Assembly (NCBI RefSeq): GCF_008065155.1
Contig: NZ_CP042819.1
Span: 1,860,001 to 1,924,000, forward strand
DNA length: 64,000 bases
Source of the DNA: Octadecabacter sp. SW4
GTDB taxonomy: Bacteria > Pseudomonadota > Alphaproteobacteria > Rhodobacterales > Rhodobacteraceae
Direction: 5' to 3'
Shown: positions 1 through 64,000 of the stretch, piece after piece
How the letters are laid out: every line of letters begins with the position of its first letter
How positions within the stretch are numbered: position 1 is the first letter of the stretch
Made by a program: the position numbers and the translations under genes
Notes under the pieces: model-generated
The model's input: the letters and a program-made list of their open reading frames with translations, nothing else
Told to the model about the DNA's origin: nothing
Database searches by the model: none

Positions 1-47
1 GGGCGGGTCTAGCGGATGGCTAGGGCTGAAGGTGGCGACGGGTTCAG

Positions 48-257
48 ATGGCTGGGTTGTGGGACGAAGCAGGCCTTGCCCATCTCCGAACCAACGGCTG
101 GTTTCGGCGGTTCGCGGGCGCTATCCTTGATGCAGCGGGTAATGGGCGGGGGCCACTGTGGCTTGCAATGATCCTCTTCTCTATCGTGGTTCCGCTAGGC
201 ATCGCATTCCAATTTTTCAAAGATGTGCGCCTTACAGATTATGAGAGGAAAGTGTGA
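48..257 (+). CDS. Small single-span membrane protein, function unknown
   Basis: A 69-residue protein with one clear hydrophobic segment at about residues 37-55 (PLWLAMILFSIVVPLGIAF) between polar ends, so probably a single-pass inner-membrane protein. In-frame stops lie just upstream of the ATG, so it starts here and is not the tail of a longer gene. Its stop overlaps the GTG start of the next gene by 4 bp, which implies translational coupling and a shared transcript. I do not recognise the family, and nothing in the sequence assigns a function beyond the partnership with the AA_synth gene. Confidence 0.5.
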   Translation: MAGLWDEAGLAHLRTNGWFRRFAGAILDAAGNGRGPLWLAMILFSIVVPLGIAFQFFKDVRLTDYERKV

Positions 258-805
258 TCATGGACGTTCGAAAAACGGTCTTCACAAAGGAAATCATCAC
301 CGCTGACGAAATGAGTATGGCGTGTGACCGTATCATACGCGTTGCTGCCATGGCGGTTGTCAGAAACCAATTCGCAGGGGTACATCAGGACGACCTCTCG
401 CCCCTCTTCGATGTTGGCGCGCGGCTAGGTCAATTGCTGACACAAGAGCTCGTGAAGATGTTGGGCGAGCCTCCAGTTTGCTACGGCAAAGCGGCCCTTA
501 TCGGATCGGCTGGCGCGATGGAACATGGTGCCGCCATGTTGCACCCTGCGCTCGGAAAGCCTGTGCGCGCAGCCGTGGGTGGCGGTCAATCCCTGATGCC
601 GTCGAACCACAAAGTTGGGCCGTTGGCCGGGTCCATTGATTTGCCACTGGGTCATAAGGACGAGGCATGGTCCTTTGATCACATCGACACAATGACGCTG
701 GTGGTGCCTGATGCACCCCGTGCAGACGAAATCGTATTGTGCATCGGGCTGTCGGACGGAACACGAGCACATCCACGCGTTGGAAAGGGCCCGAGCCCAT
801 CTTGA
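254..805 (+). CDS. AA_synth (DUF1185) family protein
   Basis: A 183-residue protein that fits the amino-acid-synthesis family (Pfam AA_synth, formerly DUF1185) over its whole length. Family landmarks are visible: AVVRNQFAG with DDLSPL near residues 34-52, YGKAALIG and MEHGAAMLHP in the middle, GGGQSLMPSNHKVGP, and a C-terminal DAPRADEIV followed by RAHPRVG. The family is about 190 residues, so the gene looks complete, although the last six residues after RVG differ from the usual ending. The GTG start overlaps the upstream membrane-protein gene by 4 bp; an ATG two codons later is the alternative start. The biochemical role of the family is poorly defined, and no catalytic activity is claimed here. 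Confidence 0.75.
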   Translation: MIMDVRKTVFTKEIITADEMSMACDRIIRVAAMAVVRNQFAGVHQDDLSPLFDVGARLGQLLTQELVKMLGEPPVCYGKAALIGSAGAMEHGAAMLHPALGKPVRAAVGGGQSLMPSNHKVGPLAGSIDLPLGHKDEAWSFDHIDTMTLVVPDAPRADEIVLCIGLSDGTRAHPRVGKGPSPS

Positions 806-1033
806 TCAAGCTAACTTTCTTAAAGCCGCCATTTAGACATCGACGCAGCATCGGAAACTTTGGGCTCTTGGACGAAGCCGCTCGCGCGGCACTTCACGTG
901 CCGCACTGGTTTCTTCCGGTATTCCAGCACGACAACGTCTGGCTTCGGACCGGGACGCGCCCCATCCCCCCTCTTTCCACTGGCATCGCCGCGCCGTTCC
1001 TGATTTCCTGATCCGACACCGCAGGAGAGCAGA
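806..1033 (+). other. Intergenic gap with one short hairpin
   Basis: This gap separates the AA_synth gene from the nucleoside hydrolase. It holds one perfect 7-bp hairpin (GCGGCAC/GTGCCGC, 886-904, 5-nt loop) followed by only a weak T-rich stretch, so it could be a poor terminator. A 90-codon open frame crosses the gap but has no ribosome binding site and no family resemblance. The downstream gene has its own good site (AGGAGAG) just before 1034. Confidence 0.3.
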
Positions 1034-1978
1034 ATGAGCGCGCGCAAGATCATTATCGACACGGACCCCGGACAGGATGATGCGGTCGCGATCCTGCTTG
1101 CGCTTGCCTCGCCCGAGGATGTCGATGTGCTGGGCGTGGTGGCCGTCGCGGGCAACGTCCCCCTGCCCCTGACCCAGAAAAACGCGCGCATCGTCTGTGA
1201 ACTGGCTGGCAAGACCGATTTGCCTGTCTTTGCGGGCTGCGACAGGCCGTTGAAACACACGCTGGTCACGGCCGAACATGTGCATGGCAAAACCGGGCTG
1301 GACGGCCCGCAGATGGCCGAGCCGACGATGCCGCTGCAAGACCGGCATGGTGTGGATTTCATCATCGACACATTGCGCCGCGAACCGGCGGGCACGGTCA
1401 CGCTTTGCCCGCTGGGGCCGCTGACCAATATCGCCACCGCCTTTACCCGCGCGCCCGACATTGTCGCCCGCGTGCAGGAAATCGTGCTGATGGGCGGTGG
1501 CTTTTTCGAGGGTGGCAACATCACTCCCGCGGCCGAGTTCAACATCTACGTCGATCCCGAAGCCGCCGATATCGTGTTCCGCGCGGGCGTGCCGCTGGTG
1601 GTGATGCCGCTTGATGTGACGCATAAGGCGCTGACCACGCCCGCCCATGTCGCCGCCTTTCGTGCAATGGACACGCAAGTGGGTCATATGGTGGCTGCCT
1701 GGACCGACTTTTTCGAGCGCTACGACAAGGAGAAATACGGCACCCAGGGCGCGCCCCTGCATGATCCTTGCGTCATTGCCTATCTGATCCAGCCGGACCT
1801 GTTCAAAGGCCGCCGGATCAACGTCGCGGTTGAAACCCGCTCCGAGCTGACCCGCGGCATGACTGTTGCCGACTGGTGGCGCGTCACCGATCGCGCGCCC
1901 AACGCGCTGTTCATGCGCGATATTGATGCAGATGCATTTTTCGCGCTGCTGGCTGCGCGGCTGGCGCGACTGGGGTGA
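1034..1978 (+). CDS. Inosine/uridine-preferring nucleoside hydrolase
   Basis: A 314-residue protein, the usual length for the IunH/RihA family. These enzymes hydrolyse the N-glycosidic bond of ribonucleosides to free base and ribose for salvage. The family signature DTDPGQDDA lies at residues 9-17 and supplies the calcium-binding aspartates. Further landmarks are TLCPLGPLTNIA, LMGGGFFEGGN, EFNIYVDPEAA and the C-terminal HDPC at residues 243-246 that holds the active-site His and last calcium ligand. The start is set by AGGAGAG 6 bp upstream. It is convergent with the oxygenase gene, with 36 bp between stops. The sequence alone does not separate purine from pyrimidine preference. Confidence 0.93.
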   Translation: MSARKIIIDTDPGQDDAVAILLALASPEDVDVLGVVAVAGNVPLPLTQKNARIVCELAGKTDLPVFAGCDRPLKHTLVTAEHVHGKTGLDGPQMAEPTMPLQDRHGVDFIIDTLRREPAGTVTLCPLGPLTNIATAFTRAPDIVARVQEIVLMGGGFFEGGNITPAAEFNIYVDPEAADIVFRAGVPLVVMPLDVTHKALTTPAHVAAFRAMDTQVGHMVAAWTDFFERYDKEKYGTQGAPLHDPCVIAYLIQPDLFKGRRINVAVETRSELTRGMTVADWWRVTDRAPNALFMRDIDADAFFALLAARLARLG

Positions 1979-2014
1979 TGATCACCACAGCCGCGCAGGC
2001 ACACCGGCCCGCGA

Positions 2015-2857
2015 TCAGTCGATATAGCGATCCGCCCGCAGCCCGGCCCGTTCCCGATGAATCGGCAGAACGCGGCCATAAAGCTGGGTTGTGCGCTCCA
2101 CGCTGCCCACCATGTCAGGTTCTTCCACATAGGAAAAAATCGCCACATAGCGCGGGCGGTTCCCCTTGAGGGGGGCGACACGGTGCAAGGAATAGCGCCC
2201 GCGAAACAGTTGTAAATCACCGGGCTCCAGATGCAGCACCCGCACCTTGTCTGATGTCCCGTCCAGCACGCGCGCCACCTCGGCAAAATTTTCGCCTTGC
2301 GCGCGAATATGCGGGGCATATTCGAATGCGCCCCCCTCCTCGGCGTTCTGGATCGCCAGCGTCACGGTGAAATTGTTGGTGTCGAAATGCCAGGGAAACC
2401 CGTTCCCCGCACCGGCCATGTTCACGATCACATCGGCCAGCGGATCGGCGTAACGAAAGAACTTTTCTTCTTGCAGGCAATCCTGAATGAAGCGGTCGAA
2501 GCCGTCGAAATCGTGCACGGCGCGCAAAGGGCCGTCGGCGGCAAAGTTGTCAGCCGCAATAAACGCATTGGAGCGCGCAAAGAACTGGCGGCGCGGATCA
2601 TCGGGCGGCAGGCTTGGGTCATCCTTGGTGAAATAGGCGTTGGTCTTGCTATAGGATTTGTGGCCCTGATCGGCGACTTTGTCGGCCTCGTCCGCAAGGG
2701 CAGCAACACCAACGGGCGTCAAAAACCCCTTCAATACGGCGCAGCCGTCACGCGCGAGGGCGGCGCGCACCTCTGCCAGGACCGCATCGCGCGTGGCCCC
2801 ATCGCGATGGATCGGATAGGCCGCAAGGTTGATGAAATCCGCGCCTTTGTGTTGCAT
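2015..2857 (-). CDS. 2-oxoglutarate/Fe(II)-dependent oxygenase, HalD/BesD-like group
   Basis: A 280-residue jelly-roll oxygenase. The iron facial triad is visible as WHFDTNNF (H157, D159) and the distal His in SLHRVAP (H225); RPRYV at 235-239 offers the 2-oxoglutarate-binding arginine. The layout resembles the ArpA/HalD/BesD group, whose amino-acid halogenases replace the metal-binding Asp with Gly. Here Asp is kept, so hydroxylation is the expected chemistry. I chose the start at 2857 because GGGGAGGA stands 6 bp upstream; the reading frame continues 64 codons further without support. It is divergent from a GNAT gene. The substrate is unknown, possibly a free amino acid by analogy. Confidence 0.8.
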   Translation of the reverse strand: MQHKGADFINLAAYPIHRDGATRDAVLAEVRAALARDGCAVLKGFLTPVGVAALADEADKVADQGHKSYSKTNAYFTKDDPSLPPDDPRRQFFARSNAFIAADNFAADGPLRAVHDFDGFDRFIQDCLQEEKFFRYADPLADVIVNMAGAGNGFPWHFDTNNFTVTLAIQNAEEGGAFEYAPHIRAQGENFAEVARVLDGTSDKVRVLHLEPGDLQLFRGRYSLHRVAPLKGNRPRYVAIFSYVEEPDMVGSVERTTQLYGRVLPIHRERAGLRADRYID

Positions 2858-3023
2858 GGTATCCTCCCCTTTGCGCCCATCAAACAAGCCCGAACACGGC
2901 GGGTCTTGCCTATGGGCGACACTGGGTGGGCGAAAACTGCACCCACGACTGCCCGCTTCGTCTGTCCTTTCCCGCCGCGCAGCGTTAGGGTCGCGCCGAA
3001 CGCTTGCAAAAGGCCGCCCCCCC

Positions 3024-3473
3024 GTGTCCACAGCCATCCACCTTGCCACATCCGCCGACCTTGACGCCCTGCTGACGCTTGTCGCGCGGTGTCACGAGGA
3101 AATGGGCATAGCCAGCGATGATGCGATGCGCCGTGCCAGTCTTGAGCCGCTGCTGGAAGGGTCACCTCTGGGGGCCGCCTATCTGTTCGGCCCGGCCCGC
3201 GCGCCGATCGGCTATGTCGTGGTGACCTTTGGCTGGTCGCTGGAATTTGGCGGCATGGACAGCTTTGTCGATGAAATCTACATCCGCCCCTCTGTGCGCA
3301 ATCGCGGGATCGGCACCGAAACGCTGATCGCGGTCGGCAAGGCGCTGCAAGGGGCGGGCGTGACGGCGCTGCACCTCGAGGTCAAGCGCGATGATCGCGC
3401 CACCCAGCGGCTTTATGAAAAGGCGGGGTTTGGCTTGCGTGATCAATACTGCCTGATGACACGCAGGCTCTAG
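3024..3473 (+). CDS. GNAT family N-acetyltransferase
   Basis: A 149-residue GCN5-type acetyltransferase. The acetyl-CoA binding motif A is visible as VDEIYIRPSVRNRGIGTETL, followed by LHLEVKRDD and the typical ending YEKAGFGLRDQY. I start it at the GTG at 3024, because translation upstream of that point reads through the divergent promoter region and has no family match. The ribosome binding site is weak (AGGCC). It is divergent from the 2-oxoglutarate oxygenase and 16 bp ahead of selO, so it may be co-transcribed with selO. The acetyl acceptor cannot be read from the sequence. Confidence 0.85.
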   Translation: MSTAIHLATSADLDALLTLVARCHEEMGIASDDAMRRASLEPLLEGSPLGAAYLFGPARAPIGYVVVTFGWSLEFGGMDSFVDEIYIRPSVRNRGIGTETLIAVGKALQGAGVTALHLEVKRDDRATQRLYEKAGFGLRDQYCLMTRRL

Positions 3474-3489
3474 CACCTATATAAGCCCC

Positions 3490-4884
3490 ATGCCCCTGCA
3501 CATCGCCTTTGACAACAGCTATGCCGCCCTGCCGGAGCGCTTTTATGCGCGCCAGCCCGCGACACCCGTCGCCACGCCCGCACTGATCGCGTTCAACCAT
3601 GCGCTGGCGGGCGACCTTGGTATCGACAGCAGCGACCTGAGTGAGGCCGAGGCTGCCGTTCTGTTTTCCGGGAACGTTACACCCGACGGGGCCGACCCGC
3701 TGGCACAGGCCTATGCCGGCCACCAGTTCGGCGGCTGGAGCCCACAACTGGGCGACGGGCGTGCCCTGCTGCTGGGCGAAGTGATCGCGCCCGACGGCTC
3801 CCGCCACGATATCCAGCTCAAAGGATCGGGGCGCACGCCGTTTTCGCGCAGCGGTGACGGGCGCGCGTGGCTGGGGCCGGTGCTGCGCGAATACCTGATG
3901 AGCGAGGCGATGCACGCCTTGGGGGTGCCGACAACGCGCGCCCTCGCGGCTGTGCGCACGGGACAAAAAGTGCAGCGCGAAACCGCCCTGCCCGGCGCAG
4001 TTCTGACCCGGACCGCCGCCAGCCATATCCGTGTCGGCACCTTTCAGTTCTTCGCCGCGCGGGGGGATCAGGACGGGCTGCAAACCCTGACCGATTACAC
4101 AATCGCGCGCCATTATCCGCGGGCCAGCGGCCCCGCCGACCTTCTGGAACAGGTCATGCAACGGCAGGTCGATCTGGTCGCCAAATGGATGGGGCTGGGA
4201 TTCATTCACGGGGTGATGAACACTGATAACGTGGCGATCGCCGGTGAAACGATCGACTATGGCCCCTGCGCGATGATGGACAGCTACCACCCCGACACGG
4301 TGTTTTCCGCAATCGATCAACAGGGGCGCTATGCCTACGCCAACCAGCCGAGACTGGCCCATTGGAATATCGCGCAATTCGCCACCTCGCTGGTGCCATT
4401 GATGCCCGACCAAAGTGCGGCCATCGACCAGTTCACGGCGATCATCAACCGCTTTCCCGATCTTTACGCGGCCGCGTATCAAGCCACCTTCAGCGCCAAA
4501 CTTGGGCTGAGTGACAGCGATCCAGACCTTATCGAAGACCTGCTGGCGCTGATGGCCCGGGACGGCGCGGATTTCACCAATACATTTGCCGCCCTGCCCC
4601 ATGCGAACGCGCGCGATCAGTTCATCGACCGCGCTGCCTTTGATGCATGGAAGACCCGCTGGCAATCGCACAACCCCGACCACGGCCAGATGGCGCGCAC
4701 CAACCCGCAGATCGTGCCGCGACTGCACCGGATCGAGGCCGCAATTCAAGCGGCCATCACCGATGACGACGCACCCTTCCACGCCATGCTCGCCGCCGTG
4801 ACGCAGCCCTTTACGGCCAATGCGACCTACGCACGCCCGCCCGACGCGGACGAAAAAGTCACGCGCACTTTCTGTGGCACCTGA
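3490..4884 (+). CDS. selO: Protein adenylyltransferase SelO (YdiU/UPF0061 family)
   Basis: A 464-residue pseudokinase-fold enzyme that transfers AMP from ATP to Ser/Thr/Tyr of target proteins. Family landmarks are AYAGHQFGGWSPQLGDGRA, IQLKGSGRTPFSRSGDGRA (nucleotide-binding loop), RVGTFQFFA, FIHGVMNTDN with the catalytic Asp-Asn pair at D246-N247, and ETIDYGP with a second metal ligand. The last residues are FCGT: the Cys is third from the end, the position where eukaryotic SELENOO carries selenocysteine, so the C-terminal redox switch seems retained. Length matches E. coli YdiU (478). It follows the GNAT gene by 16 bp. Confidence 0.95.
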   Translation: MPLHIAFDNSYAALPERFYARQPATPVATPALIAFNHALAGDLGIDSSDLSEAEAAVLFSGNVTPDGADPLAQAYAGHQFGGWSPQLGDGRALLLGEVIAPDGSRHDIQLKGSGRTPFSRSGDGRAWLGPVLREYLMSEAMHALGVPTTRALAAVRTGQKVQRETALPGAVLTRTAASHIRVGTFQFFAARGDQDGLQTLTDYTIARHYPRASGPADLLEQVMQRQVDLVAKWMGLGFIHGVMNTDNVAIAGETIDYGPCAMMDSYHPDTVFSAIDQQGRYAYANQPRLAHWNIAQFATSLVPLMPDQSAAIDQFTAIINRFPDLYAAAYQATFSAKLGLSDSDPDLIEDLLALMARDGADFTNTFAALPHANARDQFIDRAAFDAWKTRWQSHNPDHGQMARTNPQIVPRLHRIEAAIQAAITDDDAPFHAMLAAVTQPFTANATYARPPDADEKVTRTFCGT

Positions 4885-4970
4885 TTTCTTCTGTTCGTAA
4901 TAACTCCCGCCGGAGGCAAACCTTTCAACGCTCGAAACGCCCATGAAACGGGGTCGGGCCGCCCCATTGT

Positions 4971-4990
4971 CCCTTCCCCTCAGGGAAGGT
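4971..4990. repeat. Short palindromic hairpin between selO and the DUF3179 gene
   Basis: CCTTCCC (4972-4978) and GGGAAGG (4983-4989) form a perfect 7-bp hairpin with a 4-nt loop in the 140-bp gap between two convergent genes. It may help end transcription from either side but lacks a T-run. It resembles dispersed REP-type hairpins of other genomes, but no second copy is visible in this window. Confidence 0.35.
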
Positions 4991-5024
4991 CAGGTTGGGG
5001 GTAATAGGCGCGCGGGGCACCCGC

Positions 5025-5987
5025 TCATTGGCCCAACATCCATTCCCCTTCGGGCCAGAAGGCGTGAAAGGCAAAGGCAAACAGCACATCATGGGCCAGA
5101 TCGGCGCCAGCATCGTCACGCACCCGCACCGTGCCCACATCGCGCCCCGCCGCGATCCGCGCACTGTCCAGCGCCGAGGCCTGCCCCGCCTCCCATGTCA
5201 GCACCACGCCTGCTTCGCGCAATTCTCCGGCCTCGGCCACGCGGGTCATTGGCCATGCGCGATCGCCAACACGGACCACACGGGCCAGAGCGGGGATATC
5301 ATGGGGTGGCATTTCACCCGAAAACAGGAACGGGCGAAAAGAGCTGTCGTATTGCACATAGGGGTTTTCGCCATAGGCGCGCCGCGCATCGGGGCGCGCC
5401 ATGACCAGCCCGTCAGGGTTGCGCGCGCTGAACTGCGCCCAGCTTTCCATCCAGCTTGGCAGGGTCTGCAACGTGGTTCCAGTCAGCTCTCCGACAATGG
5501 CGATGCCCACGGCCTGTTGCCACCAGCTTTCGGTCTGGCGGTCATACATCACCATATCCGACATGCGCAGCTTGCCGGTGACGCCGAAATCCAGCACGCC
5601 AGCCTCCGTGCGCCGATCAAAGGTGATGCCCGAGTTACACAGCGGGCAAAACGTCACTGCCACAGGGGTGTCGCCGACCACATCATTGATGATCTCATGC
5701 CAGATCAGATAGCGGATCGGGTAGGCACGCGGGGTTTCTCCCTCGATTTCAACGGTGATCACAGGCTCGCGGTCTTGTAGCGTGCTCTCGTCACCCACGG
5801 CCAGAAACGACGGGTCCGACAGCGCCGGAATCCCGTCCTTGGGCGGGCCGCCCGACATGATCTCGGTCCAGTCGGTGATTGTGGTGGCGGTGAAATCCGT
5901 ATTGGGCCACTCGCGCTCCCAGAATTCGGGGTTGGCGCTGGCCATACCAGCTATCGCGACAAAGGTGGCGGCAAGTGTCAGGCGCAT
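5025..5987 (-). CDS. DUF3179 domain-containing exported protein
   Basis: A 320-residue protein with a Sec-type signal peptide at residues 1-19 (MRLTLAATFVAIAGMASA), so probably periplasmic. The remainder matches DUF3179: DGIPALSDPSF, PRAYPIRYLIWHEIIND, the conserved Cys pair in VTFCPLCNSGITFDR, and MYDRQTESWWQQ. The CxxC pair could bind a metal or be redox active, but the family has no assigned function. The start at 5987 is supported by AAGGAGAG 8 bp upstream. It is convergent with selO. Confidence 0.85.
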   Translation of the reverse strand: MRLTLAATFVAIAGMASANPEFWEREWPNTDFTATTITDWTEIMSGGPPKDGIPALSDPSFLAVGDESTLQDREPVITVEIEGETPRAYPIRYLIWHEIINDVVGDTPVAVTFCPLCNSGITFDRRTEAGVLDFGVTGKLRMSDMVMYDRQTESWWQQAVGIAIVGELTGTTLQTLPSWMESWAQFSARNPDGLVMARPDARRAYGENPYVQYDSSFRPFLFSGEMPPHDIPALARVVRVGDRAWPMTRVAEAGELREAGVVLTWEAGQASALDSARIAAGRDVGTVRVRDDAGADLAHDVLFAFAFHAFWPEGEWMLGQ

Positions 5988-6178
5988 CGGTCCTCTCCTT
6001 TGGCTCAAGGATGTCCGCAGCGCGCTGCCAAAGCTAGCCCCCTAACAGCAACGTGACAGAGGGTGATCGTCCAGCCCTTCACGACGGAGAGGCGCTTCAG
6101 TTCGGCACGCCATCACCGTCCAACCGGTCCCCGCTGCCGACGATCACCCGCGCGGGCCCCAGCCGATCATCGGTCATT

Positions 6179-6862
6179 TCAATTGATCACGCGCACGGCC
6201 GACATCACGTCGGGCGCGCCGATCACGGCGCCATTGGCCCCCGTGCCGCGCTTGATCGCGTCCAGGACATCCAGCCCGTCGACCACCTCGCCGATGATCG
6301 TATAGCTGCCGTCCAGCTGGGTGGCCGGTGCGAACATGATAAAGAACTGGCTATTGGCGGAATTGGGGTCTTGGGCGCGAGCCATACCCACGGTGCCACG
6401 CTGGAACGACTGCGTGTCATCCACCTCGAGCGGCAGATCGGGCAGGTCTGACCCGCCCATGCCGGCCTGCCGCATATCCATGCCCATCTTGCCAAATTCC
6501 ACATCACCGGTCTGTGCCATGAAGCCTTCGATCACGCGGTGAAACACCACGCCGTCATAGGCACCCGATGCGGCCAGTTCGCTGATCTGGGCGGCATGTG
6601 CGGGGGCGGTGTCCTCGAAAAGGTCAATGACGATGCTGCCATTGGCTTCGCCGGTGACGTCGATCACAAGGCCCAGACCCTGCACCGCATCCAGGGCCGC
6701 CTGCGACACGGGGGCCGGTTCGGCCGCCGGAGCGGGCGCGACCACTTCGGTGGGTATGTCACTGGCCGTGGTCGGCACGTCGCCGCGCGGCGAGATCACG
6801 ACAAAATAGGCCGCCGCGACAACACCCGCCAGCAAAACGACAAGAAGCGCGCGGTTACGCAT
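6179..6862 (-). CDS. Membrane-anchored cyclophilin-type peptidyl-prolyl isomerase
   Basis: A 227-residue protein with an uncleaved N-terminal anchor (residues 5-24), a Pro/Ala-rich linker to about residue 55, and a cyclophilin domain facing the periplasm. Cyclophilin landmarks are [15 protein letters not shown] (catalytic Arg), [19 protein letters not shown] and GEVVDGLDVLDAI. It catalyses cis-trans isomerisation of X-Pro bonds during folding. Its start overlaps the 3' end of the upstream cyclophilin gene by 8 bp, so the two are an operon and probably came from duplication followed by acquisition of a membrane anchor. Confidence 0.93.
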   Translation of the reverse strand: MRNRALLVVLLAGVVAAAYFVVISPRGDVPTTASDIPTEVVAPAPAAEPAPVSQAALDAVQGLGLVIDVTGEANGSIVIDLFEDTAPAHAAQISELAASGAYDGVVFHRVIEGFMAQTGDVEFGKMGMDMRQAGMGGSDLPDLPLEVDDTQSFQRGTVGMARAQDPNSANSQFFIMFAPATQLDGSYTIIGEVVDGLDVLDAIKRGTGANGAVIGAPDVMSAVRVIN

Positions 6863-7361
6863 CGCCCGCCACCTTGACGCTGATCATCCGGTCGGGGTTC
6901 GCCGGTGGCTCGCCCTTGGCGATGGCATCGACGTGTTCCATGCCGGAGATGACCTGCCCGTAAACGGTGTATTGGCCATTCAGGAAATCATTGTCCTTGA
7001 AGTTGATGAAAAACTGGCTGTTGGCCGAGTTCGGGTTGGCCGAGCGCGCCGCGCCCAATGACCCACGCGCATGGGGGATTTTGGAAAATTCGGCTGGAAG
7101 ATCAGGCAACTCAGACCCGCCCGTGCCTGCGCGCCCGGGGTTATAGTCCTGTTCCATATTGGCGTGCTGCACATCGCCGGTCTGCGCCATGAAGCCATCA
7201 ATCACGCGATGAAAGGCGACGTTGTCATAGGCACCGGCGCGGGCCAGTTCCTTCATGCGGGCCGTATGGGCGGGGGCCACATCGGGCAGCAGCGCGATAG
7301 TGACGGTCCCGCCGGTCAGTTCCATCAGGATTGTATTTTCGGGGTCTTTGATCTCGGCCAT
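6855..7361 (-). CDS. ppiB: Cytoplasmic cyclophilin, peptidyl-prolyl isomerase B type
   Basis: A 168-residue single-domain cyclophilin without signal peptide. Visible motifs are [17 protein letters not shown] (catalytic Arg in FHRVI), [33 protein letters not shown] and [14 protein letters not shown]. The start at 7361 is chosen because TGAGGAG lies 8 bp upstream; a longer frame to 7442 has no support. It is the first gene of a two-gene operon with the membrane-anchored paralogue (8 bp overlap) and is divergent from pgk. It assists folding of Pro-containing proteins in the cytoplasm. Confidence 0.94.
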
Positions 7362-7489
7362 CTTGGCGCTCCTCAGCTGATATTTCGCGCGGACACTATG
7401 CGCCACGGCGCCGATTGCCAAGCGGCGCTGTTGACGCCGCACGTCTGGCGGGTCAAGTAAGCGTGAACCCGCAGATACCGGAGGCTGAC

Positions 7490-8665
7490 ATGGCTTGGAA
7501 AACGCTTGATGACATGGACCTGAACGGCAAACGCGTGCTGGTGCGCGTCGATATCAACGTCCCGGTCGAGGACGGCCATGTCACCGACACCACCCGCATT
7601 GACCGGATCGTGCCGACCGTTGACGATATTCAGGCGGCGGGCGGCAAGGTGATCCTAATGGCCCATTTTGGCCGCCCCAAGGGCAAGGTCGTGCCGGAGA
7701 TGTCACTGGAACATATCGCGCAGGCCGTATCCGACGTGCTGGGCCAACCCGTGACCTTTGTGAACAGCGATTACGCTGATGCAGTCGCCGAAATGGGCGA
7801 CGGCGAGGTGCTGTTGCTGGAAAACCTGCGCTTTAACCCCGGCGAGGAAAAGAACGATCCCGCTTTTGCGGCCCGTCTGGCCAGCCTTGGCGATGTCTAT
7901 TGCAACGATGCCTTTTCGGCCGCCCATCGCGCCCATGCCAGCACCGAAGCGCTGGCCCGCCTGCTGCCAGCCTGTGCAGGGCGTTTGATGGCCGAAGAAC
8001 TGGGCGCGTTGGAAAAGGCGCTGGGAACACCCGACCGTCCCGTGGTCGCCGTGGTCGGCGGGGCCAAGGTATCAACCAAGCTGGACCTGCTGGGCAATCT
8101 CGTGACCAAGGTCGATCATCTGGTGATCGGCGGCGGTATGGCCAATACCTTTCTGGCCGCGCAAGGGATCGACGTGGGCAAATCACTGGCGGAACACGAT
8201 CTGGCCGACACCGCCCGCGCCATCCTGCAAAAGGCCAACGATGTGGGCTGCGAAATCATCCTGCCGCGCGATATCGTCGTGGCCCGTGAATTCAAGGCCG
8301 GTGCGCCCAGCGAAGTGCTGGCCCCCGATGCCTGCCCCGCTGACGCGATGATCCTTGATGCGGGGCCGCAAACCGTTGCCTATATCAGCGCGGTTCTGGA
8401 AAACGCCAAGACGCTGGTCTGGAACGGACCGCTGGGCGCATTTGAAATCGCACCCTTTGATGCGGCCACCAATGCCGCCGCGCGCAAGGCCGCCGATCTG
8501 TCCAAAGCGGGCAAGCTGGTATCGGTCGCCGGGGGTGGAGACACGGTTGCGGCCCTCAATCAGGCGGGCGCGGCCGATGATTTCACCTATATTTCCACCG
8601 CTGGCGGTGCTTTCCTTGAATGGATGGAAGGCAAGACTCTGCCCGGCGTTGCCGCACTGGGCTAA
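7490..8665 (+). CDS. pgk: Phosphoglycerate kinase
   Basis: A 391-residue cytoplasmic glycolytic/gluconeogenic enzyme that interconverts 1,3-bisphosphoglycerate + ADP and 3-phosphoglycerate + ATP. Motifs are [12 protein letters not shown] at residues 19-30, [10 protein letters not shown] (substrate Arg), [39 protein letters not shown] and the C-terminal glycine loop [15 protein letters not shown]. The start at 7490 has GGAGG-like spacing (CCGGAGGCTGAC) and matches the family N-terminus; the frame extends 25 codons further without support. The class I aldolase gene follows 78 bp downstream, a glycolysis pair. Confidence 0.97.
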
Positions 8666-8743
8666 ACAGCACAGGTTAGCGCAACCAACATTGCGAGCCT
8701 GCCGCGCCAGACCTAAATCAAATGAAACAGAAGGGATCGAACC

Positions 8744-9637
8744 ATGCCAAACCAGCAGCAAGCCGACAAAATCCGCAGCGGTCAGGGCTTTATCGCCGCA
8801 CTGGACCAAAGCGGCGGATCGACGCCCAAGGCGCTGGGGCTTTATGGCGTGACCGAGGACCAGTTCAGCAATGACGCGGAAATGTTCGACCTGATCCACG
8901 CCATGCGCGCGCGGATCGTCGCCGCCCCTGCGTTCAACGGCGACAAGATTCTGGGCGCGATCCTGTTTGAAATGACGATGGACCGCGACTTTGGCGGCAA
9001 GCCCGCCGCCCAGGCCCTTTGGGAAGATCATGGCGTTGTGCCTTTTCTCAAGATTGACAAGGGGTTGGAGGCCGAAGCTGATGGCGCGCAACTGATGAAA
9101 CCGATGCCGGGTCTGGATGATCTTTTGACCCGCGCGCATGGGCTTGGCGTCTTTGGCACCAAGGAACGTTCGGTGATCAATGCGGCCAATCCGGCGGGGG
9201 TCGCGGCCATCGTCGCGCAGCAGTTTGAGGTCGGTGCGCAGGTGCTGGCCCACGACATGGTGCCGATCCTTGAACCCGAAGTGACCATTTCGATCAGTGA
9301 CAAGGCGGCCGCCGAAGACCTGCTGCTGGCCGAAATCCTGCGCCATCTGGACAAGGTTCCCGACGGGCAGCAGGTGATGCTGAAGCTGACCTTGCCCGAG
9401 GTCGCCAACCATTATGCGCCGCTGGTGGATCACCCCAAGGTGATGCAGGTCGTCGCGCTTTCGGGCGGTTATTCGCGCGACGAGGCGAACGCGAAACTGG
9501 CCCGCAATCGCGGCGTCATCGCCAGTTTTAGCCGTGCCTTGACCGAAGGGCTGTCCGCGCAGCAAAGCGACGCGGCCTTCAACGCCATGATCGCCGAGAC
9601 CATCGACAGCATCTACCGCGCGTCCATCGCAGGATAG
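8744..9637 (+). CDS. Class I fructose-bisphosphate aldolase
   Basis: A 297-residue Schiff-base aldolase of the short bacterial class I group, cleaving fructose 1,6-bisphosphate to dihydroxyacetone phosphate and glyceraldehyde 3-phosphate. Visible landmarks are FIAALDQSGGSTPKAL near the N-terminus, ILFEMTMDR, VVPFLKIDKG (the conserved Lys), MVPILEPEV and MLKLTLPE, whose Lys is the expected Schiff-base residue. No zinc-binding His set of class II enzymes is present. AGAAGGGA lies 10 bp before the start. It follows pgk and ends at a bidirectional terminator. Confidence 0.93.
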   Translation: MPNQQQADKIRSGQGFIAALDQSGGSTPKALGLYGVTEDQFSNDAEMFDLIHAMRARIVAAPAFNGDKILGAILFEMTMDRDFGGKPAAQALWEDHGVVPFLKIDKGLEAEADGAQLMKPMPGLDDLLTRAHGLGVFGTKERSVINAANPAGVAAIVAQQFEVGAQVLAHDMVPILEPEVTISISDKAAAEDLLLAEILRHLDKVPDGQQVMLKLTLPEVANHYAPLVDHPKVMQVVALSGGYSRDEANAKLARNRGVIASFSRALTEGLSAQQSDAAFNAMIAETIDSIYRASIAG

Positions 9638-9642
9638 GGCGC

Positions 9643-9679
9643 AAAATGGGGCGGGTTCTTACCACCGCACCCCATTTTT
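9643..9679 (+). terminator. Bidirectional intrinsic terminator after the aldolase gene
   Basis: AAAATGGGG (9643-9651) pairs with CCCCATTTT (9670-9678), with a further CGG/CCG pairing inside the loop. The A-run on one side and T-run on the other let it serve both the aldolase gene and, less closely, the convergent dehydrogenase gene. Confidence 0.7.
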
Positions 9680-9800
9680 CGGATTTGCGACAAACCTTCG
9701 CATTACGGCAAAGGGCGGGATTGGGTCTACTTTGACCAATGCAGCGGAATGCGCGACTGCCCACTGCGGCGCGGAGCGATTGAACACGCCGCGCCGATCG

Positions 9801-10752
9801 TCAATCGAAGGCCCAGTTAAATCCGGTCGCCTCCTCAGACACGTGCCACAGCTTTTCCATGACAGGTTTGTCATAGGCGTGGGGGTTGAGCGTCCCCTTG
9901 CCGACCGGGCCGCCGGTTTGCATCAATCCCGTGGGACCATAAAGCGCGCGTTGTTCCAGCCCGTCCTCGGTCGCGCACATGACTTCTGGATAGGCCCCTT
10001 TTTCGGCAGTTTGCACCAGCGGCGTCCTGCTCATCAGCCACCATGTCATGCGCGTCACAAGCCCGCCACTGGTGCTGATCAGCGAGGTCGCAGAGGCACC
10101 CGGGTGACAGACGTAAACCTGCACGTCCTTGCCTGTCCCCTTAAGGCGATCCTGCAACTCATAGGCAAACATCATCTGCGCCAGCTTGCTTTGGCTGTAG
10201 ACCGGGTTGGCGCTGTAGTTCTTGTCCCAGTTCATGTCGTCGAACTGGATGGTTTTGGTGCCCATGTTATAGCCAAGGCTGGCGACAACCACGATCCGAC
10301 CTTTGCTGGTTTCGATCCGGTCAAACAGCATCCCGGACAGCACGAAATGGCCATAGTGATTTGTGCCAAGCTGACTTTCGAATCCGTCAACGGTCAGCTT
10401 TTGAGTCGGCACTTGCGCGATGGCTGCGTTGCAGATCAGGGCGTCGATCTGCGGGACAGTTCTCAAAATCTCCCTGGCCGCCGTGCGCACACTTGCCAGA
10501 TCAGACAGGTCCATGCGCACAAAGCTCACATCGGCCTCTGCGCCAAACTCTTCTTTCAGTTCTTTGATAGCAGCGGTCGATTTCTCCGCGCTGCGGTTCA
10601 GCATCACGACCTTGCCCCCTTTTGGACAAAAGGATGCGCGAGGCTTGAAATCCCGCACCTGCGTTGCCCCCGGTGATCACATAGGTTTTGCCCGCCAGTG
10701 CGACGAGGCGCTTTGGCGTCCAGCCTTTGGGTCCGAATGTCGTGTCTGCCAT
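9801..10752 (-). pseudogene. Short-chain dehydrogenase with a +1 frameshift
   Basis: Two overlapping frames together give one complete protochlorophyllide-reductase-like short-chain dehydrogenase. The N-terminal part starts at 10752 (CAAGGAG upstream) and carries the NAD(P) loop TYVITGGNAGAGFQASRILLSK; it then shifts into the frame that continues KVVMLNRSAEKS, LICNAAIA, VASLGYN and the catalytic YSQSK (YxxxK). The break is at the run AAAAGGGGG on the minus strand (about 10612-10620): one base too many. Either the gene is inactivated or the base is a homopolymer sequencing error. Residues after the break are undamaged, which favours a recent event or an error. It is divergent from the AraC gene, its likely regulator. 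Confidence 0.85.
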
Positions 10753-10813
10753 TGCGTTACTCCTTGAAGCGTCGGCACGGCAACCGTGCAGTGCCTGTGC
10801 GCGACTTGAGAAT

Positions 10814-10846
10814 GTAGATAGCTCTCTACGATGGGCAGAAGTAGAC
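10814..10846. promoter_or_regulatory. Dyad sequences between dehydrogenase and araC-type gene
   Basis: The 169-bp divergent intergenic region contains GTAGA-N6-TCTAC (10814-10829) and, about 10 bp on, a second dyad CGAT-ATC-ATCG near 10837. Such elements in front of an AraC-family gene and its divergent partner are reasonable operator candidates. The assignment is inference from position and symmetry only. Confidence 0.35.
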
Positions 10847-10921
10847 GATATCATCGCAAATACTTGCCTGATTGTATCAGTTGGGTTGCCATGCCCGAAT
10901 TTGCAGCCTTAGATCGGGCGT

Positions 10922-11815
10922 ATGGGCAAAGACCAGATCAAACAGCTTATCAAAACCCGCACTGACCGGGACGGCCTGACGGAAACGGGTATCAAGGGCG
11001 TGCGCCTGTTTCGGGCCACACAGGCGATCCCCTGTGTTCCAGCCGTGTATGAACCCTGCGTCGTTGCCATCGTGAGCGGGGCCAAGGAAGCCATCCTGGA
11101 TGGCCACCGGCACGTCTACGACGACAGACAATATTTGTGCTGCCCGATGTCGATGCCGGTGAAGGCCGGGACGCCCGCTGCATCCATGAACAATCCGCTT
11201 TATGGTGTGTTCGTGTCGCTGGATCACCGGGTCATGGCGGAACTGGCCTTGGAGATGGACAATGCCGGAGCTGCCCTCCCCCCGCGCAGGGGCGCATTGC
11301 GCGCACAGGGGATCAGACTGGCCAGTTGGGATGCGGCCTTTAGCGATGCGCTTCTGAGGCTGTTGCAGCTTGGGGCCAATCCGACGGACACGGCGGTTCT
11401 TGGGGACGCGCGACTGCGGGAACTGTATTATGCGATCCTTCAGGGTGAGGCTGGCATGTTTGCGCGGCAGGCCTTTGGCGCGGGCAACGCCATCGCGCGT
11501 TCTATCGCACATGTATCATCCCATCTGGATCAGCCGATTTCGATCGATGATCTGGCATCGCGCGCCGGCATGAGCCGCGCGGTATTTCACCGCAAATTCA
11601 AGCAGGTCACGACGATGGCCCCGATCCAGTTCGTCAAGTCGATGCGTCTGAACAACGCTGCGATGAAAATTGCGATAGGAATGACAGTCAGCGAAGCGGC
11701 GATGGGCGTGGGCTATATCAGCCCGTCCCAATTCAGCCGAGAGTTCAAACGCATGTATGGGCAATCACCGCGACAGTGGCGCAACGATTACCAAGTCACA
11801 AATGGCGTTGCCTGA
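10922..11815 (+). CDS. AraC family transcriptional regulator
   Basis: A 297-residue regulator with an N-terminal AraC_N-type cupin sensor domain (about residues 15-180) and a C-terminal double helix-turn-helix. The DNA-binding part shows ISIDDLASRAGMSRAVFHRKFK (first HTH) and VSEAAMGVGYISPSQFSREFKRMYGQSPRQWR (second HTH, canonical ending). It is divergent from the broken short-chain dehydrogenase and probably controls it, as is common for this AraC subgroup beside oxidoreductase genes. The inducer is unknown. Confidence 0.9.
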   Translation: MGKDQIKQLIKTRTDRDGLTETGIKGVRLFRATQAIPCVPAVYEPCVVAIVSGAKEAILDGHRHVYDDRQYLCCPMSMPVKAGTPAASMNNPLYGVFVSLDHRVMAELALEMDNAGAALPPRRGALRAQGIRLASWDAAFSDALLRLLQLGANPTDTAVLGDARLRELYYAILQGEAGMFARQAFGAGNAIARSIAHVSSHLDQPISIDDLASRAGMSRAVFHRKFKQVTTMAPIQFVKSMRLNNAAMKIAIGMTVSEAAMGVGYISPSQFSREFKRMYGQSPRQWRNDYQVTNGVA

Positions 11816-11881
11816 GGCCGCGACAGCGGACATCCGACAACGCAAAGCGAACCGCCCTGCAACACACCCCTCCCCGCAAGC

Positions 11882-11906
11882 AAAAGGGGCGGATTGCTCC
11901 GCCCCT
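11882..11906 (-). terminator. Intrinsic terminator of the outer-membrane protein gene
   Basis: AGGGGCGGA (11885-11893) and TCCGCCCCT (11898-11906) form a perfect 9-bp stem with a 4-nt loop. Read on the minus strand it is followed by TTTTGC, so it ends the outer-membrane protein transcript; the convergent araC-type gene may also use it. Confidence 0.8.
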
Positions 11907-11968
11907 CCTGCCGTTCAACCGGGCCGTGGCATGCGAGGGACATGCCTCCTGGGAATGCAAGCCAGGGT

Positions 11969-12805
11969 TTAGTTGAAGTTATAGACCACCGACATGCCGA
12001 AGGTGTTTTCAGCGTCCTTGAAACTGGTATCGGTCAGATCGTTGAACCGTGTCGCATAGGATGTGCGCAGCGACAGGGTATCGGTCAAGGCCACGTTCAG
12101 CGCCAGATCGTTGGAAATGGTTGTCGCATATTCCGAATAGATCAGGTCGGTGTCATTGGAAATAAAGACAGTATCGCTCAGGCTGTAGAACAGGTTGCTT
12201 GAAACCGACGCGGCCACTTCGGACACTTCTGCGCCGCCGACAACTTCGGCAACACGATAACCGGGACCAGCCTGGACGGACCACTGCAAGTCGCGGGTGT
12301 TGTAGAAGCGATAGCCGATACCCGCGCCCACGAACAGGTCCTGGGTGTATTCGTCAGGTGTGGTTGTCAGCTTGTCGATAACAAGATCGGCCTGCCCATA
12401 GGCAAACAGCACCGGCGACAGATCGCGGCGGTAATCGATACCGGCCAGCAATGTGTTTTCGGTTGTGACGCCGTTTTCTTCGCCAAAGGCATAGGCCAGG
12501 TTGGTGTCAAAGCCATTGAGGCCGTCATACCAGCCATAGCGCATGCCCACGCCAACGTCCGACGATGTGTCGCCATCGTTGGATGTGGAGGTCAGGCGCA
12601 GGGCGACCGAACCGTATGTGCCCACTTCGCGGCCTTCGTTGCCGAAACGGTTGGTGTCACGCTCGGCATCTTCGACAATCTGGTCTTGCAGATCGTCGAT
12701 GGCATCCTCGGCGGCGCCGGCGTTATCGAAGGCTGTGGTTTGGGCCGCCGCTGCGGAGGCCACGAATGCGCTGATGACAGCGACGGTAAAGATATTCAGT
12801 TTCAT
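11969..12805 (-). CDS. DUF481-type outer-membrane beta-barrel protein
   Basis: A 278-residue exported protein. Residues 1-21 form a signal peptide ending AAAAQ, followed by an acidic helical linker (DAIDDLQDQIVEDAERD) and then alternating amphipathic strands rich in Tyr, Gly and Thr (LLAGIDYRRDL, VGAGIGYRFYNT, YSEYATTI, YATRFNDLTD) ending MSVVYNFN. The pattern fits the salt-induced YdiY/DUF481 barrel family. The start at 12805 follows AAGGAAG. It lies downstream of the LysR gene on the same strand, 132 bp away, and has its own terminator. Confidence 0.8.
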   Translation of the reverse strand: MKLNIFTVAVISAFVASAAAAQTTAFDNAGAAEDAIDDLQDQIVEDAERDTNRFGNEGREVGTYGSVALRLTSTSNDGDTSSDVGVGMRYGWYDGLNGFDTNLAYAFGEENGVTTENTLLAGIDYRRDLSPVLFAYGQADLVIDKLTTTPDEYTQDLFVGAGIGYRFYNTRDLQWSVQAGPGYRVAEVVGGAEVSEVAASVSSNLFYSLSDTVFISNDTDLIYSEYATTISNDLALNVALTDTLSLRTSYATRFNDLTDTSFKDAENTFGMSVVYNFN

Positions 12806-12937
12806 AGGGGTCTTCCTTTCCCAAAGAAGGTGTGACCCGCACTCGTTGTGAGACGGGAGCATCTCTGCTGAGGGAGAGATAGGCGCGCCGCTAGTATTAG
12901 TGAAATTCAAAATAATTGTGGTTTACGCGAGTATTTC

Positions 12938-13873
12938 TCATTCATGGTGATCGTCACCCAGAACCTCGACGACGTGATCCTCGCTGATGTCGCGCAATGC
13001 GTCGATCACGGACGCACCTGCGGCCTCGGCCCCTTTGGCGATGGTCAATAGGGTGGCGCGCGCGGCCTGCTTGATCGCGGGGTCAAGGTCATCGCGCCAG
13101 ACAGCCCAGACCGGATAGGGAAAGCGCGGCGCGTCCGGCACCAGAAACATCCGCCCGCTATCAAGGTGCACCTTGACGTAACGCGCAGGCAGATAGGCCG
13201 CCGCGCGCCGGTTCAGCACATATTCGCCCGCCAGCGCGCCCAAGGCGAATGTGAGGCCCGGATTGGTCAGCCTGGGCAGTTCCTTGGCATGTGCCACCAC
13301 AAATTCCGGCCCCCAATCGATGAACACATAGTCATCAAATATCGTGTCGACCGCAGCGTCGGGATAGGTGGCGACCATGACCAGTTCCTCGGCCAGTATC
13401 TGTTCGGCCACCAAGCCCGGACGCAACTGCGGCATGTAAAGCAGGCCAGCCTGCATCACCCCTTCGATCAGAAAGCGCGTCAGACGATCGGGCATCCCCA
13501 GTTCGGCGCGCACGTTGAGATCGGGCATTTCAGCCTGCAGGGCATCAACCCAGCGAAACCCCAGCCGCGGCCAAAGCGAATACTGCGCGCCGATAGTCAG
13601 AGACCGGGTATAGCCTTCGGGGATGGCGACCTGCTGGCGCGCCTCCTCCCAGACGCGGATCATCGACAGGGCGTATTTTTCGAACTCGCGCCCCGCGCTA
13701 GTCAGTTCCGCCCCTGCCCTTGAACGCGTGAACAGCGGCTTGCCAAGGGAGTCCTCCAGGCGCTGAATGCGCAGCGACACGGCCGACTGCGTGACAAATA
13801 GCCGATCCGCCGAGGCCACGAACGATCCCGAAGCAGCCACTTCGAGGAAGGTCTTGAGTAAGGTAATATCCAT
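12938..13873 (-). CDS. LysR family transcriptional regulator
   Basis: A 311-residue regulator. The N-terminal winged helix is evident: MDITLLKTFLEVAASGSFVASADRLFVTQSAVSLRIQRLEDSLGKPLFTR at residues 1-50. The effector-binding half from about residue 90 is of the usual length but its ligand is unknown. It is divergent from the ftsB-like gene; the 109-bp gap holds two GCGAATC copies 13 bp apart (13922-13928 and 13935-13941), a possible binding site. The next gene on its own strand encodes an outer-membrane barrel. Confidence 0.92.
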   Translation of the reverse strand: MDITLLKTFLEVAASGSFVASADRLFVTQSAVSLRIQRLEDSLGKPLFTRSRAGAELTSAGREFEKYALSMIRVWEEARQQVAIPEGYTRSLTIGAQYSLWPRLGFRWVDALQAEMPDLNVRAELGMPDRLTRFLIEGVMQAGLLYMPQLRPGLVAEQILAEELVMVATYPDAAVDTIFDDYVFIDWGPEFVVAHAKELPRLTNPGLTFALGALAGEYVLNRRAAAYLPARYVKVHLDSGRMFLVPDAPRFPYPVWAVWRDDLDPAIKQAARATLLTIAKGAEAAGASVIDALRDISEDHVVEVLGDDHHE

Positions 13874-13982
13874 ACGTGCCCCGCAATTTTTTCACATTTA
13901 TGGACGAGAGGGATTCACAAAGCGAATCAGATGTGCGAATCTAGGATCAGTCGCCCGTCAGAGGTGACAGCGAGGCAGATAA

Positions 13983-14282
13983 ATGACCAGACGCACGCGC
14001 CCGGCTATGGGTGTTCTTCTTTTCTTTGCCGGCATGGTGATGCTGGCGTTTTATTTCACCTTTGCCGCTGTGCAGGGGGATTACGGTGTGTTCAAGCGCG
14101 CCGAAGTCGACGCCGAGGCGCGTGTGCTGCGCGCAGAGCTGGCGCTGCTTGAGGCCGATGTTGCGCGCCTTGAAAACCTGACGCGCCGCCTGTCTGACAG
14201 CTACCTTGATCTGGATCTTCTGGATCAGCAGGCCCGCGACGTGCTGGGGATGATCCGCGCCGATGAGATTGTTATTCGTTAA
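13983..14282 (+). CDS. ftsB: FtsB-like septum formation initiator protein
   Basis: A 99-residue bitopic membrane protein: short cytoplasmic start, transmembrane segment at about residues 9-30, then a coiled coil (EARVLRAELALLEADVARLENLTRRL) facing the periplasm. This is the FtsB/DivIC layout; in cell division FtsB joins FtsL and FtsQ in the divisome. The position just upstream of the pyruvate dehydrogenase operon supports the call. Its 3' end overlaps a convergent GNAT gene by 11 bp. Confidence 0.8.
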   Translation: MTRRTRPAMGVLLFFAGMVMLAFYFTFAAVQGDYGVFKRAEVDAEARVLRAELALLEADVARLENLTRRLSDSYLDLDLLDQQARDVLGMIRADEIVIR

Positions 14283-14778
14283 ACGCTGCGTGAAATTGCA
14301 GATCGCCCTTGGGTGGCTCGGTAAACCCCGCGACCTGCACGAACTGTGACGGCACGCCCCGATAGGTGACGCCCCTGTCCTGCACAAATCCCAACCTGCC
14401 ATAAAATGCCGGATCGCCCGTCAACGCGACGCCGCCGCGCCCATAGGCCGATGCCACCGCAACTGCGTGATTGACCAGCGCTGACCCGATGCCGCGGCCC
14501 TGCATGTCGGGATGCACCGACACCGGTCCAAGGCCAAGGCATTTGCTGTCCCCGATCCGTGCCGGTGACAGCGCGACATGGCCGATGATCGTTTTTCCCT
14601 GCACCGCTACCAGTGACAGCACCAAAGCGCCCGCATCGCGCAGGCGGGCCGGAAGATCGGCCTCGTCCCCATCAGCGTAGGGCTGGCCGTCAAAGGCCGC
14701 CGCCGTCACGCGGGCAATCGCGGCTTCGTCGCCGGGGGCTTCCTGTCGGATTTTCCATGTCATCGGCACAGTAAACAC
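14272..14778 (-). CDS. GNAT family N-acetyltransferase
   Basis: A 168-residue acetyltransferase of the YhbS-like group. The acetyl-CoA site reads LGPVSVHPDMQGRGIGSALV, followed by VALTGDPAFYGRLGF and a proline-rich end. The first possible start is GTG at 14778; an ATG at 14763 is equally possible, and neither has a good ribosome binding site. It sits between ftsB and pdhA on the opposite strand and interrupts an otherwise co-directional cluster. The substrate is unknown. Confidence 0.87.
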   Translation of the reverse strand: MFTVPMTWKIRQEAPGDEAAIARVTAAAFDGQPYADGDEADLPARLRDAGALVLSLVAVQGKTIIGHVALSPARIGDSKCLGLGPVSVHPDMQGRGIGSALVNHAVAVASAYGRGGVALTGDPAFYGRLGFVQDRGVTYRGVPSQFVQVAGFTEPPKGDLQFHAAFNE

Positions 14779-14870
14779 CCGCTATGCACCCAGCGCAACG
14801 CGGGTTTTCGCGCGGCCATTGACCTATGGTAAGATTGCCCCTCGTAAAATGGGTGCGGGTGCTGTAATAG

Positions 14871-14890
14871 ATAGTTTAACGCTAAACTAT
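14871..14890. promoter_or_regulatory. Perfect palindrome upstream of pdhA, candidate operator
   Basis: ATAGTTTA (14871-14878), spacer ACGC, and TAAACTAT (14883-14890) form a perfect 8-bp inverted repeat 26 bp before the pdhA start. The centre (TTTAACGCTAAA) has the CG-centred symmetry of LacI-family operators, the class to which the carbon-metabolism regulator CceR of Rhodobacter belongs. Which regulator binds is inference; the symmetry and position are directly visible. Confidence 0.6.
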
Positions 14891-14916
14891 ATTTGCGTCA
14901 CCGAAAGGGAGGACCT

Positions 14917-15927
14917 ATGGCCACCAAGAAATCCGCAAAGAAACCAAACGTTTCCGCCGAAGAACTGCTGGGGCATTACCGTGAAATGCTGTTGATCCGT
15001 CGATTCGAGGAAAAGGCGGGTCAATTGTATGGCATGGGCCTGATCGGTGGTTTCTGTCACCTTTATATCGGTCAAGAGGCCGTCGTTGTCGGCCTTGAGG
15101 CAGCCGCGAGTGAAGGCGACAAGCGCGTCACCTCCTATCGTGATCACGGCCATATGCTGGCCTGCGGCATGGACCCCAAGGGTGTCATGGCCGAACTGAC
15201 GGGTCGCGAGGGTGGCTATTCCGCCGGCAAGGGCGGTTCGATGCACATGTTCAGCAAGGAAAAGCATTTTTATGGCGGGCATGGCATCGTCGGTGCGCAG
15301 GTGCCGCTGGGTGCGGGCCTTGCCTTCGCAGACAAGTATCTTGGCAACGACCGCGTGACATTCGCCTATTTCGGCGACGGTGCGGCGAACCAGGGCCAGG
15401 TGTATGAAACCTACAACATGGCCGAGCTTTGGGACTTGCCCGTCATTTTCGTCATTGAAAACAATGGCTATGCCATGGGCACATCGGTCAAGCGGTCAAC
15501 AAAATCGCCTTCATTGTGGGAACGCGGTGCCGCCTATGGCATCGAGGGCGAAGAAGTTGACGGGATGGACGTGTTGGCCGTCAAGGCCGCCGGTGAAAAG
15601 GCCGTGGCCCACTGCCGCGCAGGCAAGGGCCCCTATATCCTTGAGGTGAAAACCTACCGCTATCGCGGCCACTCCATGTCGGACCCTGCCAAATACCGCA
15701 CCCGCGACGAGGTGCAAAAAATGCGCGAGGAACGTGACCCGATCGATCACATCCGCGACATGCTGTTGACCGGCAAACACGCAAGCGAAGACGACCTGAA
15801 AGCGATCGACAAAGAGATCAAGGCAATCGTCAACGAAAGCGCCGAATTCGCCAAGGAAAGCCCCGAACCGCAACTCGAAGAGCTGTGGACCGACATTTAC
15901 GCCAAAGAAATTCCGCAGGAGGCTTGA
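14917..15927 (+). CDS. pdhA: Pyruvate dehydrogenase E1 component, alpha subunit
   Basis: A 336-residue thiamine-diphosphate enzyme subunit that, with PdhB, decarboxylates pyruvate and reductively acetylates the lipoyl group of E2. The ThDP motif begins GDGAANQGQ and ends about 28 residues later at VIENN. Other landmarks are GGFCHLYIGQEA, TSYRDHGHM, GKGGSMHMF and the phosphorylation-loop-like region YRYRGHSMSDPAKYR. The start at 14917 follows AAAGGGAGG. The operon pdhA-pdhB-pdhC is tightly packed (3 bp and 12 bp gaps). A palindrome lies just upstream. No E3 (lpd) gene is in the window. Confidence 0.97.
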   Translation: MATKKSAKKPNVSAEELLGHYREMLLIRRFEEKAGQLYGMGLIGGFCHLYIGQEAVVVGLEAAASEGDKRVTSYRDHGHMLACGMDPKGVMAELTGREGGYSAGKGGSMHMFSKEKHFYGGHGIVGAQVPLGAGLAFADKYLGNDRVTFAYFGDGAANQGQVYETYNMAELWDLPVIFVIENNGYAMGTSVKRSTKSPSLWERGAAYGIEGEEVDGMDVLAVKAAGEKAVAHCRAGKGPYILEVKTYRYRGHSMSDPAKYRTRDEVQKMREERDPIDHIRDMLLTGKHASEDDLKAIDKEIKAIVNESAEFAKESPEPQLEELWTDIYAKEIPQEA

Positions 15928-15930
15928 ATC

Positions 15931-17292
15931 ATGGCTACTGAAATTCTCATGCCCGCCCTCTCGCCGACAATGGAAGAAGGCACGCTGGCCAAATGGCTGG
16001 TCAAGGAAGGTGACACCGTATCAAGCGGTGACATCTTGGCCGAAATCGAAACCGACAAGGCGACGATGGAATTTGAAGCGGTCGACGAAGGTGTGATAGG
16101 CAAAATCCTGATCGACGAAGGCACGGAAGGCGTCAAGGTCAACACCCCCATCGCCGTGCTGCTGGAAGAGGGCGAAGATGCCTCGGCTGCTGTAAGCGCC
16201 GCCAGCGCCCCTGCCGCCGAAGCCGCGCCCGAAGCCGCGCCCGCCCCACAGGCTGCGGCCCCCGCCCCCGTGCAGGCCAATGCCTCGCCCGATTATCCCG
16301 AAGGCACGGCGATGAAGCAGATGACGGTGCGCGAAGCCCTCAATTCCGCGATGGCCGAGGAAATGCGCGCCGATGACAGCGTGTTCCTGATGGGCGAGGA
16401 GGTCGCCGAGTATCAAGGCGCCTACAAGATCAGTCAGGGCCTGCTCGATGAATTCGGCGCCAAGCGTGTGATTGATACGCCGATCACCGAACACGGCTTT
16501 ACCGGTATCGCTGTTGGTGCGTCCTTTGGCGGGTTGAAACCCATTGTCGAATTCATGACTTTCAACTTTGCCATGCAGGCGATTGACCACATCATCAACT
16601 CGGCGGCCAAGACATTGTATATGTCGGGCGGTCAGATGGGGGCGCCGATTGTGTTCCGTGGGGCCAATGGTGCCGCGGCCCGCGTGGGCGCGCAGCACAG
16701 CCAGTGTTACGCCTCCTGGTATATGCAGGTGCCCGGTCTGAAAGTGGCGATGCCCTATTCGGCGGAAGATGCCAAGGGCCTGCTCAAATCCGCGATCCGC
16801 GACCCGAACCCGGTGATCTTTCTGGAAAACGAACTTATGTATGGCCAGACCTTTGATGTGCCTGATCTGGACGATTTCACGATCCCCTTTGGCAAGGCCA
16901 AGATCGAACGGGCGGGCGATGATGTCACGATCGTCAGTTTTGGCATTGGCGTCGGCCATGCGTTGAAAGCGGCTGAAAAGCTGGCCGAGGACGGCGTGAA
17001 TGCCGAAGTCATCAACCTGCGCACCCTGCGCCCGATGGATACGGCCACGGTCCTTGCATCCGTGCAGAAAACCAACCGCTGCATCACCGTCGAGGAAGGC
17101 TGGCCCCAGGGCAGCGTCGGCGGCTATGTGAGCAATGTGATCATGCAGGAAGCGTTCGATTATCTGGACGCCCCCGTGATCAATTGCACCGGCAAGGACG
17201 TGCCCATGCCTTACGCCGCCAACCTAGAAAAGCATGCGCTGATCACCGTCGATGAAATCGTCGATGCGGCCAAGCAAGTCACCTACCGTTAA
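15931..17292 (+). CDS. pdhB: Pyruvate dehydrogenase E1 component, beta subunit with N-terminal lipoyl domain
   Basis: A 453-residue fusion. Residues 1-80 are a biotinyl/lipoyl domain with the lipoylated Lys at K43 (ETDKATMEF); residues 81-120 are an Ala/Pro linker; the rest is the E1beta transketolase-like fold ([42 protein letters not shown]-type loop, TVEEGWPQG). A lipoyl domain on E1beta is typical of alphaproteobacterial complexes. It follows pdhA by 3 bp. The lipoyl domain is nearly identical to that of PdhC (77 of 84 residues). Confidence 0.97.
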
Positions 17293-17304
17293 GGAGAGAG
17301 AGCA

Positions 17305-18615
17305 ATGCCAACAGAAATTCTGATGCCCGCCCTGTCCCCCACGATGGAGGAAGGCACGCTGGCGAAATGGCTGGTCAAGGAAGGCGATACCGTGTCCAGC
17401 GGCGACCTTTTGGCCGAGATTGAAACCGACAAGGCGACGATGGAACTCGAAGCCGTGGACGAAGGCGTGGTCGGCAAGATCCTGATCGAAGAAGGCAGTG
17501 AAGGCGTCAAGGTCAACACCCCCATCGCCGTCCTGCTGGAAGAGGGCGAAAGTGCCGATGACATCGGCGCGGGCAGCAAGCCTGCCGCAACCGACACCGC
17601 CAAGGAAGCGCCCAAGGCCGAAACCGCCGCTGCGACGGCAACGCCTGCCGCGGCCAGCGCCGCCCCTGCCGCCCCCAAGGGTGGCGATGGCAAGCGCATC
17701 TTTGCGACCCCGCTGGCGCGCCGGATTGCTGCTGACAAAGGCCTTGATCTGGCCAATGTCCAAGGATCAGGCCCACATGGCCGCATCATCAAGGCCGATG
17801 TCGAAGCTGCCAAACCCGGTCAGGCCGCCGCCGCTGCACCCGCTACTGCTGCCCCTGCCGCCAAGGGTGCCGCGATGGCCGCTGGTCCAAGCACCGAAAC
17901 TGTCATCAAGATGTACGAGGGCCGCACCTTCGAGGAGGTCAAGCTGAACGGGATGCGCAAGACTGTCGCCGCCCGCCTGACCGAAGCCAAACAATCGGTG
18001 CCGCACTTCTATCTGCGCCGCGATATCCATCTGGATGCCCTGTTGAAATTCCGCAGCCAACTCAACAAGCAGCTAGAGGCCAAAGGCGTCAAGCTGTCGG
18101 TCAATGATTTCGTGATCAAGGCCTGCGCGCTGGCCCTGCAATCGGTGCCTGAAGCCAACGCCGTTTGGGCCGGAGACCGCACGCTGAAGTTCACCGCATC
18201 CGATGTGGCCGTGGCCGTGGCTGTCGAGGGCGGCTTGTTCACACCCGTTCTGCAAGATGCTGAAAACAAATCGCTTTCGGCGCTTTCGGCACAGATGAAA
18301 GACCTCGCCACGCGTGCCCGTGATGGCAAACTGGCCCCGCATGAATATGTCGGTGGCAGCTTTGCGATCTCGAACCTTGGCATGTTCGGCATCGACAACT
18401 TTGATGCCATCATCAACCCGCCGCATGGGGCGATCCTGGCCGTGGGCGCAGGCGTCAAGAAACCTGTTGTTGGCGCGGATGGCGAACTGGCCGTGGCCAC
18501 GGTGATGTCCACCACACTGTCAGTCGATCACCGTGTGATTGACGGTGCGCTGGGGGCGAACCTGCTCAACGCGATCAAGGAAAACCTTGAGAACCCGATG
18601 ATGATGCTGGCCTGA
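17305..18615 (+). CDS. pdhC: Pyruvate dehydrogenase E2, dihydrolipoamide acetyltransferase
   Basis: A 436-residue three-domain protein: lipoyl domain (1-80, lipoyl Lys K43), Ala/Pro linker, E3/E1-binding domain (about 130-170: [19 protein letters not shown] with [13 protein letters not shown]), second linker, and the catalytic domain with the trimer-core motif [10 protein letters not shown] near the C-terminus (active His and Asp). It transfers the acetyl group from lipoamide to CoA and forms the core of the complex. The start follows AAGGAGAGAG. A strong terminator stands 22 bp after the stop. Confidence 0.97.
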
Positions 18616-18636
18616 ACAGGCCCGCCAATCAGATAA

Positions 18637-18665
18637 CGCCCCCGTGTTCCGACGGGGGCGGTTTT
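18637..18665 (+). terminator. Intrinsic terminator of the pdh operon
   Basis: CGCCCCCGT (18637-18645) pairs with ACGGGGGCG (18652-18660) across a 6-nt loop and is followed by GTTTT. It ends the pdhABC transcript. Confidence 0.88.
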
Positions 18666-18789
18666 ACCTGATGCTGACCGGCACTTGATCCAAGCGACAG
18701 ACGGTCTGATGGGCGGGCCGTCGATCAGACCGGCGCATGCGGCCTGATTTCCGGTCTGCCGATGCGCGACCTGCGACAATCCAGCGATC

Positions 18790-19599
18790 TTAGGCCTTGT
18801 CGTGCAGCAATTGATCCATCGAAATTGAAGGCTGGTCACAACCTGCCTCGCCGACGATACGTGCAGGAACCCCTGCCACCGTCTTGCAGGGCGGCACGTC
18901 CATCAACACGACCGATCCGGCGGCGATACGGCTGCAATGACCTATGGTAATATTGCCCAACACCTTGGCCCCCGCCCCGATCAGCACCCCGTCTTCGATC
19001 TTGGGGTGGCGGTCTTCTTCTTCCTTACCGGTGCCGCCCAGCGTCACGGAATGCAGCATCGACACATTGTCGCCCACCACAGCCGTTTCACCGATGACGA
19101 TGGAGTGGGCGTGGTCAATCATCAGCCCCTTGCCGATTACTGCCGCCGGGTGGATATCAATGCCGAAAATTTCCGAAACGCGCATCTGCACGTAATACGC
19201 CAGATCGCGCCGCCCCTTTTGCCAGAGCCAATGGCCCAGCCGATAGGCCTGAACCGCCTGAAAACCCTTGAAGAAAAGCAGCGGCTGCAAATACCGGTGG
19301 CAGGCTGGATCGCGTTCCAGAATTGCAACCAGATCGGCGCGGGCGGCCTCGGCCAGAGTGTGATCATCGGCGTAGGCCTCATCGGCGATTTCGCGCAGCA
19401 TCTGGTCGGACATTTCCGGCGAGGCAAGCTTCATCGAAATGCGATAGGCCAGCGCGCATTCCAGCGATCCGTGGTGCAAAACAGAGGTGTGCACAAGCCC
19501 GCCCATCAGCGGCTCGTCTGCAATCGCGGCCTCGGCCTCTTTGCAGATTTGCGACCAGACGGGATCGACTTCGCTCAGTTTCGCGCGCGGATTGGCCAT
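18790..19599 (-). CDS. cysE: Serine O-acetyltransferase
   Basis: A 269-residue enzyme that acetylates L-serine with acetyl-CoA, the first step of cysteine synthesis. The N-terminal helical domain covers about residues 1-150; after it come left-handed beta-helix hexapeptide repeats with family motifs FGIDIHPAAVIGKGLMIDHA, VVGDNVSMLHSVTLGGTG, RHPKIEDGVLIGAGAKVLGN and AAGSVVL. The catalytic His-Asp pair is in IDHAHS. It lies alone, divergent from the DksA/TraR-type gene with an 85-bp gap. Confidence 0.96.
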   Translation of the reverse strand: MANPRAKLSEVDPVWSQICKEAEAAIADEPLMGGLVHTSVLHHGSLECALAYRISMKLASPEMSDQMLREIADEAYADDHTLAEAARADLVAILERDPACHRYLQPLLFFKGFQAVQAYRLGHWLWQKGRRDLAYYVQMRVSEIFGIDIHPAAVIGKGLMIDHAHSIVIGETAVVGDNVSMLHSVTLGGTGKEEEDRHPKIEDGVLIGAGAKVLGNITIGHCSRIAAGSVVLMDVPPCKTVAGVPARIVGEAGCDQPSISMDQLLHDKA

Positions 19600-19684
19600 A
19601 GCAGTGCCCTCACTTTCATGTTTGTCTTAGACCAAATAGGCTCGCTTGGCCAAGAATAAACCCGTGATCACGAGGGCCACAGAT

Positions 19685-20023
19685 ATGAATGAAAACGAAT
19701 TGGCCAACTATCGCGCTGCCCTGAACGCGGCATTGGCCGCTTTGGATGGCGAAGATGCGCTTGGCCGCGGTGGTCAGAAAACCGTGACGCTGGATCAACA
19801 GGCGGTGGGGCGGTTGTCACGCATGGACGCCCTGCAAAATCAGGCGATGGCCAAGGCGCAAGCGGGACGGCGCGCGGTTCAGCGCCAGCGGATCACGGCT
19901 GCGCTGGCGCGGATGGAAGGCGGCGAATACGGCTATTGCGCGGAGTGCGGTGATGATCTTGATCGCGCCCGTCTGGACGCCGATCCGACCGTGCCGCGCT
20001 GCCTGTCCTGCACCCGCGGCTAG
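19685..20023 (+). CDS. DksA/TraR family C4-type zinc-finger protein
   Basis: A 112-residue protein with a helical N-terminal part and a C-terminal four-cysteine zinc finger, CAECGDDL...PRCLSC, with the spacing C-x2-C-x17-C-x2-C of the DksA/TraR family. Such proteins bind the RNA polymerase secondary channel and adjust transcription with ppGpp. It is shorter than E. coli DksA (151) and lacks an extended coiled-coil tip with the DxxDxA motif in the usual place, so a TraR/DksA2-like role is as likely. I prefer the ATG at 19685 to a TTG at 19646. Its 3' 131 bp overlap a convergent frame from the GTA side. Confidence 0.85.
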   Translation: MNENELANYRAALNAALAALDGEDALGRGGQKTVTLDQQAVGRLSRMDALQNQAMAKAQAGRRAVQRQRITAALARMEGGEYGYCAECGDDLDRARLDADPTVPRCLSCTRG

Positions 20024-20306
20024 GGTCCGCGCGCCAGTCCTGCAAGGCACGCAAGACGCAATCGAGTGCCGCGCAATAGGTGATGTCGCAGCGATCAGAC
20101 CGACGCGCGCGCACCCGTTTGGACGCAGCCGACATGAGCGACCCGGTGCCAAACTGCGGATGCCCACGCCCCAGCCGCTTGCGCGTGCAGTCGGCCAGAT
20201 GCGCCTGCGCGATCATGTCAGCCGCGATGACCTCCCAGGTGGCGCGGTCCTGCGCCAGCAGCGCCGCCACCGCATATTCCAGATCACCGACCAACACGCC
20301 GCGCAT
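19893..20306 (-). CDS. Small protein coupled to the end of the GTA cluster, function unknown
   Basis: A 137-residue reading frame whose ATG overlaps the stop of the GTA host-contact gene (TGATG), the usual coupling signal in this cluster. The first 90 residues look like a folded, Ala-rich helical protein (MRGVLVGDLEYAVAALLAQDRATWEVIAADMI); the last 45 are Arg-rich, and that part is antisense to the DksA-type gene, which suggests the real protein once ended earlier. I cannot name the family. It could be an accessory GTA gene or a regulator travelling with it; codon pattern in the first 280 bp supports coding. Confidence 0.55.
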   Translation of the reverse strand: MRGVLVGDLEYAVAALLAQDRATWEVIAADMIAQAHLADCTRKRLGRGHPQFGTGSLMSAASKRVRARRSDRCDITYCAALDCVLRALQDWRADPSRGCRTGSAARSDRRPDGRDQDHHRTPRNSRIRRLPSAPAQP

Positions 20307-23300
20307 CAGGAGCCGATCACCAGCGCCCGCGCCGGTCCCGCACCGTAACGGTCCGACACCTGCGCCACCTCAATGCGGTAAGCGCCGGTTGCCCCGTCAG
20401 CCGCCGCCAACGCCGCTGGATAGGTCCAACTTGGTGTGCTGACCTGCACATCGCGCACCACGGCCCCGTTGACGATGACCTGCACGGCGTAAAGCTCGCT
20501 CGCCTCGCCCAGGGGCACATCCAGACCCTCCCACGGATCGCCGTCAACCCGGGTGCGACGCACCCAGCTAAAGGTCGCATCCGCCGCCCCGTCACTGCGC
20601 AAATGCGCAACCGGATAGGGGCGCAAACCATTGCCTTGAAACGCATCCACACGATAGCGATAGGGCGGATCATCCATCGCCTTTTGCGCCGGACCATAGC
20701 GGAAATGCCGCTCCACCCCGCGCGCCGCCGCCGCAAGGTCAATCTGTTCGGGTCGCCCGTCCAGCAGGACAAAGCGCGACCCAACAGGCCAGTCCGCCGG
20801 CATCAATCCATCGCTGCCCGCCTGCCCACGCAACCGCAAGCGCAGGTCATAAATGCCGGGCGCAACCAATTCGGCCTCGGCAAACTGGAACACTTCCCAA
20901 TTGTCCGCACCGCCATCGCCAATCGCCGCAAGGTTCGCGCCCGCCAGCACATCCGCCGGGCTGCGGGTGGTCAGCGCCCCCGACACCAGCTTGACGCGCA
21001 GCGCCAACCCACGATCCCAGCGCCCCGCGGGCGCGGCCAGCATCGCCGTTTCGGTCACACCGATAATCGATGCCTGCGACACCAGCGTATTAAGGCCATA
21101 ATCGCTATCTTGCGCCGCACTATAAAGCGCGACAGACCCCGGCCAAGGCACACCCGTCATGGCAACATGGGGCGCATGGGGCACCTCGTCGCCGCCAAGC
21201 AGTGGCAGATCAAGGAACATCGCCTCGACCGGCACAGGCGCCACAAAGGGGCGCATCCCGGTCACCGTATCGCCGCCATCATGGGCGCGGTAGGTTTCCG
21301 GCTCAATGCGCACGGCGTCAATCATCTGCGTCTCTGTCAGCTCGACCCGGTCCACGCGATAAAGCGCCTTGCCGCCCGCGCCGTCCAGTTCCACAACATC
21401 CCCCGCACCAAGACCCGCGCGCGAGGGCGGCAGGGCAAAACGGGCTGTATCACGCGCCACGCGTGCCTCGCTTAGCCAGCGTTCGGCAATGCGCTGCCCT
21501 TCACCTTGGGTCAGGACCAGCGGCAGTTCCGATTGCGACACCGTCAGCGTGTCATCGTCTGGGAAGATCGCCTCGCTCGCGCGGATTTCGTAATCGCCAT
21601 CGGCTTCGATGAACCCCAGCCGGATACGGCCCGCCAGTTCGGCCAGCGGCGCGCGCTGACGTTCAATCGCGCTGTCAATCTCGCCTGTGACGGCCAGTTT
21701 TTCCGCCGCAATCGGGACACCGCCCGAAGCAATGCGCGTGATGAAATGCAACACCCCGTCACGTTCGACAGCGTCAAAACCATAGGCCAGCATCAAAGGT
21801 TGCAGGGCCGCACGCCCGGCCTCCACGTCCCGCAGGACATAGCCACGCACATGCCCGTAAAGACGCGAAACATCAAAGGCTTCCACGCCGGACTGAATGC
21901 AAATCCGCGCCACCACAGAAGACAAGGCCTGCGCCGATGCCCGCCCGTTGATCCAATGCCCCCGTGCGTAATTCGCCCCGTCCGACCACAGCTCCTGGTT
22001 AGCGGGGAAGAATGGATAGGGCCGCGTGTCCCATGCCCAGACATGGGTGCGCGACAGGTTGACCATTGGGTAACCATAGGTGGCCGACACAGGATTATTG
22101 TCGGGGTCACCATAAAAGGAATGAACTGCGCGCAGGTATTGCATCTGCATAAGATCGTCGCGCAACCCGTTGGAGTAATGAGGCAAACCGCTTTCTGATG
22201 ATTTCGGATCGTAGAACCGGTTGGGTTCGTTCGCACCCTTGTCGATCGCACCGCAACCGATTTCGGTGAACCAGATCGGCTTGCTTTCCGGCACCCAGGC
22301 GCTGGCAGTCTCGCTGCGTGCGCCATCCACGCGGTCATGGTGCGGGTTGCGCCACCAGCCTTGCAGGTCCTTGTAGCGCCAGACCCAATCCTCCTCCCAG
22401 AAATCCGAAATGGGTGTGCGGATTTGCGCATCGCGCGCCTCGGGAGAATGGTAATACCAGTCGAACCCTTCGCCACCCGCCACATTGGCGCGCAGATAAT
22501 CAAGATTATAGATTGACCCCGCCGCAGCATCGGCATGATCTTCACCATCACGCCAATCCGACAGGGGCATATAGTTGTCGATGCCGATGAAATTGATGTT
22601 GGGATCGGCCCAAAGCGGATCAAGATGGAACAGCTTGTCGCCCGTCCCGACCGGCTGATATCCGTGGTATTCTGACCAGTCGGCGGCATAACCAATCTTG
22701 CAATAGGGCCCGAGAATTGCGCGCACATCGGCGGCCAAAGCCCGCAGCGCGTCAACCGCAGGAAAGCCGTTCGCGCCACGAATTTGCGTCAGTGACCGCA
22801 TTTCCGAACCGATACAAAAGGCATCGACCCCGCCTGCCATCACACACAGGTGGGCGTAGTGCAGAATAAAGCGACGATAGGACCATTCCGGCGGGCCGCT
22901 ATAGCTGACGGTGCTGCCGGACGGCGTGAAATCGCCCGGGGCCGCGGTGCCAAAGAACGCCGCAACTTCGGTGTCTGCCGCGCCCGTCTGATCAGGCGAT
23001 CCCGCCTGCCCCGGTGCCGCCGACAGGGTCACACGTCCGCGCCACGGCAAGGCTGGCTGATCATCCGAACCGGTCCACGGATCAGGCAGCCCATTACCTG
23101 CCAACTGGTCCATCAGGATGAAGGGGTAAAACACGACCGATTTGTTGCGCGCCGTCAGGTCTTCGATCGCTTCGATCACCGAGGCATCCGTGGGCGTGCC
23201 GCCGTAAACCGGCCGGTCGTCAATTTGTGGCGTCAGTGCCGCGGTGCTGCGCACCTGCCCCGAGACCACCCAAGGCATTGCGCTTGGATCACCGCTGCTT

Positions 23301-24211
23301 GCCTCGACCTTGGGGCGCAGGGTGCAATCGCCACAGCGCAGATCGTCGCCGAACCACGACACCACAAGCGACACCGACCCGCAATTGGGCAGTTCTTCCT
23401 CCATCGTCGTGACCGAAGTGGTGAAATCCGGCTTGCCCGAAGGCGAATTGATATTCAAAGCAACCTGCGCGCCAAAGGAGTCGCTGCGATAGACCGGGGT
23501 TGTCGCGAGCCCGTATTCGCCCGTGCCCGGCACAAGCGCCACGCCGCGCACCGCCTGGGCCAGGTCCGCCGCGCCGTCCGGGGCCGGATCCGCCCCCTTG
23601 CGCACCACCTCGAAGGTGAACTGCGGCACGCGATTGCCAAACTGCGACAGGCCCAGGTCTTCGAACACCACATAGGCGACGCCGCGATAGGCCGGGGCCA
23701 GTCCTGTGCCTTCGACGGCCTCGATCTTGGGGTCGGGCAACTGGTCAGCTGACCCTGCATAAACGCGCATGTTCAGATCGTCGCGCGCCACTTCGACACC
23801 GTCTGCCCAGACACGGCCCACACGGGTGATTTCACCCGCGCACAGGGCAATCGCAAGGCTGACCGAATAGGAGTAGCTGGCCGTTGCGGGGCGCGGTGGT
23901 GCGCCCTTGCCGCCACCTGAACGGGTGACATCTTCCTGAAACTGGGTGGCCCAAATGACCTGCCCGGCAACCCGCATCCGCCCGAAGACCTGCGGCAAAC
24001 CCGCGCCCTCGCTTGCCCCGGTCAGGCGAAACCTGTCCACCCGGCCCGTCTCGACGGGTTCGCTGCCCGCCCCCATCAGACGCTGATCGACCATACGCCC
24101 AAGCGAGGCCCCGGCAGCGCGGCCAATCACCGCCGCAGACAAGCCCAAAACCGAGCCGCCGATAGAGCCGCCAATGGCCATACCCGCCGCAGAAAGAACG
24201 ATCGTCGCCAT
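20306..24211 (-). CDS. GTA host-specificity/tail-fibre 'megatron' protein (g15)
   Basis: At 1301 residues this is the largest GTA protein and corresponds to RcGTA g15, the tip of the tail that contacts and penetrates the recipient cell. It starts MATIVLSAAGMAIGGSIGG, a hydrophobic glycine-rich helix. The middle (about residues 420-740) is a glycoside-hydrolase-like TIM barrel (GTA_TIM), with KIGYAADWSEYHG, INFIGIDNYMPLSDW and the active-site-like PIWFTEIGCGA. The C-terminal part is the phage-tail beta-rich domain. The start is 3 bp after the g14 stop. It is the last named structural gene, and a small frame is coupled to its stop. Confidence 0.95.
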   Translation of the reverse strand: MATIVLSAAGMAIGGSIGGSVLGLSAAVIGRAAGASLGRMVDQRLMGAGSEPVETGRVDRFRLTGASEGAGLPQVFGRMRVAGQVIWATQFQEDVTRSGGGKGAPPRPATASYSYSVSLAIALCAGEITRVGRVWADGVEVARDDLNMRVYAGSADQLPDPKIEAVEGTGLAPAYRGVAYVVFEDLGLSQFGNRVPQFTFEVVRKGADPAPDGAADLAQAVRGVALVPGTGEYGLATTPVYRSDSFGAQVALNINSPSGKPDFTTSVTTMEEELPNCGSVSLVVSWFGDDLRCGDCTLRPKVEASSGDPSAMPWVVSGQVRSTAALTPQIDDRPVYGGTPTDASVIEAIEDLTARNKSVVFYPFILMDQLAGNGLPDPWTGSDDQPALPWRGRVTLSAAPGQAGSPDQTGAADTEVAAFFGTAAPGDFTPSGSTVSYSGPPEWSYRRFILHYAHLCVMAGGVDAFCIGSEMRSLTQIRGANGFPAVDALRALAADVRAILGPYCKIGYAADWSEYHGYQPVGTGDKLFHLDPLWADPNINFIGIDNYMPLSDWRDGEDHADAAAGSIYNLDYLRANVAGGEGFDWYYHSPEARDAQIRTPISDFWEEDWVWRYKDLQGWWRNPHHDRVDGARSETASAWVPESKPIWFTEIGCGAIDKGANEPNRFYDPKSSESGLPHYSNGLRDDLMQMQYLRAVHSFYGDPDNNPVSATYGYPMVNLSRTHVWAWDTRPYPFFPANQELWSDGANYARGHWINGRASAQALSSVVARICIQSGVEAFDVSRLYGHVRGYVLRDVEAGRAALQPLMLAYGFDAVERDGVLHFITRIASGGVPIAAEKLAVTGEIDSAIERQRAPLAELAGRIRLGFIEADGDYEIRASEAIFPDDDTLTVSQSELPLVLTQGEGQRIAERWLSEARVARDTARFALPPSRAGLGAGDVVELDGAGGKALYRVDRVELTETQMIDAVRIEPETYRAHDGGDTVTGMRPFVAPVPVEAMFLDLPLLGGDEVPHAPHVAMTGVPWPGSVALYSAAQDSDYGLNTLVSQASIIGVTETAMLAAPAGRWDRGLALRVKLVSGALTTRSPADVLAGANLAAIGDGGADNWEVFQFAEAELVAPGIYDLRLRLRGQAGSDGLMPADWPVGSRFVLLDGRPEQIDLAAAARGVERHFRYGPAQKAMDDPPYRYRVDAFQGNGLRPYPVAHLRSDGAADATFSWVRRTRVDGDPWEGLDVPLGEASELYAVQVIVNGAVVRDVQVSTPSWTYPAALAAADGATGAYRIEVAQVSDRYGAGPARALVIGS

Positions 24212-24214
24212 GTC

Positions 24215-24643
24215 TTATCCCCTTGTCGGAAAGGCAAACCGCGCCGCAATGCGCCGCTGCCACGGGGCGGTCAGGCCGCTTTCGACCACACCATGCCCCT
24301 GAAATGAATGAATAAACGCCGCATTGCTGCCAAGCTGCGATTGAATGCCAAGGTGTTTGGCCACGCTGCCCGCGCGCATACGAAAGACGATCACATCGCC
24401 CAAACCCGCATCGGGTTTGGCAACCAGCAAGCGGCGACAGGCCGCCAGAAGCACCTCGCGCCCCTGCGGTTCGTCCCAATCGGGCACATAGGGCGGCACG
24501 GTTTCGGGCAACGCGCCGATTACCTCGGCCCAGACCCCACGGATCAGGCCCAGACAGTCACAGCCCGCGCCCCTGGTCGCCGCCTGATGATGATAGGGCG
24601 TGCCGATCCAGCTACGCGCCGCTTTGACGATTGCATCGCTCAT
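24215..24643 (-). CDS. GTA NlpC/P60-type cell-wall peptidase (g14)
   Basis: A 142-residue peptidase of the NlpC/P60 fold carried at the tail tip, equivalent to RcGTA g14, which cleaves peptide cross-links of the recipient cell wall during DNA entry. The catalytic Cys is C30 in GCDCLGLIRG, and H97 in SVAKHLGI is the expected His. The N-terminus ARSWIGTPYHHQ is typical of the phage family. It overlaps the hub gene g13 by 4 bp. Confidence 0.94.
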   Translation of the reverse strand: MSDAIVKAARSWIGTPYHHQAATRGAGCDCLGLIRGVWAEVIGALPETVPPYVPDWDEPQGREVLLAACRRLLVAKPDAGLGDVIVFRMRAGSVAKHLGIQSQLGSNAAFIHSFQGHGVVESGLTAPWQRRIAARFAFPTRG

Positions 24644-25518
24644 CCGCGCAGGCTCCCGCCGGAATTAGTGCCACTCTGGCTTGGGACACTCATCAACCAG
24701 TCCTCGCCAGGGATATCGGGGAAGCCCTGAAAATTGACGAAATTGTCAAACTTCAAGCGGCAGGTTTCGGCGCGTTTGTCACAACCTGCCTCGATGCGCA
24801 GCATATCGCCGGTCATGACATCCGCGCGTAGCGGCTGCCACAGGGTCAGCACCCGTTGACTGCCATCAAACCGGTCGCGCTTGATCAACCCGACAAGCCC
24901 CGTGGCCGCGCCCGACGTCACCGTGAAACGCCCGCGCGTAAACCACTCGGGCGAAAAATCATCAAACCCGGCAAAGCGGAACTCTTGTGCGTTATCAACA
25001 ATTTCGGCCGGACGGTCAGACACATAGCCAGCCGTGTTCATGTCAACCCGGCAGGCCCCATCGCCCAAGACCGCCGCGCAGGGCTTTTGATAGACCCGGC
25101 CCTGCGGCTGGTTCAGCGCCTCGCTCAGCCCCCGCAAATCGGCGTGAAACGCGCCGCCCACGCGGCGCAATTCGCCAATCGTGCCGCGAAACCGCAGCAT
25201 CCGCGCAGTGACATCGCGCCAGTTCACCAGCCACGCCCGCACCTCGGCCCCGTCAAAACGGCCCGCGTCAATGTCGGCTTCGGTGATGGCGCTATCTGAC
25301 AGCACGCCCATCGCTTCGGTGTTATCCACCGCCAGACCCGTGCCTGTCGCGATCGCGCGCGCACTCATCCCCGCATCGGGACGAAAGCTGATCCCGTCAA
25401 AATCCAACGCGCGGTCATGGTCGGTAAACCCGAAGGTCACACCATCGCGGCGCACCACAGCCCAGCACCGGCAAACGGTCGTCAGGCCACTGGCCAGATG
25501 CTCCAACAGCGCGGTCAT
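24640..25518 (-). CDS. GTA baseplate hub protein, DUF2163 family (g13)
   Basis: A 292-residue hub protein equivalent to RcGTA g13. DUF2163 covers the N-terminal part (CRCWAVVRRDGVTFGFTDHD) and a phage-BR0599-type part the C-terminus. Four cysteines, C147 and C156 (PCAAVLGDGACRVD) and C246 and C253 (GCDKRAETC), have the spacing of the iron-sulfur site known in lambda gpL-type hubs, so a cluster is expected. The ending PDIPGEDWLMSVPSQ is typical. It overlaps g12 and g14 by 4 bp on each side. Confidence 0.94.
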   Translation of the reverse strand: MTALLEHLASGLTTVCRCWAVVRRDGVTFGFTDHDRALDFDGISFRPDAGMSARAIATGTGLAVDNTEAMGVLSDSAITEADIDAGRFDGAEVRAWLVNWRDVTARMLRFRGTIGELRRVGGAFHADLRGLSEALNQPQGRVYQKPCAAVLGDGACRVDMNTAGYVSDRPAEIVDNAQEFRFAGFDDFSPEWFTRGRFTVTSGAATGLVGLIKRDRFDGSQRVLTLWQPLRADVMTGDMLRIEAGCDKRAETCRLKFDNFVNFQGFPDIPGEDWLMSVPSQSGTNSGGSLRG

Positions 25519-26147
25519 ACCCGCACCTCGACCACCGGAACATCCGGCACGTCACCCGCGTGGAAACTGGCCACAGACGACGCGATCCGATCCGTGTCAA
25601 AGCGCACCGGCACGTCAAATTCAAAGCCTGCGGTGATTTCGGCACCGACGTCTGGCGGATGCGCAAATGTGACCAGTCCGGTGGTCAGATCAACATCGTA
25701 ATCAATCGATTCCTGTTGCGGATCGCCGCTGACGGCAACCTTGACCGTGCCCGCCACCGGTTTCGTGATCGGACGGTCATAAATAATCCCCGCAGACCCG
25801 TAACACTTGATCAGCTGAAAGGTATCCTCAACCTCGTCGCCGACCCCAAGCGGCTGATCCAGCGGCGTCACTTCGCCCGATGGCAGGCTGGATTTGAAAT
25901 CGCCCCAGTCCTTCCAGCGAAACCCGTAAAGCTGCCCTTGGCGCGCCTCGAAAAAGGCGATCAACGCCTCAACATCGTCCAATGACCGCAGGCCAAGACC
26001 CGCATCGTAACGGCGGCGCGAATGTGCCCAGGGCGTGTTGCGCTCCTCATAGCCGTTATCAAGGGTGACGACCTCGGTGCGCCGTTCCGGGCCACCAATT
26101 GACCCGAAACTAAGCGACGCCGGAAAGCGAATTTCGTGAAAGTTCAT
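25515..26147 (-). CDS. GTA distal tail protein, DUF2460 family (g12)
   Basis: A 210-residue protein of the DUF2460/TIGR02217 family, equivalent to RcGTA g12, which forms the ring joining the tail tube to the hub. The N-terminus MNFHEIRFPASLSFGSIGGP and the segment RRYDAGLGLRSLDDVEALIAFFEARQGQLYGFRWKDW (middle part ARQGQLYGFRWKDW) are diagnostic. It lies 11 bp after g11 and overlaps g13 by 4 bp. Confidence 0.95.
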   Translation of the reverse strand: MNFHEIRFPASLSFGSIGGPERRTEVVTLDNGYEERNTPWAHSRRRYDAGLGLRSLDDVEALIAFFEARQGQLYGFRWKDWGDFKSSLPSGEVTPLDQPLGVGDEVEDTFQLIKCYGSAGIIYDRPITKPVAGTVKVAVSGDPQQESIDYDVDLTTGLVTFAHPPDVGAEITAGFEFDVPVRFDTDRIASSVASFHAGDVPDVPVVEVRV

Positions 26148-26158
26148 GTCTGTTCCCC

Positions 26159-26821
26159 CTAGCGGTTACGCTGGCCACGGCCCAAGGCACGCGACATCTG
26201 CGCCGCAATCTGGCCCTGACTGCGTTGAAAGCCCTGCACGTCCGGTGTGCTGATATTCATGGTGATATTGACGGCGCCGCCTCCGCCCGCCGCGCGCACG
26301 CCCAACCGGCCATCGGCCCCGCGTGACAACGGCATGATCGCCTCGGGGCCTGCTTCGCCCATCAGGCCCGTGCCCCCGCGCATCGGAAAGCTCACCGGCC
26401 CTGACAGAACCCCGCCACGCGCGAATGGCATGACGCGGCCTTGGGAAAACGGCGCACCGTTTTCAAACTGCATCAGCCCTGACACGATGGAATTGACCCC
26501 ATCGGCAAGCAGCCCGCCAAAGCGATCCGTCACTGGGCGCACGGCGGCGTTATAGGTGGTGTCCACCATCGCCTTGGCGACAACACCCAACGCATCCGAC
26601 AGCTTCATCCCGTCCAACACCATGCCATCAAAGGCGCGTTTCAGCCCGCCGGAAAAACCGCGCTCCAGATTGCCCAGATCGCGGGTGGTTTGACCCAGCG
26701 TGCCCTGCATCTCGCGCAGCTGACCGCCAAAGGCCGCCGTCATCTGACTGGCATCTCCCAGCGTCTGCTCCAATGCAGCCACTTCGGTATCCAATTCGCC
26801 AAGGCGTTCAATCTCGTCCAT
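26159..26821 (-). CDS. GTA tail tape measure protein (g11)
   Basis: A 220-residue protein equivalent to RcGTA g11, whose length sets the tail length. Residues 1-55 form a coiled coil (MDEIERLGELDTEVAALEQTL), followed by a Gly-rich amphipathic central part with PFARGGVLSGP and GLMGEAGPEAIMPLSRG, the common tape-measure C-terminal signature. It is far shorter than tape measures of siphophages, fitting the short tail of GTA particles. The start overlaps g10.1 by 14 bp. Confidence 0.93.
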   Translation of the reverse strand: MDEIERLGELDTEVAALEQTLGDASQMTAAFGGQLREMQGTLGQTTRDLGNLERGFSGGLKRAFDGMVLDGMKLSDALGVVAKAMVDTTYNAAVRPVTDRFGGLLADGVNSIVSGLMQFENGAPFSQGRVMPFARGGVLSGPVSFPMRGGTGLMGEAGPEAIMPLSRGADGRLGVRAAGGGGAVNITMNISTPDVQGFQRSQGQIAAQMSRALGRGQRNR

Positions 26822-27011
26822 CTTGTGCTCCTTCGTCCGGGAATGCCCGGCTTAGTTCTTGCAGACGGGCGCGGGCCATCGGTGCTTCCCCCGTCCCCGC
26901 GCCCAGCAAAATCAGCAATTCCGCTGGCGTCAGCGCCCAAAATTCCGCCGGTTTCAACCCCGCCCCGCGCATCCCGGCGCGCATCAGGGCAGGCCAGTCA
27001 AAGCTGCTCAT
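26808..27011 (-). CDS. GTA tail-assembly chaperone extension (g10.1)
   Basis: A 67-residue protein, the equivalent of RcGTA rcc01693 family (g10.1), between the tail chaperone and tape-measure genes. The core GLKPAEFWALTPAELLILLG is characteristic. In phages the matching position encodes the second chaperone that coats the tape measure, usually through a programmed frameshift; here it is a separate gene overlapping g10 by 4 bp (ATGA). It also overlaps g11 by 14 bp. Confidence 0.88.
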   Translation of the reverse strand: MSSFDWPALMRAGMRGAGLKPAEFWALTPAELLILLGAGTGEAPMARARLQELSRAFPDEGAQDGRD

Positions 27012-27322
27012 GGTGGCGGGGCAAAGGCGCGCGCGAGCAGTTGCGCCGCCACCTTGGCGGCGCCCACTGGCCCGCCAGCGATTTCGGCACTCAGCAGATC
27101 ACCCGCGTCACCGCGCCATCCGCCGCCGCGCAACCCCGCCACCAGCAGGGCCATCACATCGCGGCTGGAAAACGCACCCCCCTCAAACCGTTCGACCAAA
27201 GCGACCAGCGTGTCGGCACCAAGCGCGGCCTCCAGTTCGGCCAAAGCCCCCAGCGTCAGCTTGCAAGTCTGCGCCACACCATCAACGTGCAGCACCACTT
27301 CACCTGCGTAGGGGTTCGCCAT
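27008..27322 (-). CDS. GTA tail assembly chaperone, GTA-gp10 family (g10)
   Basis: A 104-residue protein equivalent to RcGTA g10 (phage GTA-gp10/DUF3356 type). The pattern LGALAELEAALGADTLVALVERFEGG with FSSRDVMALLVAGLRGGG is characteristic of tail chaperones that hold the tape measure during assembly. Its ATG overlaps the tail-tube stop as TGATG and its stop overlaps g10.1 by 4 bp. Confidence 0.92.
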   Translation of the reverse strand: MANPYAGEVVLHVDGVAQTCKLTLGALAELEAALGADTLVALVERFEGGAFSSRDVMALLVAGLRGGGWRGDAGDLLSAEIAGGPVGAAKVAAQLLARAFAPPP

Positions 27323-27738
27323 CAGATCGCCGCCGTAAAGGTCAGCTGCCCGGCCGAAGCCAGCGACATCTCGTAGGTCGCCTCGCCGTTGTGCGACCCG
27401 GCGTATTCGATGGATGTCACCTGAAACGCACCCTCCACGGTGCCGAAATCAGGAATGATCACCTGAAAGTCGGGCGTTTCGCCATCAAAGAAAATCTGGC
27501 GCGCGCGTTCGTCTGTGGCTTCGTCCTTGAACACGCCCGACCCGCTGATGGCCGCGCTTTTCACGCCCGCGCCCCCCAGCAGTTCACGCCATCCGCCTGC
27601 ACTCTCGAGGCTGGTCACATCGATGCTTTCAGCGTTGAAACTGATGCGCGTGGCGCGCAATCCGGCAGCCGTTTCAAAGAAACCATTGCCTGTCATGTCG
27701 ATCTTGATCAAAAGATCCTTACCGTTCTGGGCTGTCAT
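27322..27738 (-). CDS. GTA major tail tube protein, TP901-1-like family (g9)
   Basis: A 138-residue protein equivalent to RcGTA g9, which polymerises as hexameric rings into the tail tube. Landmarks are AQNGKDLLIKIDMTGNGFFETAAGLRATRISFNAE (central part GLRATRISFN), WRELLGGAGVKSAAISGSGVFKDE and SIEYAGSHNGEATYEMSLASAG near the end. It lies 30 bp after g8, the only clear gap in the g6-g10.1 block, in line with a gene needing its own strong translation start. Confidence 0.95.
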   Translation of the reverse strand: MTAQNGKDLLIKIDMTGNGFFETAAGLRATRISFNAESIDVTSLESAGGWRELLGGAGVKSAAISGSGVFKDEATDERARQIFFDGETPDFQVIIPDFGTVEGAFQVTSIEYAGSHNGEATYEMSLASAGQLTFTAAI

Positions 27739-27768
27739 ATCCGTATCTCCGGTTGGTTAAATCTGGCG

Positions 27769-28179
27769 CTACACGTCATCGACGCGGGCGCGGAAAATCA
27801 TGTTGATGCGGCGCATGTCACCTGTGCCCACGCGGGCCGCCGTGGCCTTGTAGAAATTGCAAGCCACCAGCACGCCGCGTGTCAGGGTCAGGTCCGCATC
27901 GACCAGCGCATCCGACACCGCCGCCGCTGCCGTCTTGGCCGCCGCAAATCCGGCGCCATCGGTGACGATGGACACGGTAAATTCATGCTCTGCCCCGCCG
28001 CCCGTCTTGTCAGAGCGATCGCGGGCAATCTCGGGGCCAAGGGCCACATAGATCGACGGCAGCGTGCCCGTTGGCAGTGCGTCGTAGATCGCGGTGCCGA
28101 CCAGTCCGGCCAGCGTCGTATCGGCGATCAAGTGCTGATAAACGGCCGTCTGAAGGGCCTCTGCCACGCCATAACTCAT
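27769..28179 (-). CDS. GTA tail terminator, DUF3168 family (g8)
   Basis: A 136-residue DUF3168 protein equivalent to RcGTA g8, which caps the tail tube and joins it to the head. Visible features are LQTAVYQHLIADTTLAGLVGTAIYDALP, ALGPEIARDRSDKTGGG and the C-terminal MRRINMIFRARVDDV. The start overlaps g7 by 4 bp (ATGA). Confidence 0.94.
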   Translation of the reverse strand: MSYGVAEALQTAVYQHLIADTTLAGLVGTAIYDALPTGTLPSIYVALGPEIARDRSDKTGGGAEHEFTVSIVTDGAGFAAAKTAAAAVSDALVDADLTLTRGVLVACNFYKATAARVGTGDMRRINMIFRARVDDV

Positions 28180-28514
28180 GTGACATTCTCCTCTTCTGCA
28201 GTGCAGGTCAGATAGCGGCCCGCACTGTCGGCATCGGCCACGGCCACAATATTGAACACGCGGCTACCTTCGCGAAAGCGCTGTTCGGGCAAGGGACGCG
28301 AGGGCGCACCGACCCGGGCCGCGCGCACGACAATCCGGTAGGCCACCCGTGACAGCGGTGCCGCGACACCCGCGGTTTCGCGCCCCGTGCGCGCCGTGAC
28401 CGCAGCGTAAAGGGTGCCAAGCGCCTGCCAGCTTTGGGTGAAACCACCCGCGCCGTCGGCCACACGTACCGGCGTCTCAAGCACCAGTTTGCGGTTCAGA
28501 TGCGGCGCCTTCAT
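28176..28514 (-). CDS. GTA head closure/stopper protein (g7)
   Basis: A 112-residue head-tail joining protein equivalent to RcGTA g7 (SPP1 gp16/HK97 gp10-like). It begins MKAPHLNRKLVLETPVRVADGAGGF, continues with the family pattern SQTWQALGTLYAAVTARTGRE-like region (here QSWQALGTLYAAVTART), and ends with GRYLTCTAEEE. It overlaps g6 and g8 by 4 bp each, so the three connector genes are translated as a coupled unit. Confidence 0.92.
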   Translation of the reverse strand: MKAPHLNRKLVLETPVRVADGAGGFTQSWQALGTLYAAVTARTGRETAGVAAPLSRVAYRIVVRAARVGAPSRPLPEQRFREGSRVFNIVAVADADSAGRYLTCTAEEENVT

Positions 28515-29110
28515 GAGCGGCCACCACCGAACAGACGCACCGTGCGATAGCGTTCGATCAAGGCGCTGACACCAAAGGGCATACAGCCGCCGCCAAACGC
28601 CGTTTCATGGCGGTATTCGTGGTAATGGGCGGCCAGCATCATGACAGCCTGCGCCAGATCGGCGGGCAGATCGGACCAGTCAGGACCAAACCCGGCCAGA
28701 AACCCGACCCGCACCGACCCCGCCAGCGGCACCACGGGCAGCATCCCGCCCGTGGCCACCAGACAGGGGCGCTGCATATCCGGCTCAAGCCGATAGCTGG
28801 CGGCACTCGCCACAGTCTCATCGCCCAGCCGCGAGATCGTCACGACCTCGGCGATGGCGCTGACGGGGGCGACCGGCAGGGCTTGCTGGCCCGTGTCACG
28901 CCAGGCCGTCAGGGTCCAGCTGAACTCGCGCTCGATCAGGATCTTGCCTGTGCGCGCTTCGATCGCAGCCATCGCGGCGCGCAGGAAACTTTCAAGCAGA
29001 CCGTCCTGCAAACCATCGTCGGAAAACCCCGATCCAAGGCGTAGGTGGTCTTTGAATTGGGTGACCGGAAGTGCGCTTGGTGGCACTGTGGTCTCTTCGA
29101 CTAACATCAT
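28511..29110 (-). CDS. GTA head-tail adaptor (g6)
   Basis: A 199-residue connector equivalent to RcGTA g6, of the phage gp6-like/phiE125 gp8 helical family that docks on the portal. Landmarks are LPVTQFKDHLRL, LLESFLRAAMAAIEARTGKIL, and DLPADLAQAVMMLAAHYHEYRHE near the end. Two adjacent ATGs (29110 and 29107) stand after GGAG; I use the first. It is separated from the capsid gene by 163 bp that contain a strong hairpin. Confidence 0.93.
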   Translation of the reverse strand: MMLVEETTVPPSALPVTQFKDHLRLGSGFSDDGLQDGLLESFLRAAMAAIEARTGKILIEREFSWTLTAWRDTGQQALPVAPVSAIAEVVTISRLGDETVASAASYRLEPDMQRPCLVATGGMLPVVPLAGSVRVGFLAGFGPDWSDLPADLAQAVMMLAAHYHEYRHETAFGGGCMPFGVSALIERYRTVRLFGGGRS

Positions 29111-29233
29111 GGAATTACTCCGCAAACCGGCCTGATTTCGTGATTGAACCCGGACACGCGCCCCCCGCATTGCTCGGACGGAAGGGAACAGCTAGACAAC
29201 GCGCGTTTTACTGGGCACGCGCCCGGGCTATGC

Positions 29234-29254
29234 CGCTGCCCCTTGCGGGCAGCG
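29234..29254 (-). other. Hairpin between capsid and adaptor genes of the GTA
   Basis: CGCTGCCC (29234-29241) and GGGCAGCG (29247-29254) give a perfect 8-bp stem with a 5-nt loop, 20 bp after the capsid stop on the minus strand. No T-run follows in that direction, so it is a poor terminator and a better candidate for a 3' stability or processing element of the capsid mRNA. The 163-bp gap holding it contains no supported gene. Confidence 0.6.
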
Positions 29255-29273
29255 ACACCCCTCACTCGGCGCT

Positions 29274-30467
29274 TTAGGCGACCGAGAACTTCAGCAGTTT
29301 GATCGCGGCATAGTCGCTGATCCCGCCGCCCACGCGCTTGGTTGCATAGAACAACACATGCGGCTTGGCGCTGAATGGGTCGCGCAGCACGCGCAGATCA
29401 GGGCGTTCGGCAACCGTGTAGCCCGCGCCGAAATCGCCAAAGGCAATCGCAGCCGCGTCAGACGCCACATCCGGCATGTCCTCGGCGATCAGCACGGGGT
29501 AACCCAGCAAACGCGCAGGTTCGCCCGCCGCCAGACTATCGGACCACAGGAAACGGCCATCGTTGTCTTTCAGCTTGCGCACCGCACCGGCCGTTTTCGA
29601 GTTCATGACAAAGGACGCATTGGCGCGGTATTGCGCGCCAAGGGCGTAAACCAGATCAATCACCGCATCGCCGGGGTTGATCGCGTCAAAATCGCCATCT
29701 GTGCCGGTCGCAACGTAACCCAGATTGCCCCAGGTCCAAGTGTCGTTACCCACAGAAGTCGCGGTCAGGAAACCGGCAGGCTTGTCGATCCCGTCACCAC
29801 TGATGAACGCACTTGCTTCGGAACGGGCGAACTTGTCGGCGATCCGGCCAGCCAGCCAGCCTTCGATGTCAAACGCGCTATCATCCAGCAGACGCTGCGA
29901 TGCCTTGGGCAGGGCCGAAAGCTCGTGCAGCGGGATGGTGATACGGTCAATGACTGGTGTGCCTGTTTCAACCGAAGGATCGGTTTCAGTGGCCCAGCCC
30001 GCGCCCATTTCGGTGTGATCCACCAGCACGTCATAAGATGTCGCATCAACGGCCACCACATTGGCGATGGCACGGATCGACGCGGTGCTGCTCAGCACGC
30101 CATTGACGGTTTCCGAGGTCTGCGGGTCCACCAGATAGCCACCATCGGCAGCCACGGCAGTGGACAGCGCCTTGCCTTCCATCTCAAGACCGCGCAGCGC
30201 ATCATCGTCACCCGAGCGCAGATAGGCGGCAAAGGCCTTCTGGTGGGGGGCTTCGATGCTTGCGGCAGCGGCCAGCGCGGGGCGTGCGCCCGCAGTCATT
30301 GTCTTGCGATCCAACTTGTTCATTCGTTCGTCCTGCTTTTGAAACTTGGCATGAATGCCGTCTGAGAAGTCCTTGAAGTCGTTCATGAAACCCGCCATCG
30401 CGGATTTCAGTTCTTTGGCCGGAGACACATCTTCCCCGGCCCGAGATTTGGTCTCGGGTTTGCTCAT
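29274..30467 (-). CDS. GTA major capsid protein, HK97 fold (g5)
   Basis: A 397-residue HK97-type capsid protein equivalent to RcGTA g5. The N-terminal 100 residues are a charged helical delta/scaffold domain (LKSAMAGFMNDFKDFSDGIHAKF, core KDFSDGIHAKFQKQDERMNK) that the g4 protease should remove. The shell domain shows EGKALSTAVAADGGYLVDPQ at the expected mature start, WATETDPSVETG, LSALPKASQRLLDDSAFD and GDFGAGYTVAER with RDPFSAKPHVLFYATKRVGGG-type ending (core KPHVLFYATKRVGG). The ATG at 30467 follows AAGGACAG. It is the most abundant GTA protein by family knowledge. Confidence 0.96.
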   Translation of the reverse strand: MSKPETKSRAGEDVSPAKELKSAMAGFMNDFKDFSDGIHAKFQKQDERMNKLDRKTMTAGARPALAAAASIEAPHQKAFAAYLRSGDDDALRGLEMEGKALSTAVAADGGYLVDPQTSETVNGVLSSTASIRAIANVVAVDATSYDVLVDHTEMGAGWATETDPSVETGTPVIDRITIPLHELSALPKASQRLLDDSAFDIEGWLAGRIADKFARSEASAFISGDGIDKPAGFLTATSVGNDTWTWGNLGYVATGTDGDFDAINPGDAVIDLVYALGAQYRANASFVMNSKTAGAVRKLKDNDGRFLWSDSLAAGEPARLLGYPVLIAEDMPDVASDAAAIAFGDFGAGYTVAERPDLRVLRDPFSAKPHVLFYATKRVGGGISDYAAIKLLKFSVA

Positions 30468-30496
30468 CAATCTGTCCTTCGTGTTGATGGGTTCGG

Positions 30497-31048
30497 CTAG
30501 TCGGGCATCGGCCCGCCAAGCAGGCCGCGTGCATCTTCAAACACCGCTGCCAGTTCGCGCATTGCAGTGGCCGCAGGGTCATCCCCCTTGGCGCCCACAC
30601 GCGCATCGGGAAGCATGGGGAAGGTCACAAGCGACACCTCCCAAAGCTCCAGCTCGGACAAGCGGCGTCCGCCCTTGTCGCCCTTGGTGGCGCGCACCGT
30701 GCGATAGCCGATCGACAGACCGTCAATCGCCCCCGCACCGATCAGCGCCGCCGCCTCGCGGCCGCGGGCCACATCCGTCAGGATACGCCCCTTGACCCAC
30801 AGCCCCCTGGCGTCCTCGCGGACCTCGTCCCAGACACCAATCGGCTGGGACGGGTCGTGTTGCCACAGCATCTTGACGCTGCCACCCTTGGTTTTCAGCC
30901 GCTCAAGCGACCCCAGATAGGCGCCCGCCTCGACCACATCACCGCCCTGGTCGCACTTGCCAAACAAGGACGCATAGCCGGAAATCGTCGTGCCGTCGCT
31001 CACTTCCACCGTGCCGCCCAACTGGCAATATTTATGTTCCAAATCCAT
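30497..31048 (-). CDS. GTA prohead protease, HK97 family (g4)
   Basis: A 183-residue serine protease of the HK97/U35 prohead family, equivalent to RcGTA g4, that trims the capsid N-terminal domain during maturation. The expected catalytic residues are His in LWQHDPSQPIG, Ser in IDGLSIGYR and Glu/Asp in LELWEVSLVTFPM. The ATG at 31048 follows GGAGAG; 15 further upstream codons are open but unsupported. It lies 29 bp before the capsid gene. Confidence 0.95.
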   Translation of the reverse strand: MDLEHKYCQLGGTVEVSDGTTISGYASLFGKCDQGGDVVEAGAYLGSLERLKTKGGSVKMLWQHDPSQPIGVWDEVREDARGLWVKGRILTDVARGREAAALIGAGAIDGLSIGYRTVRATKGDKGGRRLSELELWEVSLVTFPMLPDARVGAKGDDPAATAMRELAAVFEDARGLLGGPMPD

Positions 31049-31061
31049 CGTTCTCTCCATC

Positions 31062-31295
31062 CTAGACAGGGGTATCGGCCAGGGCGCGCGCAACCGCGAT
31101 CACCACCATCACCACCACGCCGAACACCGCAATCCATGTGCGCCGTTCGATCCGTTCCAACTGCGCCTCGATCCGGTCCACCTGGTTCTGAACCTGCGCC
31201 AGTTGCACCGTATTCAGCTGCTCCAGCGCCTCGATGCGCATGCCCGGCGCGCAGGCAAAACTCTCAAGTCCATAGCGGCGGGGTTCATGCACCAT
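31062..31295 (-). CDS. GTA head formation accessory protein (g3.5)
   Basis: A 77-residue protein: residues 20-48 form a coiled coil (IEALEQLNTVQLAQVQNQ, then VDRIEAQLERIER) and residues 50-70 a hydrophobic segment WIAVFGVVVMVVIAVA, so it is probably membrane-bound. It matches g3.5 of RcGTA in position and layout. The start at 31295 overlaps the portal gene 3' end by 11 bp and has GAGGTTGG upstream. Its exact role is not known; the family is described only as needed for head formation. Confidence 0.8.
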   Translation of the reverse strand: MVHEPRRYGLESFACAPGMRIEALEQLNTVQLAQVQNQVDRIEAQLERIERRTWIAVFGVVVMVVIAVARALADTPV

Positions 31296-32472
31296 CGCCA
31301 ACCTCAAGACTTGGCAGGCCCAACAGCGCGCGCTTTTCGCCATCCGTCAGGAATGTCGCATCCCCCACACGGCGCCACTGCGCATCGCGCTCGGCGCCAA
31401 GGGCGGGCACCTGATCCAGATCAGGGCGCAACTCGGCCCATTCGCCGGTGTAGTCAGACAGCCAATCGCCGACAGCGCCCGTGACACGTTGCACCAGCGG
31501 CAGGACCGTCAACCGGTAAAACGCGCGGTTGGCTTCCTGGTAGTTGGCATAGGTCGCATCGCCCGGAATACCCAAAATCATCGGTGGCACACCGTAAGCA
31601 ATCGCAATCTCGCGCGCGGCGGCTTCCTTGGTCTTCTGGAACTCCATGTCAGAGGGGCTAAAGCCCATCGGTTTCCAGTCCAGACCACCTTCCAGCAGCA
31701 TCGGCCGACCCGCGTTGCGCGCGCCCTGATGCTGGCTTTCCATTTCGCTCAACAGGCGGTCGTATTGATCGGCACTCAGCGCCGCCTGCCCGTCTGCCCC
31801 GCGATAGATGATCGCACCGCTGGGGCGCGCCGCATTATCCAGCAGCGCCTTGGACCAGCGCGACGCGGCATTGTGCACATCCACCGCACTGGCCGCGGCC
31901 TGCATCGGGCTAAAGCCATAGTGATCGTCCTGCGGGTGAAAGCTCTTGATATGGCAGACCGGTGACGGCCCCTCGCCCAGATCAAAACGATGCTTTCGCC
32001 CGTTGACGTTGTATTCATAAGCCACGGGCCAGCCATCGGCACCCGGCACCAGGCTCATCCGGTCACTGCGCAGCACGTGCATTTCCACGGGCAGCGCGTC
32101 GCCGGCGACACCCTCTAGGTAGGCATTGCCCGTCAAGAGCAACTGACCATAAAGCGCCTCGAACAATTCGGCACGGCCCTGCGCCGCGTTCGGGCGGCTG
32201 ATCAGGTCCAACAGCGGATGCGTGTCATAGCGGCGCGTGCGATCCTGCAACACCAGCGGCAGGGCCGCCGCAGCCTCGGCAATCAGTTTGACAGCGCGAA
32301 AGCCGATCGGATTGCCGGTGAACCCCGTACGGGTGAGGGACACCACGTCGCGCGGGCTCCAGGCCACGCGCCCTGATGCACCCCAGGCGGCAATCTTGCC
32401 CGTGGCCGAGGCCTTGGCCTCGGGGGCCATCTCCGCCTTGTCAGCGTCGGGGCGTTTCAGAAAATCAAACAT
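31285..32472 (-). CDS. GTA portal protein (g3)
   Basis: A 395-residue HK97-type portal, equivalent to RcGTA g3, that forms the dodecameric DNA gate at one capsid vertex. Landmarks are FTGNPIGFRAVKLIAEAAA, THPLLDLISRPNAAQGRAELFE, LTGNAYLEGV, ASRWSKALLDNAARPSGAI and IAIAYGVPPMILGIPGDATYANYQEA (core YGVPPMILGIPGDATY). The start at 32472 follows GCGAGGAG. A 226-bp gap with a large hairpin separates it from the terminase gene. Confidence 0.96.
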   Translation of the reverse strand: MFDFLKRPDADKAEMAPEAKASATGKIAAWGASGRVAWSPRDVVSLTRTGFTGNPIGFRAVKLIAEAAAALPLVLQDRTRRYDTHPLLDLISRPNAAQGRAELFEALYGQLLLTGNAYLEGVAGDALPVEMHVLRSDRMSLVPGADGWPVAYEYNVNGRKHRFDLGEGPSPVCHIKSFHPQDDHYGFSPMQAAASAVDVHNAASRWSKALLDNAARPSGAIIYRGADGQAALSADQYDRLLSEMESQHQGARNAGRPMLLEGGLDWKPMGFSPSDMEFQKTKEAAAREIAIAYGVPPMILGIPGDATYANYQEANRAFYRLTVLPLVQRVTGAVGDWLSDYTGEWAELRPDLDQVPALGAERDAQWRRVGDATFLTDGEKRALLGLPSLEVGDGA

Positions 32473-32596
32473 CAATATCTCCTCGCTCCTGTCGCTTTGG
32501 CCGACAGTCCCTGCGTTCCATGAAAGCAAAATGCATCGAATTGATTACGAAGCGTGAAAGGCACCGCACGGTGGTGTTGCGCAGTGATCAAGCAAA

Positions 32597-32660
32597 GGGC
32601 AGTCCCCGACCGCGGGTGGGGGTGAAGCCCCCGCCCATGGGGGCGGTCGAGGGGCTGCCC
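32597..32660 (-). other. Long stem-loop between terminase and portal genes of the GTA
   Basis: GGGCAGTCCCCGACCGC (32597-32613) pairs with GCGGTCGAGGGGCTGCCC (32643-32660) with one bulge and one wobble, and an inner stem GGGTGGGGG/CCCCCGCCC (about 32614-32636) fills the loop. On the minus strand the structure is followed by TTTGCTT. It sits in the 226-bp gap between g2 and g3, and a smaller alternative hairpin (32657-32675) competes with one arm. This could be a terminator, an attenuator or an RNA-processing site inside the GTA transcript. No coding frame in the gap has support. Confidence 0.7.
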
Positions 32661-32698
32661 GGCCTGCGTCCGGGCGACATATCCCGTAAGGCAATACC

Positions 32699-34105
32699 CT
32701 ACTCCAGCACCCGCAATCGCGGCCGACGCCAATGCGCCGCCGGATCAATCATCACCTCTTGCAAGGCCCAGACCATTGCATCGACGCGGTCGGGGCTGCC
32801 GCTGCCGTCAAAGCCACGCGCGCTCATCAGGCACATCTGGTCCTCCAGCGCATCCAAACCGCGCGCATGAAACACCCGGCCCTGTTCATATAACGCCGCC
32901 ACAGGTTCCGCCCGTGCCACCTTGCCACGGCTGGCGCGCACCCCGCGATAAGACACCATCGGATCAATCTGGCGCACGACCGATTCCACCAGATCGCCGC
33001 CCTGATTGACCTCGGCCACCAAACGGGACGCCCCGTGGCGCTGCATCGCTGCCACCGCTGCCTTGGCCCAGTCAGCGGGGGACACGGCTGAAACCGTCGC
33101 ATCCTCGATCACATAGGCGCGCCAGTCCTGCGGCGGGCCTTGGGTCACAGCGCCCACCACAACGATCCCGCAAGCATCCGATCCCTTGTGGCCCGTCACC
33201 GGCGGATCAACAGCCACGACAATCCGGTCCATTTCCGGCAAGGCATCCACCTGCGCGCCCTGCAACGCAGCGGACGTCCAGAGCGCACCCTCGGCCTCGG
33301 CCAGCAAGACACCGTCCAATTCCTGACGACCCAGCCGCGTGCCCGCATACCGCGCCTGCACTTCTTCCAGAAAACTATCCGCCAGATAGGCGCGGTTAGC
33401 CTCGGTCGGCGCATGGGAGCTAACCGAGCTGGCACGCGCCAGCAAATCACGCAGCACACCCACATTGCGCGGCGTCGTCGTCACGCAGGCGCGCGGATGA
33501 TCGCCCAACCGCAATCCGAACTGCAACATATCCCACGCCTCCTCGGCGCGCTTCCATTTGGCCAATTCATCGGCCCAGACCGCATCAAACTGCGGCCCGC
33601 GTAAACTCTCGGGATCATGCGCGGAATATATGCGCGCCTCGGCCCCGTTCGGCCAGACCAGCATCCGCCGCCCGGCAATCCATTCGGGGCGGCGATCGGG
33701 CGGCGAACAGGCCAGAATCCCGCTTTCGCCAAACACCATCACCTCGCGGGTCTGTTCGATCGTTTCACCGATGAGGGCGACGCGACGCGACGCCCCCTCG
33801 TCCTTGGGTCGCGATCCTTCGACCATAGATCTGACCCATTCGGCACCGGCGCGGGTTTTCCCCGCACCGCGTCCACCCAGAATCACCCATGTCCGCCAGT
33901 CCCCTTCAGGCGGCACTTGGTGGTCCAGTGCCCAAAAATCAAACAAATACGGCAGCGCCAACAGCTCTGCCTCACTCAACGCATCCAGAAAGTCCCTCTG
34001 CGCCGCAACAGGTGCTGAGGCGACCAAGGCGGCACCCGATCTGACGTCGGATCGCGTCAAAGTCGATCTCGTCTCGGGGAGTCCCGTCTCCATGGGAGTG
34101 TTCAT
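32699..34105 (-). CDS. GTA large terminase subunit, DNA-packaging ATPase/nuclease (g2)
   Basis: A 468-residue packaging motor equivalent to RcGTA g2. The Walker A loop is GGRGAGKT at residues 77-84, Walker B is FDAVWADELAKW, followed by a coupling motif TTTPRN. The C-terminal RNase-H-like nuclease shows its acidic residues in VVAVDPPVTG, EVNQGGD and SPDRVDAMVWAL. GTA terminases package random headfuls of host DNA. The ATG at 34105 follows GGAGCTGAA, so the gene overlaps g1 by 134 bp in another frame. Confidence 0.96.
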   Translation of the reverse strand: MNTPMETGLPETRSTLTRSDVRSGAALVASAPVAAQRDFLDALSEAELLALPYLFDFWALDHQVPPEGDWRTWVILGGRGAGKTRAGAEWVRSMVEGSRPKDEGASRRVALIGETIEQTREVMVFGESGILACSPPDRRPEWIAGRRMLVWPNGAEARIYSAHDPESLRGPQFDAVWADELAKWKRAEEAWDMLQFGLRLGDHPRACVTTTPRNVGVLRDLLARASSVSSHAPTEANRAYLADSFLEEVQARYAGTRLGRQELDGVLLAEAEGALWTSAALQGAQVDALPEMDRIVVAVDPPVTGHKGSDACGIVVVGAVTQGPPQDWRAYVIEDATVSAVSPADWAKAAVAAMQRHGASRLVAEVNQGGDLVESVVRQIDPMVSYRGVRASRGKVARAEPVAALYEQGRVFHARGLDALEDQMCLMSARGFDGSGSPDRVDAMVWALQEVMIDPAAHWRRPRLRVLE

Positions 34106-34319
34106 ATTTCAGCTCCAATTCTGAAAGACGCCCCATCTGTTTTTCCAACTCCTGCAACTTTGCAGAAAGATTGTTCAGATCGCTCATGTCGCCCGCTTCC
34201 AGGCGTTTGAGCATCTTGCCAAGCGTCGTATTGATACTGCGATAAAGCTGCCTAGCCTCCTCGACACGTTCAGCAGCGGTTTTTGCGTCGGCCTCGGGGC
34301 CGGCGGTGTTTTCAGTCAT
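33972..34319 (-). CDS. GTA small terminase-like protein (g1)
   Basis: A 115-residue mostly helical protein equivalent in position and size to RcGTA g1 (TerS, 107 residues). Two coiled segments are visible: AAERVEEARQLYRSINTTLGKMLKRLEAGD (core ARQLYRSINTTLGKMLKRLE) and LNNLSAKLQELEKQMGRLSELELKYEHSHG. The last 44 residues are encoded in the overlap with g2. It is the first gene of the cluster; its start is only about 45 bp downstream of a terminator-shaped hairpin. Confidence 0.88.
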   Translation of the reverse strand: MTENTAGPEADAKTAAERVEEARQLYRSINTTLGKMLKRLEAGDMSDLNNLSAKLQELEKQMGRLSELELKYEHSHGDGTPRDEIDFDAIRRQIGCRLGRLSTCCGAEGLSGCVE

Positions 34320-34364
34320 GTGATGATGATCCCTATTGGGGAATCCGCCACGCGAGCGAAACGC

Positions 34365-34398
34365 AAAACGGCCCTTGGGGGACTACCCCAAAGGCCGT
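34365..34398 (-). terminator. Terminator-like hairpin just upstream of GTA g1
   Basis: On the plus strand ACGGCCCTTGGGG (34368-34380) and CCCCAAAGGCCGT (34386-34398) form a 13-bp stem with one mismatch and a 5-nt loop. Read on the minus strand it is followed by TTTTGCGTTT. It can end transcripts from fabF-mltG, but it also lies between the nearest good promoter (34425-34453) and g1, so it may act as an attenuator of the GTA operon. Confidence 0.8.
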
Positions 34399-34399
34399 G

Positions 34400-34417
34400 T
34401 TATGCTTCTTCTAGCAT
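34400..34417 (-). other. Five-codon leader frame upstream of GTA g1
   Basis: Directly after the promoter and before the terminator hairpin lies ATG CTA GAA GAA GCA TAA, coding for Met-Leu-Glu-Glu-Ala. The same bases form a small hairpin ATGCT/AGCAT with a 6-nt loop. The ATG falls 7 bp after the -10 box, so it would be leaderless. It may be chance; if real it would be a leader peptide. Confidence 0.3.
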
Positions 34418-34424
34418 GTCACAG

Positions 34425-34453
34425 GTTCTACATCGGACCGTGCGTTCTGTCAA
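34425..34453 (-). promoter_or_regulatory. Sigma-70-like promoter upstream of GTA g1
   Basis: On the minus strand a perfect -35 box TTGACA (34453-34448), a 17-bp spacer and a -10 box TAGAAC (34430-34425, 4 of 6 matches) lie about 100 bp upstream of the g1 start. No other good promoter is visible between mltG and g1. Confidence 0.6.
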
Positions 34454-34504
34454 ATCTTCGGACCCGCTAAGCGCCCGCAATCATGACATTTTGTTAACGT
34501 CTGG

Positions 34505-35665
34505 CTACTCCGCCGCCGCCGCCTCAAGCGCGCGGTAAATGGCGACATTGGCGTTATGTTCTTCCAGAGTCACTGCAAAATTATGCCCATCGGCAGGGTT
34601 CAAGGTCTTGGCCACAAAGAAGATATAATCGGTCTCCTCGGGGTTCATCACCGCCTCGATGCTGGCGCGTCCGGGGTTGGCAATCGGGGTCGGCGGCAGG
34701 CCGGGAATGACATAGGTGTTATAGGGTGTCTCGGCGCGCAATTCACTTTGGCGCAAACCGCGCCCCAGAATACCCTCGCCATTGGTGATGCCGTAAATCA
34801 CCGTCGGATCCGTCTGCAATGGCATCCCTTGGCGAAGGCGATTTTCGAACACGCTGGCAACCGTGCCCACCTCGTCTTGGCCACCGGTTTCCTTCTCGAC
34901 GATGGACGCCAGAATCAAGGCCTGCTCGGGCGTTTCCAGCGGCAAACCATCCACCCGATTGGCCCAAGCCTGCGCCAGGAATTCGGCCTGCGCCGTGACC
35001 ATTTCGTCCAGAATCTGGGCCACATCCTCGCCGGGCACCAATTCATAACTGTCAGGTGCAAGTGCCCCTTCGGCGGGCGTTTCGCCAATCTCGCCGGTCA
35101 ACACGTCTATGCCATTAAGCGCGGTCATCGCTTGCCAGCTGGTCACACCCTCGGCCAGAACCACACGATACTGGGTATCGCTCTCGTCGCGCACCGTGCC
35201 GTAAACCGCGGGAACATTGTCACCTGCCATTTCAAACTCGGCCAGATCGACATAACGGTTGGTGGCAGGATCAAGCTCGCGGATCTGCACCACATTGCGC
35301 ACCACACCGATGCGATACACCACCTCGGTGCCACAGGTGCTGCGCCCGGTTCCCGTCACGATGCCGACGATATCCTCCATCGAGGCGCGCTCCGGCACCA
35401 GAAAATTCCCCGCTTTCAACTGCGACGTGCGTTCGGAATAATCCGAACCCATGCGAAAAATCGCCGGTGATTTGATAGCGCCCTGCTCGGACAGCTGTTC
35501 GCTGACGCGGCGCATGTTGGACCCGTCCCTGACGTTCAGACAAATCGCCTGATCCAGCGGGCCTTCGGCGGAATATTCGTTCATGCCCCAAAGGATGACG
35601 CCGCCCGCAAGGAACAGCGCGACAATCAGAAAGGTCAGCCCGTTGGCTGCAATATGCTTCCACAT
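34505..35665 (-). CDS. mltG: Endolytic murein transglycosylase MltG
   Basis: A 386-residue inner-membrane enzyme that cuts nascent peptidoglycan strands and so helps end glycan elongation. It has an N-terminal transmembrane helix (residues 9-29, LTFLIVALFLAGGVILWG), a LysM-like part with RRVSEQLSEQGAI, and the YceG domain with the catalytic Glu in ILASIVEKETG, plus FENRLRQGMPLQTDPTVIYG and YNTYVIPGLPPTPIANPG. Its ATG is directly adjacent to the fabF stop, so the pair are co-transcribed, a common arrangement. Confidence 0.95.
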   Translation of the reverse strand: MWKHIAANGLTFLIVALFLAGGVILWGMNEYSAEGPLDQAICLNVRDGSNMRRVSEQLSEQGAIKSPAIFRMGSDYSERTSQLKAGNFLVPERASMEDIVGIVTGTGRSTCGTEVVYRIGVVRNVVQIRELDPATNRYVDLAEFEMAGDNVPAVYGTVRDESDTQYRVVLAEGVTSWQAMTALNGIDVLTGEIGETPAEGALAPDSYELVPGEDVAQILDEMVTAQAEFLAQAWANRVDGLPLETPEQALILASIVEKETGGQDEVGTVASVFENRLRQGMPLQTDPTVIYGITNGEGILGRGLRQSELRAETPYNTYVIPGLPPTPIANPGRASIEAVMNPEETDYIFFVAKTLNPADGHNFAVTLEEHNANVAIYRALEAAAAE

Positions 35666-36925
35666 CTAGCGGACTTTCCCGAACAGGACGCTGGCATTCG
35701 TTCCGCCAAAGCCGAACGAATTGGACAGGGCCACATTGATTTCGCGCTCCACCTTTTTGTTGGGGGCCAGATCAACCTTGGTCTCAACGGCAGGGTTATC
35801 CAGATTGATCGTCGGTGGCGCCACCTGATCACGAATCGCAAGGATCGCAAAAATCCCCTCGATCGCGCCCGCCGCGCCCAGCAGGTGGCCTGTCATCGAC
35901 TTGGTTGACGACATCGTGACCTTGCCCGCGTGTTCGCCCATCATCCGTTCGACCGCGCCCAGTTCGATGGTATCGGCCATCGTGCTGGTGCCGTGGGCGT
36001 TGATGTAATCCAGATCTTTGGGCTCCAGCCCCGCATCCTCCAACGCGGCGCGCATCGACCGCTCGCCCCCTTCGCCATCTTCCGAAGGTGCGGTGATGTG
36101 ATAGGCGTCACCCGACATGCCATAGCCCAGCACCTCGGCGTAAATCTTGGCGCCGCGCGCCTTGGCGTGCTCGTATTCTTCCAGCACGACCATGCCTGCA
36201 CCTTCGCCCATGACAAACCCGTCACGGTCGGCGTCATAGGGCCGGCTGGCCGCCTCTGGATCATCGGCGCGCTTGGTGGACAGGGCCTTGCAGGCGTTGA
36301 AACCGGCAATGCCGATCTCGCAGATCGTCGCTTCGGCCCCGCCGGCAATCATTACATCCGCCGCGCCATATTTGATGATCCGCGCCGCATCACCCATCGC
36401 ATGGGCACCTGTGGAACAGGCCGTGACAACCGCGTGGTTGGGGCCTTTGAACCCATATTTGATGGCGATCTGCCCCGAAATCAGGTTGATCAGCGCACCG
36501 GGAACAAAAAACGGCGACACACGGCGCGGCCCCTTTTCCTTCATCATCACAGCGGTTTGCGCGATCGAGTTCAAACCGCCAATGCCCGACCCGGCCAGAA
36601 CGCCCGTGCGATTACGCTGCGCGTCCGTTTCCGGCACCCAGCCGGAATCCTCGACCGCTTGCTGGGCCGCAGCCATGCCGAACAGAATGAAGGTATCAAC
36701 CTTGCGCTGTTCTTTTGGCTCCATGTATTTGGCCGCATCAAAGGTGCCATCACTGCCATCACCGTGCTTGACCTCGCAGGCATAGGTGGTGGCAAACCCT
36801 TCGGGATCAAACCGGGTAATCGGACCGGCGCCGGACTGGCCGTCCAGAATACGTTTCCAGCTTTCTTCAACACCATCTGCCAATGGCGTGACCAATCCCA
36901 ATCCTGTGACGACAACTCGGCGCAT
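35666..36925 (-). CDS. fabF: 3-oxoacyl-ACP synthase II
   Basis: A 419-residue condensing enzyme that elongates acyl-ACP with malonyl-ACP. The catalytic triad is visible: Cys in VVTACSTGAHAMG, His in INAHGTSTM and His in KSMTGHLLGAAGAIE. The N-terminus MRRVVVTGLGLVTPLADG and ending SFGFGGTNASVLF are canonical. It lies 183 bp after acpP, past a terminator-shaped hairpin, and directly abuts mltG. Confidence 0.97.
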   Translation of the reverse strand: MRRVVVTGLGLVTPLADGVEESWKRILDGQSGAGPITRFDPEGFATTYACEVKHGDGSDGTFDAAKYMEPKEQRKVDTFILFGMAAAQQAVEDSGWVPETDAQRNRTGVLAGSGIGGLNSIAQTAVMMKEKGPRRVSPFFVPGALINLISGQIAIKYGFKGPNHAVVTACSTGAHAMGDAARIIKYGAADVMIAGGAEATICEIGIAGFNACKALSTKRADDPEAASRPYDADRDGFVMGEGAGMVVLEEYEHAKARGAKIYAEVLGYGMSGDAYHITAPSEDGEGGERSMRAALEDAGLEPKDLDYINAHGTSTMADTIELGAVERMMGEHAGKVTMSSTKSMTGHLLGAAGAIEGIFAILAIRDQVAPPTINLDNPAVETKVDLAPNKKVEREINVALSNSFGFGGTNASVLFGKVR

Positions 36926-37054
36926 ATTCTGCCCTTACCTTTTGGGTTTCATTGCGCCCGTGATACCGCAGGCAACCGCCAAGGGGCAAGGGCAGGCAGG
37001 CGCATTATGGTCCCATTGGCAGTGACTTGCGCCCTGCCCTGCGCAACCGACCAA

Positions 37055-37088
37055 CGCAAAAGGGCGGCACCTCGCGGCACCGCCCTTT
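37055..37088 (-). terminator. Intrinsic terminator after acpP
   Basis: AAAGGGCGG (37059-37067) pairs with CCGCCCTTT (37080-37088); on the minus strand the stem is followed by TTTTGCG. It stands 20 bp after the acpP stop, so acpP can be made in excess of fabF, with partial read-through. Confidence 0.8.
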
Positions 37089-37108
37089 CCGATAAGATCC
37101 AAAGCGGC

Positions 37109-37342
37109 TTAGGACGCTTCGGTGATAAACTTGACCGCATCGCCAAACGACTGGATCGTTTCAGCTGCATCGTCGGGGATTTCGATCCCGAATTCTTCTT
37201 CGAACGCCATGACCAGTTCAACGGTATCAAGGCTGTCAGCACCCAGGTCGTCGATGAACGAGGCGTTTTCAACAACCTTGTCTTCTTCCACACCCAGATG
37301 CTCAACTACGATTTTGCGCACACGATCTGCAACGTCGCTCAT
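37109..37342 (-). CDS. acpP: Acyl carrier protein
   Basis: A 77-residue acidic four-helix protein that carries growing acyl chains. The phosphopantetheine attachment site is S37 in [20 protein letters not shown] (motif DSLD). It has its own upstream gap of 179 bp and its own terminator, as expected for a very highly expressed gene, between fabG and fabF. Confidence 0.97.
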
Positions 37343-37521
37343 GTTTATTCCTTACATAGTGCTGGGCTTGCGCCCGTTTTGCGTTGCCCCGCAGGGCGGC
37401 TCTTTTACCCCGCATTTGGGGCGAAACCGACTGCGCGCGCACGCGCGTTCCGGCAAATCTGCGCCCCCTTTAGCAGAGATTTCCGCCAAGGCAAACGCTT
37501 TCAATTCCCCGCTGGGGATCG

Positions 37522-38259
37522 TCACAACATGGCCATGCCGCCATTCACATGCAAGGTTGCGCCGGTGACATATCCGGCCTGCGGACTTGCCAGATAGAGC
37601 GCAGCCGCCGCAATTTCTTCTGGCGTCCCCATGCGGCCCGCAGGGATTTGCACGTTGATCTTGTCCTTCTGATCCTCAGTCAGCGCATCCGTCATCGCCG
37701 TTGCAATAAAGCCCGGCGCGATGCAATTTACGGTGATACCGCGGCTGGCAACCTCGTAAGCGATGGATTTGCTCATCCCGACCATCCCCGCCTTCGAGGC
37801 CGCATAGTTGGCCTGCCCCGGATTACCGGTGGCCCCGACGATGGAACTGATGTTAATGATCCGGCCCCAACGAGCCTTCATCATCGGGCGCATGACACCG
37901 CGACACAGGCGCATCGTGCTGGTCAGATTGACTTCGATCACCTGCGCCCATTCTTCGTCGGACATGCGCATGAAGATATTGTCGCGGGTGATCCCGGCGT
38001 TGTTCACCAACACATCAACCGATCCCATCGCGGCAATCGCCTGTTTGGGCAGGCTGTCCACGGCCTCGGCGTCGCTCAGGTTGCAGGGCAGGACATGGGC
38101 GCGCGCGCCCAGTTGCGCCGCCAGCGCCTCAAGCGGCTCAACCCGCGTGCCGCTCAGGCCAACCGTCGCGCCGGCAGCGTGCAGCACCTTGGCAATCTCG
38201 CCGCCAATACCGCCCGAGGCGCCCGTCACAAGCGCATTTTTTCCTGTTAAATCAAACAT
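37522..38259 (-). CDS. fabG: 3-oxoacyl-ACP reductase
   Basis: A 245-residue NADPH-dependent short-chain dehydrogenase of fatty-acid synthesis. The cofactor loop is GASGGIG at residues 13-19; the catalytic residues are Ser in INISSIVGATG and Tyr-Lys in YAASKAG. NNAGITRDN and the ending GATLHVNGGMAML are typical of FabG. I start at 38259 (MFDLTGKNALVTG); an ATG two codons upstream (38265) is possible. It follows fabD by 26 bp. Confidence 0.96.
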   Translation of the reverse strand: MFDLTGKNALVTGASGGIGGEIAKVLHAAGATVGLSGTRVEPLEALAAQLGARAHVLPCNLSDAEAVDSLPKQAIAAMGSVDVLVNNAGITRDNIFMRMSDEEWAQVIEVNLTSTMRLCRGVMRPMMKARWGRIINISSIVGATGNPGQANYAASKAGMVGMSKSIAYEVASRGITVNCIAPGFIATAMTDALTEDQKDKINVQIPAGRMGTPEEIAAAALYLASPQAGYVTGATLHVNGGMAML

Positions 38260-38285
38260 GTGCATTTCTTTCTTCATTCTCTGTA

Positions 38286-39221
38286 TTAAGCAAGTGCGGC
38301 AGCCGCAGCGACAACATCGTCCGGCCCACCCACCGCGCGTGTTTCGATGTCGCGATTGATCCGTTTGATCATGCCTGACAGCGCCTTGCCCGCGCCAATC
38401 TCCCAGGCCTCGCTCACGCCCTGCGCCCCCATCCACAGCACGCTTTCGCGCCAGCGCACGGACCCCGTGACCTGTTCGACCAATAGCGCGCGGATCGTAT
38501 CAACATCGCTGACCGCTTCGGCGCTGACATTGGCAATCAGCGGCACTTTGGGGGCTGAAATATCAACGTCAGCCAAGGCCTGAGCCATGACCTCGGCGGC
38601 AGGCGCCATCAGGGCCGAATGAAACGGCGCGCTGACCGGCAACAATAGCGCGCGCTTGGCACCCTTTTCCTTGGCAATCACCAAGGCACGCTCAACAGCC
38701 GCCTTATGACCGGACACCACCACCTGCGACGGATCATTGTCATTGGCGGCCTGACACACCTCGCCCGCTGCGGCCTCCTCGGCCACGGCCTTGGCGGTCT
38801 CGAAATCCAGCCCCAGCAGCGCTGCCATCGCGCCAAGGCCAACCGGCACCGCCTCCTGCATCGCCGTGCCGCGAATGCGCAACAGGCGCGCGGTATCAGC
38901 CACACTCAGGGCACCCGCCGCCGCCAATGCCGAATATTCGCCCAGCGAATGCCCCGCCACAAAGGATGCCGCCGCGATGGTGACGCCCTCGGCCTCAAGC
39001 GCGCGCATCGCCGCCAGTGACGTGGCCATCAGCGCGGGCTGCGCATTGGCCGTCAGTGTCAGATCGGCGATATCGCCCTCCCAGATCAGCGCGGACAGTT
39101 TTTCGCCCAGGGCCTCGTCAACTTCGTCAAAGACCGTCCGCGCGGCCGGATAGGCATCGGCCAATGCCTTGCCCATGCCAATCGTTTGCGCACCCTGCCC
39201 CGGAAATACAAATGCCCGCAT
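38286..39221 (-). CDS. fabD: Malonyl-CoA:ACP transacylase
   Basis: A 311-residue enzyme that loads malonate onto ACP. The catalytic Ser is in VAGHSLGEYSALAAAG, the N-terminus MRAFVFPGQGAQTIGMG is canonical, and the active-site His is in LLPVSAPFHSALM. It opens the fabD-fabG block and is followed by fabG after 26 bp. Confidence 0.97.
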   Translation of the reverse strand: MRAFVFPGQGAQTIGMGKALADAYPAARTVFDEVDEALGEKLSALIWEGDIADLTLTANAQPALMATSLAAMRALEAEGVTIAAASFVAGHSLGEYSALAAAGALSVADTARLLRIRGTAMQEAVPVGLGAMAALLGLDFETAKAVAEEAAAGEVCQAANDNDPSQVVVSGHKAAVERALVIAKEKGAKRALLLPVSAPFHSALMAPAAEVMAQALADVDISAPKVPLIANVSAEAVSDVDTIRALLVEQVTGSVRWRESVLWMGAQGVSEAWEIGAGKALSGMIKRINRDIETRAVGGPDDVVAAAAALA

Positions 39222-39309
39222 CGCGGCCCCTCCCTCTTGTTTTGCAAATACCTAGCCTGCCCGCGCCGACAGCACAAGAAACTGCGCCACCGCACCGGGC
39301 CGCAGCCAC

Positions 39310-39335
39310 AAAAAAGGACGGCCAATGGCCGCCCC
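39310..39335 (-). terminator. Intrinsic terminator between the 39,359-40,000 gene and fabD
   Basis: GGACGGCC (39316-39323) and GGCCGCCC (39327-39334) form a stem with one wobble pair and a 3-nt loop; on the minus strand TTTTTT follows. It insulates fabD from the upstream gene. Confidence 0.75.
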
Positions 39336-39358
39336 TTGTCTCACATGTCTATGCTGGT

Positions 39359-40000
39359 TCAGCCCGCCGAGGCAAATGTCGGCACAGCCTTGGGGTGATG
39401 ATCGGGGCGCACATCGTTGGTGATGATCAGATCGCGACCCAAGCGGTTGCGCAGCACATCCAGCTCGTGGGTGGCACCGGTCACAACCTCGATGGTTTCG
39501 GGCGAATTGCGATAGGCCATCAGCAGGCGGCTTTGGCTTACGCCACGGTCCAGATAGACCGCGCCGATTGCGTCAAATCCGTAGCGGCCAATCAGATTGC
39601 TGCGCCCAGCACGGTTGCGCACAACTTCGCGCACTTCACCAAGCGACGTATCAATCTGGATTTCGACCTGCGTGCCGCGGCTGGCGAAATTCAGCAGCAT
39701 CAGCGACAGACCGGCCAGCACGATGGATGCGATCAGCTTCATTGTCAGGACGTCCCCGCCAAAGGCCGCTCCAGGCATGATCCACAGGCCTAACGCGGCA
39801 ATTGCAAAGACCACGGCCATGAACCAGGCAGCGCCCTGGCCGATCAACACGCGGGTTGGTGTGCGGGTCGTCGGTTTGATGATATAGCCCCAGTAGGTTT
39901 CATCGACACAGACGGAGTTGCGCGACGATGGTGCGCGGCCCACTTTCATGTCTGAACGGTCAAATGCTTCAAAGCTTGGCATTGCGGTCATGTCGGTCAC
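39359..40000 (-). CDS. Two-span membrane protein of unknown function
   Basis: A 213-residue protein with a soluble N-terminal part, two adjacent transmembrane helices (about residues 55-76 and 86-106, AAWFMAVVFAIAALGLWI and MKLIASIVLAGLSLMLLNF) and a soluble C-terminal domain with strands VEIQIDTSLGEVREVV and GAVYLDRGVSQSRLLMAYR. The C-terminal part resembles a PH-like membrane-protein fold but I cannot assign a family. The GTG at 40000 and ATGs at 39991 and 39982 are alternative starts. It stands alone between rpsF and fabD with its own terminator. Confidence 0.65.
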   Translation of the reverse strand: MTDMTAMPSFEAFDRSDMKVGRAPSSRNSVCVDETYWGYIIKPTTRTPTRVLIGQGAAWFMAVVFAIAALGLWIMPGAAFGGDVLTMKLIASIVLAGLSLMLLNFASRGTQVEIQIDTSLGEVREVVRNRAGRSNLIGRYGFDAIGAVYLDRGVSQSRLLMAYRNSPETIEVVTGATHELDVLRNRLGRDLIITNDVRPDHHPKAVPTFASAG

Positions 40001-40122
40001 CCATCATTTTTACGTTCTCGCCATGCTGGGCGGCAATCGGGGCAGAAACGGGGCAAGCGCGCGGCGCTGACAAGGTAATGTTTCGTTAAGGATTGGGCGA
40101 AACACGACAGACGTCACAAGGC

Positions 40123-40150
40123 TTGCACCCGTCCCGCGCCCATGTATAAG
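40123..40150 (+). promoter_or_regulatory. Promoter of the rpsF-rpsR-rplI operon
   Basis: TTGCAC (40123-40128), a 16-bp spacer and TATAAG (40145-40150, five of six matches) lie about 110 bp upstream of rpsF. The implied leader of about 100 nt contains a strong hairpin. Confidence 0.65.
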
Positions 40151-40194
40151 GCCGCTACCTTTTGCAAAGTTTTATGAACTGCGCAGTCTCTCGT

Positions 40195-40225
40195 GGGTGG
40201 GGTGCAAAAGGACAACCTCCCACCC
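40195..40225 (+). promoter_or_regulatory. Structured mRNA leader upstream of rpsF, candidate S6:S18 binding site
   Basis: GGGTGGG (40195-40201) pairs with CCCACCC (40219-40225), enclosing a 17-nt loop in which AGG and CCT can pair. It lies 36 bp before the rpsF start. Many bacteria carry a hairpin here that binds the S6:S18 complex and represses translation. The position and stem are visible; the specific bulge of that motif was not confirmed. Confidence 0.45.
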
Positions 40226-40260
40226 TATGAAATGCGCCGATATGAATGAATGGAGACCGC

Positions 40261-40614
40261 ATGCCGCTGTATGAGCATGTTATGATTGCGCGTCAGGATC
40301 TGTCCAACACGCAAGCCGAAAGCCTGATCGAACACTTCGGAACCGTTCTTGCCGACAATGGCGGCAAACTTCTCGAGAACGAGTACTGGGGCGTCAAGAC
40401 GATGGCCTACAAGATCAACAAGAACCGCAAGGGCCACTATGCCTTCCTGCGCACCGATGCACCCGCACCGGCGATTCAGGAGATGGAGCGTCTGATGCGC
40501 CTGCATGACGATGTCATGCGCGTGCTGACCATCAAGGTCGACGCCCACGAAGAAGGCCCAAGCGTTCAGATGCAAAAGCGTGACGAGCGGCCAGACCGCC
40601 GTGAACGCCGCTAA
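40261..40614 (+). CDS. rpsF: 30S ribosomal protein S6
   Basis: A 117-residue ribosomal protein that pairs with S18 on the platform of the small subunit. It starts MPLYEHVMIARQDLSNTQAE and contains GVKTMAYKINKNRKGHYAF, the canonical S6 core. The ATG at 40261 follows ATGGAGAC. The C-terminal tail is charged (QKRDERPDRRERR). rpsR follows after 26 bp. Confidence 0.98.
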   Translation: MPLYEHVMIARQDLSNTQAESLIEHFGTVLADNGGKLLENEYWGVKTMAYKINKNRKGHYAFLRTDAPAPAIQEMERLMRLHDDVMRVLTIKVDAHEEGPSVQMQKRDERPDRRERR

Positions 40615-40640
40615 GTTAGATCAGGAAAGGACCATAACCA

Positions 40641-40868
40641 ATGGCTACAAAACCATTTTTCCGCCGTCGCAAGTCTGATCCCTTTGATGGCGAAAACGCC
40701 CCAAAGATCGACTACAAAGACACCCGCACCCTGCAGCGCTACATTTCCGAGCGTGGCAAGATCGTGCCGTCCCGCATCACCGCCGTTGGCGCCAAGAACC
40801 AGCGTGCACTGGCCCGTGCCATCAAGCGCGCGCGTTTCCTGGCCCTGCTGCCCTACGCCGTTAAGTAA
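40641..40868 (+). CDS. rpsR: 30S ribosomal protein S18
   Basis: A 75-residue basic protein: [37 protein letters not shown] (core [15 protein letters not shown]), and [13 protein letters not shown] are the S18 signature. It binds S6 and 16S rRNA. It has AGGAAAGGA upstream and is followed by rplI after 11 bp. It lacks the N-terminal zinc-binding cysteines, as is usual for this group. Confidence 0.98.
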
Positions 40869-40879
40869 GGAGAAAGCAC

Positions 40880-41518
40880 ATGCAAATCATCCTACTTGAG
40901 CGCGTCGCCAAGCTTGGCCAGATGGGCGAAGTCGTGAACGTCAAAGAAGGTTACGCCCGTAACTTCCTGCTGCCCCAGGGCAAGGCCCTGCGCGTCAATG
41001 ACGCCAACCTGGCCCGTTTCGAGGCCGACAAGGCACAGATGGAAGCGCGCAACCTTGAAACCAAAAAAGAAGCCGATGCACTGGCCGCGAAACTGGACGG
41101 TGAAACCTTCATCGTGATTCGTTCCGCATCCGATGGTGGCAACCTTTACGGTTCGGTCACCACCCGTGACGCCGCCGAAGCGGCAACTGCCGCAGGTTTC
41201 TCGGTCGACAAAAAGCAGGTCATCCTGCAAGGCGCGATCAAGGAACTGGGGCTGCACGCCGTCACCGTGTCGCTGCACCCCGAGGTCGAGTGCGAAATCC
41301 AGCTCAACGTCGCCCGCTCGACCGAAGAGGCCGAACTGCAAGCCGCTGGCAAATCCATCGCCGAACTGGCCGCCGAGGAAGAAGCCGCCGCTGAATTTGA
41401 AATTCAGGAGCTGTTTGACGACATCGGTGCCGCCGGCATGGAAGACTTTGGCGACGACGACGCGGCCCCCGCGCCCGCAGCCGAAGAAGAAGCCGCATCG
41501 GACGACGAAGACGCCTAA
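40880..41518 (+). CDS. rplI: 50S ribosomal protein L9 with acidic C-terminal extension
   Basis: A 212-residue L9. Residues 1-150 match standard L9 ([36 protein letters not shown] at the N-terminus). From about residue 150 there is an extra 60-residue Glu/Asp/Ala-rich tail ([39 protein letters not shown]). E. coli L9 has 149 residues, so the tail is an added feature of this lineage. A strong terminator stands 24 bp after the stop. Confidence 0.97.
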
Positions 41519-41540
41519 GCGCGCCACCGTTGCAAAATCA

Positions 41541-41570
41541 AAGCCGCGCCTTCACGGGCGCGGCTTTTTC
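41541..41570 (+). terminator. Intrinsic terminator of the ribosomal operon
   Basis: AGCCGCGCC (41542-41550) and GGCGCGGCT (41557-41565) form a perfect 9-bp stem followed by TTTTTCGTTTT. It ends the rpsF-rpsR-rplI transcript. Confidence 0.9.
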
Positions 41571-41674
41571 GTTTTGTGAACGCCGGAGTTGAGCCGGAGC
41601 AACGGATGCTGCGCAGTGCACGAAGGTCCGCTTCTGGCGTCGATCTGTGTCGCCTATGGTGCCGAAACGGTACG

Positions 41675-41721
41675 GGTTGACGGAGGTGCATCGGCAGGCA
41701 TGCGCTGGGTGATTTCGGGGA
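41675..41721. repeat. Diverged direct repeat, copy 1
   Basis: This 47-bp stretch matches 42324-42370 at 36 of 47 positions in the same orientation, with an 18-bp core (GCATCGGCAGGCATGCGC) differing by one base. The two copies flank the lipoprotein gene. They lie in the 301-bp gap after rplI, in which I see no gene. Confidence 0.65.
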
Positions 41722-41819
41722 TTTTCAGGTGATGGTGGAAATCCGATATCTGATTTTGTTTGCTTTAATGCACAGGCTGCCCTAGCGTCACCTACTCAAT
41801 TTATTTGAGGGGATTTTTA

Positions 41820-42239
41820 ATGCGAGTTTTTACGACCGGAGCGCTTGTGCTCTCGACTTTCTTAACCGGATGCGCGTTCACCGATGTGCAGCCACTAACC
41901 GCAACCTCGTTCAGAATATCCACCGAAGGTGCACCAGTCTGTGCAGCCTCGGCCACTCGGAACGTGGCGTTCCAGGCGGGCGCAATCGAGGTCATTAAAC
42001 GCGGTGGCGATCGGTTTATTGTAGCGGGCAACCAAAGCGGTCAGAGCGATGGCGGCGCGATCTATAACCCATATGTCGGCGGCGGAATTGTGACGCCAAT
42101 GTCGCGCACGAACGAGGACGTGATTATCCAGATGCTCTCCCCGGGTGACCCCGGCTATGACAACGGCCTTTCGGCACGACAGGTGCTCGGCGCGGATTGG
42201 GAAGCGATTGTCGCCGAGGGCACGCCGAACACCTGCTAA
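41820..42239 (+). CDS. Small predicted lipoprotein
   Basis: A 139-residue protein with a lipoprotein signal: MRVFTTGALVLSTFLTGC, with the lipobox L-T-G-C at residues 15-18, so Cys18 would be lipidated and the protein anchored in a membrane. The mature part (SATRNVAFQAGAIEVIKRGGDRFIV, core VAFQAGAIEVIKRGGDRFIV) has the look of small envelope proteins with a YecR-like or DUF-type fold, and two Cys residues (C44 region and C139) that may pair. The ATG follows TGAGGGGAT. It is flanked by diverged repeats and AT-rich DNA, unlike its neighbours, which suggests acquisition. No family is named. Confidence 0.7.
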   Translation: MRVFTTGALVLSTFLTGCAFTDVQPLTATSFRISTEGAPVCAASATRNVAFQAGAIEVIKRGGDRFIVAGNQSGQSDGGAIYNPYVGGGIVTPMSRTNEDVIIQMLSPGDPGYDNGLSARQVLGADWEAIVAEGTPNTC

Positions 42240-42280
42240 GTTAACCCGTAGGGCGCGTGCAGAGCAAACACCCTCCGTTG

Positions 42281-42303
42281 CCCTCGCCTGAGGCGGCGTT
42301 TTT
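42281..42303 (+). terminator. Weak terminator after the lipoprotein gene
   Basis: CGCC (42285-42288), loop TGA, GGCG (42292-42295) followed by GCGTTTTTG. The stem is short, so confidence is modest. Confidence 0.4.
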
Positions 42304-42323
42304 GACAGGTCAGACGATCCCCC

Positions 42324-42370
42324 GGTTAATGGCGGCGCATCGGTAGGCATGCGCAGGCCGATTGAGGGAA
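42324..42370. repeat. Diverged direct repeat, copy 2
   Basis: Second copy of the 47-bp repeat at 41675-41721 (36 of 47 positions identical; the core GCATCGGTAGGCATGCGC at 42337-42354). On the minus strand both copies can be read as Met-Pro-x-Asp-Ala-Pro-Pro, so they could be relics of one coding end. Confidence 0.65.
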
Positions 42371-42427
42371 CCTTTCGGGCGGAGGTTTTGCCGCATTAAC
42401 TGTCAGCCGTGAACATAATTCACTTTA

Positions 42428-42458
42428 ATATGAATGTCCGAAATATCGGCATTCATAT
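42428..42458. repeat. Long near-perfect palindrome
   Basis: ATATGAATG-T-CCGA (42428-42441) and TCGGCATTCATAT (42446-42458) pair over 13 bp with one bulged T and a 4-nt loop, in AT-rich DNA 60 bp from the IS66 remnant. A T-run (CTTTTTACC) follows on the plus strand, so it may also end transcription of the lipoprotein gene. Confidence 0.65.
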
Positions 42459-42518
42459 CGTCACTTTTTACCTTCGGGTATTTAAGCCTCAGGCACATCA
42501 AGGCAATTTTCCTTAAAC

Positions 42519-42657
42519 GTATGCGCCCGGTTCACCCCACATATTTCCATGGTGGCAGTTCATCAACCCTGTTGATTTTGTGGTCCGCGATCCGGTTGAG
42601 GGTGTCGGTAAGCCATGCTTGCGGATCGACGCTGTTCAGTGTGGCCGTCTCAATCAG
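42519..42657 (-). mobile_element. IS66-family insertion sequence remnant (transposase C-terminus and one end)
   Basis: On the minus strand the frame ending at 42532 reads [35 protein letters not shown] and PWKYVG, which is the IS66 transposase C-terminal element. Upstream of LIETATL the resemblance stops at about 42657, so only some 42 codons remain. On the plus strand GTATGCGCCCGGTTCACC starts at 42519, close to the IS66 terminal repeat type GTAAGCG..., so the element's end is retained. The rest of the transposase and the TnpA/TnpB genes are absent. It is a dead fragment. Confidence 0.75.
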
Positions 42658-42944
42658 GCCTTTGCCCGTCAGTTCGCGAATTTTCACTCTCGCAGTGAGA
42701 ACAGATACAAGTGGTTGTGGCATGGCCGCTCCAAGTCTCTTTCATGAGAACGATTCCATGAGACTTCAACACCTGAAAGCTGACGTTTGCGGAGAGTCCA
42801 CAAACGGCAGCAATGTCCGCGCCGAAGCCGTCCCCCCGCTTGTGCGAGATTTGGCCGATATGGCGGGGTCTTAACAAATGTCACGCCGTTGTCGCCCTCG
42901 GGCGCTAGACTTTTCCCATCACTGTCATCTTTGGGGGATCGACC
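42658..42944. other. Intergenic stretch without recognisable gene
   Basis: Between the IS66 remnant and cpdB I see only open frames without ribosome binding sites or family resemblance. The last 60 bp should contain the cpdB promoter; GGGGGATCGACC precedes its ATG. Confidence 0.4.
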
Positions 42945-44903
42945 ATGCCACTCACACTCAATCGTCGCGGCTTTCTGGCAGGCACTGCCGGGCTGATCGC
43001 ACTGCACCCGTTTTCCGTCAGCGCGCAGGCCAATCAGGCACATCTGCGGATCATGGAAACCACGGACCTGCATGTGCATGTCTTCCCATACGACTACTAC
43101 GCCGACAAGCCTGTCGATACGGTCGGCCTTGCCCGCACCGCATCGATCATCGAAGATGTGCGCGCGGAATCGACCAATGCGATCCTGCTCGACAACGGCG
43201 ATTTCCTGCAGGGTAACCCGATGGGCGATTACATCGCCTATGAACGCGGCATGGCCGAGGGTGACACCCACCCCGTCATCCAGGCGATGAACACGCTGGG
43301 GTTTGACGCCTCCACCCTTGGCAATCACGAATTCAACTACGGCCTCGATTTCCTGATGAAATCCGTGGCCGGGGCGCAGTTCCCCATTGTCTCGGCCAAT
43401 GTCGCCAAATCAATAGGCGCCAGCCCGACCGCCGACGAAACCCTGCTACCGCCCTATGTCATCCTTGATCGCACGATCACCGATGGCAACGGCGACGAAT
43501 ACCCGATCCGCATCGGGCTGATCGGCTTTGTGCCACCGCAGATCATGAACTGGGACCGCAAGCACCTTGAAGGCAACGTGCAGGCCCGCGACATCATCGA
43601 AACCGCCCGCGCCTATGTGCCGCAAGTGAAGGAACAGGGGGCCGATCTCATCATCGCGCTGTCCCACTCGGGCATCGGCGCGGCCGATCACACGGAGGGC
43701 ATGGAAAACGCATCGGTGCCACTGGCCGCCGTGGACGGGATCGACGCGATCCTGACCGGGCACAGCCACCTTGTGTTTCCCTCCTCGACCTATGACGATT
43801 ATGCGGGCGTTGATGTGGGTGCAGGCACGGTGATGGGCAAACCCGCCGTGATGGCGGGGTTCTGGGGCAGTCATATGGGCCTGCTAGACCTGATGCTGGA
43901 ACGCGATGGCGACAGCTGGCGCATCCTGTCCCACACTGCCGAGGCGCGCCCCATCTCGCGGCGCGAAGAAGACCGCTCGATCACACCACTGGTCCAAAGC
44001 AACGCCGCTGTCCTTGCCTCGGTGCAGGCCGAACACGACGAAACGCTGGCCTATGTGCGCCGCGCCGTAGGCATGACCGACGCCCCCCTGCACAGCTATT
44101 TTGCGCTGGTCGCGGACGATCCATCGGTGCAAATCGTGTCCAACGCGCAAACCTGGTATATCGCCCAGATGATGGAGGGGACCGAATATGAAGGCATCCC
44201 GATCCTCTCGGCCGCCGCCCCCTTCAAGGCAGGGGGCCGTGGTGGGCCCGACTACTATACGGACGTGCCCGTGGGCGCTGTAGCGATCAAGAACGTGGCC
44301 GATCTGTATCTTTATCCCAATACCGTGCGGGCGGTGCTGGTGACGGGCGCGCAGGTCAAGAACTGGCTGGAACGCAGCGCGGGCATGTTCAATCAGGTCG
44401 CGGCGGGCGCGGCAGACGCGCCCCTGCTCAACCCCGATTTTCCCAGCTACAACTTTGATATCATCGACGGGGTGACCTATCGTATCGACCTGTCGCAACC
44501 GGCGATGTTTGACCGTGACGGCGCGGTGATCAACGCCGATACCAACCGGATCGTCGATCTGATGTTCGATGGCGCGCCGATTGATCCCGATCAGCAGTTC
44601 GTCATCGCCACAAACAACTACCGCGCCAGCGGTGGCGGCAGTTTTCCCGGGGCGATGGGCGATACGGTGATTTTTGAAGGGCCCGACACCAACCGCGACG
44701 TGATCGTGCGCTATATCGTCGATCAGGGCACCGTCAGCCCGCGCGCCGATGGCAACTGGACCTTCCTGCCGATGGACGACACCACGGTGATCTTTGAAAC
44801 CGGACCGGCCGGGGCCACTTACGCCGCCGATGTGCCGGGCGCGCGGCTTGAAGAAGCAGGAAACTCCGACACCGGCTTCGCCCTGTTCCGCATCGCGCTC
44901 TAG
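42945..44903 (+). CDS. cpdB: 2',3'-cyclic-nucleotide 2'-phosphodiesterase/3'-nucleotidase, exported
   Basis: A 652-residue periplasmic enzyme of the CpdB type that turns 2',3'-cyclic nucleotides into nucleosides and phosphate. The N-terminus carries a twin-arginine signal (NRRGFLAGTAGLIALHPFSVSAQA). The metallophosphatase domain shows METTDLHVHVFPYDYY, LLDNGDFLQGNP, LGNHEFNYG, IALSHSGIG and LTGHSHLVFP. The C-terminal 5'-nucleotidase domain includes YLYPNTVRAVLVTGAQVKNWLE (core LYPNTVRAVLVTGAQVKNWL) and NNYRASGGGSFPG. It stands alone; the function supports phosphate and nucleoside scavenging. Confidence 0.95.
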   Translation: MPLTLNRRGFLAGTAGLIALHPFSVSAQANQAHLRIMETTDLHVHVFPYDYYADKPVDTVGLARTASIIEDVRAESTNAILLDNGDFLQGNPMGDYIAYERGMAEGDTHPVIQAMNTLGFDASTLGNHEFNYGLDFLMKSVAGAQFPIVSANVAKSIGASPTADETLLPPYVILDRTITDGNGDEYPIRIGLIGFVPPQIMNWDRKHLEGNVQARDIIETARAYVPQVKEQGADLIIALSHSGIGAADHTEGMENASVPLAAVDGIDAILTGHSHLVFPSSTYDDYAGVDVGAGTVMGKPAVMAGFWGSHMGLLDLMLERDGDSWRILSHTAEARPISRREEDRSITPLVQSNAAVLASVQAEHDETLAYVRRAVGMTDAPLHSYFALVADDPSVQIVSNAQTWYIAQMMEGTEYEGIPILSAAAPFKAGGRGGPDYYTDVPVGAVAIKNVADLYLYPNTVRAVLVTGAQVKNWLERSAGMFNQVAAGAADAPLLNPDFPSYNFDIIDGVTYRIDLSQPAMFDRDGAVINADTNRIVDLMFDGAPIDPDQQFVIATNNYRASGGGSFPGAMGDTVIFEGPDTNRDVIVRYIVDQGTVSPRADGNWTFLPMDDTTVIFETGPAGATYAADVPGARLEEAGNSDTGFALFRIAL

Positions 44904-44975
44904 ACCGCAACCAGCGGCATACAAAAAAGGCCGGCCCAACCACTGGACCGGCCCCTTCCCTCACCAAGCGGGCGT

Positions 44976-45452
44976 TTAGCGCCGGAAGGTTTCCAGCGAT
45001 AACACCGCATCGCAATACTCACCGTCATAGGTGCCGACCCAGACATCCAGAATGCCGTTAGCCGGACGTGTCAGCACGATGCGCGGATCAAGATTGCCGT
45101 TGTCATCATCGTCATAATACCAATTGGCCGAGGACGTGTTGACCAGCAAGGCGCTGTCACAGCGGCTGACCACTGAAATCGCCAGTTGATAGCCGCCCAT
45201 GCCCGATATCTCGAACGAAAAGTCGGGCGCGGTGGTAAAGTAACCCGCTCCGGTATCGGTGCCGGGGCGGATGTTGCGACAATCCCAGATGTAGTTTTGC
45301 CCCCCTGCGGTGACACGAAAGGCCTGCTCTTGATACATCTGCTGGCCGGTCAAACTATAGGTTTCGCTCCCCCACAAGGAATAGTCGGGACAGGCCATCG
45401 CCGCCGTGCCGAACCCCAGAAACAATAATACCGCGATAAAAATACGTTTCAT
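44976..45452 (-). CDS. Secreted protein of unknown function, PPC-like beta-sandwich
   Basis: A 158-residue protein with a cleavable signal peptide (MKRIFIAVLLFLGFGTAAMA) and a mature beta-rich domain. Four cysteines (CPDYSLWG, WDCRN, SRCDSAL, GEYCDAV) would form two disulfides. The part LLVNTSSANWYYDDDDNGNLDPRIVL (core NWYYDDDDNGNLDP) is an Asp-rich loop that may bind calcium, and NGILDVWVGTYDGEYCDAVLSL resembles bacterial pre-peptidase C-terminal domains. The start at 45452 follows AAGGGG. It is divergent from the next gene. No enzyme activity can be assigned. Confidence 0.7.
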   Translation of the reverse strand: MKRIFIAVLLFLGFGTAAMACPDYSLWGSETYSLTGQQMYQEQAFRVTAGGQNYIWDCRNIRPGTDTGAGYFTTAPDFSFEISGMGGYQLAISVVSRCDSALLVNTSSANWYYDDDDNGNLDPRIVLTRPANGILDVWVGTYDGEYCDAVLSLETFRR

Positions 45453-45658
45453 GAATTTCCCCTTCATTCTTTGAATGTGACTCAAGGATAAGCCAAAGCC
45501 CGCGCGCCTCACCAGCATTTTCTTTGCCATGCAGGGTCGGGAAAACCGCCCCTTTCGCCCTTTAACCATTTGTTCACCAAATCGTCGCGCCGCGGATTGG
45601 ACTGCGCTAGACACAGCTTGCGGGTAGCGCCGCACATCGGGGGCAGATCGGAAAACAG

Positions 45659-46309
45659 ATGAGATTGCGCCGGCTTGCGCTGGCCCTGTTGGTCTGCGCC
45701 CTGACAACATCGCCCGCCTTCGCGGAAATTGCCCTGTCGCTTGGGGGTGGGATCGGTTTTGACAAGCACGAGTTCCAGGGCATGGGCAGCGGCCCGCACT
45801 ACAGCCTGAACGGCCAAGGTCGCACCGCGCAGATCGAACTGACCCGCCGCGACGCGCTGACGCTATCGGGCCGCCCGATTGACGCCAGCCTGTCCCTGCA
45901 TTTCGGCGGCCCCGAATTTGTCGATACGGCCAGCAACGGGCGCGCCTGGGTCACGGGCCTTGATCGTTCGGCCCGTATCCGCACGACCCGCGCCCTCGTG
46001 ACCCTGTCCACACCGGTTTTGCAGCAGGGCAATTGGTCGCTTGATCTGGGTGTCGGCGCAGGCCTCGCGCAAACAGATGTGACCCTGCGCCACGGCCAGG
46101 CGACCGCGCGCCAGCGCGATACCCTGCCCCACGCCGTCCTGAGCATGCGTGCGGGGCGCACCAGCGCCGATGGCAGCACCCGCGTCTGGAGCGAACTGCG
46201 CTACCACACCAGCCCCGCCCTGACCCTTACCTACAGCGATGGCGAACAGCGCCGCTATGAGGTCAGCGGGATGGAACTGGCTGCGGGTGTGACGTTCTTC
46301 TTTGACTGA
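45659..46309 (+). CDS. Predicted outer-membrane beta-barrel protein
   Basis: A 216-residue exported protein: signal peptide residues 1-22 (MRLRRLALALLVCALTTSPAFA), then alternating strands (IALSLGGGIGFDKHEF, IDASLSLHFGGPEF, WSLDLGVGAGLAQTDVTLR, VWSELRYHTSPALTLTYSDG) ending MELAAGVTFFFD with an aromatic-rich last strand. This pattern fits a small barrel of 8 strands, OmpA/OmpW-like in size. I do not recognise the exact family. It is divergent from the secreted-protein gene and convergent with oxyR. Confidence 0.65.
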   Translation: MRLRRLALALLVCALTTSPAFAEIALSLGGGIGFDKHEFQGMGSGPHYSLNGQGRTAQIELTRRDALTLSGRPIDASLSLHFGGPEFVDTASNGRAWVTGLDRSARIRTTRALVTLSTPVLQQGNWSLDLGVGAGLAQTDVTLRHGQATARQRDTLPHAVLSMRAGRTSADGSTRVWSELRYHTSPALTLTYSDGEQRRYEVSGMELAAGVTFFFD

Positions 46310-46340
46310 CCCGCGACCGGGTTAACCCAGTGCGCTGGCG

Positions 46341-47264
46341 CTAAGGCGCGATGTTGCCCGCGTCATTTGCGGGGGCATCCAGACAGGCCTGGCGCACCAT
46401 CTGCGCAATATCCCCAAGTTGCTCAGCCAAAGGATTGGTTTTGCGCCAGACCATGCCGATTGTGCGCGATGGCCGTGGCGAGGCCAGCCGCGCAACCGAC
46501 ACCGACGCCGAACGCGTTTCAATCGCCACCGCCATTTCGGGGATCAGCGTCACACCAATCCCGGCACCGACCATCTGCACCAATGTCGACAGGGAACTGC
46601 CTTCCATCAGGTCGCGCGGCAGGGATGACGGCGTGCTGCAATAGGACAATGCCTGATCACGAAAACAATGCCCCTCCTCAAGCAAAAGCAGCCGCATTTC
46701 GCGCAGCAACTTGGCACTTGGCACGGGGCTGTCAGCCTCTGCCCGCGCCCGCACGAGAACAAAGTCCTCGTCGAACAGGGCTTCTTCGTGCAGGGATGGC
46801 TCGGACATTGGCAGGGCGACGATGGCGGTATCCAGGCTGCCCCCCAATAGCCCTTCAATCAGCTTTTGCGTGACCGCTTCGCGCGGGCGCAGATCCAGTC
46901 CGGGATAGTTCTGCGTCAGACACTTGATAAATCGGGGCAGGAAATAGGGTGCGGCCGTCGGGATGATCCCGAACCGGAACCGCCCAACCAGCGGCTGGTG
47001 CGAGGCCCGCGCCAGATCACCCAAAGCGTCAACCGCCTGCAAAATCTCGCGCACACGATCAAGAAACGTCTCGCCAAAACTCGTCAGCCGCAGGTGCTTT
47101 GCCCCGCGCTCGATCAGGGGTGTCGCCAGCATGTCCTCGAGCGCTTTCATCTGCACGGACAGCGCGGGCTGCGAAATGCCGCAGTCCTCGGCGGCACGGC
47201 CAAAGTGGCGATGGCGGGCCAGGGCCTCGAAATAGCGCAGGTGTTTTATGGTGATATCGATCAT
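46341..47264 (-). CDS. oxyR: Hydrogen peroxide-sensing regulator OxyR
   Basis: A 307-residue LysR-type regulator. The winged helix reads IKHLRYFEALARHRHFGRAAEDCGISQPALSVQMKALED (core GRAAEDCGISQPALSVQMKA). The redox pair is visible as C200 and C209 in EEGHCFRDQALSYC, matching Cys199/Cys208 of E. coli OxyR, so peroxide should form a disulfide and switch the protein on. It is divergent from katG, its classic target, with a 154-bp shared control region. Confidence 0.96.
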   Translation of the reverse strand: MIDITIKHLRYFEALARHRHFGRAAEDCGISQPALSVQMKALEDMLATPLIERGAKHLRLTSFGETFLDRVREILQAVDALGDLARASHQPLVGRFRFGIIPTAAPYFLPRFIKCLTQNYPGLDLRPREAVTQKLIEGLLGGSLDTAIVALPMSEPSLHEEALFDEDFVLVRARAEADSPVPSAKLLREMRLLLLEEGHCFRDQALSYCSTPSSLPRDLMEGSSLSTLVQMVGAGIGVTLIPEMAVAIETRSASVSVARLASPRPSRTIGMVWRKTNPLAEQLGDIAQMVRQACLDAPANDAGNIAP

Positions 47265-47288
47265 ACATTCTGGTTATCACCGCCATTA

Positions 47289-47328
47289 GAAAATGCAATT
47301 TTTCATTATCGGTTTGCCAGTCTATAAT
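47289..47328 (+). promoter_or_regulatory. katG promoter with candidate OxyR-binding dyad
   Basis: A perfect -10 box TATAAT lies at 47323-47328 with a poor -35 (TTTTCA, 47300-47305) 17 bp away, the usual form of an activator-dependent promoter. Overlapping the -35 is the dyad GAAAA-N6-TTTTC (47289-47304) in an AT-rich region, a likely OxyR contact site. The binding assignment is inference. Confidence 0.6.
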
Positions 47329-47331
47329 TAG

Positions 47332-49596
<2,265 letters not shown>

Positions 49597-49598
49597 TC

Positions 49599-49648
49599 AA
49601 AAAAAAACAGCCCCGCGCCCAACATTAGGCGCGGGGCTGTTATTTTTC
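49599..49648. terminator. Strong bidirectional terminator after katG
   Basis: AACAGCCCCGCGCC (49606-49619) and GGCGCGGGGCTGTT (49628-49641) form a perfect 14-bp stem with an 8-nt loop, flanked by A8 on the left and ATTTTT on the right. It ends katG and can block read-through from the opposite strand. Confidence 0.92.
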
Positions 49649-49789
49649 CACGCAAGCCCCCACTGCCCTAAGGAGCGCGCGTGAAAGCGATGCGTCACGC
49701 CCAAACCAATCTGACACCTGATTGAGCACACAAACCAACGGTGCGACAGTGCCTGACAGCAATCGCGGGCCTCCCCAACATCAGCAAAC

Positions 49790-49819
49790 GAAAAAGGCCG
49801 CCCCCGTTCAGGAGCGGCC
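49790..49819 (-). terminator. Intrinsic terminator of the trigger factor gene
   Basis: GGCCGCCCCC (49796-49805) and GGAGCGGCC (49811-49819) form a stem with a 5-nt loop; on the minus strand TTTTTCGTTT follows. It lies 25 bp after the tig stop. The 150 bp between this and the katG terminator hold nothing recognisable. Confidence 0.8.
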
Positions 49820-49843
49820 CGATGCTTGCAAAGCGAGAGAGGG

Positions 49844-51175
49844 TTACTCTTCCTCGAGCTTCTCGACAGCCTTTTGCAGATCGTCCTTGCTGACATCCTT
49901 GTCGGTCACCTTGGCCTGCTCAAAGATGTGATCCACGACCTTGTCTTCAAAGATCGGTGCGCGCATCTGCTGCTGCATCTGCTGGTTCTGCTGCACGAAA
50001 TCAAAGAACTGGCGTTCCTGACCGGGATACTGACGCGCCTGATTCATGATCGCCTGCGTCATTTCGGCATCCGTCACCTGCACTTCGGCCTTCTGGCCGA
50101 TTTCAGCGAGCAATAGGCCCAGCTTCACGCGGCGTTCCGCCAGTTTGGTGTGCTCTTTGGTGGTTTCGATCTCGGGGTGGTCATGGCCCTGCACGTCGGG
50201 GTTTTCCTCGTGCCACAGCTGGTGGGCAATCTGGCCCGCTTCGGCCTCCACCAGCGACGGGGGCAGTTCAAACTTGACGGCCTTGTCCAGCGCATCCAGC
50301 AGGGCGCGCTTGGTGACCGCGCGGGCGGCGCCGGTGTATTCGGTTTCCAGACGCTCGGCGATCTGCACCTTCAGCGCGGCCAGATCCTCGGCCCCGAACT
50401 GCTTGGCCATCTCGTCGTTGACCTCGGCCGCCTTGGGCTCTTTCACGGCCTTGATCTTGCATTCGAACACGGCGGCTTTGCCGGCCAGATGCTCGGCCTG
50501 ATATTCCTCGGGGAACGACACTTCGACGTTCTTTTCGTCGCCTTCTTTCACGCCAACCAGTTGTTCTTCAAAACCGGGGATGAAGGAATTGGAGCCAAGG
50601 GTCAGCGGATAATCTTCGGCCGCGCCACCCTCAAAGGGCTCGCCATCCACCTTGCCAAGGAAATCGATCACAACCTGATCGCCGTCCTTCGCCTTGGACC
50701 CCTTCTTGCGGTCCTCGAAGTTCTTGACGGTCTCGGCCAGATTTTCCAACGCTTCCTTGACCGAAGCCTCGTCCGCCTTGACGACCATGCGTTCCAGCTT
50801 GATCTTGCCAAAATCGACGTCCGGCACGGCGGGCAGGGTTTCATAGGACACGTCAACGACAACATCGTCGCCCTCTTTCCAGTCCTCGTTGGTCATCTTC
50901 ATTTCGGGCTGGGCCGCGGGGCGGTCGCCCGACTTTTCCAGATGTTCGTTCATGGCGCCATCAATGCTTTCCTGCATCGCTTCGCCAAGGATACGCGGGC
51001 CGAATTGCTTTTTCAGCAGGGCCATAGGCACCTTGCCCTTGCGAAACCCCTTCATCTCGATTTCGGGCTGGGCTTCTTTCAGCTTGTCGCTGACTTTCGT
51101 TTCCAGCTCGGCAGCGGTTACGGTGATCGTGTAGCCGCGCTTGAGGCCTTCGTTCAGGGTCTCGGTGACCTGCAT
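49844..51175 (-). CDS. tig: Trigger factor, ribosome-associated chaperone
   Basis: A 443-residue three-domain chaperone that meets nascent chains at the ribosome exit. The ribosome-binding loop is GFRKGKVP at about residues 43-50; the FKBP-type isomerase domain spans about 155-245 ([36 protein letters not shown]); the C-terminal cradle follows and ends in an acidic coil ([12 protein letters not shown]). The start at 51175 follows AAAGGACG. The frame runs on through the upstream tRNA gene, which is not coding. The two genes lie 23 bp apart on the same strand. Confidence 0.97.
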
Positions 51176-51198
51176 GTTATCGTCCTTTTCTATCTCTC

Positions 51199-51283
51199 TG
51201 GTGCGGGTGAAGGGACTCGAACCCCCACGCCTCGCGGCGCCAGAACCTAAATCTGGTGCGTCTACCAATTCCGCCACACCCGC
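51199..51283 (-). tRNA. tRNA-Leu (anticodon UAG)
   Basis: The minus strand folds as a class II tRNA: acceptor GCGGGTG/CACCCGC with discriminator A (51202) and an encoded CCA (51201-51199). The D arm has GGAATTGGTAGACGC, the anticodon arm is CCAGA-TTTAGGT-TCTGG giving anticodon TAG, a long variable arm (CGCCGCGAGGCGT) follows, and the T arm has GGGTTCGAGTCCC. UAG reads CUA and, with modification, other CUN codons. Confidence 0.96.
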
Positions 51284-51372
51284 ATATCTTTAAGGGGCAG
51301 GCACCGCCCACCCCAAACTTGCGCCGCTCTTAGCAAAGGCGCGCGCAGGATGCGAGAGGAAAAGACCGCAAT

Positions 51373-52425
51373 TCAGGCGATAAGCAGCGCAGCGTCGCGT
51401 CGCCCCAGAAGCGGGCGGGCCGCCGAGAGCGGCGCGCGGGTCAGCAAATCGCAATCGGGAAACAGAAGCTGCAATTCTGCCCGGCTGGCGTCAGGCATTG
51501 CGGCCACGCTGACAGGACCGGGATTGAAGCTTTCGGTCGCCAACCCGTCCGAGATCAGCACCTCGTGGGCGTCACATTGCAGATGGATGTAGGTTGTCAT
51601 CGCAACCCCTGCCCGGCGGACCGTCGTGTCATTGATCAGATGCTTGGCTGCGACCAGCACCTGCGGTTCGCCAAACAGCATCTCGGCGCGCCAGCCCTCG
51701 ATCAGGATACGGTGCTGCGGTGACACCAGCATATCGCGGTTCGGGTGATTGCACCCGAAGGCATGCGCCTTGATCCGGATCGGGCAGAGTTCGGGATGCA
51801 AGGCCATGCGCAGACTGCTGACCGGCGCATGCCCCACCCAGCGCAGGGGCTGGGCCCCGTGATCCAGCGTTGTGACCAGATCGCCCGCCGCCAGTTCCTG
51901 CACCGCGCGCGGGCCATCCGGCGTGTCGATCATGGTGCCCGGCGTAAAGCACGGGATCGCCAGATCCCCCGCCGCAACCGAAGGCTGACCATAATCCCCC
52001 GGCCCCTCGGCGGTGGCGACCACCGTCAGCGCAACCCCGACCGGCGGAAAGGTATCAATAAAGGCGATCCCCTCGATCGTGGCGTAGCTGGGCGAGGAAT
52101 TTTGAAAGTTGACCGCGATCGCCTGATATTCGATCCCCGTGGCGGGATCGCGCAGGGTCATCTGGTATTCGGCTTCGATATCGGTGTTTTTGCTGTAACT
52201 TACCCCGTCAAAGGTCTGGTCCCCGTCCAGCTTTTGCTGGGTGCCATTGTCATCAAAGTTCGTGTTGTTGCCCTTGACGGCGATGCTTTCCCAGTTGTTC
52301 GATGTCAGGGTGATCGACAACCCCATCAGGTGCGACCCATCGCCCTGCGTCACGCCATCAAGCTGCCCGCCACCGGACACGGTGACCGAGGCTTCGCCCA
52401 GCGCCCAGAAATCGAATTTTGCCAT
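51373..52425 (-). CDS. Hint (Hedgehog/intein-fold) domain protein
   Basis: A 350-residue protein in two parts. Residues 1-155 are Asn/Asp/Thr-rich beta sequence without a family I can name (GSHLMGLSITLTSNNWES). Residues 157-320 are a Hint_2-type domain: nucleophile C159 in PCFTPGTMIDTPDG, the block GDLVTTLDHG, and SPQHRILIEGWRAEMLFGE with H238. Such domains may cleave themselves at the Cys, releasing the N-terminal part. No signal peptide is seen; export could go through a type I route, as for other roseobacter Hint proteins. It is divergent from a second, degenerate Hint gene. Confidence 0.82.
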   Translation of the reverse strand: MAKFDFWALGEASVTVSGGGQLDGVTQGDGSHLMGLSITLTSNNWESIAVKGNNTNFDDNGTQQKLDGDQTFDGVSYSKNTDIEAEYQMTLRDPATGIEYQAIAVNFQNSSPSYATIEGIAFIDTFPPVGVALTVVATAEGPGDYGQPSVAAGDLAIPCFTPGTMIDTPDGPRAVQELAAGDLVTTLDHGAQPLRWVGHAPVSSLRMALHPELCPIRIKAHAFGCNHPNRDMLVSPQHRILIEGWRAEMLFGEPQVLVAAKHLINDTTVRRAGVAMTTYIHLQCDAHEVLISDGLATESFNPGPVSVAAMPDASRAELQLLFPDCDLLTRAPLSAARPLLGRRDAALLIA

Positions 52426-52624
52426 GTCGGTTCAGCCTGCCCGGCCCCGTTTTTATTATGTCTTTGACTCTACGGGGTTTTGCCCGACCGGTCACGGAGT
52501 CATTTTGGTCACAGGACAGCATGTTGCCCCGCAATCACACCAAAAAGGCACGACAGTAACGTTTTCTTGCCATAATCTGTTGCAACGTTGAGGCAGACAA
52601 AATCACTGAGAGCGAGAAAACGCC

Positions 52625-53092
52625 ATGCATCTGGGATTTGAAGACACAAAGACAATCGCGCCTGTCAATACAACGGGCCTCACCGGCCTGATATCCGGCA
52701 CAACCGTGATGACACTGGACGGCGAAATTCCGGTGGAACACCTGACGATCGGTGATCGCGTGATTACCCGCGACAGCGGCATGGCTGTTCTGCTGAGCAT
52801 CGAAACAAAAACCGCCGACATCGCACCGATCCACATCAAGGCCGGATCGCTGGGCCATACCCGCCCCGACCGCGACATGACCTTATCTCCCGAAGCCCTG
52901 GTTCATATCCGCGACTGGCGCGCCGAAGCGCTGTTTGGCAAGGCGGAAATAACCGTGCCCGCCCGTCGTCTGATCGACGGCGAATTTGTCAGCGAAGGCG
53001 CCAAACGCCGCGTGAAACTGCACGAACTGGTCTTTGACCGCCCGCATATCATCTACGCGGACGGACTTGAAGTTGCGACCACACCGCACTGA
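52625..53092 (+). CDS. Minimal Hint-like protein lacking catalytic residues
   Basis: A 155-residue protein that aligns over nearly its whole length with the Hint half of the divergent neighbour (ISGTTVMTLDGEIPVEHLTIGDRV against CFTPGTMIDTPDG..GDLV; SPEALVHIRDWRAEALFGK against SPQHRILIEGWRAEMLFGE). The nucleophile Cys is replaced by Gly (G21) and the active His by Ala (A91), and the protein has no Cys at all. It cannot be self-splicing by the usual chemistry and may be a partner or inhibitor of the neighbour. The start has no strong ribosome binding site (GAGCGAGAAAACGCC). Confidence 0.75.
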   Translation: MHLGFEDTKTIAPVNTTGLTGLISGTTVMTLDGEIPVEHLTIGDRVITRDSGMAVLLSIETKTADIAPIHIKAGSLGHTRPDRDMTLSPEALVHIRDWRAEALFGKAEITVPARRLIDGEFVSEGAKRRVKLHELVFDRPHIIYADGLEVATTPH

Positions 53093-53172
53093 ATTCCTTG
53101 AATTTTTCGCTCAATTCGCCGCCCTGGGGGCGGCGTTTTGCCTTCGGCGAGAGTTTTCTTGCCAAGATGAAG

Positions 53173-54720
53173 TCAGAGCTCCAACGCTTTGAAAACATGC
53201 GGTAGTTCCTCGGCGATATCCTCCGCAATCAAGCCCGCACCAAAGGACAGCGCACACTCCGCATGCAGCCATGCGGCTGTCGTTGCCGCCTCCATCGGTG
53301 CAAAACCGCGCGCCAGCAATCCGGTGATGAACCCGGCCAGCACATCCCCCGACCCGGCTGTGGCCAGCCAGGGGGCGGCGCGCGCGTAAGCGGCCGAATG
53401 AATGCTGCATCGCCCGCCCGGGTCGGCAATCACCGTATCCGCGCCCTTGAACAGCACCACACAGCCCGCGCGTTTGGCGGCTTCGCGGGTCGCATCCACC
53501 TTGGAATAAGCGGGGCCGGTCGTCGCGGGTGCGTTCAGCTTTTCCGCGATATCGGGAAACAGCCGTGCGAATTCGCCCGCGTGGGGGGTGAGGATAGAGG
53601 TGTCATGCAGCCCGCCAAACAGTGCCGCATCCGCTGCCAGCGCCGTCAGCGCATCGGCGTCCAACACCGTCGGGCGTGGTTTCACCCCGCCCAGCGCCAC
53701 CGCTACCAGATCCGCCGCGCGCGCCACCCCCAATCCCGGCCCCAGACAAAGCGCATTGATTCGATCATCCCGCAGCACATGCGCCAAAGCATTGCCGTCC
53801 TGCACCCCTGTCAGCATCACGGCGGTCAATTGCGCCGCAGATTCCGCCAGCGCATCAGACGGCGCACCCACCGTCACCAGCCCTGCCCCGATCCGCAACG
53901 CACCACGGGCGGCCAAGCGGGCCGCACCGGTTCTGCCCTGCGTCCCCGACAGGATCAGGGCGTGGCCGTGGGCATATTTATGCCCCTGATCCCCTTTTCC
54001 CAGCCCTTGAGGCTTCTCGACCAGCTTGACCACATCGCCCTGCTGCAGTGCCGGGCTGCCCTCCAAGCCAATGGATTTTACAACCGATTTCCCGCAGGCA
54101 ACTGATCCCGCTGCAAGGACATGTCCCAACTTCAAGGTATGAAAGGATACGGTCAGATCCGCTTTGACGACATTTGGACCGTCACCCAACGGAACTCCGC
54201 TGTCACTGCAATACCCGGATGGAAGATCGACCGACAAGGAGCGATGTGTTTGCCCCACCTCAGGCATACAGGACAGGGTGGACAGGGGTAGCTCCACCTC
54301 CCGCGCAAGGCCCGTCCCAAACAGCGCGTCGATCACGAGATCGCAAATACCAGGGAAAGGTGTGTCCTCCCAAGTTGATGCCTTCAGGGATTGAACCTCG
54401 CCCATCTCGCACCACCGCTCATAATTCACCCGCGCATCGGGCGGCAGTTTCGCTGCGTCCCCGTAAAGATACACCGCAACCTCCCAGCCCCATTCCTTGA
54501 GCAACCGCGCCACGACAAACCCGTCGCCGCCATTATTTCCCGGCCCGCACAAGATCACCGCGCGGTGCGATGTGGCGGCCAGTTCCGGCCATTCTTCGAA
54601 CACGGCGTCCACGACCCCGCGCCCAGCCCGCTCCATCAGCTCCAGCCCCGTCACGGACCCCGATGCGATTGCGGCCTGTTCAATGGCGCGCATTTGGGCA
54701 GCGCTCAGCAAGTCGGTCAT
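53173..54720 (-). CDS. nnr: Bifunctional NAD(P)H-hydrate epimerase/ADP-dependent dehydratase
   Basis: A 515-residue fusion that repairs hydrated NADH and NADPH. The N-terminal epimerase (YjeF_N, residues 1-215) shows VILCGPGNNGGDGFVVARLL and LVIDALFGTGL. The C-terminal ribokinase-like dehydratase (YjeF_C) from about residue 240 shows HALILSGTQGRTGAARLAARGALRIGAG (core GRTGAARLAARGALRIGAG), LTPHAGEFARL, VLFKGADTVIADPGG and the ATP-site WLATAGSGDVLAGFI. It is divergent from glnB with 174 bp between. Confidence 0.96.
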   Translation of the reverse strand: MTDLLSAAQMRAIEQAAIASGSVTGLELMERAGRGVVDAVFEEWPELAATSHRAVILCGPGNNGGDGFVVARLLKEWGWEVAVYLYGDAAKLPPDARVNYERWCEMGEVQSLKASTWEDTPFPGICDLVIDALFGTGLAREVELPLSTLSCMPEVGQTHRSLSVDLPSGYCSDSGVPLGDGPNVVKADLTVSFHTLKLGHVLAAGSVACGKSVVKSIGLEGSPALQQGDVVKLVEKPQGLGKGDQGHKYAHGHALILSGTQGRTGAARLAARGALRIGAGLVTVGAPSDALAESAAQLTAVMLTGVQDGNALAHVLRDDRINALCLGPGLGVARAADLVAVALGGVKPRPTVLDADALTALAADAALFGGLHDTSILTPHAGEFARLFPDIAEKLNAPATTGPAYSKVDATREAAKRAGCVVLFKGADTVIADPGGRCSIHSAAYARAAPWLATAGSGDVLAGFITGLLARGFAPMEAATTAAWLHAECALSFGAGLIAEDIAEELPHVFKALEL

Positions 54721-54780
54721 TTCTTAAACACTCCGCGATTCAATTCTGCGTATTTGACGGGCGATCTGCACATTTTTTAG

Positions 54781-55233
<453 letters not shown>

Positions 55234-55269
55234 CCCGCAACCCAAACCTATCCAAGGGGACTGACCCAA

Positions 55270-56676
55270 ATGAACAACGCTGACCTGATCAAGATGATCA
55301 AAGACGAGGACATCGAATACGTCGATATCCGCTTTACCGACCCCAAAGGCAAACTGCAGCACGTGACGCTGATCAAGGATGAAGTCGACGAGGATTTCCT
55401 CGAAGAAGGCTTCATGTTTGACGGCTCCTCGATCGCCGGTTGGAAATCCATCGACCAGTCCGACATGAAACTGATCCCTGATGCATCCAGCGCCTATGTC
55501 GACCCGTTTTATGCGGAAAAAACCGTTTGCATTCACTGCACTGTGGTCGAACCCGACACCCTGGAACCCTATGATCGTGACCCGCGCGGCACCGCCGAAA
55601 AGGCCGAAGCCTATCTGAAATCCACAGGTATCGGCGATACGTTCTACTGCGGTCCCGAAGCGGAGTTCTTCCTGTTTGACGATGTGCGCTTTGCCGTGAC
55701 CTCGAACAAGGTATCCTACGAGGTCGATGCCATCGACGCTGCATGGAATACCGATACCCAATACGAAATGGGCAACACCGGCCACCGTCCCGGCGTCAAG
55801 GGCGGCTACTTCCCCGTGAACCCGATTGATGATGCGCAGGACATCCGTTCCGAAATGCTGTCCACCATGAAGCGGATGGGGATGAACGTCGACAAGCACC
55901 ACCATGAAGTGGCGTCTTGCCAGCACGAGTTGGGCCTGATTTTCGGCACGCTGACCCATCAGGCAGACGAGCTGCAGAAATACAAATACGTCATCCACAA
56001 CGTCGCCCAGGCCTATGGCAAATCCGCGACTTTCATGCCCAAGCCGATCTCCGGCGACAACGGCACCGGGATGCACGTGAATATGTCGATCTGGAAAGAC
56101 GGCAAGCCCCTGTTTGCAGGCGACAAATACGCCGACCTGTCGCAAGAGGCGCTGTATTTCATCGGTGGTATCCTGAAGCACGCCAAAGCGCTGAACGCGA
56201 TCACCAACCCGGCGACCAACTCCTACAAGCGCCTGATCCCCGGCTTTGAAGCCCCCGTGCTGCGCGCCTATTCGGCCCGCAACCGGTCGGGCTGCGTGCG
56301 CATTCCGTGGTCTGAATCCCCCAAGGCCAAGCGCGTCGAAGCCCGTTTCCCCGATCCGGCAGCAAACCCTTACCTGTGCTTTGCTGCCTTGCTGATGGCA
56401 GGCCTTGACGGCATCAAGAACAAGATCGACCCGGGCGCGGCATCGGACAAGGATCTGTATGATCTGCCACCCGAAGAGCTCGCCGAAATCCCGACCGTTT
56501 GCGGGTCGCTGCGCGAAGCTCTTGAGGCACTTGAGGCTGATCACGACTTCCTGCTGGCAGGCAACGTCTTCACCAAAGGCCAGCTCGAAGGTTACATGGG
56601 TCTGAAGTGGGAAGAGGTTTACGCCTACGAGCACACGCCCCACCCGATCGAATACAAGATGTATTACAGCTGCTAA
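55270..56676 (+). CDS. glnA: Glutamine synthetase type I
   Basis: A 468-residue GSI-beta subunit that makes glutamine from glutamate, ammonia and ATP. The N-terminal beta-grasp is [16 protein letters not shown]; the catalytic part has [40 protein letters not shown], and [14 protein letters not shown]. The adenylylation site is Y397 in [11 protein letters not shown], so activity should be controlled by GlnE and PII. It follows glnB by 36 bp and ends at a terminator with a UUCG tetraloop. Confidence 0.98.
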
Positions 56677-56696
56677 CCCGGCACCTGATTTGCAGT

Positions 56697-56733
56697 TCAG
56701 GGCGTCTCTTCGGGGGCGCCCTGACTCGTTTCA
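56697..56733 (+). terminator. Terminator after glnA with TTCG tetraloop
   Basis: TCAGGGCGTCTC (56697-56708) and GGGGCGCCCTGA (56713-56724) form a 12-bp stem (two wobbles) closed by a TTCG tetraloop and followed by CTCGTTTC. The T-run is weak but the hairpin is very stable. Confidence 0.75.
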
Positions 56734-56904
56734 GACGGTGGATCTACGGCTGAACCGGATCAACAATCGCGACGATAACCCGCCTTCGGTGCGTGAATTA
56801 AGACAATCCTGCCCTAATTGTTGCTGCCAAGAGCACAATTGGCTCAAATTATCACCATAATTTCTTGTTCAATGTTGCTGGAACTGTTGTCAGGAGGACA
56901 AATC

Positions 56905-57975
56905 ATGTCTGGTATTCCCAACAGTACGATTGCGGCATTGTGCTACGCCAACCCCTCGAACCTGAACTTTCAGGCCCTCGTAGCGGAACTTGAAGCCTCG
57001 CTGCGTGACAATCCACATCTGGATGTTCGTGTATCGACCCAATACGATGATTTTGTCGTGTTCGACCTGACTGGATTGCGAATCTGTCTTGCATACTGCG
57101 ATTTCCGAAAGGAATTCCCAGATCTCGCAGTGTTCCAGAATTATGCCGAAAGCCTGGTGTTTGCTGTCGGGTCAAGCCCGGAGCCCTCTGACGCGGGCAC
57201 CCTTTTCGAAAGGCGGGCAGATATGTGCCAGGGCCTCGTTGACAGGGTCGAGGCACATCACCCCCCAGATCAGTTCCTGCTGATCGAATTGGACGAAGTG
57301 TTCACCGAGGATGTATACGATTCCGTCCTCGAAAAGATTTGGCCCGTGCTTCAATCGGCGGCCTCGCAAGAAGGGGCCGATGCGGCACCTGCCCTTGAAA
57401 CATCACCTCTAGCGCGGTCTGCGCGCCGGGATCCCGACGATGTGCTTCCGGAACTTTCGGCCCGCTATGAGGCCGAATTGGCAAAGCGTGAGGACCACGG
57501 ACCCACAATCAAGGGTGCCGATGAACAGGCCGCGGACAGGCTACATCGACTTTCAGAATTCGCGCGGCATTTTGCGCGACGGCAGCACGAACCAACGCCC
57601 AAGGTGCGCCCGACACACCCCTGCGTTGCCGCGGACATGGCCGGCAAGCGGTCAATGGATGCACGCGCATTGCGCGGCGCGGCGGACCAGATGGATTGGG
57701 CGGAACGAACCAGATTGCGTGTCGCGCTTTACCCGCCTGAGTCGCAAATGCCTGAACCAAAATATGCACAGCCGCTTGTGCACCGTTTGGCGATACATTC
57801 CATGAATGCGGCTGTGCTCGCATTCTCGCTGCCGGTCGGCGCCGCAGTTCTGACCTATAGCGCCTTGGGCGGTGAAAGCATGGGCTTCACATCGCGCGCG
57901 ATGGCTTTGGCGGGAACTCTTGCCGGGGTAACACAGAGCGAAATCGGGGCTCAGGTGCTTGGTGCGTTTGTCTGA
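56905..57975 (+). CDS. Protein of unknown function with C-terminal hydrophobic helix
   Basis: A 356-residue protein. The N-terminal 110 residues form a compact mixed domain (NFQALVAELEASLRDNPHLD, QYDDFVVFDLTGLRICLAYCDF) that resembles small conserved alphaproteobacterial domains without assigned function. The middle is charged and low in complexity; residues 320-340 (NAAVLAFSLPVGAAVLTYSA) form one possible membrane helix near the C-terminus, so it may be tail-anchored. The start at 56905 follows AGGAGGACAAATC, a strong site. It follows glnA by 228 bp and has its own terminator. I name no function. Confidence 0.65.
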   Translation: MSGIPNSTIAALCYANPSNLNFQALVAELEASLRDNPHLDVRVSTQYDDFVVFDLTGLRICLAYCDFRKEFPDLAVFQNYAESLVFAVGSSPEPSDAGTLFERRADMCQGLVDRVEAHHPPDQFLLIELDEVFTEDVYDSVLEKIWPVLQSAASQEGADAAPALETSPLARSARRDPDDVLPELSARYEAELAKREDHGPTIKGADEQAADRLHRLSEFARHFARRQHEPTPKVRPTHPCVAADMAGKRSMDARALRGAADQMDWAERTRLRVALYPPESQMPEPKYAQPLVHRLAIHSMNAAVLAFSLPVGAAVLTYSALGGESMGFTSRAMALAGTLAGVTQSEIGAQVLGAFV

Positions 57976-58039
57976 CTGTGGTTGGCGGCATCGTTATCCC
58001 GCCAAGCAGCGGCTAATCTTGAGGCATGTCAAAACACCA

Positions 58040-58065
58040 GGCGCCCCGTTGTGGGCGCCTTTTTT
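58040..58065 (+). terminator. Intrinsic terminator after the 56,905-57,975 gene
   Basis: GGCGCCC (58040-58046) and GGGCGCC (58053-58059) form a perfect 7-bp stem followed by TTTTTT (58060-58065). It also lies 37 bp from the end of the convergent DUF3445 gene. Confidence 0.88.
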
Positions 58066-58101
58066 ATGCATGCCGACTTTGCCGCCAAACAGCCCGGTCA
58101 G

Positions 58102-58845
58102 TCAGAGTGCCACCACCGTCACATGGATCGAAAACACCACCGCGCCGGTGTCAGGCAGGCGCAGCACCGTTTGCCGTTCGCTGCGTTCAAACCGTGCATC
58201 GGGGCCACCCACGGGGCGCGGATCGTCTTCGCGCCGTGGCTGAAACAGGGCGGCATCATCATAACGCAGGAAATTGGCGCGCCACAGGGGCCGCCCCACT
58301 TGCACCCCGTCAAACAACCGCTGCACACGGCGCGCGATATTGTCGTCGTATTGCGCAACCGGCACATGGATTGCCCCCAAAGGCTTGCCGATCTTTTGCG
58401 CCAGCGTCCAGCTTGACGGGAAACACAAAAGCGCCGCCGTCAGCACATGTTCATCGCCCTGCTTTTGCAAGATACACAGGTCTTCCTGCACGATCTGCGA
58501 CAGGGTCAACAACGGATCATCCCGATCAACTGCAACCGTCACCCCGTCCGGGCGCGTGACCGCATCACCCGATACGGCAAACCCATCCGGTAAATGCGCC
58601 AGAACATAGCGCAGCAGTTCGTCCAACGCGGCCCCTGCCCCGTCACGCACCGCGATCACATCAGCCCGCCGCGCGGCAATCAAATCCGCCTTGAGCGCCA
58701 GTTGCGCCGCGTAGGCATCATCGACCCGCAGCCAATCCCCCAGATCGACGGGGCGCATCGCTGGCAGCCGCGCCGCCGCCACTTCGCGCAGGTCTTCTGG
58801 CATCACCGATTGCAAAATTGGGCGCAATAGATCGCGATTTGTCAA
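58102..58845 (-). CDS. DUF3445 heme-dependent oxidative N-demethylase family protein
   Basis: A 247-residue protein of the DUF3445 family (heme-dependent oxidative N-demethylase alpha-subunit-like). Landmarks are LDELLRYVLAHLP, LLTLSQIVQEDLCILQKQGDEHVLTAALLCFPSSW (core VQEDLCILQKQGDEH), LGAIHVPVAQYDDNIARRVQRLFD (core HVPVAQYDDNIARRVQRLFD), LWRANFLRYDD and a C-terminal VLRLPDTGAVVFSIHV. I place the start at TTG 58845 because GGGAGG stands 7 bp upstream; the next ATG is at 58803. It is divergent from dddP with an 81-bp gap. Relatives oxidise methylamines; the substrate here is unknown. Confidence 0.85.
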   Translation of the reverse strand: MTNRDLLRPILQSVMPEDLREVAAARLPAMRPVDLGDWLRVDDAYAAQLALKADLIAARRADVIAVRDGAGAALDELLRYVLAHLPDGFAVSGDAVTRPDGVTVAVDRDDPLLTLSQIVQEDLCILQKQGDEHVLTAALLCFPSSWTLAQKIGKPLGAIHVPVAQYDDNIARRVQRLFDGVQVGRPLWRANFLRYDDAALFQPRREDDPRPVGGPDARFERSERQTVLRLPDTGAVVFSIHVTVVAL

Positions 58846-58926
58846 AAACGAACCTCCCAAATGTCGATTTCAGGCCTGACACAGCCAAATCCCCGCCCCA
58901 GCATGTTTGCATCAGGGAGGACCGCC

Positions 58927-60267
58927 ATGAATACCCACTATCGCGATACCCGCAAGATCGACCCGACCCGTGGCGCAACCCTTGGCGACAATACCCCCAA
59001 TGACGCCGACCGGATCGAAATCGGCCCGACCCCGCTTGCATTTGCGGAATGGGCGGCGGCGGGGCTGGACCTGCCCGACCTGCAAGCCATGCGCGCCTAC
59101 CGCCACGCCCGTCTGACCCAGCATGTGGTCGATCGCGACTATGGCGGCGTGCTGATGTTTGACCCGCTCAATATCCGCTACGCCACCGACAGCACCAACA
59201 TGCAGCTGTGGAACTCCCACAATCCGTTTCGCGCCGTGCTGGTCTGTGCCGATGGCTATATGGTGATCTGGGATTACAAGAACTCGCCCTTTCTTTCCAC
59301 GTTCAACCCGCTGGTGCGCGAACAACGCTCTGGCGCGTCGATGTTCTATTTTTCGAACGGCGACAGGAACGATCAGGCCGCAGATGCTTTTGTCCCCGAA
59401 GTTATCGACCTGCTCCGCGAGCATTCAGGCGGCAACATGCGCCTTGCCGTCGACAAGATCATGGTTCCGGGCTACCGCGCCCTGATCGCCGCCGGGATCG
59501 ACGTGATGGAGGGCGAGGAACTCACCGAGAAGGCCCGCTCCATCAAGGGACCGGACGAAATCAAGGCGATGCGCTGCGCCAATCACGCCTGTGAAACGAC
59601 GGTGCGGCTGATGGAGGATTTCGCGCGCGAAAACGCCGGCAACGGCACCACGACCGAAGACGATATCTGGGCGGTGCTGCACGCCGAGAACATCCGCCGC
59701 GGCGGCGAATGGATCGAAACCCGCCTGCTGGCCTCGGGCCCACGGACCAACCCGTGGTTTCAGGAATGCGGCCCACGCGTGACCCAAAAGAACGAGGTGA
59801 TCAGCTTTGACACCGACCTGATCGGCGCCTACGGCATCTGCATCGACATCAGCCGGTCATGGTGGATCGGGCCAAACAAACCCCGCCCCGACATGATCTA
59901 TGCCATGCAACATGCGGTCGAACACATCCAGACCAACATGGACATGCTGCGCCCCGGCGTGAACATGCAAGACCTGTCGCGCAACACGCACGTGCTGGAT
60001 GACAAGTTTCAGGCGCAAAAATACGGCTGCCTGATGCATGGCGTGGGGCTGTGCGATGAATGGCCACTGATCGCCTACCCCGACAAAATGGTCGAAGGGG
60101 CGTTTGATTACGACCTGCAACCGGGCATGACGCTTTGTGTCGAGGCGGCGGTGGGCGAAGTCGGCGGCGATTTCACGATCAAGCTCGAAGATCAGGTGCT
60201 GATCACTGAAGACGGCTTTGAAAACCTCACGACCTACCCGTTCGATGACGGATTGATGGGGCGTTAG
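58927..60267 (+). CDS. dddP: Dimethylsulfoniopropionate (DMSP) lyase DddP
   Basis: A 446-residue M24-peptidase-fold enzyme that cleaves DMSP to dimethyl sulfide and acrylate. Length and sequence match the family from MNTHYRDTRKIDPTRGATLGDN onward. The residues known for DddP fall at exactly the expected numbers: metal ligands D295 and D297 (SFDTDLIG), D307 (CIDISRSWW), H371 (MHGVGLCDEWP), E406 (CVEAAVGE) and E421 (KLEDQ), and catalytic D377. The start at 58927 follows CAGGGAGG. Its stop overlaps that of a convergent nuclease-like gene by 4 bp. Cytoplasmic. Confidence 0.97.
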   Translation: MNTHYRDTRKIDPTRGATLGDNTPNDADRIEIGPTPLAFAEWAAAGLDLPDLQAMRAYRHARLTQHVVDRDYGGVLMFDPLNIRYATDSTNMQLWNSHNPFRAVLVCADGYMVIWDYKNSPFLSTFNPLVREQRSGASMFYFSNGDRNDQAADAFVPEVIDLLREHSGGNMRLAVDKIMVPGYRALIAAGIDVMEGEELTEKARSIKGPDEIKAMRCANHACETTVRLMEDFARENAGNGTTTEDDIWAVLHAENIRRGGEWIETRLLASGPRTNPWFQECGPRVTQKNEVISFDTDLIGAYGICIDISRSWWIGPNKPRPDMIYAMQHAVEHIQTNMDMLRPGVNMQDLSRNTHVLDDKFQAQKYGCLMHGVGLCDEWPLIAYPDKMVEGAFDYDLQPGMTLCVEAAVGEVGGDFTIKLEDQVLITEDGFENLTTYPFDDGLMGR

Positions 60268-61133
60268 GGCAAGGCGACCCGCGCCAGCACACCAAAATGA
60301 TCCGAACCAAGACGCGGGCGCACCTCGATCGTGCCCGTGATCCCTGCGCTGGCCAGAACATGGTCAATCGCAATCGGATAGCCCAGCACTTGATACGTGC
60401 GCTCGATATGGCCCACTCGCTGCGTTCCCGTGGCCCGTGCCACCCGCGCGATGGACCGCCCGGCGGGCACCATGTTGAAATCCCCGCCCACCAGCGTCAC
60501 ATCGCCGCGAAAGACCTGAAAATCCGGCAACATGGTTTCGACAAACGCCGCCTGCCGCCTGGGCCAGGGCCAGGGCAGATGCACGCCGATGACCCGCACC
60601 TGCACGCCGTCACGATCAAACACGCCCGCCACAAGACCCCGACGGCGAAAACAGTCCTCGCCCACCGTGGGCCAACGCGACAACACCGCGACGCCACCAC
60701 GCGAGCGCAGGTCGCAGGGCAGTTGATAAGGATAGGCGTCGCGCAATTCGTCCAGCAGATATCGGTTTGCAGGGCTCACCTCCTGCAGAGTCACAAAATC
60801 CGCACCCGAGCCGATCACATCCTCAACAAAACCCGCCCTGTCAGTTGTCAGATACAGCAGGTTCTTCTGATACAGCACCAGATCGGCAGGCTGCTCCAAC
60901 CTGTCGGGCATCCCTTGGGCAAGGGTTGATCCAAGCAAAACCAGACTGATCGCAATCGCCCCCTGCGCAATACGCCAGCGCCAGACCGTGACCGCCAGGA
61001 ACAGCACCGCCCCAAGGATCGCCACACGAAACACCGCAAGCGAATCCCCGATCGGGTGCAGATCACCACCAAAACTGGCGATCAACACGATCGCACCGAT
61101 CACAACAGAAATCCGGGCCAACCCGCGCATCAT
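60264..61133 (-). CDS. Membrane-anchored endonuclease/exonuclease/phosphatase family protein
   Basis: A 289-residue protein. Residues 1-75 contain two or three transmembrane helices (ISVVIGAIVLIASFGG, FRVAILGAVLFLAVTVW, GAIAISLVLLGSTLAQG). The rest is an EEP domain facing the periplasm: LYQKNLLYLT in place of the usual Asn loop, DFVTLQEVSP (catalytic Glu), VHLPWPWPRRQAAFVETML, LVGGDFNMVPAG (Asp/Asn) and the ending LGSDHFGVLARV (Asp-His). The fold hydrolyses phosphodiesters of nucleic acids or lipids; the substrate is unknown. It has a MMRG start, and its stop overlaps the dddP stop. Confidence 0.88.
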   Translation of the reverse strand: MMRGLARISVVIGAIVLIASFGGDLHPIGDSLAVFRVAILGAVLFLAVTVWRWRIAQGAIAISLVLLGSTLAQGMPDRLEQPADLVLYQKNLLYLTTDRAGFVEDVIGSGADFVTLQEVSPANRYLLDELRDAYPYQLPCDLRSRGGVAVLSRWPTVGEDCFRRRGLVAGVFDRDGVQVRVIGVHLPWPWPRRQAAFVETMLPDFQVFRGDVTLVGGDFNMVPAGRSIARVARATGTQRVGHIERTYQVLGYPIAIDHVLASAGITGTIEVRPRLGSDHFGVLARVALP

Positions 61134-61222
61134 CTCTCACCTTCCCGTGACGCAGCCGTCACATGTCTTGCCCTGCGCCGCACCAGCCGCCAGTTTGGGC
61201 GGACATCAGCGAAAGACCCATC

Positions 61223-62437
61223 ATGCCCACTGAACGCCTTACTTTTCAGGGCCATTCCGGCCACACCCTTGCCGCGCGCCTTGACCTGCCCGAGGGGCCG
61301 CATCTGGCCACCGCACTTTTCGCCCATTGCTTTACCTGTTCCAAGGATATTCCGGCGGCGCGGCGCATATCAGGCCGCCTTGCGGCGATGGGGATCGCGG
61401 TGTTGCGGTTCGACTTCACGGGGCTGGGCCATTCCAAGGGCGAATTTTCAAACACAAACTTCACCACAAATGTGCAGGATATCATGGCAGCCTGTGCAGC
61501 TCTGGATGAACGGGGCATGGCGCCGGGGCTATTGATCGGTCATTCGCTGGGTGGGGCCGCGGTGCTCAAGGCCGCGCCTGACATGGCGGGGATCAAGGCC
61601 GTTGTGACCATCGGCGCGCCCGATGATCCCGCCCATGTGACCCACAACTTCGCCGATGCCCTGCCCGAGATCATGACCCACGGCGTGGCGCAGGTCAGCC
61701 TTGGGGGACGGCCTTTCAAGATTGATCAGCAGTTCATCGACGATGTATCCAAAGGCGAACTTCTCCCTGCTATATCAAAGCTCAAGGCGGCACTCCTCAT
61801 CCTCCACTCGCCGATCGACGACACAGTGGGGATCGAAAACGCATCCGAAATCTTCCTTGCCGCGCGCCATCCCAAAAGCTTCGTGACACTCGATGACGCC
61901 GATCACCTGATCACCAACCCCGAAGACGCTGAATACGCCGCCGAGGTGATCGCCAGCTGGTCACAACGCTACCTTGATCTCAAGGCGCCCGCCCCACCGA
62001 TCGGCGCGCCCGAGGGGGTGCTGCGCATCTCCGAGGCAGACCCAGACGGTTTCCTGCAAGACGTCCAGAACGGCCCGCACCACCATATGCTGGCCGATGA
62101 ACCGCTGGCTTATGGCGGCACCAACCGCGGCATGTCACCCTATGGTTTTCTTGGGGCGGGGCTTGGCGCCTGCACCTCGATGACGATCCGCATGTATGCG
62201 CGGCGCAAGGGCTGGCCGCTGACCCACGTGAGCGTCGATGTAACCCATGACAAGGTCCACGCCCAAGACGCCGCCGCACAGACCGGCACCAAGGTCGACA
62301 ACTTCGCGCGCCTGATCACCCTGACCGGCGACCTTAGTGAAATGCAGCGGCAAAAACTGCTCGAAATCGCAAGTAAATGCCCCGTGCACCGCACACTGGA
62401 ACGCAGATCGCACATCACCACCGAACTCGCGCCCTGA
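61223..62437 (+). CDS. Alpha/beta hydrolase-OsmC fusion protein
   Basis: A 404-residue two-domain protein. Residues 1-250 are an alpha/beta hydrolase with the nucleophile elbow GHSLGG, oxyanion region FAHCFTCSKDIPAA, and the likely His in DDADHLITN. Residues 270-404 are an OsmC/Ohr-like domain with the two peroxidatic Cys in LGACTSMTIRMYARRKGW (core GACTSMTIRM) and KCPVHRTLE. Such fusions are known; they may join hydrolysis of esters with peroxide reduction. The start at 61223 follows CGAAAGA; the frame reaches back further without support. It is convergent with bioY. Confidence 0.9.
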   Translation: MPTERLTFQGHSGHTLAARLDLPEGPHLATALFAHCFTCSKDIPAARRISGRLAAMGIAVLRFDFTGLGHSKGEFSNTNFTTNVQDIMAACAALDERGMAPGLLIGHSLGGAAVLKAAPDMAGIKAVVTIGAPDDPAHVTHNFADALPEIMTHGVAQVSLGGRPFKIDQQFIDDVSKGELLPAISKLKAALLILHSPIDDTVGIENASEIFLAARHPKSFVTLDDADHLITNPEDAEYAAEVIASWSQRYLDLKAPAPPIGAPEGVLRISEADPDGFLQDVQNGPHHHMLADEPLAYGGTNRGMSPYGFLGAGLGACTSMTIRMYARRKGWPLTHVSVDVTHDKVHAQDAAAQTGTKVDNFARLITLTGDLSEMQRQKLLEIASKCPVHRTLERRSHITTELAP

Positions 62438-62501
62438 CGACTGTTCAATAATACGTCCCGCGAGAGGGCCAGCTTTCAACTCGCCACCTGACCAAACAAC
62501 G

Positions 62502-62531
62502 AAAACGGGGCGCAACCATCGGCTGCGCCCC
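62502..62531 (-). terminator. Intrinsic terminator of bioY
   Basis: GGGGCGCA (62507-62514) and TGCGCCCC (62524-62531) form a perfect 8-bp stem with a 9-nt loop; on the minus strand GTTTTCGTTT follows. It serves bioY and perhaps the convergent hydrolase gene. Confidence 0.8.
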
Positions 62532-62556
62532 ACTATTCAACAACGCTCAGAACCGC

Positions 62557-63156
62557 TTAACGGCGCGCATCGCCAATCAGCTTCCAGATCGTCGGGAAGG
62601 CAACGGCGGCCAGTGCCAGCTTGATCGCATCACCGATCAGGAAAGGCGTCAAACCCCAAGCGAAAATCGGCTGGTCCCAGCCATAGAGAACGCCCAGCCA
62701 AATCAGGCCGGGAACATAGATCAGGGCATTGCCGATCAGCATCGCCAGTGCCATTTTACCCGCGCTGCGGTCCCAGCCTGCACGCGCCAAAGCGCCCAGC
62801 GCCAAAGTGGCCAACACATAACCGACCAGATAACCGCCCGTGCCACCCATCATATAGGTAAGACCTGCTGCCTCGGCTGACGAGCCTGCAAAGACGTCAA
62901 AGCCCAGCGCACCGATCAACATGTAGCCAAGGATCGTCACCAGCCCGAGGCGCGTGCCATAGGCCGCCCCGATCGACAGCACCGCAAAGGTTCCCATCGT
63001 GATCGGCACCGGCCACATCGGCACCTTGATCTTGGCGGCGATGGCCAGCACGGCAATCCCAAGCACCACCATCGCAACCTGTTTGATGCGCAGGGCCGTG
63101 CCCGCGCTTGGGCCAAAGGCCTCGCCAAGAACCTGTGTCTTCATCGTGAGGGCCAT
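62557..63156 (-). CDS. bioY: Biotin transporter BioY
   Basis: A 199-residue integral membrane protein with about six transmembrane helices, the substrate-binding S component of an energy-coupling-factor biotin importer. Family landmarks are VPMWPVPITMGTFAVLSIGAAYGTRLG (core VPITMGTFAVLSIGAAYG), FDVFAGSSAEAAGLTYMMGGTGGYLVGY (core GLTYMMGGTGGYLVGY) and a C-terminal FLIGDAIKLALAA. BioM and BioN are not next to it, so it may work alone or with shared components encoded elsewhere. The start at 63156 follows AGGAGAGCG. No BioR-type site was seen upstream. Confidence 0.94.
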   Translation of the reverse strand: MALTMKTQVLGEAFGPSAGTALRIKQVAMVVLGIAVLAIAAKIKVPMWPVPITMGTFAVLSIGAAYGTRLGLVTILGYMLIGALGFDVFAGSSAEAAGLTYMMGGTGGYLVGYVLATLALGALARAGWDRSAGKMALAMLIGNALIYVPGLIWLGVLYGWDQPIFAWGLTPFLIGDAIKLALAAVAFPTIWKLIGDARR

Positions 63157-63223
63157 GTGCCGCTCTCCTGTTCGTTAATTGCGTTGCCCCTTAATTGCCC
63201 CAGCGGCAGCAGTCACGCAAGCG

Positions 63224-63622
63224 CTAAGCGCTAACGGGGCTGTAACGGGTCTGCATGACATAGTCCTTTTTCGGCCCCGAAACCGCCCATTTGGCTATCC
63301 ATGTCGGCCAGCCCACGAAGTCGTAGGTCACCACATAGGTATCGGGATCGCAGAAATGCGTCGCCTGCCCGCCGTTCGGCGGAACCGCATGGAAATACCG
63401 CCCATCATCAAAATGCACCGACAGATCGGCCTGCCACTGATACGCCCTCTCAAACGTCAGAACCTGCCCGTTCACATCAATCTCGCCGGTTTCGCGATAG
63501 GCCAGCCCGTCGTTGTCGGGGGTGAACTGCGCCATGCCACGCGCGCGCGCCACGGTGCCATCGGCATGGGTGATCTCGCGCTCAAACTGCCACGCGCCCT
63601 CGAAATCCGTTAAAACCCGCAT
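63224..63622 (-). CDS. DUF6314 family protein
   Basis: A 132-residue beta-rich, lipocalin-like protein: MRVLTDFEGAWQFEREITHADG, then alternating strands (GLAYRETGEIDVNGQVLTFERAYQW, core YRETGEIDVNGQVLTFERAY; DDGRYFHAVPPNGG; THFCDPDTYVVTYDF) ending WAVSGPKKDYVMQTRYSPVS. It fits the small DUF6314 family, which has no assigned function. The start at 63622 follows GAGGGTC; the frame continues 24 codons upstream without support. It is divergent from purB with a 105-bp gap. Confidence 0.75.
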   Translation of the reverse strand: MRVLTDFEGAWQFEREITHADGTVARARGMAQFTPDNDGLAYRETGEIDVNGQVLTFERAYQWQADLSVHFDDGRYFHAVPPNGGQATHFCDPDTYVVTYDFVGWPTWIAKWAVSGPKKDYVMQTRYSPVSA

Positions 63623-63727
63623 GTGACCCTCGCAAATTGCCGCAAGGCGCGCGGCCCCACCTTGTGGCCCACGCCCGCGCCCCTTATGACCCAAGCAATC
63701 CCTGGACCCAAATCAAAAGGCACGCCC

Positions 63728-64000
63728 ATGATCCCCCGTTATTCCCGCCCCGACATGGTTCAAATCTGGGAGCCGGCCACGAAGTTCCGCATCTGGTATG
63801 AAATCGAGGCGCACGCCTGCGATGCAATGGCCGATCTGGGTGTGATCCCGCGCGAGAACGCCGATGCCGTCTGGAAAGCCAAGGACGTGGAATTTGACGT
63901 GGCCCGCATTGATGAAATCGAGGCCGTGACCAAACACGACGTCATCGCCTTTCTCACTCATCTGGCCGAACATGTGGGCAGCGACGAGGCCCGCTTCGTG
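63728..64000 (+). CDS. purB: Adenylosuccinate lyase, N-terminal part (cut by window end)
   Basis: The first 91 codons of a fumarase-superfamily enzyme that acts twice in purine synthesis, releasing fumarate from SAICAR and from adenylosuccinate. It reads MIPRYSRPDMVQIWEPATKF, RIWYEIEAHACDAMADLGVI and IDEIEAVTKHDVIAFLTHLA, the last containing the family's KHDVIAF substrate-binding motif. AAAGGCACG precedes the ATG. The gene is open to the window edge and truncated only by it. Confidence 0.95.
   Translation, partial: MIPRYSRPDMVQIWEPATKFRIWYEIEAHACDAMADLGVIPRENADAVWKAKDVEFDVARIDEIEAVTKHDVIAFLTHLAEHVGSDEARFV

Follow-up and report, generated by a model that had tools for sequence, protein, structure and literature searches.

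The window, a stretch of 64,000 nt from Octadecabacter sp. SW4 (contig NZ_CP042819.1, positions 1,860,001 to 1,924,000), carries on its minus strand the first genes of a GTA structural operon, with mltG as the upstream neighbour. Between mltG and g1 lies a compact block of signals (Table 1), which a preliminary description had read as TTGACA, a 17-bp spacer, TAGAAC, an ATG frame, a 13-bp stem and a T-run leading up to g1; we confirmed this layout. After the 17-nt spacer, the -10 box matches TATAAT at four of six positions and is followed by 7 nt up to ATGCTAGAAGAAGCATAA. The ATG of g1, at 34319, lies 48 nt beyond the hairpin stem, and the predicted transcription start is 98 nt before g1. In R. 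capsulatus, GTA orf 1 is reported to be TerS (PMC9638019).

Table 1. Leader features and neighbouring genes in the window.
Feature	Position	Strand	Basis or remark
-35 box TTGACA	34448..34453	-	TTGAC in 64/72 loci picked by the start motif alone; 61/62 in alignment A1 (TTGAC-seeded profile)
Conserved spacer element CGCACGGTC, between -35 and -10	34436..34444	-	Candidate GafA loading site; CGnnCG counts in text
-10 box TAGAAC	34425..34430	-	Family form TATAnn, next T conserved; T24 and A25 each 61/62
Predicted transcription start A	34417	-	A in 62/62, mostly 7 nt past the -10 hexamer
Start-region motif GCTAGAAG, predicted -10-like pause element	34408..34415	-	At least 6/8 to RpoD -10 GCTANAWC in 59/62
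Mini-frame ATGCTAGAAGAAGCATAA, frame unconserved	34400..34417	-	ATG in 33/62; five-codon ATG frame in 5/62
Leader terminator-like hairpin, 13-bp stem, 5-nt loop	34368..34398	-	Homologous stem 93.2% paired, covarying
T-rich tail TTTGCGT	34361..34367	-	Sequence; T-run 34368-34365, then GCG
g1 (GTA orf 1)	33972..34319	-	Named from its position before the terminase; Pfam match weak, below cut-off
g2, GTA large terminase	32699..34105	-	Pfam Terminase_6N/6C
mltG (YceG), upstream neighbour	34505..35665	-	Pfam YceG

Taken from this single genome, the evidence for promoter and terminator is weak and no better than chance. A 5-kb scan returned four terminator-like sites (4.7 expected) and one promoter-like site (1.5 expected), and the leader promoter was absent from this listing because its -10 box does not end in the T required by the scan. 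The hairpin unit is unusually stable (z -4.8 over 70 nt against shuffles), as is the fold of the predicted 57-nt transcript (z -5.1). It is conservation among relatives that raises the element above chance.

For this comparison, genome contigs of relatives were scanned for the GTA terminase and the best 80 of 413 relatives were kept, while a DNA search of 61 genomes yielded 30 further loci; 93 of the 110 loci, those with a terminase preceded by 420 nt or more of sequence, formed the set of upstream regions. Between 400 and 230 nt before the terminase, GCTRGAAGA occurred exactly in 52 of the 93 regions (0.1% of shuffles) and with at most one mismatch in 72 (2.8% of shuffles), at a nearly constant distance from the terminase (median 311 nt over these 72 motif-bearing loci). 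TTGAC was located 30-42 nt ahead of the motif in 64 of the 72, and TTGACn4CGnnCG was present in 42. Per position, the 72 loci carried 0.03-0.10 bit of information ahead of the -35 box and 0.55 bit across it; the 1.59 bits of the start motif itself are inflated, because the loci were selected by it. The 21 motif-less regions comprised, among others, variants from Shimia and Octadecabacter, in several of which the motif was shortened to GCTGG, as well as L033 and L036, which were counted here because their good motif match fell outside the searched interval.

A profile seeded with regular expressions requiring TTGAC and GCT[AG]GA matched 63 of the 110 loci at E 1e-5 (61 among the 93), with a single site per locus, each on the GTA strand; the hairpin also gave weak matches on the reverse strand. 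The alignment A1 comprises 62 loci (the near-duplicate L091 was dropped and the window replaces its own copy), with a median pairwise identity of 66%. Because of its seeds A1 overstates the -35 box and the start motif, and its counts for TTGAC (61/62), the TA of the -10 box (61/62) and the start A (62/62) are inflated to that extent. In the spacer, CGnnCG stood at a fixed position in 47 of the 62 rows, compared with 0.9% in the background, and the gap from the -10 box to GCT measured 9 nt in 47 rows and 8 nt in 14. The 5' segment of the predicted RNA, GCURGAAGARRUGGGCAAG, ranked with the best-conserved parts. The Caulobacter RpoD -10 consensus is GCTANAWC (PMC8144410), and GCTRGAAG agreed with it at six or more of eight positions in 59 of 62 rows (1.8% of background octamers), the last base being mismatched; TAGAAG lacks the final T of a -10 element, a T that the pause of AlpA is reported to require. 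The spacer was no more palindromic than shuffles, with a best 7+7 inverted repeat of at least five pairs in 13 of 62 rows against ∼14% of shuffles (five of seven pairs in the window spacer, six of seven in the Caulobacter motif). We conclude, at the level of sequence, that a conserved predicted promoter of σ70 type stands before the GTA structural operon.

The hairpin was found to be similarly widespread. Within 85 nt past the motif, a hairpin with a T-run was present in 63 of 72 loci at dG ≤ -10 (15.8% of shuffles) and in 61 at dG ≤ -15 (3.3% of shuffles). In A1, 93.2% of the core-stem cells were paired, compared with at most 61% when the stem was slid, and both-side changes in the stem numbered 43 against 14.5 in shuffles, none of 500 shuffles (which ignore relatedness) reaching 43. 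The T-runs are short, with four to five T in seven positions. As judged from stem, covariation and T-run, a predicted intrinsic terminator follows the promoter. No Rfam 15 model matched the element, whether in the window or in L120, L062 or L043. The consensus fold additionally lengthens the stem, with the conserved AGUGGGCAAG on the 5' side of the hairpin pairing to the U-tract and CAUUU on its 3' side (A1 columns 48-57 with 92-101); this longer stem would need transcription past the hairpin to form. In 35 of 72 loci (L062 and relatives) a further inverted repeat, CTCGTGC..GCATGAG, lies between the T-run and g1; it is absent in the window and may affect g1 translation.

Breadth was gauged with R1, a covariance model of the leader element; at E ≤ 0.01 it matched 292 of the 394 genomes sampled from the family (Rhodobacteraceae/Rhodobacterales), in most cases at a single place. 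In 29 of the 30 best family loci the terminase followed 338-366 nt downstream, the contig of the remaining one ending before it, and in all 16 genomes with both coordinates the match stood directly before the terminase. Of 289 genomes of the class, 14 matched, two of these being family members and the other 12 matches weak; we regard the latter as chance, because none of the 10 loci fetched showed a GTA terminase, g1 or mltG match. The window's own genome has one strong match; five weak ones (E 0.19 or worse) were rejected, as neither the GTA terminase nor mltG was matched at any of their loci.

A pattern consisting of promoter, spacer and start motif only, with hairpin and genes left out, retrieved 60 contigs from IMG/VR. 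All 60 carried the terminase on the same strand, 303-474 nt past the motif (median 312), and all 60 the hairpin, in a test that is not fully independent since some of these contigs are possibly close relatives of training loci. As they combine the leader with a GTA terminase, these virus-filed contigs (L165-L224) are likely GTA clusters rather than phages. In phage RDJL Phi 1, which has a GafA-like protein, the best leader match had an E of 2.4 over the 50 of 62.7 kb covered; the Caulobacter promoter pattern had no match in viral contigs, and no phage relative of the terminase was 60% or more identical. On these comparisons, what had been a guess from layout is a conserved element, common to most sampled genomes of the family.

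The hairpin is, by the same comparisons, not essential in every lineage, because nine of the 72 motif-bearing loci lack it by the dG and T-run criterion and because 15 of 20 R1-negative genomes retain the terminase. These 20 were drawn from 102, and 16 of them have GafA; of the R1-positive genomes checked, 20 of 20 have both terminase and GafA. In Loktanella/Yoonia-type GTAs (L087, L103, L109) the start motif is kept and the leader terminator is unrecognisable. Shimia-type GTAs (L060, L070), inspected by eye, also have no recognisable leader terminator, and their start motif is shortened.

GafA of R. capsulatus binds the same operon 76-125 bp ahead of g1, at the place of the leader element, and the bound fragment holds the -10 box and the RNA-seq start site (PMC6363796, PMC9638019). 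Because of this fragment and the near-fixed distance to the terminase, the block is very probably the GTA operon's own promoter. In these comparisons no conserved second promoter was apparent within the 45 bp nearest to g1. The earlier suggestion that GTA transcription starts here and has to pass an attenuator thus survives as regards the promoter and a terminator-like hairpin in its path, and fails as regards a leader peptide. Unlike the leader described here, the R. capsulatus promoter has no terminator or antitermination described in the retrieved parts of these two papers; GafA is reported to recruit RNA polymerase via omega, and the strings 'terminator' and 'antiterminat' do not occur in the retrieved text of PMC9638019. 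The window's genome does encode a GafA homologue, of 369 aa with HTH and DUF6456 (L150:979-2088:-), ∼0.3 Mb from the GTA cluster; such homologues are annotated as DUF6456 or HTH. Fold comparison of the GafA model with two programs found no known antiterminator among the 50 matches listed by either, which speaks neither for nor against the activity.

Lambdoid Q is unrelated to GafA as far as we know, and we know of no homology of GafA to AlpA. Both Q and AlpA use a binding element within the promoter and an initially transcribed -10-like sequence, and act on a downstream terminator (PMC6606751, PMC9371919); all three parts of this module have candidate counterparts in the leader at the level of sequence. 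At lambdoid pR', a promoter with an element between -35 and -10, an early -10-like sequence and a terminator likewise precede the late genes (PMC6606751), but the sequences differ, and for the leader pause and antitermination are predicted. Pseudomonas PalpB-tB combines the same three parts for which the leader has candidates, its intrinsic terminator likewise following the promoter; there the -10-like CACGAT spans -1 to +5 (PMC9371919), whereas TAGAAG occupies about +5 to +10 here. The AlpA switch is used in a subset of cells (PMC7969949).

Caulobacter crescentus PgtaT, controlled by GafY and GafZ, likewise drives a GTA main operon under a homologous regulator: GafZ, a homologue of the C-terminal part of GafA, is reported to be an antiterminator (PMC11150451). 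Its regulator site lies between -10 and -35, where the spacer is conserved here; in both systems a terminator, here a predicted one, separates promoter and structural genes, with one target or copy per genome. In contrast, the Caulobacter terminator consists of three 150-bp repeats after gtaT, whereas here the hairpin falls within the first 55 nt, and the GafZ site is near-palindromic, whereas the spacer here resembles shuffles. The Caulobacter -35 box is weak (AATCAT) and initiation needs GafY and IHF, while here the box is near consensus; replacing the weak box lowered activity ∼sixfold and made the promoter independent of GafYZ. Finally, and unlike PgtaT (PMC11150451), the leader has a conserved -10-like motif in its start region. 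That R. capsulatus GafA might have an unrecognised antitermination activity was raised there as a possibility only, and a paper on GTA antitermination in Bartonella (Korotaev 2025) is cited in PMC13236601.

Collectively, this makes it reasonably probable that the conserved leader, with its promoter, spacer, GCTAGAAG and hairpin, is an antitermination switch worked by GafA. What the sequences show is the order and spacing of the parts, their conservation, the covariation of the stem, the link to the GTA terminase and a GafA homologue in the same genome; we infer the functions, namely that the spacer is the GafA loading site, that GCTAGAAG pauses polymerase, that the hairpin terminates and that GafA overrides it. 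As the -35 box is near consensus, the promoter may fire without help, which would place the gate at the hairpin. The sigma-bearing polymerase would pause at GCTAGAAG, giving GafA time to load at the promoter, for which the conserved spacer is the candidate site. Without GafA, transcription would abort after ∼54 nt at the leader hairpin; with it, RNA polymerase would be carried past the hairpin and through the whole structural operon. Retention of the start motif in lineages that lack the hairpin, for example L087, L103 and L109, agrees with an antiterminator being loaded on behalf of the entire operon and sits poorly with a leader peptide or an mltG terminator; an unrelated function of the motif in promoter escape would agree with it too.

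GafA could instead work at initiation only, through omega recruitment, with the hairpin as a passive brake or insulator that absorbs leaky and mltG read-through transcription and is overrun on strong activation. Omega-dependent activation in R. capsulatus (PMC9638019) and the nine of 72 loci without a clear terminator agree with this. We nevertheless think it unlikely, because it leaves unexplained both the start motif, kept even where the terminator is lost, and the near-consensus -35 box in 64 of 72 loci, and because the homologous GafZ is reported to be an antiterminator (PMC11150451).

An independent small RNA gene of ∼54 nt, which shares the promoter region and works in trans or targets the GTA mRNA, seems to us improbable. 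The block does have the full make-up of a small transcription unit, including a conserved 5' segment, GCURGAAGARRUGGGCAAG. However, the element is tied to the GTA terminase (60 of 60 IMG/VR contigs, 29 of the 30 best family loci), exists as one strong copy in its own genome, has no Rfam match in the four loci tried and includes a promoter spacer that is conserved too. Phage lambda 6S RNA is a by-product, and the short leader RNA may be a mere by-product likewise.

HK022 put RNA contains stem-loops, and a cis-acting antiterminator of this type, in which the 5' segment of the RNA itself modifies polymerase, would account for the start region being among the most conserved parts; it is very improbable given a consensus fold with no separate stem-loop ahead of the terminator stem and given that GafA is reported to bind promoter DNA (PMC6363796).

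Ribosome-mediated attenuation through the mini-frame is scarcely credible. The preliminary description had proposed the frame as a possible leader peptide, and an ATG-led five-codon frame does exist in the window and in four other aligned leaders. At the start codon position, however, A1 has ATG in only 33 of 62 loci, the others having AAG (22), ACG (4) or AGG (3), and of the 33 ATG frames 21 have no stop inside the aligned leader and five stop after five codons. There would also be little space for a ribosome-binding site, since the ATG would sit at or beside +1. No conserved leader-peptide frame was thus found among the 62 loci, and we rejected the leader peptide because the mini-frame is not conserved. 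The small hairpin attributed to the frame fared no better as a conserved feature, its 5-bp palindrome recurring in two of 62 loci, the window and its congener. Of the leader that was to be sought in relatives, promoter and stem proved conserved, as did the hairpin with its T-run (63/72), and the mini-frame did not.

Hardly more tenable is the idea that the hairpin simply ends fabF-mltG transcripts. Among the 72 motif loci mltG is adjacent in 46, as in the window, distant in 15 and not found in 11, one of these counts resting on the 336 nt of upstream sequence in L081, too short to judge adjacency. The leader hairpin is present in 39 of the 46 adjacent loci and also in 24 of the 26 counted as non-adjacent (L081 being unjudgeable), and therefore travels with the GTA, not with mltG. 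In addition, seven of the 46 adjacent loci (a raw count, with no shuffle control) have another terminator-like hairpin between mltG and the promoter, and one of them, L011, has no leader hairpin. The leader hairpin may still halt mltG read-through.

In the retrieved GTA-related open-licence literature that we searched, no earlier description of this leader was found. Extending the reading of the leader as an antitermination switch worked by GafA, Rhodobacterales GTAs may retain the late-gene switch of their phage ancestor, with an always-firing promoter, a stall at GCTRGAAG, an aborted 54-nt RNA and a σ4-like, Q-type GafA that switches the operon on in those few cells that produce GTAs, Caulobacter gating at initiation instead; we consider this proposal evenly poised. 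For the questions of why few cells make GTAs and how GafA acts in Rhodobacterales, the conserved leader terminator and start motif make antitermination by GafA directly testable, and the conservation of the leader points to the bases that GafA may read. As a short DNA signature, the leader can also help to locate GTA operons, virus-filed ones among them.
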